Translations under genes and position numbers: made by a program | Assembly: GCA_031266275.1 (NCBI GenBank) | Contig: JAISBI010000027.1 | Span: forward strand, 1 to 34,715 | Origin: Candidatus Nomurabacteria bacterium | Lineage (GTDB): Bacteria; Patescibacteriota; Saccharimonadia; Saccharimonadales; Saccharimonadaceae | Length of the DNA: 34,715 nt | Reading direction: 5' to 3' | In this document: in pieces, positions 1 through 34,715 of the stretch | Layout: each line of letters starts with the position of its first letter | How positions within the stretch are numbered: the first letter of the stretch is position 1 | The notes under the pieces: generated by a model | Database searches by the model: none | Told to the model about the DNA's origin: nothing | The model's input: the letters and a program-made list of their open reading frames with translations, nothing else

Positions 1-415
<415 letters not shown>

Positions 416-555
416 CGCTTTACGTCATCACAAAGAAAGTGAGATGGGAAAGTTATATTGTTGTTCAGTTTGTTTTTTATGATTTGTTTCATTTTTTTAT
501 ATACACCCTCTTTGTTATTTGTTGTTATACCCTTTTTGTTGTTGGTTATGGTTAC

Positions 556-584
556 ATTATATATGATAAAATTTGTTGTGTCAA
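556..584 (-). promoter_or_regulatory. Consensus promoter of paralog A
   Basis: Minus strand: TTGACA (584-579), 17-bp spacer, TATAAT (561-556). The start site should be near 549, giving a leader of about 57 nt to ATG 492 and about 175 nt to TTG 374. A C8 tract (599-592) lies just upstream of the -35. The same TTGACA context, C8 tract and downstream TGTAACCATAACCAACAACA segment recur at paralog B, so the whole promoter was duplicated. Confidence 0.85.
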
Positions 585-656
585 GGGTTTTGGGGGGGGT
601 TGTTTATAATATGGTGCAGGGACATCCCATAGTGCTTTCTGACGCTCTTTCGAGGG

Positions 657-1826
657 TCAATAAACCACCTTAAACTCCTCGCCCAAAATCCCCTGAGTCT
701 TCCCAATAAAATACTCCCGCGACGTCCCCTGGGCCCGTAAATTATGCGTACCCGCCATCTCCGCCGTATAATCCCTCAAAAAAGTACACCGATAATCTAT
801 AAAGCCACTAGCCTGCCAAGTCACCGTCGGCCAAATCTCCACCCCAGTTACCTCCGCCGCCCTGCTCTCCACATTATACCGAATAGCCCACTTCACATAC
901 AGCCCCAACATATTAAACGGCTCGTCCTGCGCCGACAAAAAATTCCCCATGCTATAAATCACTAAAGTCTTATGCGCGCCGTCCGTGCTGCTCACCCACC
1001 GCACCGGCTGAATCACATGCGGATGCTCCGCCGCCACCACTTCGACCCCCAAGTCTGCTAGCAGTTGCGCCAACCGCTCCTGCTCCGCATTCGGTGCCGT
1101 CGCGTACTCCGTCCCCCAGTGCATCGACACCAACTGCACATCCGTCTCCGCATTCAACTTCTCCACCCGCTGCCGAATCAAAGCATCATCAATCAAATTC
1201 ACCATATACGGCCGGTCATCCGGCAACTGAAAACCATTCAGCCCATAAGTAAAGCTCTCCAGCCCAAACTTCACCCCCTCGCGCTCAATATATTTCACCC
1301 GCTCAAATTCCTCCGTCGACCGCGCCTCGCCCGTCTGCACCACATTCTCAAATTTATCCAAAACTGCCAACCCCGCATCCACTCCAGCCGCCCCGCGATC
1401 AAAACTATGATTAGAAGCCGTATTCACCCAATCAAACCCCGCGTCCGCCACCGCATCCATAATCTCCGTCGGCCCGTTAAAAGTCGGGTAGCTAGATAGC
1501 CCCAGACTAGCCCCCGCAAAAGGCGTCTCCTGATTAATATAAGCTACATCCACCGACATAATCTCGTCCCTGACATTAGCGTAAAACGGCCGGAAATCAT
1601 ACGCTCCGCCACCGGTCGCCGCCGCCAAATACACCGCCCCGTGAATTAAATTATCGCCAACCGCCCCGAAACTGACCGTTTTTACTGGGTTCGGCTTGTC
1701 CACTTCTTCCGCCTCCGGCGTCTTCACCTCTGGCGCCACCGTCTTATTGTGATAAACCAACAAAACACCGACCCAGCCCGTAATCGCCAAAACCAACACC
1801 GCAACCAACAGCAAATACTTTTTCAT
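657..1826 (-). CDS. capA: CapA-family (PGA_cap) metallophosphatase-like membrane-anchored protein
   Basis: 389 aa. The N-terminus holds a single membrane anchor (about residues 4-25), then an acidic linker, then a CapA/PGA_cap domain of the calcineurin-like phosphoesterase fold. Family motifs are present in order: GAVGDN, NQETP, TASNHSFDRG, SMHWGTEY, AEHPHVIQP and IYSMGNF. CapA proteins are known from poly-gamma-glutamate capsule synthesis and export. Without capB or capC here the role is unproven, and a general cell-envelope phosphoesterase is possible. The gene lies downstream of xseB but has its own promoter, whose -35 overlaps the xseB stop. The ATG lies only 6 nt after the -10, so the mRNA is probably leaderless. 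Confidence 0.88.
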   Translation of the reverse strand: MKKYLLLVAVLVLAITGWVGVLLVYHNKTVAPEVKTPEAEEVDKPNPVKTVSFGAVGDNLIHGAVYLAAATGGGAYDFRPFYANVRDEIMSVDVAYINQETPFAGASLGLSSYPTFNGPTEIMDAVADAGFDWVNTASNHSFDRGAAGVDAGLAVLDKFENVVQTGEARSTEEFERVKYIEREGVKFGLESFTYGLNGFQLPDDRPYMVNLIDDALIRQRVEKLNAETDVQLVSMHWGTEYATAPNAEQERLAQLLADLGVEVVAAEHPHVIQPVRWVSSTDGAHKTLVIYSMGNFLSAQDEPFNMLGLYVKWAIRYNVESRAAEVTGVEIWPTVTWQASGFIDYRCTFLRDYTAEMAGTHNLRAQGTSREYFIGKTQGILGEEFKVVY

Positions 1827-1832
1827 ACCTCA

Positions 1833-1861
1833 ATTATACCACCGGAACCATTTCGGCTCAA
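1833..1861 (-). promoter_or_regulatory. capA promoter, apparently leaderless
   Basis: Minus strand: TTGAGC (1861-1856), 17-bp spacer ending in TGG (extended -10), TATAAT (1838-1833), then 6 nt to ATG 1826. The expected start site coincides with the start codon. Confidence 0.75.
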
Positions 1862-2052
1862 GACTTGGCGTTCAACACTTCAATTCGATTTTTCGCATCG
1901 GACAATTGTTTTTTGATTTCGTCGGCCAATTTGGCGCCTTTTTCGTATTGGGTGATGGCTTTTTCGACGTCGATTTCGTCGGCTTCGAACCACGCGACGA
2001 CGCTTTCGAATTCGTCCATTAATTCTTTGATGCTTTTATTTGCTTTTGACAT
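1858..2052 (-). CDS. xseB: Exodeoxyribonuclease VII small subunit
   Basis: 64 aa, the usual size for XseB. The family core is visible (IKELMDEFESVVAWFE, then AITQYEKGAKLADEIKKQLSDAKNRIE), a two-helix coiled-coil protein that binds the large subunit. ATG 2052 is chosen because GGAGG (2063-2059) sits 6 nt upstream; a longer version from 2070 would include the Shine-Dalgarno. It overlaps the 3' end of xseA by 17 nt, consistent with translational coupling and fixed subunit stoichiometry. Confidence 0.93.
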   Translation of the reverse strand: MSKANKSIKELMDEFESVVAWFEADEIDVEKAITQYEKGAKLADEIKKQLSDAKNRIEVLNAKS

Positions 2053-3148
2053 TTTTGACCTCCGTTTCAATTAACATTTTATTAGTTTCAATTCGCAGAT
2101 TGTCGCCGACATCGGCTTCACACACCACTTGCCCGTTCGCGTCATAGACCAGCGCATAGCCGCGCCGCAAAATTCGCTCGGGATTGAGCTGCTCTAGTAG
2201 CGTCGTCAATCCTTTCAGCTGATTTTCAGTTTTCTCGGCCGCCAAATTCAGTCGATTTAACAGAGACGAGAGCGTATCGTCAACTCGCCGCTCGGCCGCA
2301 TTCAGCTGATTTTCAGTTTTCACAATCAAATGTTTCAAACTGGCGTCGAGCCCAGCCATCAATTCGCGCTTGTCCGGCAATAATATTTCCGCCGCATTGC
2401 TCGGCGTCGAAGCGCGCACGTCGGCCGCCAAATCGGACAATGTCGTATCAACTTCATGACCAATCCCCGTGACAATCGGCACACGGCTGGCGGCGATTTT
2501 GCGCACTAACGGCTCATCGTTGAAAGCCGCCAAATCATCGGCCGAACCACCGCCACGCACGAGCGCGATGACTTCTGGTGGCCGCGCCATTTCGTTGAAA
2601 TGCTCAATTCCCTGCATAATCTGCTCCGGCGCGTCCAGCCCCTGCACCAATGTGTGATAAACTTCGATTTTCAATCCGCCAAATCGCGCGCCCAAAATCT
2701 TGATGAAATCTTTATAACCAGCCGCGTCAGTCGACGACACTACACCGATGCGACTAGGCAGTTCCGGCAGCAACCGTTTGCGCTCCGGTGCGAACAGACC
2801 CTCGCCCGCCAACTTCGCCCGCAACAATTCAAAAGCTTTTTTCAAACTGCCCTCGCCGACCGGCTGAATTTGTTCGACCGTCAGCGAAAACTTGCCCCAA
2901 TTAGTGATTTTTGGCCGCGCCACAATTTTAATCATCATGCCGTCTTCAATCGGCGTGCGCAAACTATACAAACTCATGAAGCAACCGAGCGAACCGTCGT
3001 CGTCTTTGAGGTCGAAAAAGACCCATTTGCCTTGATTGACTTTGAAACTGGCCACCTCGCCGACAATGGTCATGGTCGGGAAAATCTGCTCCAGCGATTG
3101 ATTCAAAACCGCAATGGCGCCCGAAACGTCGAAAACTGCTTCACTCAT
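2036..3148 (-). CDS. xseA: Exodeoxyribonuclease VII large subunit
   Basis: 370 aa, somewhat shorter than the usual 400-450. The N-terminal OB-fold (about residues 1-100, with IVGEVASFKVNQGKWVFFDL) is followed by the catalytic domain, with PSRIGVVSSTDAAGYKDF, VRGGGSADDLAAFND and VTGIGHEVDTTLSDLAADVRASTPS. A coiled-coil region and a C-terminal segment (ILRRGYALV) complete the family architecture. ExoVII degrades single-stranded DNA from both ends in repair and recombination. The ATG overlaps the recJ stop (ATGA, 3145-3148), so the exonuclease genes form one coupled operon. Confidence 0.96.
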   Translation of the reverse strand: MSEAVFDVSGAIAVLNQSLEQIFPTMTIVGEVASFKVNQGKWVFFDLKDDDGSLGCFMSLYSLRTPIEDGMMIKIVARPKITNWGKFSLTVEQIQPVGEGSLKKAFELLRAKLAGEGLFAPERKRLLPELPSRIGVVSSTDAAGYKDFIKILGARFGGLKIEVYHTLVQGLDAPEQIMQGIEHFNEMARPPEVIALVRGGGSADDLAAFNDEPLVRKIAASRVPIVTGIGHEVDTTLSDLAADVRASTPSNAAEILLPDKRELMAGLDASLKHLIVKTENQLNAAERRVDDTLSSLLNRLNLAAEKTENQLKGLTTLLEQLNPERILRRGYALVYDANGQVVCEADVGDNLRIETNKMLIETEVKNVKSK

Positions 3149-4932
3149 GATTCAATTGTATCACAACTAATCAATCGGCCCTCGACGCTGGTGCGGCCAT
3201 TCCATTCGTTCAGAGACGGCGTGAATAAAACTTTATAAAGTTTGTCCGACGCTATAAAGTTTTTGAGCTCATCCGCTGCGCCAAATTTAATCATCTCGAT
3301 GACTTTGCCGCCGGCGTCTTTGAAACGAAACTTGACATGTTGATTTTCTGCGCCCAGCGTTTTTTTGCCAATAATTTGTAATTTTTTGGCCGCCAAAATC
3401 GGCTGTTCGTTGCCCATGCCAAACGGTTCGAGTAAAGCTAGTTCCTTGACCAACTCTGCAGTCACATTTTTAAAATCATCAATCTCGACGTCCGCCGTCG
3501 GCTCCAAAACCTCCGCCTGATTTTCGAGCGCCAAAGAATTATAAAACCTGTTCACTGCCACGCGAAACTTGGCCAAGTTTTTCGTCGCCATAGTCACCCC
3601 GCCAGCCGCCGCATGCCCACCGCCCCTCTGAATCAAATCGCGCGCTGCGTCAATCGCCGCCGCAATCGAAAAATCGCCAAAACTACGCGCACTGCCCTTG
3701 CTCGTGCCATCCGGCAATTCCTCGAAAACAAAAACCGGCCGCTGATACTTCTCCATCAATTTACTAGCCACAATCCCCACCACGCCGTGCGACCAGCCAG
3801 CCCCCGAAACCACAATAACCGAAGGAGCTCCGGCACTACTCTCAGGGGCATTTCGATTTACATTTGATTTAACAATGAGATCCACTTCTACCGACAAGTC
3901 GGTAGAAGTTAGCTCATTGGAAATCAAGTGGCCCCTAAGAGTAGTGCCGGAGCTCCTGTCACTATTAATTTTCTCAACAGCTTCCTCAAAAATCCGCTCC
4001 TGCGTCCGCCGCCGCGCATAATTCAACTCATCCAACTCCTGTGCCAATCCAAAAGCCTCCTCCGCACCATCCGCCCGCAAAAGCCGCAAAGCAATCTCGG
4101 CCGTCTCCAACCGCCCCGCCGCATTCAGTCGCGGCCCGATGGCAAACCCAATCGCCCGCGCATCTAATTTCTCTGGACTAACCTGCGCCACCGACAGCAA
4201 AGCTCTCAATCCAGCCCGCCTCACCTTGCGCAAAACTTCCAGTCCCCAGTAAACCAACACTCGATTTTCATCCGTCAAAGGCACAATATCGCAAATCGTC
4301 CCGAGAGCCACCAAATCCAACCACCACTTCTCCTGTCCCGCCTTAACCCGAGACGTCACCTCGCCCCGCGTCAAAATCGCCCGCACCAACTTGAAAACCA
4401 CCCCGACCCCCGCCAAATCACCGAAAGGATACTTCGAATCATGCCGCTTCGGGTTGACCACCGCCACCGCTGGCGGCAAAACTTCGCCCACGCTATGATG
4501 GTCGGTGATAATCACATCCATGCCAAAACTGCCGGCCAATTCCACTTCTGCCACCGACAACGAACCGCAGTCGACCGAGATAATTAAATCAACATTCATC
4601 TCGGAAATCTTCTCGATGGCGTCCATATTCAACCCATAGCCTTCGGCAAATCTATCCGGCGTATAAGTCTCGACCTGCTCCGCGCCGAACATCGCCAATG
4701 CCTCGCCCAGCAGCACCGTCGCCGTCATGCCGTCCACATCATAGTCGCCATAAATCAAAATCCGCTCGCCCTGCGCTATGGCCCGCGAAATTCGCTCAAC
4801 CGCCGCTGTCATATCCGGCAGTAAAAACGGGTCATGCAAGCCATCGTCATAATTGGGATGCAAAAATTCTTCGACTTTCGCCGAAGTTTCATAGCCGCGT
4901 CTTGCCAAAACTTTCTCGACAATCGCGTTCAT
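3145..4932 (-). CDS. recJ: Single-stranded-DNA-specific 5'-3' exonuclease RecJ with an in-frame palindromic insertion
   Basis: 595 aa. The DHH domain shows DYDVDG (63-68), SVDCGS (119-124) and TDHHSVGE (143-150); the DHHA1 part has RGGGHAAAGG; a C-terminal OB-type domain follows. RecJ acts in RecF-pathway recombination, base excision and mismatch repair. Residues 326-370 (RSSGTTLRG to NAPESSAGAPS) are encoded by a 135-nt palindromic element, exactly 45 codons, between the helix ending EEAVEKINSD and the strand VIVVSGAGW. RecJ proteins normally have only a short loop there, so the gene looks intact and functional with an added loop. The start overlaps the stop of the wHTH gene (TGATG), indicating coupling. 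Confidence 0.95.
   Translation of the reverse strand: MNAIVEKVLARRGYETSAKVEEFLHPNYDDGLHDPFLLPDMTAAVERISRAIAQGERILIYGDYDVDGMTATVLLGEALAMFGAEQVETYTPDRFAEGYGLNMDAIEKISEMNVDLIISVDCGSLSVAEVELAGSFGMDVIITDHHSVGEVLPPAVAVVNPKRHDSKYPFGDLAGVGVVFKLVRAILTRGEVTSRVKAGQEKWWLDLVALGTICDIVPLTDENRVLVYWGLEVLRKVRRAGLRALLSVAQVSPEKLDARAIGFAIGPRLNAAGRLETAEIALRLLRADGAEEAFGLAQELDELNYARRRTQERIFEEAVEKINSDRSSGTTLRGHLISNELTSTDLSVEVDLIVKSNVNRNAPESSAGAPSVIVVSGAGWSHGVVGIVASKLMEKYQRPVFVFEELPDGTSKGSARSFGDFSIAAAIDAARDLIQRGGGHAAAGGVTMATKNLAKFRVAVNRFYNSLALENQAEVLEPTADVEIDDFKNVTAELVKELALLEPFGMGNEQPILAAKKLQIIGKKTLGAENQHVKFRFKDAGGKVIEMIKFGAADELKNFIASDKLYKVLFTPSLNEWNGRTSVEGRLISCDTIES
3823..3957. repeat. 135-bp palindromic element inserted in frame in recJ
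   Basis: The outer arms 3823-3849 and 3931-3957 are 27 nt each and complementary with one mismatch (a wobble pair in RNA). The inner arms pair as 3861-3870 with 3921-3930, 3874-3879 with 3913-3918, and 3884-3895 with 3898-3909 (12 perfect base pairs around an AA loop). The whole unit folds into one long hairpin. Its boundaries coincide with codon boundaries of recJ. No transposase and no obvious target duplication are visible. It resembles in concept the Rickettsia palindromic elements found in frame in coding genes; no sequence relation is claimed. Confidence 0.85.
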
Positions 4933-5219
4933 CAGTTGTCTTTTTTGTTTTTAGAAATTTTCTGCGACTTAATTACTATGGCTTGCAGCTCGCGCAAAAT
5001 CGGGAAGCTTTTGTTCGCCGCGTACAAATTCGTGCCGCCTTTTTTCTCAATTTTAATGAATCCGGCCGCCACCAAGCGCTTCAGTTCACGCTGAATATTA
5101 CCCGGATCTTCTTTAATCAACTTCGCCAAACCGCGCACGTGAGACTTGAAATCTGGGTACTTTGCGTACACCACAACTATTTTTCGTCGCACTCGCGACG
5201 TGATGAAAACCTCCAACAT
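4932..5219 (-). CDS. Small winged-helix DNA-binding protein, likely transcriptional regulator
   Basis: 95 aa from ATG 5219. The region FKSHVRGLAKLIKEDPGNIQRELKRLVAAGFIKIEKKGGTNLYAANK matches an ArsR/MarR-like winged helix: helix, recognition helix, then a beta wing. It precedes recJ with a 1-nt overlap (TGATG) and may autoregulate the recJ-xseA-xseB operon; that is inference. The Lys-rich tail (SQKISKNKKDN) is extra. The start lies 8 nt after a -10, so translation is probably leaderless. Ligand and target are unknown. Confidence 0.75.
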   Translation of the reverse strand: MLEVFITSRVRRKIVVVYAKYPDFKSHVRGLAKLIKEDPGNIQRELKRLVAAGFIKIEKKGGTNLYAANKSFPILRELQAIVIKSQKISKNKKDN

Positions 5220-5227
5220 ACATAGAT

Positions 5228-5256
5228 ATGATAACAAAAAAAATTATTTTTTACAA
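5228..5256 (-). promoter_or_regulatory. Promoter of the wHTH-recJ-xseA-xseB operon
   Basis: Minus strand: TTGTAA (5256-5251, overlapping the ung stop), 17-bp spacer ending TGT (extended -10), TATCAT (5233-5228), then 8 nt to ATG 5219. The spacer holds an A/T-rich run with T8. Confidence 0.6.
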
Positions 5257-5925
5257 CACCCATTTGACAGGGGCGACGCCATTTTCTTCTAAAAATTCGT
5301 TGGCTTGGCTGAATGGTTTTGAGCCAAAAAACCCAGCGTGAGCCGACAATGGCGACGGATGGACGGATTCGATGACTTTTATTTTCGGGCTGGTCAAATA
5401 AGCTTTCAGCTGGCGGGCGTTGGCGCCCCACAGTATAGCGACCATCGGTTTGTCGCGCTCGTTCAAAACTTGGACGGCGGCTTCGGTGACCTTTTCCCAG
5501 CCTTTGCCCTGATGCGAATTCGGCTTGCTCGGCTCGACGCTCAAATTCCGATTCAGCAACATGACGCCCTGCTCGGCCCAGCGCGACAGGTCGCCGTCGG
5601 CCGGCGCACTGACGCCCAAATCGTCTGATAATTCCTGATAAATATTCTGCAATGATTTCGGCAATGGCCGCACCTCAGCCGCCACCGCGAAACTCAGCCC
5701 AATCGGATGACTCGGCGTCGGATACGGATCCTGCCCCACGATTAAAACTTTGACATCCTCCAGCGGCGTCTGAAAGGCTCGGAAAATCCGCTCCGGCGCC
5801 GGCAAAAATCGCCGACCAGCCGAAACTTCCGCCCGCAAAAACTCGCCCATCGCCCTAATATCCGGCTCGACCGGCTGCATCGCGGCCGCCCAATCTGGTG
5901 CCATGATTTCTTCTAATTTTTTCAT
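5251..5925 (-). CDS. ung: Uracil-DNA glycosylase, family 1
   Basis: 224 aa, typical length. Catalytic motif GQDPYPTP is at 64-71 with Asp66. The beta-strand MLLNRNLSV (122-130) and the DNA-intercalation motif HPSPLSA with His189 are present. The Pro-Thr after GQDPY, followed by HPIGLSF, is the variant I associate with actinobacterial enzymes rather than the GQDPYHG form of E. coli. It removes uracil from DNA as the first step of base excision repair. The ATG overlaps the stop of the upstream gene by 4 nt (ATGA), so the two are co-translated. Confidence 0.97.
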
Positions 5926-7157
5926 GCCGCTTCTTTGTTTAGGGCTTCTGCCGCGGCAACGGCGTCGTGGGCGTAAATCGTATCATTTTCGTCCATACCG
6001 GCTTCTCTGGCCATTTTAATCTGCTCGCTGGCCGATGCCATTTTGTCAAGTCCCGGAATAATTTTACCGATGGTATTGCGCAAAGCTTCGTCGCCCCATG
6101 TGCTGATTTGGACATCCATGCCTTTCGCGTGAGCTTCTTTGACGGCTGATTTGACCAGCTCAGCGGCTTTTTCTGCGTGACCGAATAATTTCATAACTCC
6201 CGCCTTAATAAAGACACCAGATATACCCTTGCTGAGACCAGTCTCTTCGTAAAATTCTTCCGGCGTTTGAACCAGAACCGTTTCGCCCTTGTCATCATTA
6301 ACGGTCGAAACTTCCAACGGGCCTAATTTAGCCCATCTACCCTCTGTTAATTTATGAATACGCGCGACATCTTCGTCACTAAACGGCGACGGTTCGACGG
6401 TTTTTTCCGCAAAAACTGGCTTTTTGTTGACGATGAGCGGAATTTCCGGCGCGATTTGATAGACGGCGGCCAAAACGCTCGGCTCAAGTGAGGCGATTGC
6501 AACACTGTCTTCGACGCCATGCTTTTTCAACTTGTTCAAAATCTCCGCCACGCCGGCCGCTGAATCCTCGCCTAAATCCTTGACTTCGATAATCATATGA
6601 TTACCGTCGTCTTGGTATTCTGCCAACAGCCCCAACACGTCGTCCAACGTGTCTTTTTTGCCGCGCTCTTTTACTTCCGCCGTCGTCTGTTCGCCAACTT
6701 TCTCACCCGAGATTACCGACTCATCACGGCCCCAATGGGTCAAAACGAATTCGCCCTCAGCGTTGGGCCGGACATCGATTTCGACCGCCACATTACCCTT
6801 TTTATACATTTCCTCGACGAAGCCTTTGCCGGAGCTCCAAGCCGATTTGTTAACCAAGTTATATTGTTGTTGCGTCGCGCGATTTTGGTCCAAAATATCC
6901 AAAGTCTTATTCATCGTTTGATACAACGCATCAGCCTTTTTCACCTCTTCGAAAAAGTTCCTGTCCGGATTGTAATAATCGTCAGCTTCGGCGACTTTAC
7001 TCTCCTCAAACATGCCCTCCAATTTCAAAGCCACCTCACCGACGTCATCATACAGGGCAAATTTTTTCGCCTGCTCCATATTTTCGGCCAGACCGCGCTC
7101 GGCAGTCGGCTCGTCTGGAACCTGGCTATTATTTTGTATATTAACTATTTCACTCAT
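5922..7157 (-). CDS. GDPD/PI-PLC-like TIM-barrel protein, cytoplasmic, function unknown
   Basis: 411 aa without a signal peptide or membrane segment. An N-terminal helical region of about 110 residues precedes a segment resembling glycerophosphodiester phosphodiesterases: [20 protein letters not shown] (compare E-x-D-V...DG...H), [20 protein letters not shown] and later barrel strands ([28 protein letters not shown]). The usual HRG...ENT entry motif is not evident and the HD of the family is HW here, so catalysis is doubtful. It heads an operon with ung (4-nt overlap), which does not explain its job. Start supported by AAGGAA upstream of ATG 7157. Confidence 0.55.
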
Positions 7158-7190
7158 TGTTTTTCCTTATTTATTCATATAATTGCTGCC

Positions 7191-7219
7191 ATTCTAGCAT
7201 AAACTTTTTAGAAATGCAA
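7191..7219 (-). promoter_or_regulatory. Promoter of the GDPD-like/ung operon
   Basis: Minus strand: TTGCAT (7219-7214), 17-bp spacer ending TGC (extended -10), TAGAAT (7196-7191). The start site is expected near 7184, leaving a leader of roughly 27 nt. Confidence 0.7.
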
Positions 7220-7245
7220 GCTTGGGGGATAGGATTTATAGAAAC

Positions 7246-7896
7246 CTAGATGTCGTCAATCCTAATAGCGTCTTTCACATCGTATCCGCCGACTTTTGTG
7301 CGGCGCAGTTCGGCGCAATAGGCGCCCGTTTTCAAGCGCGCGCCAACCTCTTCGGCGAGGACGCGGATATAGGTACCAGAGGAGACGTGGACGCGGATTT
7401 TCACGAATGGATAGCTGTAGATGAGTAATTTTATAGAGTAAATCTCGATTTTTCGGGCTGGAATTTCCGGAATTTTACCTTTTCGGGCCAATTTATAGGC
7501 TCTCTGGCCGTCGATTTTTATGGCGCTGTAGATTGGCGGTTTTTGATGCTGAACGCCAACTAGGCCGTCTAGGACGGCTCTGAGAGCGTTTTCACTTGGA
7601 ATTTCCGCGCTTACGGCAGTGATTTCGCCCTCTGGATCCCCTGTTAAGCTAGTTTCGCCGAGTTTGACGACGGCTTCATAAACTTTATCGAATTTCAAAA
7701 ACTCGCCAGACTTTTTCGTCATTTTCCCACTCAATAAAATCAAAAGTCCAGTTGCGAACGGGTCAAGCGTGCCAGTATGGCCGACTTTAACTTTATGCCC
7801 CGCCGCCTCTGTCAAGCGCCGCCGCACTCGCGCCACCACGCCAAAGCTCGTCATGTGGGCCGGTTTGTCTATTAAAATGGTCCGGTCGAGGTTCAT
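7246..7896 (-). CDS. truB: tRNA pseudouridine-55 synthase TruB (short, no PUA domain)
   Basis: 216 aa. The catalytic motif GHTGTLDPFATGLL carries Asp45. Other family signatures are DKPAHMTSFGVV at the N-terminus, KPPIYSAIKIDGQRAYKLAR and SSGTYIRVLAEEVG. The protein ends soon after the catalytic fold, so the C-terminal PUA-like domain of longer TruB proteins is absent. It makes pseudouridine 55 in the T loop of tRNAs. ATG 7896 overlaps the rnc stop by 4 nt; it is the last gene of the rpmF-nusB-nudix-rnc-truB operon. Confidence 0.96.
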   Translation of the reverse strand: MNLDRTILIDKPAHMTSFGVVARVRRRLTEAAGHKVKVGHTGTLDPFATGLLILLSGKMTKKSGEFLKFDKVYEAVVKLGETSLTGDPEGEITAVSAEIPSENALRAVLDGLVGVQHQKPPIYSAIKIDGQRAYKLARKGKIPEIPARKIEIYSIKLLIYSYPFVKIRVHVSSGTYIRVLAEEVGARLKTGAYCAELRRTKVGGYDVKDAIRIDDI

Positions 7897-8630
7897 TTGG
7901 CGGGTTTTTTCGCTTTGGTTTTGCGCCGATCAGCGTAAGCTTTGATACCTTCGCGGGCAGCCGTTTGTTCGGCTGCTTGCTTCGAAGTGCCAGTGCCGAC
8001 GCCGATTTTCCGGCTGCCGACAAAAGCGCCGACCGTATAATTTTTATCATGATCCGGTCCGTCTTCGGCCAAGACTTTATAGAGCGGGACGCTGAGGTCG
8101 TAGCGCTGGCTGAGCTCTTGGAGATGCGATTTCGGGTCGCGCCAGCTGCCGCTTTCGATGATTTCGCCCATTTTGCTTAAAATATTTTTGGCGATGAATT
8201 TTTCCGCCACGTCGTAACCTTTTTCGAGGTAAATCGCGCCGATCAACGCTTCAAACGCATTGGCCACGATGTGCTTTTTGGCGCTTTCAGAAGCTTTTTT
8301 CTCGCCCCGAGAAGTACGAATGAGATGTTCATAGCCCAGTGCTACTCCAGCGTCGCGAATCGATTCTGTGCGCACCAGCGCCGAGCGCCAAGCCGTCAAA
8401 GTGCCTTCCGGTTCACTATAATTTTCATACAGAAACCGCGTCACTGCCAGCTCCAACACCGCGTCGCCCAAAAATTCCAACCGCTCATTGTGATGCTTGG
8501 TCGATTTTTTGTGCTCATTGACATAACTGCGGTGCGTCAATGCCGTCGCCAGCAAATCAATATTGTCAAAATCGAAGCCCAAAGCTTCTTTCGCCCATTC
8601 GTGATAAGGCGTCAAATCCATGCCCGACAT
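7893..8630 (-). CDS. rnc: Ribonuclease III
   Basis: 245 aa from ATG 8630, which overlaps the Nudix stop (TGATG) and has GAGGGG about 8 nt upstream; an in-frame extension to 8750 would lie inside the upstream gene. The RNase III signature NERLEFLGDAVLEL is at about 48-61, and NAFEALIGAIYLEKG carries the second acidic catalytic residue. A dsRNA-binding domain follows (SHLQELSQR to GTGTSKQAAEQTAAREG). It processes rRNA precursors and structured mRNA leaders; the 22-bp hairpin at 22412-22459 would be a plausible substrate. Confidence 0.97.
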   Translation of the reverse strand: MSGMDLTPYHEWAKEALGFDFDNIDLLATALTHRSYVNEHKKSTKHHNERLEFLGDAVLELAVTRFLYENYSEPEGTLTAWRSALVRTESIRDAGVALGYEHLIRTSRGEKKASESAKKHIVANAFEALIGAIYLEKGYDVAEKFIAKNILSKMGEIIESGSWRDPKSHLQELSQRYDLSVPLYKVLAEDGPDHDKNYTVGAFVGSRKIGVGTGTSKQAAEQTAAREGIKAYADRRKTKAKKPAK

Positions 8631-9130
8631 CAAATTTCCCCTCTCTGTTCGAGGCGTTGTTTGCCCCGCGCGATTAATTTCTTTATATCTTCGTATTCGA
8701 CCAATTTGACGGCCTCTTCGTAGCTGTGCCAGCCGATGCCGTTCATCCACTCTTCTTTCTGGATGTCATTGGTGTCGCCCAAAACTTTGAACAGATAAAC
8801 TTGCTGAGTTATCATGACCAAAGTTTCTTCGCGGCGGTAATTGAAGCGCACTTTGCCCAACCAACCCATCGGTTCGAGTTCGCTGACGCCAGCCTCTTCT
8901 TGCATTTCGCGAATGGCCGTTTCTTGCGCTGTTTCGCCCTCTTCGATATGGCCCTTTGGAATTGTCCATCGATCAAGCGCGTCTTGAATCAATAAAATTT
9001 CCAATGTGCCATTGACGATGCGGTACAAGACGCCGCCCGCCGTCGGCTCGCGAACTAATTCTTTGACAGATGCTCGCTTTTTCACAAAAGTTTTGGCGTC
9101 TTTTTCTGGTTCTGCACCAGTCTGTGTCAT
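8630..9130 (-). CDS. Nudix hydrolase
   Basis: 166 aa. A complete Nudix box is at residues 60-82, from GHIEEGETAQ to REMQEEAGV, matching GX5EX7REUXEEXGU. The N-terminal extension of about 25 residues is Lys/Glu-rich. Substrate cannot be read from the sequence; the strand layout (AGGVLYRI, WTIPKGHIEEGE) recalls diadenosine polyphosphate hydrolases and related housecleaning enzymes. It sits between nusB (3-nt gap) and rnc (1-nt overlap) in a translation/RNA operon. Confidence 0.9.
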   Translation of the reverse strand: MTQTGAEPEKDAKTFVKKRASVKELVREPTAGGVLYRIVNGTLEILLIQDALDRWTIPKGHIEEGETAQETAIREMQEEAGVSELEPMGWLGKVRFNYRREETLVMITQQVYLFKVLGDTNDIQKEEWMNGIGWHSYEEAVKLVEYEDIKKLIARGKQRLEQRGEI

Positions 9131-9133
9131 GTT

Positions 9134-9568
9134 TTACTCCTCTAATTCTTGGCGATAAAGCGAACCTAAAACTCCGTTGATGAACTTCGACGAATTGTCC
9201 GAGCCAAATTCTTTGGCCAGCTCCACAGCTTCGTTGATGGCTACTTTCGGCGGAATTAAATCCCCCATATGCAATAATTCATAAGTCGCCATCAGCAAAA
9301 TGATGTGGTCAACGGTGGAAATCTGATTAATCGGCCACTCCGGCGCCAGCGGCTGCAAGATTGCGTCCAATTCTGTGGTCGATTTCACGGTTTCTGTGGC
9401 AAGTTTGCGCACGAAATCTTTGTCGCCCAATTCTTTGTCGTAACGATTCAAGTTCTCAGTCAAAATATCGTCCAAATTCGCGGTTTTGTCATCGCTGGCG
9501 CTCCGAAAAATATATTCGTATATCGACTGCAGTGCTATGATGCGGCCCAAATGCCTATTGCTTGCCAT
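9134..9568 (-). CDS. nusB: Transcription antitermination factor NusB
   Basis: 144 aa, typical size. The family pattern is clear: an N-terminal helix [15 protein letters not shown], central [20 protein letters not shown], and C-terminal [18 protein letters not shown] then [17 protein letters not shown] and [12 protein letters not shown]. NusB binds boxA RNA with S10 and supports rRNA transcription. GAGGAG lies upstream of ATG 9568, and rpmF ends 30 nt upstream. Confidence 0.96.
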
Positions 9569-9598
9569 GTTTAGTTGCTCCTCACCTCTTATTTAATA

Positions 9599-9748
9599 TT
9601 ATTTATTCCCAGTCTCACGCCGCGTGGTCGTGACTTTAACCGGTGATTTTGCGTTTACCGCCCGTGCTAATTTCAAGCGCAGATGACTGCGCCGCAGCCC
9701 CGTTTTACGCGGGGAGGTCTGCCTCTTTGGCACACTTTTTTTTGCCAT
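9599..9748 (-). CDS. rpmF: 50S ribosomal protein bL32
   Basis: A 49-aa ORF from ATG 9748 to TAA 9599: MAKKSVPKRQTSPRKTGLRR, then SHLRLKLARAVNAK and a basic tail. The VPKR(Q/K)TSP...R(R/K)...RR(S/A)H pattern at the N-terminus is that of bL32, and the small, highly basic composition fits. AAGGAGAG lies about 6 nt before the ATG. It leads the rpmF-nusB-nudix-rnc-truB operon. Confidence 0.9.
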   Translation of the reverse strand: MAKKSVPKRQTSPRKTGLRRSHLRLKLARAVNAKSPVKVTTTRRETGNK

Positions 9749-9791
9749 GTTTCTCTCCTTTTTCTCAGGTAATTAAAATTTATTCGTCCCT

Positions 9792-9820
9792 ATTATACAT
9801 CATGATTGTGTAAATAGCAA
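9792..9820 (-). promoter_or_regulatory. Promoter of the rpmF-nusB-nudix-rnc-truB operon
   Basis: Minus strand: TTGCTA (9820-9815), 17-bp spacer, TATAAT (9797-9792); start site near 9785, about 37 nt before the rpmF ATG. Confidence 0.8.
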
Positions 9821-9859
9821 ACTATCGTACAGTAAATACAAGCAAACGAGCACAGTACT

Positions 9860-9880
9860 AAAAAGCGCATGACGCTCTTT
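9860..9880 (-). terminator. Probable intrinsic terminator of the LysM/CHAP gene
   Basis: An 8-bp stem (AAAGAGCG with CGCTTTTT, one wobble pair) around a 5-nt loop lies 26 nt after the stop at 9906. The U-tract is part of the stem, so termination may be partial. Confidence 0.5.
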
Positions 9881-9905
9881 AGATAAAAATTCGCCAATGA
9901 GGTTA

Positions 9906-10994
9906 CTAATGTATATAACTCCACCCATAATTAATCGGGACGGTGGCGTAGCCGACGCGGTTCCAGCCGGCGAAGCCGTTCATGTCTGAGACGTACATGG
10001 TGCCGCTGGCCCAATCGATGCTTTCGACGATGCCGACGTGGCCGTAGCCGCCGCCGTATTGGAAAATGGCGCCGGATGCTGGCACGTTATCGACCAGCAA
10101 TCCAGAGGCGCGGGCGTAGCTCGACCAAGTCGACGCATTGCCCCAGAACGAGCCGACCGGCAGGCCCAGTTGGACGCGACGGTTGTAGGCATAATAAGTA
10201 CAATAACCATAACTATAGCGGTTGCCGGCCATCATCGGCCCGCTGCTATAAGCAATGAAACCGCTGCTGCCACCGGTGCTAGTGCTGCGATTAGGCAACG
10301 GCGCTTCGTATTCTGGGCGCTCTTGCTCTGGCAGATTACCAGCCGGCAGCAAAATCCTCAGACCAACCGGCAAGACGTCACCCGTAATATCATCATTATA
10401 ATAAGTAATCAAATCCGCGCTCGAACCGTATTTTTCGACGATGGACGCCATCGTGTCGCCCTCGCTGACAGTGTAAACCACTCCATCCACCACCGGTATC
10501 GTCAAAACGGCGCCCGCTGTGACCTCTGTGCTCTTCAAACCATTGGCCCAACGAATAGTCTGCTCCGAGACCATGCGGCTGAATTTGTCCATGATAGTGG
10601 TCGTGCTGTCGCCCTCGACCACTGTATAATTGACGAAAGCGCGCGAGTTGGTGGCCGCTGTGACGTTTTTGGACACCGACGTTTCCTCGACTTGAGCCAG
10701 CTGTTCTTTGATGCGAATGGAGCTGGCGTTGGTGATAGCTTGATTATGCACCGACAAACTGCTGATTTCGGCCACTGAAATAGCCATGTCGGCCACTGAA
10801 ACTTCGTTGGCTGAGACGTTTTTGACGTGCGAGGCGGTCGGCATGACGGTGGCAATGGTGCCATCGGAGTCCGACCCTTTGAACAGAGCCTCGCTGGGCG
10901 AAATGTAGCCAGACGCCAAAACACCTACCACCCCGATAAATATCAAGGGATAGATGATGGAATATTTACTAAATTTTGCTTTAAATTTACGCAT
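9906..10994 (-). CDS. Membrane-anchored LysM-LysM-CHAP peptidoglycan hydrolase
   Basis: 362 aa. A membrane anchor or signal segment is at about 13-33. Two LysM-like modules follow (about 122-168, YTVVEGDSTTTIMDKFS; and 172-217, YTVSEGDTMASIVEKYG). A Gly/Ser linker leads to a C-terminal CHAP domain with Cys265 in YGYCTYYAYNRR and His319 in YGHVGIVESID. LysM binds peptidoglycan or chitin-like glycans; CHAP cleaves peptide or amide bonds. In a small symbiotic cell it could serve growth, division or attack on a host wall; the sequence does not decide. Own promoter upstream and a probable terminator downstream, so it is monocistronic. Confidence 0.9.
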   Translation of the reverse strand: MRKFKAKFSKYSIIYPLIFIGVVGVLASGYISPSEALFKGSDSDGTIATVMPTASHVKNVSANEVSVADMAISVAEISSLSVHNQAITNASSIRIKEQLAQVEETSVSKNVTAATNSRAFVNYTVVEGDSTTTIMDKFSRMVSEQTIRWANGLKSTEVTAGAVLTIPVVDGVVYTVSEGDTMASIVEKYGSSADLITYYNDDITGDVLPVGLRILLPAGNLPEQERPEYEAPLPNRSTSTGGSSGFIAYSSGPMMAGNRYSYGYCTYYAYNRRVQLGLPVGSFWGNASTWSSYARASGLLVDNVPASGAIFQYGGGYGHVGIVESIDWASGTMYVSDMNGFAGWNRVGYATVPINYGWSYIH

Positions 10995-10999
10995 ATTGA

Positions 11000-11052
11000 C
11001 AGCTCTTTCCAGAGCTTAAGCCGATTATAGCAAAAATTGAACGAAAAATCAA
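11000..11052 (-). promoter_or_regulatory. Promoter and leader hairpin of the LysM/CHAP gene
   Basis: Minus strand: TTGATT (11052-11047), 17-bp spacer ending TGC (extended -10), TATAAT (11029-11024). The short leader contains AGCTCT-GGAA-AGAGCT (11015-11000), a 6-bp hairpin only about 6 nt before ATG 10994. It holds the only purine-rich segment, so it could limit ribosome access. Confidence 0.75.
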
Positions 11053-11070
11053 GCTTCCGGCCCATGAGAA

Positions 11071-11097
11071 AGGCCGGCTGATATTTTCAGCCGGCCT
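11071..11097. terminator. Strong hairpin between the CHAP gene and the unknown gene at 11110
   Basis: An 11-bp perfect stem (AGGCCGGCTGA with TCAGCCGGCCT) around a 5-nt loop, 13 nt after the stop of the minus-strand gene at 11110. Only a short U-rich stretch (TTTCTC) follows, but the stem is very stable. Confidence 0.65.
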
Positions 11098-11109
11098 CGT
11101 GAGCGGTTT

Positions 11110-11670
11110 TTAGACTTCTTCGCTGATGAAGTACATCAGCCCTTTTTCGAGAATTTCACCTCTGTAGGTGAAGTCCGGCTGCCCTCTGCAGATTACTTCC
11201 GCGCGATACTTCGCTAAAAGCCCTTTAATTTCTTTGTAACGAAACCTCTTCGGGCCGGTATAACGCTTGAAAAACCACTGCGCGACCCACCAAGGAACCT
11301 CCTCGTCCGCGAAGAGATTGAAAAGATAGCGTATACCTTTCCTATCTTTCTGCTTGAGACAGAGTTTGAGGAATGCCTCGACCAACGAATCGGGCTCGTA
11401 CTCGATATCGTCAATCGGGCACGTACACAACCGAAACGCCATGTCAATTTTGGCGTTGGTCATCTCGTGCGCATAGTACTGAGCCGAAGCGATGACATCA
11501 CCGACGCACCGAAGAATGAGGCATTTGCCATCTTCTCCATCATTATACGTACGGCAGACAAACTCACGCATTTTCGGCGGCAACTTAGCCAGAAACAGTA
11601 TCTCGTCATCGCTGAGCACCGTATCACCAAGCGCGTCTTGCAGCTCTTCCAATATTTTACTTTTCGCCAT
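11110..11670 (-). CDS. Uncharacterized cytoplasmic protein
   Basis: 186 aa from ATG 11670 with GGAGG upstream; a GTG at 11679 lies within the Shine-Dalgarno region and is less likely. I do not recognise a family. The protein is soluble, with Cys residues (REFVCRTY, LILRCVGD, FRLCTCPIDD, EVICRGQP) and an aromatic/basic C-terminal half (VPWWVAQWFFKRYTGPKRFRYKEI). The alternating short helices could be a repeat or wHTH-like fold, but nothing diagnostic is visible. It has its own promoter, divergent from the LemA-like gene at 11915. Confidence 0.7.
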   Translation of the reverse strand: MAKSKILEELQDALGDTVLSDDEILFLAKLPPKMREFVCRTYNDGEDGKCLILRCVGDVIASAQYYAHEMTNAKIDMAFRLCTCPIDDIEYEPDSLVEAFLKLCLKQKDRKGIRYLFNLFADEEVPWWVAQWFFKRYTGPKRFRYKEIKGLLAKYRAEVICRGQPDFTYRGEILEKGLMYFISEEV

Positions 11671-11735
11671 AGTATTCACCTCCGTGTGAAAAACATCTCT
11701 ATAAACTGCTTGGACTTAAACTACTCCATCTCTCT

Positions 11736-11764
11736 ATTATACCACACTTCGCTGAAAAAATCAA
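11736..11764 (-). promoter_or_regulatory. Promoter of the unknown gene at 11110-11670
   Basis: Minus strand: TTGATT (11764-11759), 17-bp spacer ending TGG (extended -10), TATAAT (11741-11736). Leader of about 59 nt. It is back-to-back with the lemA-like promoter, the two -35 boxes being 18 bp apart, so a shared regulator is possible. Confidence 0.8.
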
Positions 11765-11782
11765 GGCCTATGGCGCCAGCTA

Positions 11783-11857
11783 TTGACTTTTCAGATAAAG
11801 TGTGCTACAATAAAAGCCAAGTTATAGTTGGTGGGGCTAAGTACATTGAAAACTTGG
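11783..11857 (+). promoter_or_regulatory. Promoter and leader stem of the LemA-like operon
   Basis: TTGACT (11783-11788), 17-bp spacer ending TGC (extended -10), TACAAT (11806-11811). The transcript should start at about 11818, where a dyad begins (CCAAGTT 11817-11823 with AACTTGG 11851-11857). A T7 run follows at 11870-11876, and the leader of nearly 100 nt ends with AAGGAGGAG before ATG 11915. Confidence 0.75.
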
Positions 11858-11914
11858 TCGTTAAGTGTTTTTTTAGTCCTGCCACAATCGTCGCACTTCT
11901 ACAAGGAGGAGTAT

Positions 11915-12454
11915 ATGAAAATTAACTCTACATGGGTGAAAATCACCCTGATAATCGTCGCTGCCGTAGTGTTGTTAATCTTCGCGATTAACATTGGCGT
12001 GAGAAATCACGTCGTAACGTTGCAAGAAAACGTTTACAACGCCGAGTCCAATATCAAGGCGCAGGAAAAACGCCGCGTGGATTTGGTGCACAACTTGGTC
12101 GACAGCGTCAAGTCTTACTCAAGCCACGAGCTCAATGCGATGCTCGAGGTCGTCGAAAAGCGTACAGAAAATGGCGCCATTGACGATGAGGGCGGTACCG
12201 CAGTCAATATCGCAGCGGTGGCCGAAGCCTATCCGAACCTCAAGGCCGTAGAATTGTATAGCGAGACGATGTTAGAACTGACGACGACGGAAAATCGCAT
12301 CTTCAATTACCGTGAAACTTACAATGACGCGGCTCGTGGATATAATACTTATGTCGCTAAATGGCCAGCCAACATCATCGTCGGCGATGTCGAAAAAATC
12401 AGCTATCTCAATTTCGAAGCACCGGAAACGGCGCCTCAAAACCTCTTTGATTAG
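11915..12454 (+). CDS. LemA family protein (first copy)
   Basis: 179 aa. One N-terminal membrane helix (about 8-28), then the LemA coiled-coil domain: RNHVVTLQENVYNAESNIKAQEKRRVDLVHNLVDSVKSY, TTTENRIFNYRETYNDAARGYNTYVAKWPANII and a C-terminal FEAPETAP. ATG 11915 is chosen for AAGGAGGAG just upstream. It is followed by a two-TM membrane protein 10 nt downstream, unlike the second LemA (20303-20890), which pairs with HtpX. LemA biochemical function is not known; it is linked to membrane proteases and stress. Confidence 0.9.
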   Translation: MKINSTWVKITLIIVAAVVLLIFAINIGVRNHVVTLQENVYNAESNIKAQEKRRVDLVHNLVDSVKSYSSHELNAMLEVVEKRTENGAIDDEGGTAVNIAAVAEAYPNLKAVELYSETMLELTTTENRIFNYRETYNDAARGYNTYVAKWPANIIVGDVEKISYLNFEAPETAPQNLFD

Positions 12455-12464
12455 AGGTGGCGAG

Positions 12465-13259
12465 ATGGAAATTTTCGGAATTGAAGTAAAAGTCAGGGAA
12501 ATCGCTATATCGGCCGCCATTGTTTTGGTGCTCGGCGCAATTGGATTTCTCATAGACGGCGCGGTCGAAGAAAGCGTGGTGAAAGGCGCTGAAGTTTATA
12601 ATCGTGCTTTTAAGCCGACCGATGAAAATCAGTTCTTGCATGGAGCTCGAACCAGCATCGGTAATACGCTGATGTTTGGTACTCTGGCAGCGGTGGACCC
12701 TGTGCAGACGGAGCATGCCGATGGCAGCTTCTTGGCGCTACAGGTCAACAAAGAACGCTACACCATGCACACCCGAGTGGTCACCACCACCGACGCCAAC
12801 GGCAATACGTCCAGTCATACCGAATTTTACTGGACTTGGGACGTGGTTGGCCGCGAGAAGTCGGCGGCGGAAAGTTATAGTTTTTGCGGACTGTCCGGAG
12901 CGACAGCGATGTTGAATGTCAAACTTCACTATGTCGACACCGACCGCAAAGGTCTCAGCGACATCAGATATGTCGTCTATGGCGTGCCGGAAGAGTTCGA
13001 TGCGACGCTGTTTTTGAATTTGCAGGACGGTGCTATGTTGCCTGTCGGTAGTAGTAAAAAAGTCGAGACCTACAGCGAAACTTCGGTTGACGACGTGCTG
13101 GCGAGCAAAAACTCGCGCACCGGCGTCATTGTCTTCCGAGTTCTGTGGATAATCTTCATCATCGCGGCAGTGGTGATATTCATTATCGCGGAAAATCGCT
13201 GGCTCGACGGCGGAAAGATAATCAACTTCAAGTGGCCCTCCAAAAAAGGGTCAGCTTAA
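12465..13259 (+). CDS. Membrane protein with N- and C-terminal TM helices, partner of LemA
   Basis: 264 aa from ATG 12465 (GAGGTG upstream). TM1 is at about 12-31 and TM2 near the C-terminus (RVLWIIFIIAAVVIFIIAE), with a soluble middle of about 190 residues that is probably extracytoplasmic. That part contains VTTTDANGNTSSHTEFYWTWD and KLHYVDTDRKGLSDIRYVVYGVPEEFDATLFLNL. I do not recognise the family. Tight coupling to LemA (10-nt gap) suggests a shared membrane complex. Confidence 0.75.
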   Translation: MEIFGIEVKVREIAISAAIVLVLGAIGFLIDGAVEESVVKGAEVYNRAFKPTDENQFLHGARTSIGNTLMFGTLAAVDPVQTEHADGSFLALQVNKERYTMHTRVVTTTDANGNTSSHTEFYWTWDVVGREKSAAESYSFCGLSGATAMLNVKLHYVDTDRKGLSDIRYVVYGVPEEFDATLFLNLQDGAMLPVGSSKKVETYSETSVDDVLASKNSRTGVIVFRVLWIIFIIAAVVIFIIAENRWLDGGKIINFKWPSKKGSA

Positions 13260-13267
13260 CGACCAAT

Positions 13268-13298
13268 GGCGCCTTTACTTATTTTGGGTAAAGGCGCC
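13268..13298 (+). terminator. Terminator of the LemA-like operon
   Basis: An 11-bp perfect stem (GGCGCCTTTAC with GTAAAGGCGCC), 9-nt loop, followed by TATTCTTTATTC. It lies between convergent genes and probably insulates both. Confidence 0.8.
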
Positions 13299-13304
13299 TA
13301 TTCT

Positions 13305-13667
13305 TTATTCAATGACAACGCCCTCCAACTTCAAAAGTTGGCGCTTCAGCTCCAGCCCGAGTGAAAATCCGCCGATGCCGCCAGTCGCCACTACTCTGTG
13401 ACAAGGGACAATTATCGGGTACCTGTTTTTGCCGCAAGCCGTCCCGACGGCGCGCATGGCTTTCGGTCGGCCGATGGCGGCGGCGAGTTGTTGGTAAGTT
13501 CGTGTCTCGCCGAATGGGATTTTCATCATTTCGCGCCAGACGGCTTTTTGGAACCCGGTTCCCTCGAGTTGCGGTTTGATATCAAAATTCCGCCGCCGGC
13601 CAGCGAGGTACTGGCTGACCTGTTTTTGCCACTGGGGCGGATAATCTTTTATAAAATCTAAATTCAT
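13305..13667 (-). CDS. Methylated-DNA--protein-cysteine methyltransferase, catalytic domain only
   Basis: 120 aa. The active-site motif PCHRV with Cys89 is present within YPIIVPCHRVVATGG. The DNA-binding helix region (TRTYQQLAAAIGRPKAMRAVGTACGKN) precedes it. The N-terminal domain of full-length Ogt/Ada enzymes is absent, giving the short form. Because the Cys is retained it should be a true O6-alkylguanine transferase and not an alkyltransferase-like protein, where Trp replaces it. It follows the dehydrogenase gene by 3 nt; its Shine-Dalgarno (GGAG) overlaps that gene's end. Confidence 0.93.
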   Translation of the reverse strand: MNLDFIKDYPPQWQKQVSQYLAGRRRNFDIKPQLEGTGFQKAVWREMMKIPFGETRTYQQLAAAIGRPKAMRAVGTACGKNRYPIIVPCHRVVATGGIGGFSLGLELKRQLLKLEGVVIE

Positions 13668-13670
13668 CGT

Positions 13671-14723
13671 CTAAAACTCCACAAAATATTGACTATCCGG
13701 CAATTTATCAGTGGTGATATAGCCGGCTGGCGCGCGCAATAGTTGCGGGATGCGATTGACGATGGTCGCACAAGTCAGTTCCACCGTCGCTGGCTGGCGG
13801 ACGACGAATGTCGTGGCCGGTTCGCCCTCGATTGTCCATTCGTTGGTGTCGACTTCGCTCGGCGCGTAGACTTTGCCGATTGATTCGGTCTCTAGCGTGA
13901 TGCCCTCCGCCGTCTCGGTCGTGACGACGGCCGACATGCCAGTGGCGTGGCCGGCTGGAATGTCCATTTGCAGAGTTTCGGAGTGCAAATCGGCATCGTA
14001 AGCCTGCGGAACGGCTTTTTGAGTTTGGTTGATGACTGTCAGTCCTAATTTCGCGCACAGCCAGCCGTTCTGATTCCACCTATAGTACGGCGCGACCTCA
14101 CCCGACTCGATTTTGGCTTTGATTTCATCTGAAGATAGCTCATTAAATTGCCCGATTTTGTTGTTAAATTCGTCAATTGACAGTCCAGCGCCATGCCCCT
14201 CCGCCAAAGCGAGGCCGTAATCTTCCACATTATAACTACTGCTGCCGCGAATTTTGCTGATTTTTTGCATAGATCCGGCCAGAGTAGCCACCAAAGTTCC
14301 CCAATAAACGTCTGGATAGCCCGACCCAGTGATGCGCGCGCCGCTCTGTCGCGCGGCAGCGTCAATCTGCGCCGTGATGTCCGGCGTGGAATTCCAGGGA
14401 TAAATCGCTTCTTCGCAAGTCGTAATGGCATTGACGCCGAGCCGCGCACAAATCATCAGAATATCGCTCAACTCGCGAATCGTGCTGCGCGTAGCAATTA
14501 TCACAATGTCCGGCCGCAACTCACCCAAAATCACCTCTGCCCGAGCAGCGTCCGAAATCACTATATCCGACTCGGCGCCCAGAGCCTCGCGCACCGGCCG
14601 GCCGACGACCTCTGGCGCGACATCAAAAGCCGCCACCAACTCGCCGCCCTTTTCGCCCATATACCGCACTAAAAACTTGGCCATTCGCCCACAACCATAT
14701 TGCGCAAATTTGATTTTTTTCAT
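13671..14723 (-). CDS. NAD(P)-binding dehydrogenase, DapB / 2,4-diaminopentanoate dehydrogenase type
   Basis: 350 aa from ATG 14723 (AGGAGG 4-5 nt upstream). A Rossmann fold begins at once (KFAQYGCGRMAKFLVRYM), followed by VVAAFDVAP-like and PDIVIIATRSTI strands and VNAITTCEEAIYPWNS. The layout resembles dihydrodipicolinate reductase N-domain proteins of the 2,4-diaminopentanoate dehydrogenase group. No diaminopimelate or ornithine genes are nearby, so the substrate is unknown. It forms an operon with the MGMT gene. Confidence 0.7.
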   Translation of the reverse strand: MKKIKFAQYGCGRMAKFLVRYMGEKGGELVAAFDVAPEVVGRPVREALGAESDIVISDAARAEVILGELRPDIVIIATRSTIRELSDILMICARLGVNAITTCEEAIYPWNSTPDITAQIDAAARQSGARITGSGYPDVYWGTLVATLAGSMQKISKIRGSSSYNVEDYGLALAEGHGAGLSIDEFNNKIGQFNELSSDEIKAKIESGEVAPYYRWNQNGWLCAKLGLTVINQTQKAVPQAYDADLHSETLQMDIPAGHATGMSAVVTTETAEGITLETESIGKVYAPSEVDTNEWTIEGEPATTFVVRQPATVELTCATIVNRIPQLLRAPAGYITTDKLPDSQYFVEF

Positions 14724-14736
14724 ATTCCCTCCTCGC

Positions 14737-14785
14737 ACCTGCTTACTTGATATATAGAAATTATAGCATATTAATATGAAAAATG
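14737..14785 (-). promoter_or_regulatory. Promoter of the dehydrogenase-MGMT operon
   Basis: On the minus strand an extended -10, TGC-TATAAT (rc of the attatagca near 14759-14767), lies upstream of the AGGAGG/ATG 14723. The -35 at 17 bp is weak (CATCAT). Confidence 0.55.
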
Positions 14786-14801
14786 ATGATGACGGGGTTG
14801 G

Positions 14802-17027
14802 CTAGACGTTCGCTACACACCTTACTGCATAACCGTAGGTTCTATATGTGGTATTGGTCCAATCCACGGAAGTGGAATGGAGAATAATCCTGTTTGCACT
14901 GTCTACTGTGTTGTTAGCGGAGGAAGACCAATAGTAGCCTATGTTGTTTTGATTAGCGTAAGAGCTGTTAAAAATCCCACTATAAACAGCAAGCCAGGTG
15001 GTGCGCAAGCCAGCGTCTGAATTATTAGCTCCCGAGTTGACACTGGTGTTAAGAGTAGCAAGCTCGCTATTGTTACCTCCGGTCGGCAAGCGCCAATTAG
15101 CTGGGCAAATTGAAATTGCTGTGTCAAGATTCGAATTATTCTTGTTGGTACAAGCGTTAGTGTGCCCGCCCATTGCCGCACACCAGTTATAGAGATAACC
15201 ATATTGACCGCCCGAACCAGACGTGGTGCTAGGGTTGGTAGGCTCGGTGGTGACTGCAGACCCGCCTGTGTTTGGGTAATAGCGAGGCTCGGTGTAAGAA
15301 GCTGCTGTGCCGAGAGTGATGGTTCTGGTATCGTTATAATTAGTCGCTCCGCCGCCAGTATACGCTAAGTTAGTCAACATCCAGCATTTTCCGTCTGCCA
15401 ATTTTTGTATCCAATAAGAGTGGTTGTCGCGAAAGTCGTAGACACGGGTTCTAGTGGTTGGGCATTGGGCTATGTTGGTAAGGGTTTGCATGATGGCACC
15501 GGTTTGGAGCGGAGCGAGTACTCCAGTATAACTCCACTGTCCTGTGCGTGCATCAGATTGGGTGGTAGGGTTGTCTGTGCCTGTTATGCAACTATAGTAT
15601 CGTGTATTACCACCAACTGCGGTGGTTGTAGTTGTACCACTAGCGTTTGGATAGGAGCCACTGGCTGTTCCCCATGTGCAGACTGTATTGGCTGTAGTAC
15701 TAGTGACGGTAATGGTGGTGGTGCCTGATGGGATGTTGGTGGCGTTGTTAGCCGGTGTAGTGGTTGGTACTGCTGGTAGTGGGTGTTTGTAGGTATAGTC
15801 GTCAGCTGTGGTAGCGGTAGTTGGTAGGTCTGAGCTGGTCTTGGTGGTACCTCCCCAGGTCTTTACTACTAGGTCATAGGTGCCTGGTGTAATGGTTAGT
15901 CCGGAGCTGGTTTCACTGGGTAGGTCACAGGTGATGGTAGTGTTAGGGTTTGTGGGGTCAGTTATATTAGCATTGGTACAGGCTTCACCGGGTTTATTAC
16001 TAGTGCCACTGTCTTGTTCTCCATTACTATTTAGATCTATGAACACTTGGTAGGTAGTATCTAGGTTAGTGCCCGTGATAGTTATGGCTTTGGTTTCGGT
16101 GGTGGTGCCTATGGTGGGGGTAAGGCTAGTGATGGTGGGTGGTGCTGGTGGGGTGTAGGGGTTGGCAGTGACTGTGATAGTTACGGTATTGGTGTATGGG
16201 TTAGTGGTTGGTGTGGCGGGTAGGGTATTGTTTACTTTGGCTCCTATGGTAAGGGTTTGGGTACCATTGTTGTCTGGGTCGTCTGGGTTGGTGGGTTGGT
16301 GGGTGTTCTTAATGATGCTAGGTGCAGTACTGGCTGGTATAGCAAACCATAGTGGGTCAGTGCTAGGGTCGGGTGAGAATGAGGAAGTAGGGGCGGTAGA
16401 GGCTCCCCATTGGTTAGGACTAAGGGTGCTGGGGGTAATGATGCCAGAGGGGTCTATGGTGCCGGTGGTGGGGTTAATGATGTTTACGGCATCGGTGCAG
16501 TCATTGCCGTCGGTTAGGCGACGGAGGCAGGTGTCTGATGGGTCAGAACTAGGGCTGGTGGTGTTTAGTCTGGTGGTATAGCCAGAGGGGTTATCCGTGG
16601 TTACGACTATATTGGCAGTTACTTGGTTAAAGGTGTTGGGGATGAGAGAAAGAGTGGTGGGAGAGGCTATGGGAGAGATAGAGAGACTGGGGGAGGAGGC
16701 GGGTTTGAGGGCGTTGGTGGGTAAGGCAGAGACAATTGGTACTGGTATAGGTGGGAATAAAAGGAAGAAAGCTATGGCTAGGAGTGGTGGTAAGGAGACA
16801 AGGGGAACCAAACAGGAGTTGGTTAGGATTTTAGGTAGTTTAGAGAGGAAGTTGGTGGTAGTAGTAGTGGTGGTAGTGGTACGGAAAGGACTGTGATTAG
16901 TGTGGTGGGGATGAAAGGTAGAGGGTGGGTAGTGGGAGTTGGTTGGGATACGTGGTAGTTTAGAGAGGGGGTTAGAGTAGAGGTTAGAGTAGAGGTTAGA
17001 GCAAAGGTTGGTTATTGCGCGAGGCAA
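14802..17027 (-). CDS. Secreted FISUMP-domain surface protein, paralog B (phase-variable start)
   Basis: 741 aa counted from TTG 17027. A Thr/Ser/Asn-rich N-terminus with T9 (50-58) and SNLY repeats is followed by a signal or anchor helix at about 72-92. Then come a Pro/Thr-rich region, an IPT/TIG-like Ig module (about 296-415, PTITSLTPTIGTTTETKAITITGTNL), a second Ig-like module (417-502) and a C-terminal FISUMP domain (about 515-741). FISUMP signatures are KLADGKCWMLTNL, YGYLYNWCAAM, ICPANWRLPT, YYWSSSANN and YGYAVRCVANV. TTG has no Shine-Dalgarno; an upstream GTG/ATG (17161/17158) with AAAAGGG leads into this frame only if the (TC)11 tract changes to 10 or 13 units, giving about 784 aa. 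Strand composition is extreme (A/C-rich coding strand). Confidence 0.85.
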   Translation of the reverse strand: MPRAITNLCSNLYSNLYSNPLSKLPRIPTNSHYPPSTFHPHHTNHSPFRTTTTTTTTTNFLSKLPKILTNSCLVPLVSLPPLLAIAFFLLFPPIPVPIVSALPTNALKPASSPSLSISPIASPTTLSLIPNTFNQVTANIVVTTDNPSGYTTRLNTTSPSSDPSDTCLRRLTDGNDCTDAVNIINPTTGTIDPSGIITPSTLSPNQWGASTAPTSSFSPDPSTDPLWFAIPASTAPSIIKNTHQPTNPDDPDNNGTQTLTIGAKVNNTLPATPTTNPYTNTVTITVTANPYTPPAPPTITSLTPTIGTTTETKAITITGTNLDTTYQVFIDLNSNGEQDSGTSNKPGEACTNANITDPTNPNTTITCDLPSETSSGLTITPGTYDLVVKTWGGTTKTSSDLPTTATTADDYTYKHPLPAVPTTTPANNATNIPSGTTTITVTSTTANTVCTWGTASGSYPNASGTTTTTAVGGNTRYYSCITGTDNPTTQSDARTGQWSYTGVLAPLQTGAIMQTLTNIAQCPTTRTRVYDFRDNHSYWIQKLADGKCWMLTNLAYTGGGATNYNDTRTITLGTAASYTEPRYYPNTGGSAVTTEPTNPSTTSGSGGQYGYLYNWCAAMGGHTNACTNKNNSNLDTAISICPANWRLPTGGNNSELATLNTSVNSGANNSDAGLRTTWLAVYSGIFNSSYANQNNIGYYWSSSANNTVDSANRIILHSTSVDWTNTTYRTYGYAVRCVANV

Positions 17028-17028
17028 C

Positions 17029-17050
17029 GAGAGAGAGAGAGAGAGAGAGA
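17029..17050 (-). repeat. Dinucleotide tract (TC)11 inside the start region of paralog B
   Basis: The upstream frame reads MKTTTNNINNTINNN, TANNNKVFPTHFLL, NSLKPNP, then (SL)n through the tract. With 11 units it shifts and stops at TAA 17014-17012; with 10 or 13 it continues as SLPRAITNLCSNLY into the 741-aa ORF. Paralog A has the same arrangement with 18 units, and the peptide FP(S/T)HFL just before the tract is conserved, which supports translation of the upstream frame. Confidence 0.85.
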
Positions 17051-17251
17051 TGGGTTGGGTTTTAGACTATTGAGAAGAAAGTGAGTTGGGAAGACTTTGT
17101 TGTTGTTTGCTGTATTATTGTTTATTGTGTTGTTTATATTGTTGGTTGTTGTTTTCATCACTTTTGTACCCTTTTGTTTTTTTGTATATATATACTATTT
17201 GTATTATATTTTTCTGTTACTATACCCTTTTATGTTGTTGGTTATGGTTAC

Positions 17252-17279
17252 ATTGTAGCACGGATTTTGGGGATGTCAA
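17252..17279 (-). promoter_or_regulatory. Promoter of paralog B
   Basis: Minus strand: TTGACA (17279-17274), 16-bp spacer ending TGC (extended -10), TACAAT (17257-17252). Start site near 17245, leaving about 84 nt to GTG 17161. The 310-nt stretch 17028-17337 otherwise holds only the A-rich, nearly G-free leader and the divergent beta-lactamase-like promoter. A C8 tract (17294-17287) lies upstream of the -35 as in paralog A. Confidence 0.85.
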
Positions 17280-17325
17280 GGGTTTTGGGGGGGGAAAAGT
17301 TTAACCTCCAGCGTTTTCTCTGTTA

Positions 17326-17331
17326 TATAAT
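17326..17331 (+). promoter_or_regulatory. -10 element of the beta-lactamase-like gene, apparently leaderless
   Basis: TATAAT ends 6 nt before ATG 17338. The -35 is weak (TTAACC at 17301-17306 with a 19-bp spacer is the best I see). No Shine-Dalgarno precedes the ATG. Confidence 0.6.
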
Positions 17332-17337
17332 GTCCGT

Positions 17338-18246
17338 ATGAGAGAGGTTTGCATAGCTTTGATAGTGTCGATTTTGGGTGTGATTTTGATAGTCGTATTG
17401 TTGCGCGCGGCGCAGGGCAAGAACCTGCGAGCTGTATTCACGGACGTGTTTTTTTGGATTTCGCTAGTCGCCTGCTCTGTCGCTTTGAGCTATTTGACGT
17501 TTTTGTCCGAGCCGGTGCAGGCTTCGTCTGAGGATGCTGAGCCGGTAGTCGCCAATGCTATTCTGCCCTTGCCGCCGAGCGAGGCTGATGCTTGGCAGAG
17601 CATTCAAGACGAATTGTCGCGAGAATTCGCCGGCCAAAATTACGCAATTTACGCTGAAGACCTAAGTAATCCGGCGCGCACGATTTCCGTCAACGCCGAG
17701 CAGAATATGAAGTTGGCCAGCGTTTATAAATTATTTATAGCTTATTCCATTTTGCGCCAAGTCGACGGCGGTTTGGACTGGGATTCCGCGCTCGGCGGCA
17801 CGACCCTGGAACAGTGCTTCGACAAGATGATGATTGACAGCGACAATGCTTGCGCGCACGCTTGGGGCGATGCGCACGGCTGGCGCGCGGTCATGAGTGA
17901 GGCGAGCGCGATTGGCTCGACGGTCGACTTGCTCCAAGACAACACTTTTGCGACCGCCAACGACGTGGCTAATTTACTAATCAAAATCTATCGCGCGGAA
18001 ATCGTCTCTCCAAGCGCCCGCGACAAATTATTTGACGTTTTGAAAATCCAAAGGTTTCGCTCCGGCATACCGGCCGGCGCGAATGACAAGGCCGTCGCCG
18101 ACAAAGTCGGCTTCATGAACAGCGTTTTGACTGACGCCGGCATCGTCTTCGGCGGCGCTGGCGACTATGTCGTCGTCATTTTGACCGAAAACTATTCGTG
18201 GGAATCGATTGCCGCGACAGCCGAGACTATCGACGCCGGATTCTAG
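17338..18246 (+). CDS. Membrane-anchored class A beta-lactamase-like serine hydrolase
   Basis: 302 aa. Two membrane helices (about 5-23 and 37-57) precede an extracytoplasmic penicillin-binding-fold domain. The catalytic triad of motifs is present: Ser128-Val-Tyr-Lys131 (SxxK), Ser168-Asp-Asn170 (SDN) and Lys256-Val-Gly258 in place of KTG. KVG is a conservative variant, so activity as a D-Ala-D-Ala carboxypeptidase or esterase is as likely as beta-lactam hydrolysis. It ends tail-to-tail with the cysteine-desulfurase-like gene, their stops sharing CTAG (18243-18246). Confidence 0.85.
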   Translation: MREVCIALIVSILGVILIVVLLRAAQGKNLRAVFTDVFFWISLVACSVALSYLTFLSEPVQASSEDAEPVVANAILPLPPSEADAWQSIQDELSREFAGQNYAIYAEDLSNPARTISVNAEQNMKLASVYKLFIAYSILRQVDGGLDWDSALGGTTLEQCFDKMMIDSDNACAHAWGDAHGWRAVMSEASAIGSTVDLLQDNTFATANDVANLLIKIYRAEIVSPSARDKLFDVLKIQRFRSGIPAGANDKAVADKVGFMNSVLTDAGIVFGGAGDYVVVILTENYSWESIAATAETIDAGF

Positions 18247-19409
18247 ACTTTACTCAAAGTTTTGAGAATTTTATCGATATCTTCGTCGGTGTTATGATAG
18301 CCCAGCGACAAGCGAATCAAAGCTGGATATTTCTTGACGTGGTCGAGGTAATAGTGACAGCAAAAATAACCGCTGCGCGCCATGATGCCTTGGTCGGACA
18401 AAGCTTTGGCCAGCAAGTGCGAATCGAGCTTTTCGACGTAGAAACTGATGACAGTCGAGGGTTTTTGATTGATTAAAACGACGCCGTCTCGGGCGCTCAG
18501 CCAGTCAAATAGTTTCTGAGATTTGGCGCTCAGTTCGGACGTGTCTTGGCGCTTCAGCCAATCAATCGCGGCATTGAGCGCCATCGTTTCGGCGTAAGCT
18601 TGCACACCTGGCTCAAAGACCGTGTGAATATGATTGGGCGATAGGTACGACATGTCGTAACCGTCCGCGCGCACGTCATCTACCATGCCACCGCCCAAAA
18701 ACGAAATCTGCAATTCTTCCAAAAAATCTTTCTTCATGACGACGGCGCCGAGCGAGGCTGAGTACATCTTGTGGGCCGAGAAGCAAATCGCATCGGCTTC
18801 CACGCCTCGCAAATCTTTGTAATAATGAGCCATCGCCTGCGCGGCATCGACGATGATGCGCCCGCCGACTTTGTGGGCGTATTTCACGATTTCCGGCAGA
18901 TTTCCCAACCGCCGCCCGTCGATATTCGACACTGAATTGAAAATAAATAGCGGACGTTTATACTCCCCGACCGCCTGTTCGATGTCCGCCATGTCAATCG
19001 AGCCATCTGCGTGGCGGCTCAATACCACGCGCGCGATGCCGTGTTTTTCGGCGAAAACTTGCGAGCCGAGAAAGACCGAATTATGCTCGATTTCCGATGT
19101 GATGACGGCGTCGTATTCTCCAGGCTTTATTTGATTCAAAATCAAATTCAACCCATAGGTCGTGTTCAAAGTGAAGCTGACGAAGTATTTCCGGCTGGAT
19201 AACTTCAACAGGTCCAAAACTTTACCGCGCGTTTGGTCGACTTTGCCGTCGACGATTTCGCCCCACCTGTACTTCACGCGCTCGCCGCACGAATTATATT
19301 TGTGATAATATTCCTGCATCACCGCAATGACGACGTCGGGACGCAAACTCTGACATGAAGTATCGACATAGACATCGTCGTCTGATAAGTATTTAAAATC
19401 TTTTCGCAT
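18243..19409 (-). CDS. Class V aminotransferase / cysteine desulfurase-like PLP enzyme
   Basis: 388 aa from ATG 19409, preceded by GGGGGAGGTGA. The PLP lysine is Lys214 in CFSAHKMYSASLG; other landmarks are SEIEHNS (His109), VDAAQAM (Asp188) and a Cys-rich loop ARSGYFCCHYYL (Cys350/351) at the position of the SufS catalytic Cys. It is therefore SufS/CsdA-like and probably mobilises sulfur from cysteine for Fe-S clusters or tRNA thiolation. The N-terminal region (VDTSCQSLRP) departs from the common LDNAATTQ. No other suf or isc genes are in the window. It follows htpX by 16 nt and is the last gene of the lemA-htpX operon. Confidence 0.82.
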   Translation of the reverse strand: MRKDFKYLSDDDVYVDTSCQSLRPDVVIAVMQEYYHKYNSCGERVKYRWGEIVDGKVDQTRGKVLDLLKLSSRKYFVSFTLNTTYGLNLILNQIKPGEYDAVITSEIEHNSVFLGSQVFAEKHGIARVVLSRHADGSIDMADIEQAVGEYKRPLFIFNSVSNIDGRRLGNLPEIVKYAHKVGGRIIVDAAQAMAHYYKDLRGVEADAICFSAHKMYSASLGAVVMKKDFLEELQISFLGGGMVDDVRADGYDMSYLSPNHIHTVFEPGVQAYAETMALNAAIDWLKRQDTSELSAKSQKLFDWLSARDGVVLINQKPSTVISFYVEKLDSHLLAKALSDQGIMARSGYFCCHYYLDHVKKYPALIRLSLGYHNTDEDIDKILKTLSKV

Positions 19410-19425
19410 TTTCACCTCCCCCATG

Positions 19426-20301
19426 TTAAAACCTTGCCTCGTGTTTTTTCAACCGCGCGATGCGCTCGTCCAATGGCGGATGGGTCGAAAAAATCTTATT
19501 GAAAAAACCTTTTTTTAGCGGATTATTCAAAAACAGATGCGCCGTCGATGTGTTTTGCCGTCGCATCGGCCGGCCATTTGCTTTTAATTTTTCCAATGCC
19601 ATAATCATGCCATCTGGATCGCGCGTGGTCATGGCGCTCGAAGCGTCCGCCAAATATTCGCGCTGGCGACTGACTGCCAATTGCACCAATAGCGCCACAA
19701 TCGGCGCAATGACGACGGCAATAATGCCGATGATTAATACATAAGGACTTTTGTTATCACTGCTGCCGCGGCCGAAAAACGTCATGCGCAAAATGATGTC
19801 AGAAACGAGAGAAATCGCGCTGACCAGCCCGAAAACTATCATTGAAACCAAAATGTCATAATTGCGCACATGCCCCATTTCGTGCGCCATGACGGCGGCC
19901 AGTTCGCGCTTGTCCATGATATCGATTAGGCCAGTCGTTGCTGCCACCATCGCGCTCTTTGGATTGCGTCCGGTAGCAAAAGCATTGGGCGCCGGATCGT
20001 CGATGAGAAAAACTCGCGGCATCGGCAAGCCCTCCGTAATAGCGATATTTTCAACCGTATTCCACAGCGTCGGATTGTCTTTTTTGCTGATTTCATGCGC
20101 GCCGTTGACCGTCATCGCCAACCGTCCGGCCGCAAAATATTGAATCAAAGCATAAATCGCAGCTATCGAAACAGCGTAAATCGCAATGTCCCAGTCGCCG
20201 TAATAATACGACACGAACCAAGCCAGCCCGCCAATCAACACGAAGAAAACTATCATGATGATGACGGTATTTCGCTTGTTGGCAGCGATGGCTTTATACA
20301 T
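19426..20301 (-). CDS. htpX: M48-family membrane zinc protease HtpX
   Basis: 291 aa from ATG 20301 (GAGGA upstream). Two N-terminal TM helices, the zinc site HEMGH (140-144) with a downstream Glu in QREYLADASSA, and two more TM helices between them give the HtpX topology. The substrate-groove signature DPAPNAFATGRNP is present. HtpX degrades damaged membrane proteins. It begins 1 nt after the lemA stop, a very common pairing across bacteria. Confidence 0.96.
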   Translation of the reverse strand: MYKAIAANKRNTVIIMIVFFVLIGGLAWFVSYYYGDWDIAIYAVSIAAIYALIQYFAAGRLAMTVNGAHEISKKDNPTLWNTVENIAITEGLPMPRVFLIDDPAPNAFATGRNPKSAMVAATTGLIDIMDKRELAAVMAHEMGHVRNYDILVSMIVFGLVSAISLVSDIILRMTFFGRGSSDNKSPYVLIIGIIAVVIAPIVALLVQLAVSRQREYLADASSAMTTRDPDGMIMALEKLKANGRPMRRQNTSTAHLFLNNPLKKGFFNKIFSTHPPLDERIARLKKHEARF

Positions 20302-20302
20302 T

Positions 20303-20890
20303 TTATTCCTCGAAATTAACCGTCGATTTGGACGCGTCGTGGCCTTTTTCCAGGTCTTCGCGCTGTTCCGGCTCAAACATTTCGCGTTCTTTGTAGCCCA
20401 AAATTCCGGCAAAAATATTGTTCGGAAAAGTCTTGATTTTGACATTCAGCGACATGACGCCATTGTTGTAAAAGCGTCGTGAAGCTTGGATTTTATCTTC
20501 CGTATCGCTGATTTCGTCCATCAATTTGCCATAATTCTCGGTCGTTTTCAACTGCGGATAAGCTTCGAAATTCAACCCGCCGATGACTTTTGTCAAAGCA
20601 TTTTCGGCTTTCGCGACTTGGGCCGGCGTGGCCTTGCCGTCAATCGCTTCCGTCAAGCCAGTGCGCGCTTTGGTGACATTTTCAATCGTCGATTGCTCGA
20701 ATTTCGCCGAAGCCTTGACTGTGTCGACCAAATTGCCGAGCAAGTCCGCCCGCCGCTTCAGCTGCACACCGATGTCGCTCCAAGCTTCTTTGACCCGCAT
20801 ATTCAAGCGCACCAAACTGTTGTACAGCGCGACGATGAACAGCAAAACGACAACCACTATCACTATTAAAACTATTATCCAAGTATCCAT
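20303..20890 (-). CDS. lemA: LemA family protein (HtpX partner)
   Basis: 195 aa. An N-terminal membrane helix (3-23) is followed by the full LemA core: LYNSLVRLNMRVKEAWSDIG, KRRADLLGNLVDTVKASAKFE, AYPQLKTTENYGKLMDEISDTEDKIQASRRFYN and IKTFPNNIFAGILGY. AGGAGG precedes ATG 20890. Upstream is an extended -10 (TGC-TAAAAT, around 20959-20968, minus strand). Confidence 0.95.
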   Translation of the reverse strand: MDTWIIVLIVIVVVVLLFIVALYNSLVRLNMRVKEAWSDIGVQLKRRADLLGNLVDTVKASAKFEQSTIENVTKARTGLTEAIDGKATPAQVAKAENALTKVIGGLNFEAYPQLKTTENYGKLMDEISDTEDKIQASRRFYNNGVMSLNVKIKTFPNNIFAGILGYKEREMFEPEQREDLEKGHDASKSTVNFEE

Positions 20891-20997
20891 TACGATTCCC
20901 TCCTATTGACATCTATAATTAATTACTATACGTGCTCACGGATAGTTCGCACAGCTCCATTTTAGCACAAAATTCGCAAATTTAGAAATTATAGAAT

Positions 20998-21026
20998 TTG
21001 CATTTTTTAGCGCAGTTTGTTATAAT
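20998..21026 (+). promoter_or_regulatory. Promoter of a candidate small RNA
   Basis: TTGCAT (20998-21003), 17-bp spacer ending TGT (extended -10), TATAAT (21021-21026). It points into a stretch with no plus-strand gene. Confidence 0.8.
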
Positions 21027-21030
21027 TAGG

Positions 21031-21123
21031 ATACAGGGGCTGTATGCCTCACATTCGGGAGCGTATCTTCGGAGCCGCTCCCTCAGACAAAATAGACACG
21101 CGACGAGACATGTCTATTTTTTT
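21031..21123 (+). ncRNA. Candidate orphan small RNA with own promoter and terminator
   Basis: About 90 nt. Three stem-loops in order: ATACAG-GGG-CTGTAT (21031-21045) at the 5' end, GGGAGCG with CGCTCCC (21057-21063 with 21076-21082, 12-nt loop), and a 10-bp terminator stem AAAATAGACA with TGTCTATTTT (21089-21098 with 21111-21120) running into a T7 tract. No convincing ORF. It is not SRP RNA, 6S or tmRNA by any motif I can see. It lies between the converging lemA-side and beta-helix genes. Confidence 0.65.
21089..21123 (+). terminator. Intrinsic terminator of the candidate small RNA
   Basis: A 10-bp perfect stem, 12-nt loop and T7 tail. The same hairpin may also stop transcripts of the beta-helix gene from the other side, but there the U run is inside the stem. 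Confidence 0.8.
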
Positions 21124-21151
21124 GATACGTTGCAATCTCTGCAATATCACT

Positions 21152-22189
21152 TTAACTGCGCTCGCGGGAAAGTTTCAGGATGCCGGCTGTTCCGATGGCG
21201 AGGGTGAATAGGATTGTCGCGATAATTACGATGTTGAGCATCAGATTGCTTTGTGCGACGCCGGTGTTTGGCACGCTCGGCGCTGGCTTCGCGGGCTCGA
21301 TTGGCGCGGCGGTGCTGTTGATGGTGATGCTGCCGGTCGGTAGACCTAACAATGTTTCTAGGTCGGCGGCGGTCAAAGTGCTGAGGGCCGTGCCGTTGAT
21401 GACCGAGTCGTCGTTAAGCGCGACTTTGTCGGCGGCGTTGGTGATGATTGGGGTAGTTACGTTAGAGGTCACGAGGGTGCCGAGATTGAGTTCGAGCGAG
21501 TTCGGCGACGTGATGGACGCTACGCCGCTGCCGTCGTTCAGGTCTATGCCGTAGTTAGTGCCGGTGATAGTGGTAGTGCCAGTGAACGAAATGTTTGTCA
21601 ATGGCTCCGTGACGCTGCCGGACGAGTTGGTGTCATAAAAGGCGATGCCGCCGGTGCTGTTGGTGACTGTGATATTATTGAACGTTACGCTGTCAGTGCT
21701 GGTGCAATTGGTTTCCGTGCCAAGTTGCGAAGCCGTCACTTCGATGCCAAACTTACCGACGTTCGAAATCGATACATTGGACAGCGTCACATTGCACGCA
21801 TTGGAAATGTCCACGCCCATGTCGCCGCCCCAAGTCGGCGGATTGTTGCCAGTGGCGTTTGTGGTCAGATTGATGTTGCTGACGTTGACATTCGACGTGT
21901 CGTAAATCTTCAAGACACGGCCAGGTGCGGCTGAAGTCAAGTTAATCGTGACGGAGCCTTGCCCGACGAGGTTGACGGACTTCCCGCTTTCAATCGTCAC
22001 CGCTGCGGCCACGTCGTAGGTGCCGGCGCTCAAATAAATGGTGTCGCCGTTGTCCGCTGCGGCAATCGCGTTTTGGATGTTGTCGCTCGTCGTCAATGTC
22101 ACATCGGCCGCGCTAGCTGACGGCATCAGCGCCAATCCTCCCAAAATCGCGACCGCCAATCCGGCGAATATAGTTGATATTTTTGTCAT
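21152..22189 (-). CDS. Secreted right-handed beta-helix surface protein with VPNTG-TM-Arg sorting tail
   Basis: 345 aa. Signal peptide with likely cleavage near ASA-A (about 27-28). The body has beta-helix repeats with regular N/T/S ladders (VNVSNINLTTN, VTLSNVSISNVGKFGIEV, VTFNNITVTNSTGGIAFYD), like pectate-lyase-type folds with no visible catalytic signature. The C-terminus reads Pro-rich linker, VPNTGV, a hydrophobic helix (NLMLNIVIIATILFTLAIG), then KLSRERS. That is the architecture of a sortase substrate (LPxTG-like), and a sortase is encoded nearby at 23470-24135. AGGAAGG precedes ATG 22189. Confidence 0.85.
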   Translation of the reverse strand: MTKISTIFAGLAVAILGGLALMPSASAADVTLTTSDNIQNAIAAADNGDTIYLSAGTYDVAAAVTIESGKSVNLVGQGSVTINLTSAAPGRVLKIYDTSNVNVSNINLTTNATGNNPPTWGGDMGVDISNACNVTLSNVSISNVGKFGIEVTASQLGTETNCTSTDSVTFNNITVTNSTGGIAFYDTNSSGSVTEPLTNISFTGTTTITGTNYGIDLNDGSGVASITSPNSLELNLGTLVTSNVTTPIITNAADKVALNDDSVINGTALSTLTAADLETLLGLPTGSITINSTAAPIEPAKPAPSVPNTGVAQSNLMLNIVIIATILFTLAIGTAGILKLSRERS

Positions 22190-22214
22190 AGAATTCCTTC
22201 CTGTCTTTTATTTT

Positions 22215-22258
22215 TGTAATACAATGTGCATATTACACCTCCGCCGCCCATCTGTCAA
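22215..22258 (-). promoter_or_regulatory. Promoter and operator-like dyad of the beta-helix gene
   Basis: Minus strand: TTGACA (22258-22253), 17-bp spacer, TAATAT (22235-22230). An inverted repeat TGTAATA-N9-TATTACA (22215-22237) covers the -10 and the start point, the usual position of a repressor site. The regulator is unknown. Confidence 0.7.
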
Positions 22259-22321
22259 ATACTTTTCCACAAGAAAATTTATTTTTCTGGTCCGACTTAT
22301 TGACAAATCACGGCCCGCCTA

Positions 22322-22350
22322 TTGCTTTTTCCGACGAAATGTGATATAAT
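22322..22350 (+). promoter_or_regulatory. Promoter of the unknown gene at 22512
   Basis: TTGCTT (22322-22327), 17-bp spacer ending TGA (extended -10), TATAAT (22345-22350). The expected start is 22357, the first base of a hairpin. Confidence 0.8.
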
Positions 22351-22356
22351 GGAGAG

Positions 22357-22459
22357 ATAGACTACGATACTGTGGTCTATGAACTTTTACCGTGTGGCTT
22401 AAACGGCGATTGTTTTGCCCTGTTTGCTTATCTGTTTAGATAGGCGAACAGGGCAAAAC
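22357..22459 (+). promoter_or_regulatory. Structured 5' leader: two stem-loops ahead of the gene at 22512
   Basis: Stem 1 is ATAGACTAC with GTGGTCTAT (22357-22365 with 22372-22380), beginning at the predicted first nucleotide. Stem 2 is a 22-bp helix (22412-22433 with 22438-22459) around GTTT, fully paired when two G-U wobbles are allowed. No U tract follows, so it is not an intrinsic terminator. It could be an RNase III site, an mRNA stabiliser or a regulatory leader. No known riboswitch consensus is apparent. Confidence 0.7.
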
Positions 22460-22511
22460 ATACGATTTGCTCAATTGAATTTATCATTGTTATCTGAAAA
22501 GGAGATATGAA

Positions 22512-23210
22512 ATGGGCAAATTAGAAATCACCAATCTCGAGCGCCATGTTGCGCCGGAAACTACTATGTTTCCGCAGGAAGCTGACGTTATAGTCAGGAT
22601 TATTATAGAACTCATCAAGAATGATGGCGGTGTCGACAAAGGCACATTCATTCTTGACGGGCAGAAAAACGGCCGTGAAGCGAAGTGCCTCGTCAGGTTT
22701 AACCTGAAGAATGGCGTCTCGACTCATACGTTCAAGCGCATCCATGAGAAAACCAGCGAGCAACTGGCGGAAGAGTCAATCGACTACGCCATCGCTTATC
22801 CGCGACCTGAGTCGCGTCACGTGAGGCTGGAGCTCATGGGCGACAAGAAAATGAAAAGCGGCGTCTGGCAGGACGGCGAGCACAAAGTTCTCGTCCTCAA
22901 CACGACCGCCGGCAGATTTCTCTGTAGTTGGTTCGCCAATTACAAAGATGGCGTCGGGCGCGAAAAAAGTACTCAGCCACTGATGACGGTATCTGAAGCC
23001 ATTGCTCAGATGAGCAAAGAAGATACTATCCTGCAAGAGTCAAATGACACTATTTGGTTCGGCAGGAGTCAAAACCAACCCGAGCTCATCGAGCTCAGGC
23101 AATGGGTCGCGGAGCTGTTCGAAAGATGCACACTTTCCGAACTCAGAGCTTGGAAAAAATGGCACGAGCCGGCCAGCAAGTCCGGCAAGCTCAAGTTGTT
23201 TTTCAAATAA
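22512..23210 (+). CDS. Uncharacterized cytoplasmic protein with long structured leader
   Basis: 232 aa. No family recognised. A mixed alpha/beta sequence contains GTFILDGQKNGREAKCLVRFNL, HKVLVLNTTAGRFLCSWFANY and a helical, basic C-terminus (ELRAWKKWHEPASKSGKLKLFFK). AAAAGGAG (22497-22504) precedes two ATGs. The first (22506) opens a five-codon ORF (MKWAN) that overlaps the second, ATG 22512, which starts the long ORF. The mini-ORF has poor spacing to the Shine-Dalgarno but could modulate initiation. The gene is monocistronic, with a strong promoter and terminator. Confidence 0.75.
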   Translation: MGKLEITNLERHVAPETTMFPQEADVIVRIIIELIKNDGGVDKGTFILDGQKNGREAKCLVRFNLKNGVSTHTFKRIHEKTSEQLAEESIDYAIAYPRPESRHVRLELMGDKKMKSGVWQDGEHKVLVLNTTAGRFLCSWFANYKDGVGREKSTQPLMTVSEAIAQMSKEDTILQESNDTIWFGRSQNQPELIELRQWVAELFERCTLSELRAWKKWHEPASKSGKLKLFFK

Positions 23211-23249
23211 ATTTTGCACTGGTGTCAACACCATCCACCAAAGCCACAC

Positions 23250-23281
23250 AAAAACCGTCAAGCATTCGCCTGACGGTTTTT
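23250..23281. terminator. Bidirectional intrinsic terminator
   Basis: AAAAACCGTCA with TGACGGTTTTT, an 11-bp perfect stem with a 10-nt loop and U tracts in both directions. It ends the unknown gene (stop 23210) and can end the tRNA-Leu transcript from the other strand. Confidence 0.92.
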
Positions 23282-23330
23282 AGCGCAGTGTTTTAATTAT
23301 TATAACATACTTTCACTAAAAAAGCAAGGC

Positions 23331-23417
23331 TGGTGCGCGAGGAGGGACTTGAACCCTCACGAGTTTTACCTCAACAGATTTTAAGTCTGCAGCGTCTACC
23401 AATTCCGCCACTCGCGC
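23331..23417 (-). tRNA. tRNA-Leu (anticodon UAA)
   Basis: 87 nt including an encoded CCA (23333-23331). The 7-bp acceptor stem GCGCGAG pairs with CTCGCGC, the D-arm region is GGCGGAATTGGTAGACGC, and the anticodon loop is CTTAAAA with anticodon TAA. A class II variable arm (TGAGGTAAAACTC) and the T arm GAGGG-TTCAAGT-CCCTC complete the fold. It reads UUA/UUG leucine codons. Confidence 0.96.
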
Positions 23418-23469
23418 TCGCTTTACATGGTATCATATCTTCGACTTCGGTTCAATCGAGGGGCCTGAG

Positions 23470-24135
23470 TTATTGCAAAACTGCTCGCACTATTAGCCGC
23501 TCTCGCATTGTGTTGTTTTGGCTATCCCACGCTCCGACGCACGTCATTAGGCTGAAGCCTTGTGCGCTATCCTCTGGCACGGACTGAAATTCGGCCATAT
23601 CGACCGCTTCGCGCGCGATGATTTTCGTTTCAACTACTTCATAGTGAAACTTCTTGCCGGCCGAATTTTCTACTATGATTTCAGCGCCTATCGACAAGTT
23701 CGTCAGCCCGTCGCACAGGGCCGGCACGCCGCCATAACCCGAATGACAGGTATAAACTCCCTGTCCGTCCGTGCTGGGCGCGGGGGAAGCTTTGAACCAA
23801 CCAAAATGCCATAAATCTTCTGGGTCATCCAGTTGGCCGGCGGCTTCTTGGCCCGAGCCGACGCTTTCGACGCAGGCGTTTTCGATGCTGGCGGCCGGAA
23901 TGGACACTAGATATGGTCTGCTGGTAATTTGATTGGGCCGACAACCGTCCACTTCAGTCGGGGCATAAGTTTCGCTAATCACCGGAGCAATAGTGTCGAT
24001 GTCGCCGTCACTAACATTACCAGCATTGAGACTAAAATAATTAGTTACGACCGATACGCCAACCACCACAATAACTCCGGCCACGAACGCGAAAGTCGGC
24101 CGAAGATTAAACCTTTTTACTTTCACTGTTACCAT
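23470..24135 (-). CDS. Sortase (class E/F-like transpeptidase)
   Basis: 221 aa. An N-terminal membrane anchor (about 13-32) precedes a sortase barrel: RPYLVSIPAASIENACVESVG, LDDPEDLWHFGWFKASPAP, the catalytic His131 in VYTCHSGYGG, catalytic Cys199 in LMTCVGAW and the nearby Arg in RERLIVRAVL. Extra cysteines (88, 130, 141) might form a disulfide. Sortases join LPxTG-like proteins to the wall or to each other. Likely substrates are the upstream protein ending in ANTGVK (24195-24833) and the beta-helix protein with VPNTGV. It has no clear Shine-Dalgarno and probably depends on the promoter of the upstream gene. Confidence 0.88.
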   Translation of the reverse strand: MVTVKVKRFNLRPTFAFVAGVIVVVGVSVVTNYFSLNAGNVSDGDIDTIAPVISETYAPTEVDGCRPNQITSRPYLVSIPAASIENACVESVGSGQEAAGQLDDPEDLWHFGWFKASPAPSTDGQGVYTCHSGYGGVPALCDGLTNLSIGAEIIVENSAGKKFHYEVVETKIIAREAVDMAEFQSVPEDSAQGFSLMTCVGAWDSQNNTMRERLIVRAVLQ

Positions 24136-24144
24136 AACTCACGC

Positions 24145-24182
24145 ATGCAGGAAGCCCCGCCTCAAATTCGGACGGGGGCTTT
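24145..24182 (-). other. Hairpin between the NTG-tailed protein gene and the sortase gene
   Basis: On the minus strand AGGAAAGCCCC pairs with GGGGCTTCCT (one bulged A) around a GC-containing loop. There is no U tract, so read-through is expected. It may act as a 3' stabiliser giving the upstream gene higher expression than the sortase. Confidence 0.5.
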
Positions 24183-24194
24183 CCTCAAATTGGA

Positions 24195-24833
24195 TTATTT
24201 CACACCAGTATTAGCAGCTTTCACGATCGAGGCAACCTCGACAACCGAACCGTCAGCTTGAACTTCATAGGTCTTACCGTTTTGAGTGACGATTTGACCA
24301 TCCATCAAACCTAGAGCGCTAGCCCAATCTTCAAGGTTCACACCATCTGGAGCAATGATATCAGCAGCGGTCAAAGTGAAGTTCGCCAAGCCACTCAAGT
24401 TGGTAATACTACTGAGGTCAGCCGTGCCAGCCACAGTTGCACTGACCGGTGCATTGGTCGGGGTCGCCTTAATAGCAGCGGCCACAGCAACTGCGTCTGC
24501 GCTAGTCAAGTCTCCGCTAACCTGTAAATTTACAATCAGACTTGGATTGTCAAAACCGTAGTTAGCCATATTATTTACAAACCCGCCAGCTACCCAAGCT
24601 GGATTGGCAGTAATAACATTGACTTCTGTCACATTACTAAAACTGTCGCCGGCGAGTGCATTGTAGATGTCTTGCGATACAACGTTCGAATTCTCGCTAC
24701 TGATATTCAACGTCAAAATAGTGCCACTGTAGTCGGCCACACCAAACGTGCCCGCGAAAATTGGTGTCGCTGCAACCGCTAACCCAAGCGTCACAGCAAA
24801 GGCCGAAACGGCCACAATATTTAGTTTTTTCAT
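24195..24833 (-). CDS. Secreted protein with C-terminal ANTGVK motif, sortase partner
   Basis: 212 aa. Signal peptide (MKKLNIVAVSAFAVTLGLA, cleavage probably after IFA-G near 28). The mature part is acidic, Ala/Thr/Asn-rich and has alternating short strands (LTLNISSENSNVV, ADLSSITNLSGLANFTL) reminiscent of small adhesin or bacterial-surface modules. It ends AANTGVK directly followed by the stop, with no membrane helix or basic tail in any downstream frame. The (P/A)NTGV end matches the sorting motif of the beta-helix protein. AAGGAG precedes ATG 24833. Expression is probably set by the poly-G promoter upstream. Confidence 0.75.
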   Translation of the reverse strand: MKKLNIVAVSAFAVTLGLAVAATPIFAGTFGVADYSGTILTLNISSENSNVVSQDIYNALAGDSFSNVTEVNVITANPAWVAGGFVNNMANYGFDNPSLIVNLQVSGDLTSADAVAVAAAIKATPTNAPVSATVAGTADLSSITNLSGLANFTLTAADIIAPDGVNLEDWASALGLMDGQIVTQNGKTYEVQADGSVVEVASIVKAANTGVK

Positions 24834-24902
24834 ATTTTTCTCCTTGACCTCATTTTATTTACATTATGTTGTGTGAGAGATCCGGCACATAACAACATCT
24901 AA

Positions 24903-24933
24903 TGTATACCCCCCCCCCCCCCAGCTTTGTCAA
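24903..24933 (-). promoter_or_regulatory. Promoter with a 14-nt G tract in its spacer (likely phase-variable)
   Basis: Minus strand: a perfect TTGACA (24933-24928), then AAGCT, G14 (24922-24909), then TATACA (24908-24903). The spacer to TATACA is 19 bp; 12 Gs would give the optimal 17. An alternative -10 TACATT would be 2 bp further. Homopolymer tracts change length by slippage, so promoter strength should vary between cells. Confidence 0.7.
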
Positions 24934-25044
24934 TAGTAAGCCTAATATCACCTCTTGCCACGTCCGTTCAATGTTGTAAAAATTACAATATATTAGGGAA
25001 AATTTTCGATATCTTTATCTAATTATTTCGTCATTATAAAAAAT

Positions 25045-25078
25045 AAGGGCCGCGTGATTCGCATCAAGCGGCCTTTTT
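25045..25078. terminator. Bidirectional terminator after the AAA_28-type gene
   Basis: AAGGGCCGC with GCGGCCTTT (one wobble) plus an inner TGAT/ATCA stem around TCGC. T5 follows on the plus strand, and ATTTTTTAT follows on the minus strand, where it ends the gene with stop at 25100. Confidence 0.85.
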
Positions 25079-25099
25079 ATTGGATTGGCGAAATTGTCA

Positions 25100-25726
25100 T
25101 CATAATACCGGTTCTCCCAGAACTTTTGCGACCTCGTTGATTAAATTTTGCATCTTTTGGTCAAATCCGCCCTCTGCTGACGGGTTGTCGATGACGTGTA
25201 GATGACCGTTGCTAGACCAAGCGGCGCGCGTCCGGCGGTCGCTGGCGATAGCATCTTCTATCGTGTGTTCGCGCCGAGCTTCGTTATTGTCCGTCGTGTA
25301 AAACTCGGCTGCTCCGTGCGCCGCTGTGACCAAGTGGAACACCGCATCATAACGGTCGCGCAGAGTTTTTTCCTTAGTGCCGAACGCGGTCAGGAACATG
25401 CGTTCTTTGCGAGTCACGTAGGCTTTGAAATCCATGACTCCTCTGTCAAACAGTATCAGCACCTTGTCGCGCCGCAAATGCCTCGCCGCATCCTCATAGC
25501 AGTCCTCTTTTTTCAGCTGCATATCCAGAATAAGCTGCTGAAATCTGTAGTTCGGAATTTCGTCGATGTCGGGTTTGAAGCCGCTCGTCATGACTTGAGT
25601 AGCGGTTTCGTCCGACACGATGACTTTCCAGCCCAGTTTTTCGAAGTGTTCACGAATTCTTTGCATTCCAGTGGTTTTGCCAGAGCATGGGCCGCCAGTG
25701 ATAACTATTTTCTTTAGGGTCTCCAC
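25100..25726 (-). CDS. P-loop NTPase, AAA_28 / NadR-kinase-like
   Basis: 208 aa from GTG 25726, which follows AAGGAGGTGA by about 8 nt; an ORF start further upstream would include the Shine-Dalgarno. Walker A is GGPCSGKTT near the N-terminus. LILFDRGVMDF provides an acidic strand, and HLRRDK and RTRAAW supply basic residues typical of kinase-like AAA_28 proteins. The fold suggests a nucleoside or small-molecule kinase, but the substrate is unknown. Monocistronic with its own promoter and terminator. Confidence 0.75.
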   Translation of the reverse strand: METLKKIVITGGPCSGKTTGMQRIREHFEKLGWKVIVSDETATQVMTSGFKPDIDEIPNYRFQQLILDMQLKKEDCYEDAARHLRRDKVLILFDRGVMDFKAYVTRKERMFLTAFGTKEKTLRDRYDAVFHLVTAAHGAAEFYTTDNNEARREHTIEDAIASDRRTRAAWSSNGHLHVIDNPSAEGGFDQKMQNLINEVAKVLGEPVL

Positions 25727-25782
25727 CAGTCTCTCACCTCCTTTGTGATGTGATAGGTTCCTCAGATACTTCCAATAACTCA

Positions 25783-25811
25783 ATTGTAGAACAAGCTGTG
25801 ATGTTTGTCAA
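25783..25811 (-). promoter_or_regulatory. Promoter of the AAA_28-type gene
   Basis: Minus strand: TTGACA (25811-25806), 17-bp spacer, TACAAT (25788-25783). The leader is about 50 nt. Confidence 0.85.
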
Positions 25812-25827
25812 GTTATTACGCTAGTTT

Positions 25828-26925
25828 TTACTCCCATTTGAAAACTTTGAACGCAATGACGTACGCTACCACGCCCCAAGCGGCGACGAGGCTGAGTTGA
25901 GGTAATATATCGAGCAGACCAGCGCCCTCAGTGGTGATAAAGCGAATTCCCTCCGCCACTGGCGTCAGCGGGATGAAATGCGAAATCGTTCGGAAAACTT
26001 CCGGCATGATGAACAGCGGTATGAACACGCCCGAGAGGAACATCAGCGGGAACGCTATCAGCTGCGCCGCCAGTCCGGCTTGGTTTTCGTTTTTGGCGGC
26101 GGCCGCGACCAACATGCCGAAGCCGCTCAGGGCCAGTACGCTGACTAAGCTGAACGCCATAAACAGCAAAATGCTCCCTTTGATATGCCAATCGAACAGT
26201 GTCACACCGACGGCGACCATCACGCCGGCCGAAATTGCCGTCAACAACGTATAAACCAGCGCCAACGCGATAATCAATTGCCAAGGGCGAAACGGCGTGG
26301 CTTTGATGCGCCGCAGCGCGCCGGTCTTTTTCTCGCTCGGCAACTGGTTGGACAGGCCGTAAATGCTCATCGCCATCAACGTATAAGCGAACAGTCCGGC
26401 AAAAGTGTAGTCGAATTGGCTCATGCCGTCGCGCCCCGTCGAAACTTGTTCTACGTCGAGCGGTGGCTGGACGCCCGTCATATCGATATTTACTTCGTCC
26501 AGCATGCTCGACATGATTGATGCAATCGTCTGCCCCGACTGCGACTGCGCTGGATCGTAATAAACTTTCATGGTGCCGGTCGGCAAGCCGTCCTGCACTT
26601 CGCCAAACTCCGTCGGCAACTCGATGATGCTGTCGAGTTCGCCACGTGACATCATTTCTTTAGCCTCGTCGAGATTTTGGACTTCTGATTTGACTTTGAA
26701 AACTCCATCTTCCGCCGTGCTGACTTGCTCGACAAAGTTAGTAGAGAATTCGCTTTCCGAATGATTAATCAATGCCACATTGAACGTTACGCTATTGTTG
26801 CCACCGAAAATCGTGCCGAAAATGAATAGAAAAATCAGCGGGAAGAAAAAGATGAAAAAGATATAAACCGGATCACGCAGGAAGCGTCTGAACATAGTGA
26901 TGGCGTAGGTCAAAATGGCTCTCAT
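25828..26925 (-). CDS. ABC-2 type transporter permease
   Basis: 365 aa. One TM helix at the N-terminus (about 20-42), a large extracytoplasmic domain (about 45-180), then five TM helices toward the C-terminus with the ABC-2 core (LPSEKKTGALRRIKATPF, FPLMFLSGVFIPLFIMP, SHFIPLTPVAEGIRF). This is the one-plus-five topology of YhgE/DrrB-like exporters. It overlaps its ATPase by 4 nt (26922-26925), so the pair forms one exporter; cargo may be a lipid, peptide or drug and is not predictable here. Confidence 0.9.
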   Translation of the reverse strand: MRAILTYAITMFRRFLRDPVYIFFIFFFPLIFLFIFGTIFGGNNSVTFNVALINHSESEFSTNFVEQVSTAEDGVFKVKSEVQNLDEAKEMMSRGELDSIIELPTEFGEVQDGLPTGTMKVYYDPAQSQSGQTIASIMSSMLDEVNIDMTGVQPPLDVEQVSTGRDGMSQFDYTFAGLFAYTLMAMSIYGLSNQLPSEKKTGALRRIKATPFRPWQLIIALALVYTLLTAISAGVMVAVGVTLFDWHIKGSILLFMAFSLVSVLALSGFGMLVAAAAKNENQAGLAAQLIAFPLMFLSGVFIPLFIMPEVFRTISHFIPLTPVAEGIRFITTEGAGLLDILPQLSLVAAWGVVAYVIAFKVFKWE

Positions 26926-27680
26926 TCGCGCAGCTCCTTGCCCGTCAAATCGATATAAACATCTTCCAAATCGGCCTGCTCACGCGTCTGCTTTTTGTGA
27001 AAACCGCGCGCCAATAATTTTTTAATCAAATTCGCCGGCGAGTCCAGCGCGATGATTTTGCCGTTGTCCATAATCGCCAGTCGGTCGCATAATTTTTCGG
27101 CCTCTTCCATGTAGTGCGAAGTCAAAATCACCGTAATTCCACGCGCTTTGACCGTCTCAATCAACTCCCACATCTTGCGCCGCGACTGCGGGTCCAGCCC
27201 TGTCGTTGGCTCGTCGAGAAACAGCACCACCGGTTGATTGACGAGCGCCGTAGCGATAGAAAAACGCTGTTTTTGGCCGCCCGACAATTTTTCCGGATAA
27301 CTTTTGGCTTTGTCGGACAATTCCACTTCCGCCAATAATTCCATCGGGTCAACTTTCCGGCCATAAAAAGCCGCGAACATCCGCAGCGACTCCGTCAAAT
27401 TCACTTTGTCAAAAAAGGCGCTCGATTGCAATTGCACGCCAATCATCGCTTTAATCTTCTGCGGATGCTTGGCCACGTTAGCCCCATCCAAAGTCACCGC
27501 GCCGCTGTCAATCGGCCGCAGCGCTTCCATCATCTCCATCGCAGTAGTCTTGCCGGCGCCATTCGGACCGAGAATGCCAAAAATCTCGCCCCTGCGGACA
27601 TTGAAGCTAATCCCATCGACAGCCACTTTGCCGCCGTAGGCTTTGTATAGGTTTTTGACTTCGATGATGTTTTTTGTCAT
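26922..27680 (-). CDS. ABC transporter ATP-binding protein (CcmA/DrrA type)
   Basis: 252 aa. Walker A GPNGAGKTT (about 37-45), signature LSGGQKQR, Walker B VLFLDEPTTGLDP and the switch His in ILTSHYMEEAEKL are all present, so it should be active. The C-terminal extension (LIKKLLARGFHKK... LEDVYIDLTGKEL) is typical of DrrA-like proteins. ATG 27680 lies 7 nt after a TATAAT, and no Shine-Dalgarno precedes it, so translation is probably leaderless. Confidence 0.94.
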   Translation of the reverse strand: MTKNIIEVKNLYKAYGGKVAVDGISFNVRRGEIFGILGPNGAGKTTAMEMMEALRPIDSGAVTLDGANVAKHPQKIKAMIGVQLQSSAFFDKVNLTESLRMFAAFYGRKVDPMELLAEVELSDKAKSYPEKLSGGQKQRFSIATALVNQPVVLFLDEPTTGLDPQSRRKMWELIETVKARGITVILTSHYMEEAEKLCDRLAIMDNGKIIALDSPANLIKKLLARGFHKKQTREQADLEDVYIDLTGKELRE

Positions 27681-27687
27681 TGGCTTT

Positions 27688-27735
27688 ATTATAGCATATT
27701 ATTTTATCGTATTAGATTATTTGGTTGATGTCAAT
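27688..27735 (-). promoter_or_regulatory. Promoter region of the ABC-2 exporter operon
   Basis: On the minus strand an extended -10, TGC-TATAAT (27693-27688), lies 7 nt before ATG 27680 with a weak -35 (TCTAAT) at 17 bp. A second possible promoter lies upstream: TTGACA, 17 bp, TACGAT. Confidence 0.6.
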
Positions 27736-27795
27736 GATGGTTTGAGCCATTAAGGCTATTGGCTATGAGCGTCGCTCTCGTTATCTTTGGGTATT

Positions 27796-27828
27796 AAAAG
27801 ACCGACGGGGTGAACCCGTCGGTTTTGT
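27796..27828. terminator. Terminator of the helicase gene
   Basis: ACCGACGGG with CCCGTCGGT (9-bp perfect core, extended by A-T pairs) around a 5-nt loop. On the minus strand CTTTTAATA follows, ending the gene with stop at 27839. It is also a usable hairpin on the plus strand, with TTTTG. Confidence 0.8.
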
Positions 27829-27838
27829 TGAATTTTGG

Positions 27839-30241
27839 TTACTTAGTGTTTCGCTTTTTCGTTCTTGTGCATTTCACGTTAGGCTTCAGCCCCGCCAATT
27901 CACAAGCTCTAGTAAAAGAACCAAACCTTCTGTAATAAATAGCCACACTAGGTATCTGCTTATTATTATCGATATCACTAATTGATGGGGTTTTGCCTAA
28001 TGTCTCAGCAAAAGTTTTCAATAAACCTAAAGCTTTCTCGTCTGAGATAATACCTATAGGCTTCTTTGGCTCCATACCAATTAAGGCCGAAACTTCATAC
28101 CAAGAAGCTATCTTGAAGCGATCCATGTATGTCGTATGGGTTGGCATAGCTTTATCATCAGTCATTTCCAGTGTCGTAGGAAACCTTCCTAGAATTTTCG
28201 TCTTGTCACGTAATAATTGTAGCAACTCCTCATTAGTGCGCTTTTTATCAAGTCTCTCTACTTCAAGCCCAGCGGCTAATATAGCACTGCTCAATTTTCC
28301 GAATTTCCTTTCATAAGAATTTGCTTTAAATTTGGAGCTGGGTGCATTAACATCTTTCCTCACAAGAGGTCTACCTAATTCTTTTTGTAGATTTACAAGA
28401 TTATCTAGCATCTCCTCTTTCGTGTATAATCTTCTATCACTATTCAAAGGTAGTCCCGCAGCCATTAATGCTTTGTTAAAAGTCCCAAACTCGTTATTAA
28501 AAGCATTGAGAGGTGCCATAGTCATATCAGCATGAACATCGCTTGCTTTAGGATTACGTCCCAAAGATTTGGCTTTTTTGAGTAATTGCTTCAGCAATTC
28601 GTCTCTCGAGAAAGGTTGGCGTCTAGGCGACCGTCTCGTTTTAGGTTGAAATCCAGCAGCCAGTAGCGCGTTATTGAATGAACCAAAACAACGCTTAAAG
28701 ACCTTGTAGCTAGCCATCGTTTTGTCACTTCTGGTATCAGTTACTTGAGGTGCCCTGCCTAACTCTTCGGCCATTTTCTGTAATTGAGCAACCAGCTCGT
28801 CTCTCGAGTAAGATCTTCGTACACGTAGCTGTTTTATGTTAGGTTGAAACCCAGCGGCTAATAGTGCATTATTGAATGAGCCGAAATGATGAATAAAAGT
28901 ACTAGAGTCAGCCATCATTCTATCATTGTCAACGTTTTTCCCCGTAGGAGTTTTGCCTAATTCTTCAGCCAGTTTCTGTAATTGGGTAATCAGCTCGTCT
29001 TTGGTGTAATGCCAATTCCTTGCCTGCTCAATCAGCGCCAAAATATCCACTTTACGCTCACGAAACTTCGGATTGTCGACATTCACGATAAACCTATCTT
29101 CGATTTCGACCTCTGAATTTCTTTCACGTTCTGGAGATTTTTCGACATATCCTCGTGCTTTTTCGGTCATCGTTTCAATAATCATCAGACGATCGACGTT
29201 CGCGATGAAATCAAGCACCAACACTGACTTTTTGCCTTCTGCCAATCTCAAGCCCCGTCCCAGTTGTTGATGCAACACTACGGGCGAAACTGTTTGTCGC
29301 AGAAACACGATGACATCTACGCTGGGCACATCAATTCCCTCGTTGAGTTTGTCCACTACAACGATGGTCTTGAGTTTGCCCTCGCGAAACGCCGTCAAAT
29401 TGGCTTTTTGCTCTGGCAAAGGCATCTTGCAATGCACTGTCATAGAGCCTTTCATCAATGCCGAAATTCGTTCGGCATGTTTGATAGTTCGGCAATAGAC
29501 GATAGTCTGCGGATTTTTCTTCGCCGCAGATTTCTCTTTAATTATCGACACTATCTTCTCATCCCGTAAAGGAATGAAAATCCGACGATTGAGCTCTTTC
29601 AATGAAACTCTTTCGCGGTTTTCCTTATCCAAAAAACTTTCTAACCCGCCGATTTCGTCCATTAAGACTTCATAATCGACTTTCGATAGCCAACCATTCG
29701 CCATCCCCCAGAAAAGATCTCTTCTAAAAATCTCTTTCCCGCAAATTGGCTCCAAATCAAGCTTGTCCAGCCTATCCGGCGTCGCCGTCAGGCTCAACAT
29801 GAACTGCGGTTTGAAATAATTAGCCACCTTTCGAAACGTTGGCGCTGGAACGTGATGAGCTTCATCGACAATAATGTAGACGAATTCATCACTCATAAAC
29901 GCGTCTTTCCAGTCCACCATCGTTTGAAACGACGCGAATAGGAAATCCGTCTCGTGCAAGGTTTTTTCCGTGCCGTTGAAAAGCCCGTAACTGTATCCGT
30001 CGTCCAACTCCGATTGAAACTCGCCCATAGCTTGTTCCAAAATGTCGTTGTTGTGGCAGAGATATAGCACGCGGCCCCGCAGCATCTGGAAAAAATCCAT
30101 CACATCATGGACAGCGAACATGGTTTTACCCAGCCCGCTCGCCATCACCACGAGGACTTTTTTCATGCCCTCTGTGCGAGCACCTCTGGTGCATGACAGA
30201 CATTCTGCCTGATACGGCCTGAGTTTTTCCAATTCAATCAC
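27839..30241 (-). CDS. Superfamily 2 helicase with six C-terminal HNH_repeat-like modules
   Basis: 800 aa. Helicase core: Walker A ASGLGKT (34-40), DEAH (126-129), SLTATP (150-155) and arginine finger region QQLGRGLRLAEGK (326-338), as in type III restriction/UvrB-like ResIII enzymes. Residues 412-788 form six repeats of about 57 residues (412, 478, 544, 606, 669, 733), each with (Y/F)(S/T)(R/K)(D/E)EL...LGR(x)P...FGSFNNALLAAGF. The pattern resembles the repeat found with homing endonucleases (HNH_repeat), probably a DNA-binding helical unit. The nuclease itself is absent. Start is uncertain: GTG 30241 sits very close to AAGGAG, and TTG 30232 has better spacing. The repeat part is more AT-rich than its surroundings. 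Confidence 0.85.
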   Translation of the reverse strand: MIELEKLRPYQAECLSCTRGARTEGMKKVLVVMASGLGKTMFAVHDVMDFFQMLRGRVLYLCHNNDILEQAMGEFQSELDDGYSYGLFNGTEKTLHETDFLFASFQTMVDWKDAFMSDEFVYIIVDEAHHVPAPTFRKVANYFKPQFMLSLTATPDRLDKLDLEPICGKEIFRRDLFWGMANGWLSKVDYEVLMDEIGGLESFLDKENRERVSLKELNRRIFIPLRDEKIVSIIKEKSAAKKNPQTIVYCRTIKHAERISALMKGSMTVHCKMPLPEQKANLTAFREGKLKTIVVVDKLNEGIDVPSVDVIVFLRQTVSPVVLHQQLGRGLRLAEGKKSVLVLDFIANVDRLMIIETMTEKARGYVEKSPERERNSEVEIEDRFIVNVDNPKFRERKVDILALIEQARNWHYTKDELITQLQKLAEELGKTPTGKNVDNDRMMADSSTFIHHFGSFNNALLAAGFQPNIKQLRVRRSYSRDELVAQLQKMAEELGRAPQVTDTRSDKTMASYKVFKRCFGSFNNALLAAGFQPKTRRSPRRQPFSRDELLKQLLKKAKSLGRNPKASDVHADMTMAPLNAFNNEFGTFNKALMAAGLPLNSDRRLYTKEEMLDNLVNLQKELGRPLVRKDVNAPSSKFKANSYERKFGKLSSAILAAGLEVERLDKKRTNEELLQLLRDKTKILGRFPTTLEMTDDKAMPTHTTYMDRFKIASWYEVSALIGMEPKKPIGIISDEKALGLLKTFAETLGKTPSISDIDNNKQIPSVAIYYRRFGSFTRACELAGLKPNVKCTRTKKRNTK

Positions 30242-30326
30242 TCTCCTTTTCTCTTCGTAACCAAAATTGTTAATGTACCACGAAACCGTACTCCCGTTGG
30301 AGCCGATTTCATTGAGTGTAACTTAT

Positions 30327-30388
30327 AGTATAGGGCGCATAAATACACCCTATACTTCCATTTTATCACACTTTGCGAAAAAAGTCAA
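30327..30388 (-). promoter_or_regulatory. Promoter and 5'-end hairpin of the helicase gene
   Basis: Minus strand: TTGACT (30388-30383), 17-bp spacer ending TGA (extended -10), TAAAAT (30365-30360). A perfect 9-bp hairpin (AGTATAGGG with CCCTATACT, 30356-30348 with 30335-30327, 12-nt loop) starts at the predicted transcription start. The leader is about 110 nt. Confidence 0.8.
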
Positions 30389-30401
30389 GCCCAGACGGCG
30401 A

Positions 30402-30430
30402 GTGACAGTCGCGCAAAGATGTGTTATAAT
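30402..30430 (+). promoter_or_regulatory. Promoter of the MacB-like ABC operon, apparently leaderless
   Basis: GTGACA (30402-30407), 17-bp spacer ending TGT (extended -10), TATAAT (30425-30430), 6 nt, then ATG 30437. It is divergent from the helicase promoter. Confidence 0.8.
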
Positions 30431-30436
30431 AGGGGT

Positions 30437-31132
30437 ATGATTGAGATGAAAGATATCACCAAAGTTTACGGCGACAAGGACGGCCATTTTACGGCGCTGA
30501 AAGATGTCAGTTTCTCTGTTCCGGACGGCGCTAGCGTGGCGATTGTCGGCAAGTCTGGCAGTGGCAAATCGACTCTCATGCACGTGATTTCCGGTCTCGA
30601 CCGGCCGCAACGGGGTGAGGTCGTCATCGACGGGCGCGGTATTTTGCAGCTTTCGCAGAATAAAATCGACGAATTTCGGGCGCGCGAGATCGCTTTCGTC
30701 TTCCAGAGTTTCTTCATTCAGGGCAACGAGAGTTGTTTTGACAACGTCGCTTTGCCGCTGGAAATTAATGATTTGAAGCTGCCCGAAATTCGCCAGCGAG
30801 TTGACAAGGCTCTGCGGGCTGTTGGGCTCAATGATAAGCGCGACAAGCCGGCCCGCACTCTGTCCGGCGGCCAGAAACAGCGCTTGGCCATCGCTCGAGC
30901 CATCGTCAATGAACCGAAAATCTTGTTTGCCGACGAGCCGACCGGCAACCTCGACAGCGTCAATGGAGCGCACGTCATCGAAACTTTGTTCAAATATAAT
31001 CGCGAAAACGGCACGACGCTGTTCGTCGTCACCCACGACGCCGAGCTGGCCGCCAAATGCGACATCCAAGTTCAGCTCATCGACGGCGAACTAGCCAAAA
31101 TCACTCGGGGCGGAAGAGCTAAACATGCTTAA
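30437..31132 (+). CDS. MacB/LolD-type ABC transporter ATP-binding protein
   Basis: 231 aa. Walker A GKSGSGKST, Q-loop FVFQSFFIQGNES, signature LSGGQKQRLAIARA, Walker B ILFADEPTGNLDS and switch His VVTHDAE mark an active MacB/LolD-family ATPase. An ATG at 30419 lies within the -10 and cannot be the start; ATG 30437 fits the promoter. It overlaps the permease gene by 8 nt. Such ATPases drive mechanotransmission rather than classical transport, for lipoproteins, peptides or toxins. Confidence 0.94.
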   Translation: MIEMKDITKVYGDKDGHFTALKDVSFSVPDGASVAIVGKSGSGKSTLMHVISGLDRPQRGEVVIDGRGILQLSQNKIDEFRAREIAFVFQSFFIQGNESCFDNVALPLEINDLKLPEIRQRVDKALRAVGLNDKRDKPARTLSGGQKQRLAIARAIVNEPKILFADEPTGNLDSVNGAHVIETLFKYNRENGTTLFVVTHDAELAAKCDIQVQLIDGELAKITRGGRAKHA

Positions 31133-31982
31133 GCGTTACATCGCCGCGCGGGCGGTCAAAAATCTCCGGCAGGCCAAAGTGCGAACCATCTTGACGGCGC
31201 TGGCCATTGCCGTCGGCGCCACTACGATTTGTCTGGCTCTGGCGGCGGGCAATGGTGGACGAGATTATATTAATAACATTATGAAAGACAAAGATACTCA
31301 AGAATTGACTATTCATGGCGAGATTGACGGCGGCGAGATGAAGACGATTGCGCCTGAGCTGGAAGCGAAAATTCGGTCGCTGCCAGAGTTGACGAAAGTC
31401 CAAACGGACGTCGAGCAGGCCGAAGAAATCGACGATGTGCGCTACATCATGGCCACAGTTCGAGACGGCGTCGATGCGCGCGAAGTTCAAAAAGAAATCG
31501 AAGCCCTCAGCGACGACATCGTCACAAATTCAATTTACGACACGCAAAAATCGCTATTTGATTCCGTCAATGTGGCGCAATGGGGGTTAATCGGCTTCGG
31601 CGCGCTGGCGGTCATCGCCTCTGTTTTCGGCATTATCAACACCCAGTATATTTCGGTGCTCGAGCGCACCCGCCAAATCGGCTTGATGAAAGCGCTCGGC
31701 ATGAAACGCCGCGACGTCAGCCGGCTATTCCGCTACGAAGCAGCGTGGATTGGCTTTTTGGGCGGCGCCATCGGCGTGGTCGTAGCATGGTTGATTTCGC
31801 TGACAAACCCGCTAATCACGTCATTCCTCAAGCTAGAAGATGGCGTCCGTCTGCTCCAAATCGATTTCCTGCAGGCGATGGTTCTCGTCCTCTGCCTCAT
31901 GTTAGTCTCCGTCCTCTCTGGCTGGTTCCCCGCCCGCAAGGCCGCCAAGCTCGATCCGATTGAGGCTTTGCGAACGGAATAG
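31125..31982 (+). CDS. FtsX/MacB-like ABC transporter permease
   Basis: 285 aa, shorter than the usual 380-420 because the periplasmic domain is reduced to about 110 residues. TM1 (about 19-41) follows the basic N-terminal coupling segment (ARAVKNLRQAKVRTILT). Three C-terminal TM helices carry the FtsX core (IINTQYISVLERTRQIGLMKALGMKRRDVSRLF and GWFPARKAAKLDPIEALRTE). It forms the complete transporter with the preceding ATPase. GGAAGAG within that gene's end precedes ATG 31125. Confidence 0.92.
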   Translation: MLKRYIAARAVKNLRQAKVRTILTALAIAVGATTICLALAAGNGGRDYINNIMKDKDTQELTIHGEIDGGEMKTIAPELEAKIRSLPELTKVQTDVEQAEEIDDVRYIMATVRDGVDAREVQKEIEALSDDIVTNSIYDTQKSLFDSVNVAQWGLIGFGALAVIASVFGIINTQYISVLERTRQIGLMKALGMKRRDVSRLFRYEAAWIGFLGGAIGVVVAWLISLTNPLITSFLKLEDGVRLLQIDFLQAMVLVLCLMLVSVLSGWFPARKAAKLDPIEALRTE

Positions 31983-31988
31983 TCATCA

Positions 31989-32795
31989 CTATTCATGTTC
32001 TTCGACATGCTCGGTGGCGTCGTGATGATGCTTTTCCCCGCTGTTTTCGTGCGCAATGCTATGAATATTCACGATCAACAGGCTAATTAACACTACGCCG
32101 ACCAGCAAGAAGCCGGACTTTTTCAGTGCTTCTTTGCGCGACTGCTCGCGGTGAATGGTCGGGATGATATCGGTGGCGGCGATGTAAATAAAGAAGCCAG
32201 CGACAACCCCCAACAATGGTGCGAGGCTGATGTCGGCATTGCTGCCCAACAGATAAAAAATCACCGCGCCGACTGTCGAGGCGCAGGCTGACAGCGCATT
32301 AATCAAAATCGCGCGACCGCGACTGACGCCGTTGTGCATCATGACGCCGAAATCGCCGATTTCTTGGGGGATTTCGTGCGCTACTACCGCCAGCGTCACG
32401 ATGATGCCGCTGACTGGTGAAATCAGAAATCCGGCCGCGATGGCCGTGCCGTCGATGAAATTATGAATGGTGTCGCCAATCACAATCATCGAATTGATGG
32501 GCTTGGTGCCGGCCGTTTCGCGCGTAGTGTGTTTGTGAAACCAATTGATTACACCCTCCAGCAAGAAGAAAAATACCAGTCCAATCATCGTGAAAAGCAT
32601 GATTTGGTGCGGATCGCCCTCTTCGACTGCTTCTGGCAATAAATCCATAAAGGCCGCCGCAATTAACGCTCCGGCCGCAAAAGCCGTCGCATAGCTAGCG
32701 TATTTGGCGCGCTTTTTACTCAGCGCCAGCGCCACGCCGCCAATAATCGAAAACAGCCCGCCGACCAACGAACAAACTATCACTTGTAAAATCAT
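31989..32795 (-). CDS. ZIP family metal transporter
   Basis: 268 aa from ATG 32795 (AAGGAG 5-6 nt upstream; an extension to 32837 crosses the Shine-Dalgarno). About seven to eight TM helices. The metal-binding TM4 and TM5 motifs are HNFIDGTAIAAGF and HEIPQEIGDF. The C-terminal tail is His/Glu-rich (EKHHHDATEHVEEHE), a likely metal sensor or chelator. Probable substrates are zinc, iron or manganese. Confidence 0.94.
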   Translation of the reverse strand: MILQVIVCSLVGGLFSIIGGVALALSKKRAKYASYATAFAAGALIAAAFMDLLPEAVEEGDPHQIMLFTMIGLVFFFLLEGVINWFHKHTTRETAGTKPINSMIVIGDTIHNFIDGTAIAAGFLISPVSGIIVTLAVVAHEIPQEIGDFGVMMHNGVSRGRAILINALSACASTVGAVIFYLLGSNADISLAPLLGVVAGFFIYIAATDIIPTIHREQSRKEALKKSGFLLVGVVLISLLIVNIHSIAHENSGEKHHHDATEHVEEHE

Positions 32796-32829
32796 ATCAA
32801 CTCCTTGATTTAAATTGTTTATGTTGATA

Positions 32830-32860
32830 TTATACAAGCAAGCAAGGTATCATTGCAAAT
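32830..32860 (-). promoter_or_regulatory. Promoter of the ZIP transporter gene
   Basis: Minus strand: TTGCAA, 18-bp spacer containing TTGCTTGCTTG, TATAAT (near 32834-32829), with AAGGAG closer to the start codon. The same intergenic stretch must also promote the gene at 32881. Confidence 0.65.
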
Positions 32861-32880
32861 TAACTGTAATAAAATAACAA

Positions 32881-33537
32881 ATGTATATCAAGAATAAATC
32901 AGTTCAGATGTGTTATCGCGCGATTTTGGTCGCGGCGTGTTTGTGCGGCCTCACCATGACTTTCGGCATGTCGCGCTCGGGCGGCGTCTGGGACATGTTG
33001 TCGTATTATACGGTCCAGAGCAATATTATCGTATTGCTGTTTTTTGTCGGGCTGGTTATCTATAATCTGAAGCATCGCGGCGAGGAGCTGCCGCCGAATT
33101 ACTACACTATCAAAGGCGCCGTCATAACTTGCATCACCCTGACGCTGCTGATTTTTCACTTCGTCCTGCGGCCGATGCTGTTTTCGATGGCCGCCGACGC
33201 AGAATACGCTACTTCGCTGCCCAATGTTTTGGTCCACTACGTCGTGCCATTGATGACCATCGTCGATTGGCTGCTATTCGACCGCAAAGGCGCTTTTCGC
33301 AAGCTCGACCCGCTGTTCTGGACTATCATCCCTTGGGCCTATCTCGGCTTCTCGTTAATCCGCGCCCAATTCGCCACTTTCGCAGCCACCGGCAGCCGCT
33401 ACCCGTATTTTTTCATCGACATCGACAAATACGGTGTCGGCGGAGTCGCTATCAACGTCCTCTGTATCGCCGTCGGTTATGTTGCTTTGGGTTATGTAAT
33501 TTACTTCGTTGATCGAGGGTTAGCCAAGATTAACTAG
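32881..33537 (+). CDS. Pr6Pr family membrane protein
   Basis: 218 aa with about six TM helices. Features of the Pr6Pr/FAR-17a-AIG1-like group are MLSYYTVQSNIIVLLFF near TM2, LVHYVVPLMTIVDWLLFD and SRYPYFFIDIDKYGVGGV. Function of the family is not established, though eukaryotic relatives hydrolyse fatty acid esters. No Shine-Dalgarno precedes ATG 32881; a TAAAAT ends 5 nt before it, so it may also be leaderless. Its TAG overlaps the stop of the convergent FISUMP gene (CTAG). Confidence 0.85.
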   Translation: MYIKNKSVQMCYRAILVAACLCGLTMTFGMSRSGGVWDMLSYYTVQSNIIVLLFFVGLVIYNLKHRGEELPPNYYTIKGAVITCITLTLLIFHFVLRPMLFSMAADAEYATSLPNVLVHYVVPLMTIVDWLLFDRKGAFRKLDPLFWTIIPWAYLGFSLIRAQFATFAATGSRYPYFFIDIDKYGVGGVAINVLCIAVGYVALGYVIYFVDRGLAKIN

Positions 33538-34715
33538 ACGTTTAGGACACAACGAATAGCCTCGCCGTCATACTTATTGTATGTACCACTATAATTAGGA
33601 GCATTGGTGTTGAGGATAATATTGTAGGCGTACCTAGTGGTATTGGCTATGGACGAAAAGAAGAAAGTACCTGTCCCCTGATTGCGTAGATAACTACCTG
33701 CTGTCGCCCACCCAGAATAAACCGCGCGAAATTGCGATGAAGAGCCTATGTAGGCAGCGCTACTAGTGCCAAGTTTTTGAACCAATGTATAATACTCTCG
33801 TGGATCACTGCCCCAACTAGCTGGGACGGTGATAGTTGTAATGCTAGATGTGATAGTTGCTAAATGCCAACCGCTAGGGCAAATAGAACTATCTGCATAA
33901 GTTTGGTTAACGCTGGTAGTTCCAGTTCCAGCGGTAGCGCTAAGCCAATTGTAGAGATAGCCACAATTACGAATTGAATTTGCCGTAGTATTGCCAGAAT
34001 CAGCCAAATAGTCAATGGCTTGTTGAGCGGTAGTCGCATAACCAACCCCAGTACAAGCTCGAATATTACTAGACATAAGGGTGTGTGTGGTGTCTGACGG
34101 ATTTAAATAATAAGAAGTAGTAGTGCCACTGCCACTAACGCCACCATTCCAAACTCCACCAGCTATGTTATTCACATACGTTCCATAAACTCTCGCGTAG
34201 TTAGATATCATCCAACACCTGTTATCTGCCAACCGTGCCACAGCGTAGTATTTATTCGTGCCGTCCGAATTGTCAAGCATTGCCACTACAGCTCCTGTGT
34301 TCGTGCCTGTAAAAGTAGTCATCAGTCCACACTTAGTCGGGTTCAGGCTAGTGATGTTATCGCCTTGGCTGGGTGGAGCTTGGACTCCGGTATAACTCCA
34401 ACTCCCAGTTCTAGCATCTGACTGAGTAGTGCTTGAGCCGGTATTGGTAATACAGCTGTAGTATAAGGTATTGGTTCCTACTGTAGTGGTTCTGGTGGTA
34501 TTACTAGCATTTGGGTATGAACCATTGGCTGTTCCCCACATACAAGTCGTATTAGCCGTAGTACTAGTGACGGTAATAGTCGTAGTATTGGCTGGTATGT
34601 TAGTGGCGTTGTTGGCAGGTACTGTGGTTGGTACTGCTGGTAGTGGGTGCTTGTAGGTATAGGCATTAGTTAAGGTATCTACTCCGCCCCAAGTCTTGAT
34701 GACTAGGTTGTATGT
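33534..34715 (-). CDS. Secreted FISUMP-domain surface protein, paralog C, C-terminal part (runs off right edge)
   Basis: The frame is open from the window edge to TAG 33534. From the N-terminal side it reads TYNLVIKTWGG, TNAYTYKHPLPAVPTTVPANNATNIPA (Ig-like module nearly identical to paralog B 417-502), CMWGTANGSYPNAS, QSDARTGSWSYTG, then a FISUMP domain: RLADNRCWMISNYARVYG, CGYLYNWLSATAG, SSICPSGWHLATI, TFFFSSIANTT and DGEAIRCVLNV. The FISUMP part is much more diverged from B than the Ig-like part. Start, signal peptide and any (CT) tract are outside the window. An internal ATG at 34541 is not the start. Confidence 0.88.
   Translation of the reverse strand, partial: TYNLVIKTWGGVDTLTNAYTYKHPLPAVPTTVPANNATNIPANTTTITVTSTTANTTCMWGTANGSYPNASNTTRTTTVGTNTLYYSCITNTGSSTTQSDARTGSWSYTGVQAPPSQGDNITSLNPTKCGLMTTFTGTNTGAVVAMLDNSDGTNKYYAVARLADNRCWMISNYARVYGTYVNNIAGGVWNGGVSGSGTTTSYYLNPSDTTHTLMSSNIRACTGVGYATTAQQAIDYLADSGNTTANSIRNCGYLYNWLSATAGTGTTSVNQTYADSSICPSGWHLATITSSITTITVPASWGSDPREYYTLVQKLGTSSAAYIGSSSQFRAVYSGWATAGSYLRNQGTGTFFFSSIANTTRYAYNIILNTNAPNYSGTYNKYDGEAIRCVLNV

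Follow-up and report, generated by a model that had tools for sequence, protein, structure and literature searches.

The closest described counterparts of the element reported here are the Rickettsia palindromic elements (RPE; Ogata 2000, 2002; as described in PMC10969869 and PMC3733652), and especially the longer ones of the RPE-1 type, which are palindromes of about 100-150 nt forming several families, lacking a transposase of their own, and lying in frame in unrelated housekeeping genes whose proteins tolerate them. As general background, RPE families align along their length. Also, intragenic REPs tagged with GTAG or CGTC have been reported as dispersed palindromes, some of which sit in frame within genes for DNA replication and repair (PMC3733652); their units measure 20-40 nt, carry a tetranucleotide tag and, for GTAG, have a RAYT transposase. 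Finally, nematomorph mitochondrial genes contain perfect inverted repeats that are translated and whose arms stay identical while changing (PMC6649704).

The palindrome that we describe in a recJ gene resembles RPE in all the traits listed above; its 135 nt meet the RPE size criterion, and that of in-frame copies in unrelated genes is met by recJ, mnmA, valS and ksgA. It differs from them in having another core, whose asymmetric internal loop is conserved, apparently also in copies that combine a near-identical core with private outer arms, and in a host that is probably not an alphaproteobacterium. The CGTC end tag of RPE-4/-6 (PMC3733652) is absent from the recJ copy. By analogy, the recJ element probably works like RPE; no RPE consensus was compared and membership is not claimed. 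With intragenic REPs it shares the dispersal of palindromes and the occurrence of some in frame, and with the nematomorph palindromes the presence of inverted repeats in translated genes. In the latter, however, both arms are conserved protein sequence, with no added element and no dispersed common core.

The recJ gene and its palindromic insert

The minus-strand ORF at 3145-4932 of the window (the whole 34,715-nt stretch of DNA that was analysed) encodes a RecJ of 595 aa without interruption (NCBIfam TIGR00644, 517.6 bits against a cut-off of 396.9) in which the GDYD, DHH and GGGH motifs are all retained. The element occupies 3823-3957 on the same sense strand and leaves the frame intact; its 135 nt correspond to 45 codons, for residues 326-370, which include LISNELTSTDLSVEVDLIVK as a translation inferred from the open frame. 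Its termini are AGGAGCTCC..GGAGCTCCT. The inverted repeat 3823-3862/3918-3957 spans 40 nt with 85% complementarity, and its outer 27 nt (3931-3957 as the 5' arm and 3823-3849 as the 3' arm in gene sense) pair at 26 of 27 positions, the outermost ~20 nt being private to this copy. At the apex, the stem-loop 3884-3909 has a perfect stem of 12 bp (3884-3895/3898-3909), a part of the element where pairing is retained between copies and length and sequence vary. The minus-strand motifs GCTAAC (3908-3913) and GTGGATC (3879-3885) form the 5' and 3' sides of one asymmetric internal loop, GAG[CTA]AC and GT[GGAT]CTC. Folded as DNA, the element reaches -53.4 kcal/mol versus -14.7 +/- 2.7 for dinucleotide shuffles (z -14.1), and none of 200 shuffles folded as well. 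An earlier sequence-only reading had claimed a near-perfect 135-bp hairpin with 27-nt arms that inserts 45 codons in frame, and both claims held.

Alignment to solved RecJ proteins places the insertion point between the DHH and DHHA1 halves, where the linker measures 50 aa versus 9 aa (QAEQYKNDP type) in about 36 related genera. The claim of 45 added codons is thereby refined, as the net gain is about 41 aa (123 nt), slightly below the whole palindrome length. Since the proteins of relatives lack the insert, we consider it an addition to RecJ, and the same applies to MnmA and KsgA. The placement on a surface loop, also claimed earlier, rests only on this interdomain position, inferred from the alignment without a modelled structure. 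The relatives compared share about 55% protein identity, a genus-level distance, and no same-species empty site was available; without a true empty site, no direct repeat flanking the element was seen by eye. An Rfam scan of the whole window gave a tRNA as its sole match, with no family over the recJ element.

Dispersed copies, conserved core and private arms

In the 792-kb host genome (an incomplete assembly in 42 contigs, ~92% complete), DNA search and covariance models found seven full copies plus what is probably a single relic. The DNA search gave a core 95% identical in mnmA and weaker matches at contig C21 and in iscS, and the covariance models added copies in valS and ksgA and two further intergenic ones (C36 and C20). 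Thus four full copies lie in genes, named by NCBIfam equivalogs: recJ, mnmA (C38, about 6390-6528, minus strand), valS (C42, about 9520-9626, plus) and ksgA (C9, about 9523-9606, plus). The other three (C21, C36, C20) are intergenic, and the seven range from 101 to 139 nt. The iscS match (LIGKSNVKDAPGK, E 0.008) is probably no more than a half-copy relic. A core of about 93 nt is dispersed in this genome and has added codons in frame in four genes. All four coding copies lie on their gene's strand, with the GCTAAC motif in the same phase, and in each of them exactly one sense frame is free of stops, always the gene's own, the other two being closed. This pattern is what would be expected from selection for tolerated, translated inserts, an explanation that we favour on the basis of open frames, with no protein data. 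At its insert site MnmA has 47 aa versus 3 aa in relatives, and KsgA is about 50 aa longer than its relatives.

The same element was not found in 245 genomes of the family, 392 of the order and 379 of the phylum, barring one marginal AT-rich match without the motif (G494), and the exact core pattern had no match in viral contigs. The sequence-only reading had proposed a new mobile palindromic family able to live in genes, naming as support multiple copies, some in other ORFs, and absence from related recJ genes. Both were found (seven full copies, four in genes; about 36 related genera without the insert), and the proposal is supported, with mobility inferred from dispersal. Neither condition that would have refuted it, an insert conserved as ordinary protein sequence or present in a single copy, holds. 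The genome search with the 27-nt arm that it suggested is unsuitable, since each copy has arms of its own and only the inner core is conserved.

The conserved unit consists of this core, in which the asymmetric internal loop is invariant, the 3' bulge is conserved and the stems covary. From outside inward, the outer arms are followed by a 3'-side bulge with GAAAT or a similar sequence at its end, a helix that is TTGATTT/AAATCAA in most copies, a variable helix, the internal loop (5'-GAG[CTA]AC and 5'-GT[GGAT]CTC) and the apical stem, which in ksgA, C36 and C20 has only two base pairs. In a five-copy alignment 93.6% of cells were paired and 15 of 30 pairs had changed on both sides; none of 500 shuffles matched the observed pairing, and slid registers fell to 40-49%. 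This alignment had been fitted to the structure, so the pairing score is somewhat favoured. The conservation of unpaired bases in a setting of exchangeable stems points to a folded strand being recognised, with no distinction between RNA and single-stranded DNA.

The recJ and mnmA cores agree at 88 of 93 positions (95%). Their arms have an identity of 0.48 (null 0.36, p 0.06) and a self-complementarity of 0.95-1.00. It remains possible that part of their inner arms is homologous (p 0.06) and has undergone some gradual divergence with compensation. A similar pattern was found in a Coriobacteriaceae MAG (G488; L213-L242) with about 36 model matches. Among the 24 copies examined, the core is near-identical (mean identity 0.89 on the 5' side), arm identity is 0.51 (null 0.46), and arm complementarity is 0.95 within a copy versus 0.50 across copies; the stems, of 17-30 bp, are unique to each copy and most are bounded by TCC|GC and GC|TAC. 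In genus G002, two copies within one mnmA share 85 of 92 core positions and have unrelated arms. As near-identical cores bear unrelated, self-complementary arms, we think it likely that each copy acquires its arms or has them remade. Pre-existing terminators as landing sites are an unlikely source, as the coriobacterial copies stand apart from ordinary terminators; no bare stems with the same borders were found in 70 kb of flanks. A simple inverted duplication of the target was also rejected: it fits recJ (135 - 12 = 123 nt net) and fails for mnmA, where alignments place both arms within the added residues and such a duplication cannot explain them unless the loop was already long.

Hairpins in other genomes

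An exact search of GTDB genomes with GAGCTAACTN{4,34}AGTGGATCTC returned at least 120 stretches. Most are multi-copy palindromes of Planococcaceae, other Bacillota and Coriobacteriia. Like the recJ element, they carry the GAGCTAACT..AGTGGATCTC internal loop inside a long hairpin and, in coriobacterial G488, private arms; they differ in being mainly intergenic and in their lower stems. Since the pattern fixed the loop, loop conservation among its matches is not independent; a looser pattern gave the same loop bases on the G488 copies. Homology with the recJ element is thus a possibility that remains unproven beyond a loop signature of about 19 bases and the hairpin context, and convergence on a common recognition motif may be the explanation instead. 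One in-frame copy of the core lies in coaX of a coriobacterium (L166), and it is likely that the core is able to live in genes of another phylum too. Rfam found only unrelated families at six Bacillota/Coriobacteriia loci, and no published description of the core was found in the literature searched. In Domibacillus enclensis (L105, L128), two inverted core hairpins about 300 nt apart make up larger, MITE-like repeats of up to about 540 nt.

We also surveyed RecJ, MnmA and KsgA in about 30 related genera per protein for lineage-specific inserts of >=25 residues, and most of these are hairpins at the DNA level. They occur in MnmA of G002, G005, G015, G019 and G020 and in RecJ of G005, G015, G017, G019 and G020, with z mostly between -3 and -10, versus a mean of -0.03 (sd 1.25, minimum -3.0, n=81) for ordinary coding segments of the same genes. 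The exceptions are the MnmA inserts of G017 (z -1.4) and G037 (z -2.0), one 25-aa RecJ insert of G019 (z -2.1), a short KsgA stretch (L292, z +1.4) and a domain-like insert of 208 residues (188-395) in RecJ of G027 (L071, z -0.9). This last insert resembles a HAD/nucleotidase domain (VDIDDVLSDTANWF..). The relatives' hairpins lack the core of the recJ element and are free of stops. The same MnmA loop is the site of unrelated hairpins in six genera, and at one RecJ site a diverged hairpin is common to G015 and G017. G019 has its own motif, common to its recJ and mnmA, and its sampled stretches hold further hairpins in genes read by eye as prmC and dnaG; G002 has its own family, repeated within mnmA. 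A census of sampled stretches that required strict arms overlooks degenerate copies, for instance in G002, and does not give a rate. Taken together, several separate families with the same in-gene habit probably exist in this bacterial family. The sequence-only reading had considered such insertions a rarity documented mainly in Rickettsia, and this is corrected by the published intragenic GTAG/CGTC REPs and by the unrelated in-frame hairpins of these relatives.

Some further observations concern these hairpins. The G005 mnmA insert (L246) and a dnaG-like ORF of G019 (L358:14635-14784) hold unrelated hairpins with a common apical module, ACATCCCC..GGGGACCCTGT, which could tentatively be a second core family. 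A palindrome of 22-24 nt, TTTGCAGGACCNGGTCCTGCAAA, occurs in several copies in G019 (L353, L354, L356, L362), three of these stretches lying inside long ORFs. Hairpins of the TGTCATTCCG../TGTCATTGCGAGG.. type, similar to REPs with a CGTC tag, were seen in the host genome (L315:16055-16128, C15), in G005 recJ (L076:2165-2224) and in G019 RecJ (L072, residues ~200-226), the latter two in frame within recJ.

Proposed mechanism and rival explanations

The most likely explanation is that the recJ insert is a copy of a small non-autonomous mobile palindromic element, acting as a folded single strand and translated as an extra loop, where mobility is inferred from dispersal and translation from open frames, with no protein data. 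In this view, a copy would land at a random site, and the survivors would be those landings that keep the frame, in the single stop-free sense frame, within a tolerant protein loop. The added residues would be translated as a harmless loop, and a selfish element would survive in genes only if silent at the protein level. A weaker inference is that the moving unit may be the core, with outer arms synthesised afresh at each insertion; snap-back or template-switch synthesis at the hairpin is our preferred, unshown, origin for them. The mover might be an enzyme acting in trans, or one since lost. The absence of a transposase, as claimed earlier, holds for the Y1 class (PF01797), the sole one searched, which was not found in the ~92% complete genome, positive controls being detected. 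A bolder reading, which we offer only as a possibility, is a mobile hairpin class that crosses phyla, whose apical core with the GAG[CTA]AC/GT[GGAT]CTC loop moves and whose long stems are made anew each time; every landing would yield a new private palindrome, which in small-genome bacteria would often lie in an essential gene. Genome sizes in the host's order are 0.5-1.6 Mb, from which a patescibacterium-like host was inferred.

Other explanations were considered. One is that the hairpin is lost from the mRNA through self-splicing or RNase III processing, or is avoided in translation by ribosome bypass, the open frame being incidental. The conserved unpaired nucleotides and covarying stems do resemble a functional RNA fold, and RNase III naturally acts on long perfect helices. 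Against this, in each of the four full coding copies the gene's frame is open and the other two sense frames are closed, the relatives' unrelated inserts are likewise stop-free, and Rfam gave no ribozyme or intron match; as a removable element needs no open gene frame, we regard removal as very unlikely. An assembly artefact or chance palindrome, conceivable in an incomplete 42-contig assembly, is practically ruled out by the z of -14, seven distinct full copies with covariation, intact frames and independent analogues in related genomes.

Less remote, and still unlikely, is that the element is a large relative of GTAG- or CGTC-tagged REPs moved by a REP-associated tyrosine transposase. REPs are also small palindromes dispersed within and between genes, replication and repair genes included (PMC3733652), and GC|TAC, which reads GTAGC on the opposite strand, is the terminus of many of the 24 coriobacterial copies. 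However, no Y1 transposase was found in the ~92% complete host genome, neither GTAG nor CGTC stands at an end of the recJ copy, and its family measures 101-139 nt with a conserved internal loop, versus 20-40 nt for REPs. Identity with a GTAG REP was rejected for the 135-nt recJ copy, without a GTAG terminus and in a genome without Y1 transposase. The terminal inverted repeats common to all copies that mark a MITE of a DDE insertion sequence are lacking too, as near-identical copies have unrelated outer arms. We also doubt that these are old, fixed and immobile hairpins, drifting freely in sequence and kept perfect by RNA-structure selection or arm-to-arm template switching, an origin proposed for the nematomorph coding palindromes (PMC6649704). 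The unrelated hairpins in one MnmA loop of six genera and the diverged G015/G017 hairpin would fit such a history, but cores 92-95% identical stand at different sites with unrelated arms (recJ and mnmA in the host; two MnmA sites in G002), and recent copying is needed because ordinary drift cannot randomise arms and yet spare the core.

With the mobile element as the preferred reading, selfish DNA inside translated genes would reach beyond Rickettsia into another lineage with reduced genomes, in whose RecJ, MnmA, KsgA, ValS, PrmC and DnaG several unrelated families behave likewise. The pattern of a common core with private arms limits models of how palindromes move and grow, and the common loop may serve as a handle for the search of the enzyme, as a core-rich genome should encode the mover. 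Such elements would also be a source of lineage-specific protein loops, liable to be misread by annotators as protein evolution. Elsewhere in the window, 22411-22460 holds a 23-bp inverted repeat (91%) with a 4-nt loop, outside ORFs by census and unrelated to the recJ element, and the minus strand at 14802-17027 encodes a 741-aa protein with a FISUMP (Fib_succ_major) domain at its C-terminus.

Follow-up and report, generated by a model that had tools for sequence, protein, structure and literature searches.

Here we describe a gene for a FISUMP-domain protein (gene B) that is very probably a contingency locus, undergoing translational phase variation by slipped-strand mispairing at a (TC)11 tract. 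The gene is located on the minus strand of a 34,715-nt contig of Candidatus Nomurabacteria bacterium (JAISBI010000027.1, assembly GCA_031266275.1), which is referred to in full as the window and to which the coordinates of genes A and B refer. The proposed switch builds on the anatomy of the locus, its reading frames, the enrichment and placement of such tracts throughout the genome, purifying selection on the switched open reading frames (ORFs) and the absence of MutS, all of which are demonstrated below.

Results

Anatomy and reading frames of gene B

The elements of gene B map to the minus strand in the following order:

17252..17279, minus strand: promoter, with TTGACA at 17279-17274, a spacer of 16 nt and TG-TACAAT, in which the -10 element TACAAT occupies 17257-17252
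17158-17156, minus strand: start codon ATG, preceded by AAAGGGTACAAAAGTG
17051..17158, minus strand: 36 upstream codons, stop-free and a multiple of 3 in length, with the motif KVFPTHFL
17029..17050, minus strand: putative phase-variable tract (TC)11, encoding SLSLSLS
17012..17014, minus strand: TAA that closes the OFF-phase peptide of 48 aa
14802..17027, minus strand: main ORF of 741 aa, in a different frame from the ATG

The peptide ahead of the tract, MKTTTNNINNTINNNTANNNKVFPTHFLLNSLKPNP, reads into (TC)11. Based on the frame arithmetic gene B is OFF at 11 units and ON at 10 or 13, and the anatomy, unit number and ON lengths that a preliminary description of this DNA had assigned to the gene are exact in both coordinates and frames. 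The main ORF comprises a long N-terminal segment, a hydrophobic signal-like segment (around residues 70-105) located some 70 residues downstream of the tract, and the FISUMP domain (PF09603, residues 546-738, E = 2.8e-9, 37.9 bits compared to a curated cut-off of 33.9). No RNA family was found at the locus with Rfam. A predicted fold of the FISUMP domain was discarded, its mean pLDDT being 29 with a two-sequence alignment.

According to the proposed mechanism, transcription from TTGACA-TACAAT would provide an mRNA with the ATG ahead of a (TC)n tract, which contains no stop in any frame. Replication slippage would add or remove TC units of 2 nt each, and only at one tract length in three would the secretory FISUMP ORF be in frame with the start. 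Thus, 10 or 13 units would allow synthesis of the full protein, and 11 units that of the short peptide.

The same layout in gene A and other FISUMP paralogs

The window harbours a second gene of this kind, gene A, at its beginning:

556..584, minus strand: promoter, TTGACA-17-TATAAT
412..492, minus strand: start and 27 upstream codons, ATG at 492-490; MKQIIKNKLNNNITFPSHFLCDDVKRD
376..411, minus strand: (TC)18 tract, OFF; ON at 16 or 19
1..374, minus strand: downstream ORF, truncated by the contig end

With an FPSHFL motif in its leader, gene A has the layout of gene B, as the preliminary description had stated for the two paralogs, and both genes are OFF. Both tracts, (TC)11 and (TC)18, are located inside ATG-initiated frames, and their 2-nt unit is not divisible by 3.

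Promoter and leader, GTAACCATAACCAACAACA(T)AAAAGGGTA, are common to six FISUMP paralogs. In these FP(S/T)HFL-type genes the distance from the ATG to the tract is 81, 84, 87, 90, 93 and 108 nt, a multiple of 3 in all six, with unit numbers in the same order of n = 18, 12, 15, 12, 13 and 11. Every one of them is ON at n = 1 mod 3, and the paralog on contig C4 (n = 13) is indeed ON. The ATG frame is the only one in which the six leaders lack stops (joint shuffle P ~6e-5, with the copies treated as independent). In the FISUMP paralog on C35 the ATG is lost and a GTG start is possible.

Upstream of the tract the frame, the absence of stops, the promoter and the ribosome-binding context are kept; the upstream codons show pN ~ pS and no clear purifying selection on the amino acids. 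The preliminary description had named a lack of coding selection in this region as evidence against a switch. Selection on the amino acids is indeed not evident, but the frame is conserved. It is on this point that the case is weakest.

Genome-wide census and placement of the tracts

The genome comprises 792 kb in 42 contigs and contains 22 tracts of at least six TC units, compared to ~0.02 expected from a first-order model of the fetched sequence. This substantiates the earlier argument that the recurrence of the design in two paralogs is not due to chance. By comparison, 115 other genomes drawn from across the phylum each contain 0-2 tracts of at least seven units, and 39 of 295 genomes of the family have at least one tract. 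As many as 18 of the 22 tracts are preceded by an open ATG and followed by an ORF in which a hydrophobic segment is found within 130 residues, compared to 5-13% of random positions (P < 1e-12). The switched products are predicted to be surface-exposed.

The tract-bearing genes belong to at least three families and use both strand orientations, TC encoding SLSL and GA encoding RERE. In one family, made up of FISUMP genes, the coding strand carries TC. A second has GA on the coding strand and a KGGTGAT motif downstream of the membrane segment; clear ribosome-binding sites are present at the start codons of the GA-type genes. The mechanism had been proposed to be family-wide among FISUMP genes. 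The design does extend to many genes, but it is not confined to FISUMP, as unrelated families carry the tract too, often in the opposite orientation. In total, FISUMP (PF09603) has 38 matches in the genome. Further tract-bearing genes are (contig:position):

C30:5824 and C36:21773: FISUMP genes with a GA tract
C9:34714: TIG/FISUMP gene with a tract
C12:42875: SurA-like gene with a tract (weak match, under the curated cut-off)

All 22 tracts are followed by CG (CGT in 19), whatever the gene family or coding orientation. The tract gene on C6 is cut by the contig end, and those on C15 and C21 are irregular, the ORF on C21 being short. Contigs C3, C4, C13, C15, C19 and C26 end within FISUMP genes, and the number of tract genes is therefore probably underestimated. 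Viral contigs gave no matches to the patterns of leader and tract, nor did a scan of proteins, and a contig scan with (TC)8CGTTG matched mainly unrelated genomes (Helicobacter, Campylobacter and others) together with a metagenome-assembled genome labelled Nomurabacteria.

Phase, selection and length variation

We then tabulated the unit numbers modulo 3 throughout the genome, as the preliminary description had suggested. For 19 tract genes the ATG could be assigned; 7 of them are ON and 12 OFF, close to the one-third expected for a phase that drifts by slippage, although consensus tract lengths from the 42-contig assembly could be wrong by one unit. The downstream ORFs exhibit dN/dS values of 0.13-0.55 between paralogs. 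As this purifying selection includes pairs in which both copies are OFF, the OFF copies are not old pseudogenes.

Tracts whose flanks are 80-100% identical, on one side or on both, differ in n, both between paralogs and across genomes. Locus L061 (n = 18) differs from L077 (n = 20) with a flank of 90% on one side, L164 (n = 10) from L165 (n = 11) with a flank of 100% on one side, and L175 (n = 14) from L187 (n = 23), in genomes of two genera, with flanks of 97% and 95%. This comparison covers paralogs and genomes of other genera, the genus of the source organism being represented by one genome. Together, the ON-phase fraction, the frame conservation and the different n between similar flanks support the ON/OFF reading first made from the window.

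Alternatively, the out-of-frame copies could be decaying pseudogenes, or the tract lengths could be errors from the assembly of a mixed metagenome with the true genes in frame. The assembly is indeed fragmented into 42 contigs with breaks within these repeats, and odd members exist, such as C35 without a start and C21 with its short ORF. However, intact ORFs of 741, 687 and 448+ aa at dN/dS 0.13-0.55 are not expected from decay, and the frame breaks are located at the tract, in both wrong phases and in many genes. Moreover, an assembly error would neither yield 22 tracts nor position them ahead of signal segments. We consider this explanation very unlikely.

Start codons downstream of the tract

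The tract might also be a 5' untranslated spacer with translation beginning at a TTG just after it, so that the frame would be independent of tract length. Genes A and B have such a TTG directly behind the tract, as do three other FISUMP paralogs, and gene callers would pick it as the start. It is, however, preceded by CTCTCTC alone, without a ribosome-binding site, and is missing in C26 and C35, while in most GA-type genes the stretch from the tract to the membrane segment lacks any start codon. A further argument against it is the upstream ATG frame, which remains open over lengths divisible by 3 and in which promoter and leader are conserved. We regard this possibility as highly improbable, even more so than decay or misassembly.

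In 12 of 20 tract ORFs examined there is no ATG, GTG or TTG between the tract and the membrane segment, and the leader-bearing FISUMP genes contain at most a TTG there, after pure pyrimidines (CTCTCTC). Given the missing start codons in the former and the pyrimidine-preceded TTG in the latter, the full protein could hardly be made except via the tract. Least probable of all, tract length might tune protein amount or export through the charge of the n-region or the translation rate, as SLSL or RERE is encoded at a charge-sensitive place just before the membrane segment, and the tract is used in either orientation; however, each 2-nt unit shifts the frame, so that frame loss dominates, and SL and RE are opposite in properties, with no shared tuning role apparent.

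MutS and a second type of tract

MutS (PF00488) is absent in 8/8 genomes of the family (the source genome and seven others, complete ones included) and present in 11 of 14 control genomes. A lack of mismatch repair favours slippage at dinucleotide tracts, and the absence of MutS would thus favour tract slippage in the source organism.

The genome also contains 12 runs of at least nine G, several of them within the codons for the N-terminus of secreted proteins, FISUMP proteins included, in ON and OFF copies:

C7, C12, C17, C20, C21, C23, C25 and C32 (loci L189-L195, L078, L095, L097 and L098): runs of 9-14 G, located for the most part in N-terminal codons
24909-24922 of the window, minus strand: G14 run between TTGACA and TATACA, upstream of a secreted-protein gene at 24195-24833

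Examples are MKGNNSINQTPL-(G)n and MIKKPSQTKLPW-(G)n in secreted FISUMP-type genes. The poly-G runs constitute a second, homopolymer family of putative switches. The G14 run is a probable case of promoter-spacer phase variation.

Tracts in related genomes

The same tract layout was found in relatives of the source genome. The TM7-specific 16S primer 580F (PMC7651992, PMC6073563) matches seven genomes of the same family and none of three unrelated genomes; the draft of the source genome itself gave no match. Most likely the source family belongs to the Saccharibacteria, the organism being placed by its family membership.

In other Saccharibacteria (L162 in genome G167, L155-L161 in G185 and L176 in G157) a TC/AG tract is located just before type IV pilin leaders (FTIVELLVVIVVIGILAAI, PF07963). 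Several of these tract-bearing pilin genes are consecutive, and phase variation of the pilus is possible in these relatives. At L175 (G142, n = 14) and L187 (G048, n = 23) the tract opens a gene for a reverse transcriptase (PF00078, E 1.6e-20), both copies being ON; these may be mobile or DGR/retron-like enzymes with a slippage tract.

Discussion

Our analysis indicates that gene B is one of many tract-bearing genes. These resemble the simple-sequence-repeat contingency loci of translational phase variation in their perfect short tandem tract within the coding frame, in the restoration of the frame by another unit number, in unit numbers that differ between related copies with conserved flanks, and in products that are predicted to be exposed. 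The same switch would be present in no fewer than 18 genes whose products are secreted or located in the membrane, and a poly-G version of it in several more, so that each cell would express a subset of surface proteins and the population would be a mixture of cells with different subsets. We infer the slippage rate, the actual expression and the benefit, which may consist in a change of adhesins or in escape from recognition by hosts, phages or predators. At the level of the genome we think it likely that about 30 independent slippage switches (22 TC/GA and ~10 poly-G) form a combinatorial surface switchboard within less than 0.8 Mb and without MutS. Nearly all of these switches would be translational, and one would act through a promoter spacer. 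Such a switchboard would be the first to be reported in the candidate phyla radiation (CPR), with one dinucleotide tract that unrelated families have recruited, in either orientation, in front of their secretion signals.

Related switches have been described in other bacteria. babB and hopZ of Helicobacter pylori are CT-repeat phase-variable outer membrane adhesins. The CT-repeat phase-variable adhesin gene sabA of the same species (PMC8310295) resembles the genes described here: it encodes a surface adhesin, contains a (CT)n dinucleotide tract close to its 5' end and is ON or OFF depending on unit number. In contrast to the H. pylori adhesins, the present genes are found in another phylum and encode unrelated proteins (FISUMP, the KGGTG family and, in relatives, pilins). 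Their tracts occur in either strand orientation, encode SL or RE dipeptides before a long n-region and are spread over some 18-22 genes in a genome of 0.8 Mb, here described from sequence alone.

The type III methyltransferase gene of Mycoplasma mycoides subsp. capri contains an AG repeat in its coding region, and (AG)12 leads to premature termination (PMC3498834). A dinucleotide tract in the coding region and early termination are thus shared with the genes studied here, but the mycoplasma tract switches a restriction-modification enzyme instead of surface proteins. In a Gracilibacterium, a hypervariable surface gene with PTD repeats has been reported, for which slipped-strand mispairing was discussed (PMC6851277). 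This is likewise a repeat-driven variable surface protein in a candidate-phyla bacterium; the repeat, however, is 9 nt long and in frame and alters the sequence of one gene, while the tracts described here would switch the frame. A literature search found no report of phase variation in Saccharibacteria, Patescibacteria or the CPR. The mechanism as such is already known. What appears to be new is the lineage, how many loci are involved, and that one tract is used in both orientations before secretion segments.

Saccharibacteria spend their lives attached to other bacteria, and the way in which they deal with changing hosts, with phages or with animal immunity is poorly understood. If dense random switching of surface proteins holds true, a population would always contain many coat variants. 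This would have a bearing on host range, on adhesion and on the difficulty of assembling these loci.

Follow-up and report, generated by a model that had tools for sequence, protein, structure and literature searches.

The closest described counterpart of the locus considered here is porA of Neisseria meningitidis, in which a G homopolymer occupies the spacer between the -35 and -10 elements of a surface-protein gene and the level of transcript follows the number of Gs, according to the accessible part of PMC3899988, which cites van der Ende 1995 on the latter point; a phasotype table in the accessible part of PMC4235727 codes porA with 12 Gs as high. The same portion of PMC3899988 describes further promoter-spacer repeats, namely the TA repeat of Haemophilus influenzae hifA/hifB and those of surface proteins in Bordetella pertussis and Mycoplasma hyorhinis.

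A similar arrangement is present in the stretch of DNA analyzed here (the window), the 34,715 nucleotides of contig C13 in a draft genome of 792 kb and 42 contigs, which is the sole representative of its genus in a set with one genome per species. On the minus strand, positions 24933 to 24901 read TTGACA-AAGCT-G14-TATACATT, 69 nt 5′ of a gene for a predicted secreted protein that is followed by a sortase gene. The features of this region are the following.

25040–25080, no strand assigned: GC hairpin with A/T runs on either side, found by eye, which likely terminates the upstream gene
24928–24933, minus strand: -35 element, a perfect TTGACA, the single perfect copy in the intergenic region
24923–24927, minus strand: AAGCT between TTGACA and the G run, read from the sequence
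24909–24922, minus strand: G14 tract inside the promoter spacer, the candidate variable element, from sequence reading and a homopolymer scan
24901–24908, minus strand: -10 region TATACATT, with two candidate hexamers, TATACA or TACATT
24903–24908, minus strand: -10 candidate TATACA, spacer 5 + 14 = 19 bp
24901–24906, minus strand: -10 candidate TACATT, spacer 21 bp, the TANNNT found by the family pattern described below
24840–24845, minus strand: ribosome-binding site AAGGAG, found by eye
24195–24833, minus strand, ATG at 24833: gene for a 212-aa predicted secreted protein, an orphan with a signal peptide-like N-terminus and the C-terminus KAANTGVK
24148–24187, minus strand: GC-rich hairpin between the secreted-protein and sortase genes, -22.9 kcal/mol, z -1.52, no T-run
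23470–24135, minus strand: sortase gene, PF04203, nearest to class F sortases but under that model's cut-off

The original prediction had a perfect TTGACA followed by the G14 run and gave the spacer as 19 bp. The TTGACA is indeed perfect, the G run follows it after the five bases AAGCT and not directly, and the 19 bp are confirmed when the count runs to TATACA, the alternative TACATT giving 21 bp. A workable distance between -35 and -10 elements is about 16–19 bp, so that as assembled the spacer to TATACA falls within the range. Each hexamer agrees with TATAAT at four of six positions, the final T being kept in TACATT and not in TATACA, and the window's promoter has TA between the G run and TANNNT, unlike most of its relatives. 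Since the length of assembled homopolymers of 13 or more is unreliable, as the available text of PMC4235727 has it, the figure of 14 Gs is to be taken as a draft-assembly value.

The tract is the longest homopolymer of the window, in which G8 words occur nine times; dinucleotide shuffles average 0.42, and not one of 100 gets to nine. The intergenic gap of 266 bp holds one perfect TTGACA with both strands counted, together with a second, weak promoter candidate, TTGTTA-N21-CATAAT, that lies nearer the gene than the G14 promoter. A promoter scan restricted to spacers of 16–18 bp does not list the G14 promoter, and it finds promoter-like sites about as often in shuffled sequence. The likely terminator at 25040–25080 implies that the secreted-protein gene needs a promoter of its own; this hairpin is absent from the list of that scan, and an inverted-repeat search gave no pair there. 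Two other regulatory elements were considered and set aside: a regulatory hairpin in the 5′ UTR, where the fold is no better than in shuffles (z 0.35), and an inverted-repeat operator, of which the inverted-repeat search found none.

Judged by sequence only, the G14 promoter would control a putative surface protein, a reading that draws on the signal-peptide-like N-terminus (hydrophobic score 2.5) and on the enrichment of secreted-protein genes behind such promoters in the family. The 212-aa protein matches no Pfam and no NCBIfam model, its homologues are confined to one of 198 family genomes (its own) with none in a genome contig database, its matches to PDB sequences are weak and name a “surface anchored protein” (E 0.025 to 0.37), and a single-sequence structure model with a mean pLDDT of 70 returned no fold match at E 0.001, neither of the last two results being used further. 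The proposal that it is a sortase substrate is plausible, though the substrate would be an atypical one: the sorting-like motif is AANTG, not LPXTG, and the protein ends AANTGVK, the motif being followed by neither a hydrophobic membrane segment nor a basic tail; relatives have APNTG, TPNTG and VPDTG. The other frames ahead of the sortase gene lack a hydrophobic or basic tail as well, and A[AP]NTG, sought as DNA throughout the source genome, is present in the 212-aa protein only. A comparable ending is seen in genome G020, where two tandem TIG genes, each with its own G-run promoter, end just past the motif (GAPNTGRGL, GAPNTGRY) as the window's protein does. The proteins of L117, L118 and window 24195–24833 all appear secreted and end after NTG (APNTGRGL, APNTGRY, AANTGVK) with no membrane anchor, and it is possible that the three are tailless sortase substrates. 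The sortase gene itself starts 59 bp past the secreted-protein gene; its predicted product scores 43.8 bits against PF04203, above the curated cut-off of 26.6, and 61.1 bits against the class F model NF033748, below that model's cut-off of 166. The strong hairpin that lies between this gene and the secreted-protein gene could lead to attenuation or processing of the transcript.

Long G runs are a recurrent feature of this genome, which contains 12 tracts of nine or more Gs and no A9 or T9 tract; for runs of 13 or more, about 0.02 would be expected by a simple equal-frequency estimate against four observed. When the surroundings of all 12 were read, the window's tract alone lay in a promoter. 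Ten of the 11 others lie 32–86 nt past an ATG and, where there is enough sequence, ahead of a hydrophobic signal-peptide-like stretch, and in six loci TATGCTAAACT stands shortly upstream of the tract-bearing ATG, a position that suggests leaderless transcripts. The reading frame is open through the tract in three cases (L034, L035, L038); five others, L032, L036, L037 (tract at 4761), L039 and L040, have a long frame past the tract that is out of frame as assembled. A further tract in L037 (at 109) meets a stop no more than 15 codons on and near the contig end, L033 breaks off 30 bases past its tract, and the G9 of L041 lies inside a reading frame and looks unlike the others. Among eight frames scanned, L034, L038 and L039 reach just above the cut-off of the FISUMP profile, L036 and L037 stay below it (E 6e-9 and 1e-9), L040 weakly matches a CPR pilus protein, and neither L032 nor L041 has a domain match. 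L032 to L040 form a family of predicted secreted proteins, several of them with FISUMP domains, with G9–G14 runs shortly past the ATG. Copies in this genome with near-identical flanks differ in tract length (G11/G14; G10/G11/G9; G10/G9/G13).

The suggestion that the window holds a second layer of switching at the cell surface finds support in two more of its genes, each with a TC tract between a plausible ATG and a long reading frame:

17029–17050, minus strand: 5′-terminal (TC)11 tract of a FISUMP-domain gene (14802–17027); in the assembly the upstream ATG is in a different frame
376–412, minus strand: 5′-terminal (TC)18 tract of a related gene truncated by the contig edge (3–374); here too the upstream ATG is in a different frame in the assembly

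Elsewhere in the window (27839–30241, minus strand) lies a helicase gene with ResIII and Helicase_C domains and six homing-endonuclease-associated HNH repeats.

The promoter architecture itself recurs among relatives. A search of 394 genomes from the window's family, by indirect evidence Candidatus Saccharibacteria, for the pattern TTGACA N(0-10) G9 N(0-8) TANNNT, with the reversed pattern as control, gave matches in 58 of them (the window's and 57 others), including 37 of 242 good-quality genomes and covering 19 of 61 genera. After hand merging of rows with a common TTGACA these amount to 123 distinct places, as against one match of the control. The G run abuts the -10 TANNNT in 100 of the 123, although the pattern permits up to eight bases between them, and the distance from TTGACA to the tract is 9 in 50 places. 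Spacer lengths peak at 18 bp (30 places) and 19 bp (35 places), whereas ordinary promoters of the fetched loci, defined with a relaxed -10 and free of G6/C6 runs, have their maximum at 17 bp, with 26 cases compared to 7 at 16 bp and 6 at 18 bp. With the ambiguity of the window's -10, this result gives no support to the earlier expectation that 12 Gs and a 17-bp spacer would be the ON state. A search that admitted runs from G6 upwards in 198 genomes gave hits in 31 genomes and three control matches, the usual length still being G9–G10; because few shorter-run sites were added (genome G156 apart), the 18–19 bp mode is not made by the cut-off of nine Gs alone, and that explanation was dropped.

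A poly-C form of the spacer tract occurs at 15 places in nine of 198 genomes, compared with 77 poly-G places in 27 of the same 198. The form is real and was kept separate because the tract lies near the -35 and mostly under one genus label (g20). The g20 genomes G072, G019 and G096 have this second class with a C9–10 run near the -35, and the -10 is in most cases preceded by a stretch containing TG. The architecture is not peculiar to the family: among 379 genomes from across the phylum, 12 contain the pattern (two of 24 within the family, 10 of 355 outside it), and the form with TATAAT occurs in at least 119 stretches of named genomes, of which the 80 listed include Candidatus Saccharibacteria. 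The matches listed include Clostridia, Bacilli, Chloroflexi, Streptobacillus, Helicobacter and others, so that a feature restricted to the family is ruled out by the phylum genomes and by these other phyla.

As to the genes behind these promoters, 120 of the 122 other places were fetched and, with identical flanks merged, gave 120 sites including the window's, 111 of which have a downstream frame of at least 60 aa, the other nine ending within 148 nt at a contig end. Among genes of at least 100 aa, 47 of 101 downstream genes have a strongly hydrophobic, secreted or transmembrane-like N-terminus, whereas in the rest of these loci the count is 43 of 253 genes (Fisher p 3e-8), as judged by a crude gene finder and hydrophobicity rule; over all downstream frames the figure is 51 of 111, about half having no such N-terminus. 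Domains in 91 downstream proteins include FISUMP (11), collagen-like adhesins (7), pilins (5), the Listeria-Bacteroides repeat (5) and TIG (4), and a sorting-like motif lies within 60 aa of the end in 14 of 98 complete proteins, the window's included (that of L128 looks accidental). Acidic, apparently cytoplasmic proteins also occur behind G-run promoters (L136, L137, L143, L158, L159, L170 and others), and some of these six have a common N-terminal EVPFxG-like motif. A poly-G tract in a sigma70-type spacer, recurrent in the family and enriched before genes for secreted proteins, supports the porA-type arrangement first proposed for the window.

Tract lengths also differ between sites with the same flanks. 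In four of six same-flank groups within genomes the runs are unequal (10/11, 10/14, 12/13, 16/17) and in two they are equal, the differences lying between paralogues or contigs and the exact lengths coming from draft assemblies. In G280, where one copy starts at contig base 2 and 35 bases separate the other from a contig end, the assembly may have represented a single locus twice. G6, G7 and G8 all occur on the flank TTGACACCAACCTC...TACACT of G156. That genome has eleven TTGACA-N8/9-G6-8-TANNNT promoters on eleven contigs, most with one flank, and they form a multigene set with short variable runs.

Given this architecture, its recurrence against a near-zero control, the nature of the downstream genes and the length differences, the best reading of the G14 promoter is that it is probably a phase-variable (contingency) promoter of the porA type. 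Slipped-strand mispairing in replication would, we infer, add or remove Gs of the tract; a changed count would alter the distance and the twist between the -35 TTGACA and the -10, and the altered geometry would push transcription of the gene for the secreted NTG-ended protein up or down, randomly in individual cells, with certain tract lengths as ON lengths. If the two genes are co-transcribed, the sortase behind would perhaps be switched along. The G14 promoter would then be one of several contingency loci in the genome, most of the others switching secreted proteins by frameshift.

Several alternatives can be envisioned. The tract may be a slowly evolving tuner of promoter strength whose length seldom differs within a population, an unlikely account but the best placed of the three. 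It would sit well with length differences that are between paralogues or contigs and not between cells of one clone, and with a clustering of poly-G spacers at 18–19 bp that could be a preferred set-point. However, runs of 13–19 Gs are expected to be slippage-prone, polyC/polyG being less stable than polyA/T in the account given in the available part of PMC3899988, and the genome retains large intact frames behind many tracts that leave them out of frame as assembled, a state easier to reconcile with switching than with tuning. Less likely again is a start elsewhere in the 266-bp gap, with the TTGACA present by chance and the tract outside any functional promoter. The weakness of both -10 hexamers and the presence of the other weak candidate nearer the gene would allow this; against it stand the sole perfect -35 of the gap, the same order of elements at 123 places for a single control match, and the likely terminator, which leaves the gene in need of its own promoter. 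That the G run is an artefact of assembly or sequencing is highly improbable, for although errors are frequent in long G runs and some of those in this genome lie near contig breaks, twelve such tracts with ten of the other eleven at one type of site and none of A/T, and the same architecture in 57 other genomes, indicate that error may alter a count and not the presence of a tract.

If the phase-variable reading of the G14 promoter is extended to its relatives, the balance tips slightly towards a large, convergently built phasome in Saccharibacteria, in which G-run promoters abutting the -10 and frameshifting G and TC tracts would independently switch adhesins, type IV pilins, collagen-like proteins, FISUMP proteins and sortase substrates within single reduced genomes; clonal episymbionts would thereby show their hosts many surface combinations, and the set-point of the G-run spacer would be 18–19 bp, not 17. 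The Saccharibacteria in cultivation live on the cell surfaces of other bacteria. If dozens of adhesin, pilin and sortase-substrate genes flip at random through G-run promoters, standing clonal variation could explain host range and escape from host resistance. A practical caution is to regard neither the assembled tract lengths nor the “broken” surface genes of such genomes as fixed.

Our literature search, with thin coverage of subscription papers and preprints, turned up no account of phase variation by poly-G or at promoters in Saccharibacteria. Repeat variation in another member of the candidate phyla radiation is seen in a hypervariable gene of a Gracilibacterium with a PTD repeat, for which slipped-strand mispairing is discussed in the accessible part of PMC6851277; as described there it is an in-frame coding repeat that alters the protein sequence, unlike the on/off promoter tract proposed for the window. 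The hifA/hifB, B. pertussis and M. hyorhinis systems are alike in that repeat number alters the promoter geometry of surface genes (PMC3899988, as far as available), and differ in their genes and hosts and, for hifA/hifB, in the TA unit, the repeat here being of G only and in relatives usually set against the -10. From porA the locus differs in that the organism is unrelated, Saccharibacteria-like and has no porA, and in that an orphan secreted protein and then a sortase follow the promoter. The spacer-repeat mechanism is thus already known and widespread in bacteria; what is new, as far as the literature search reaches, is the host lineage and the scale.
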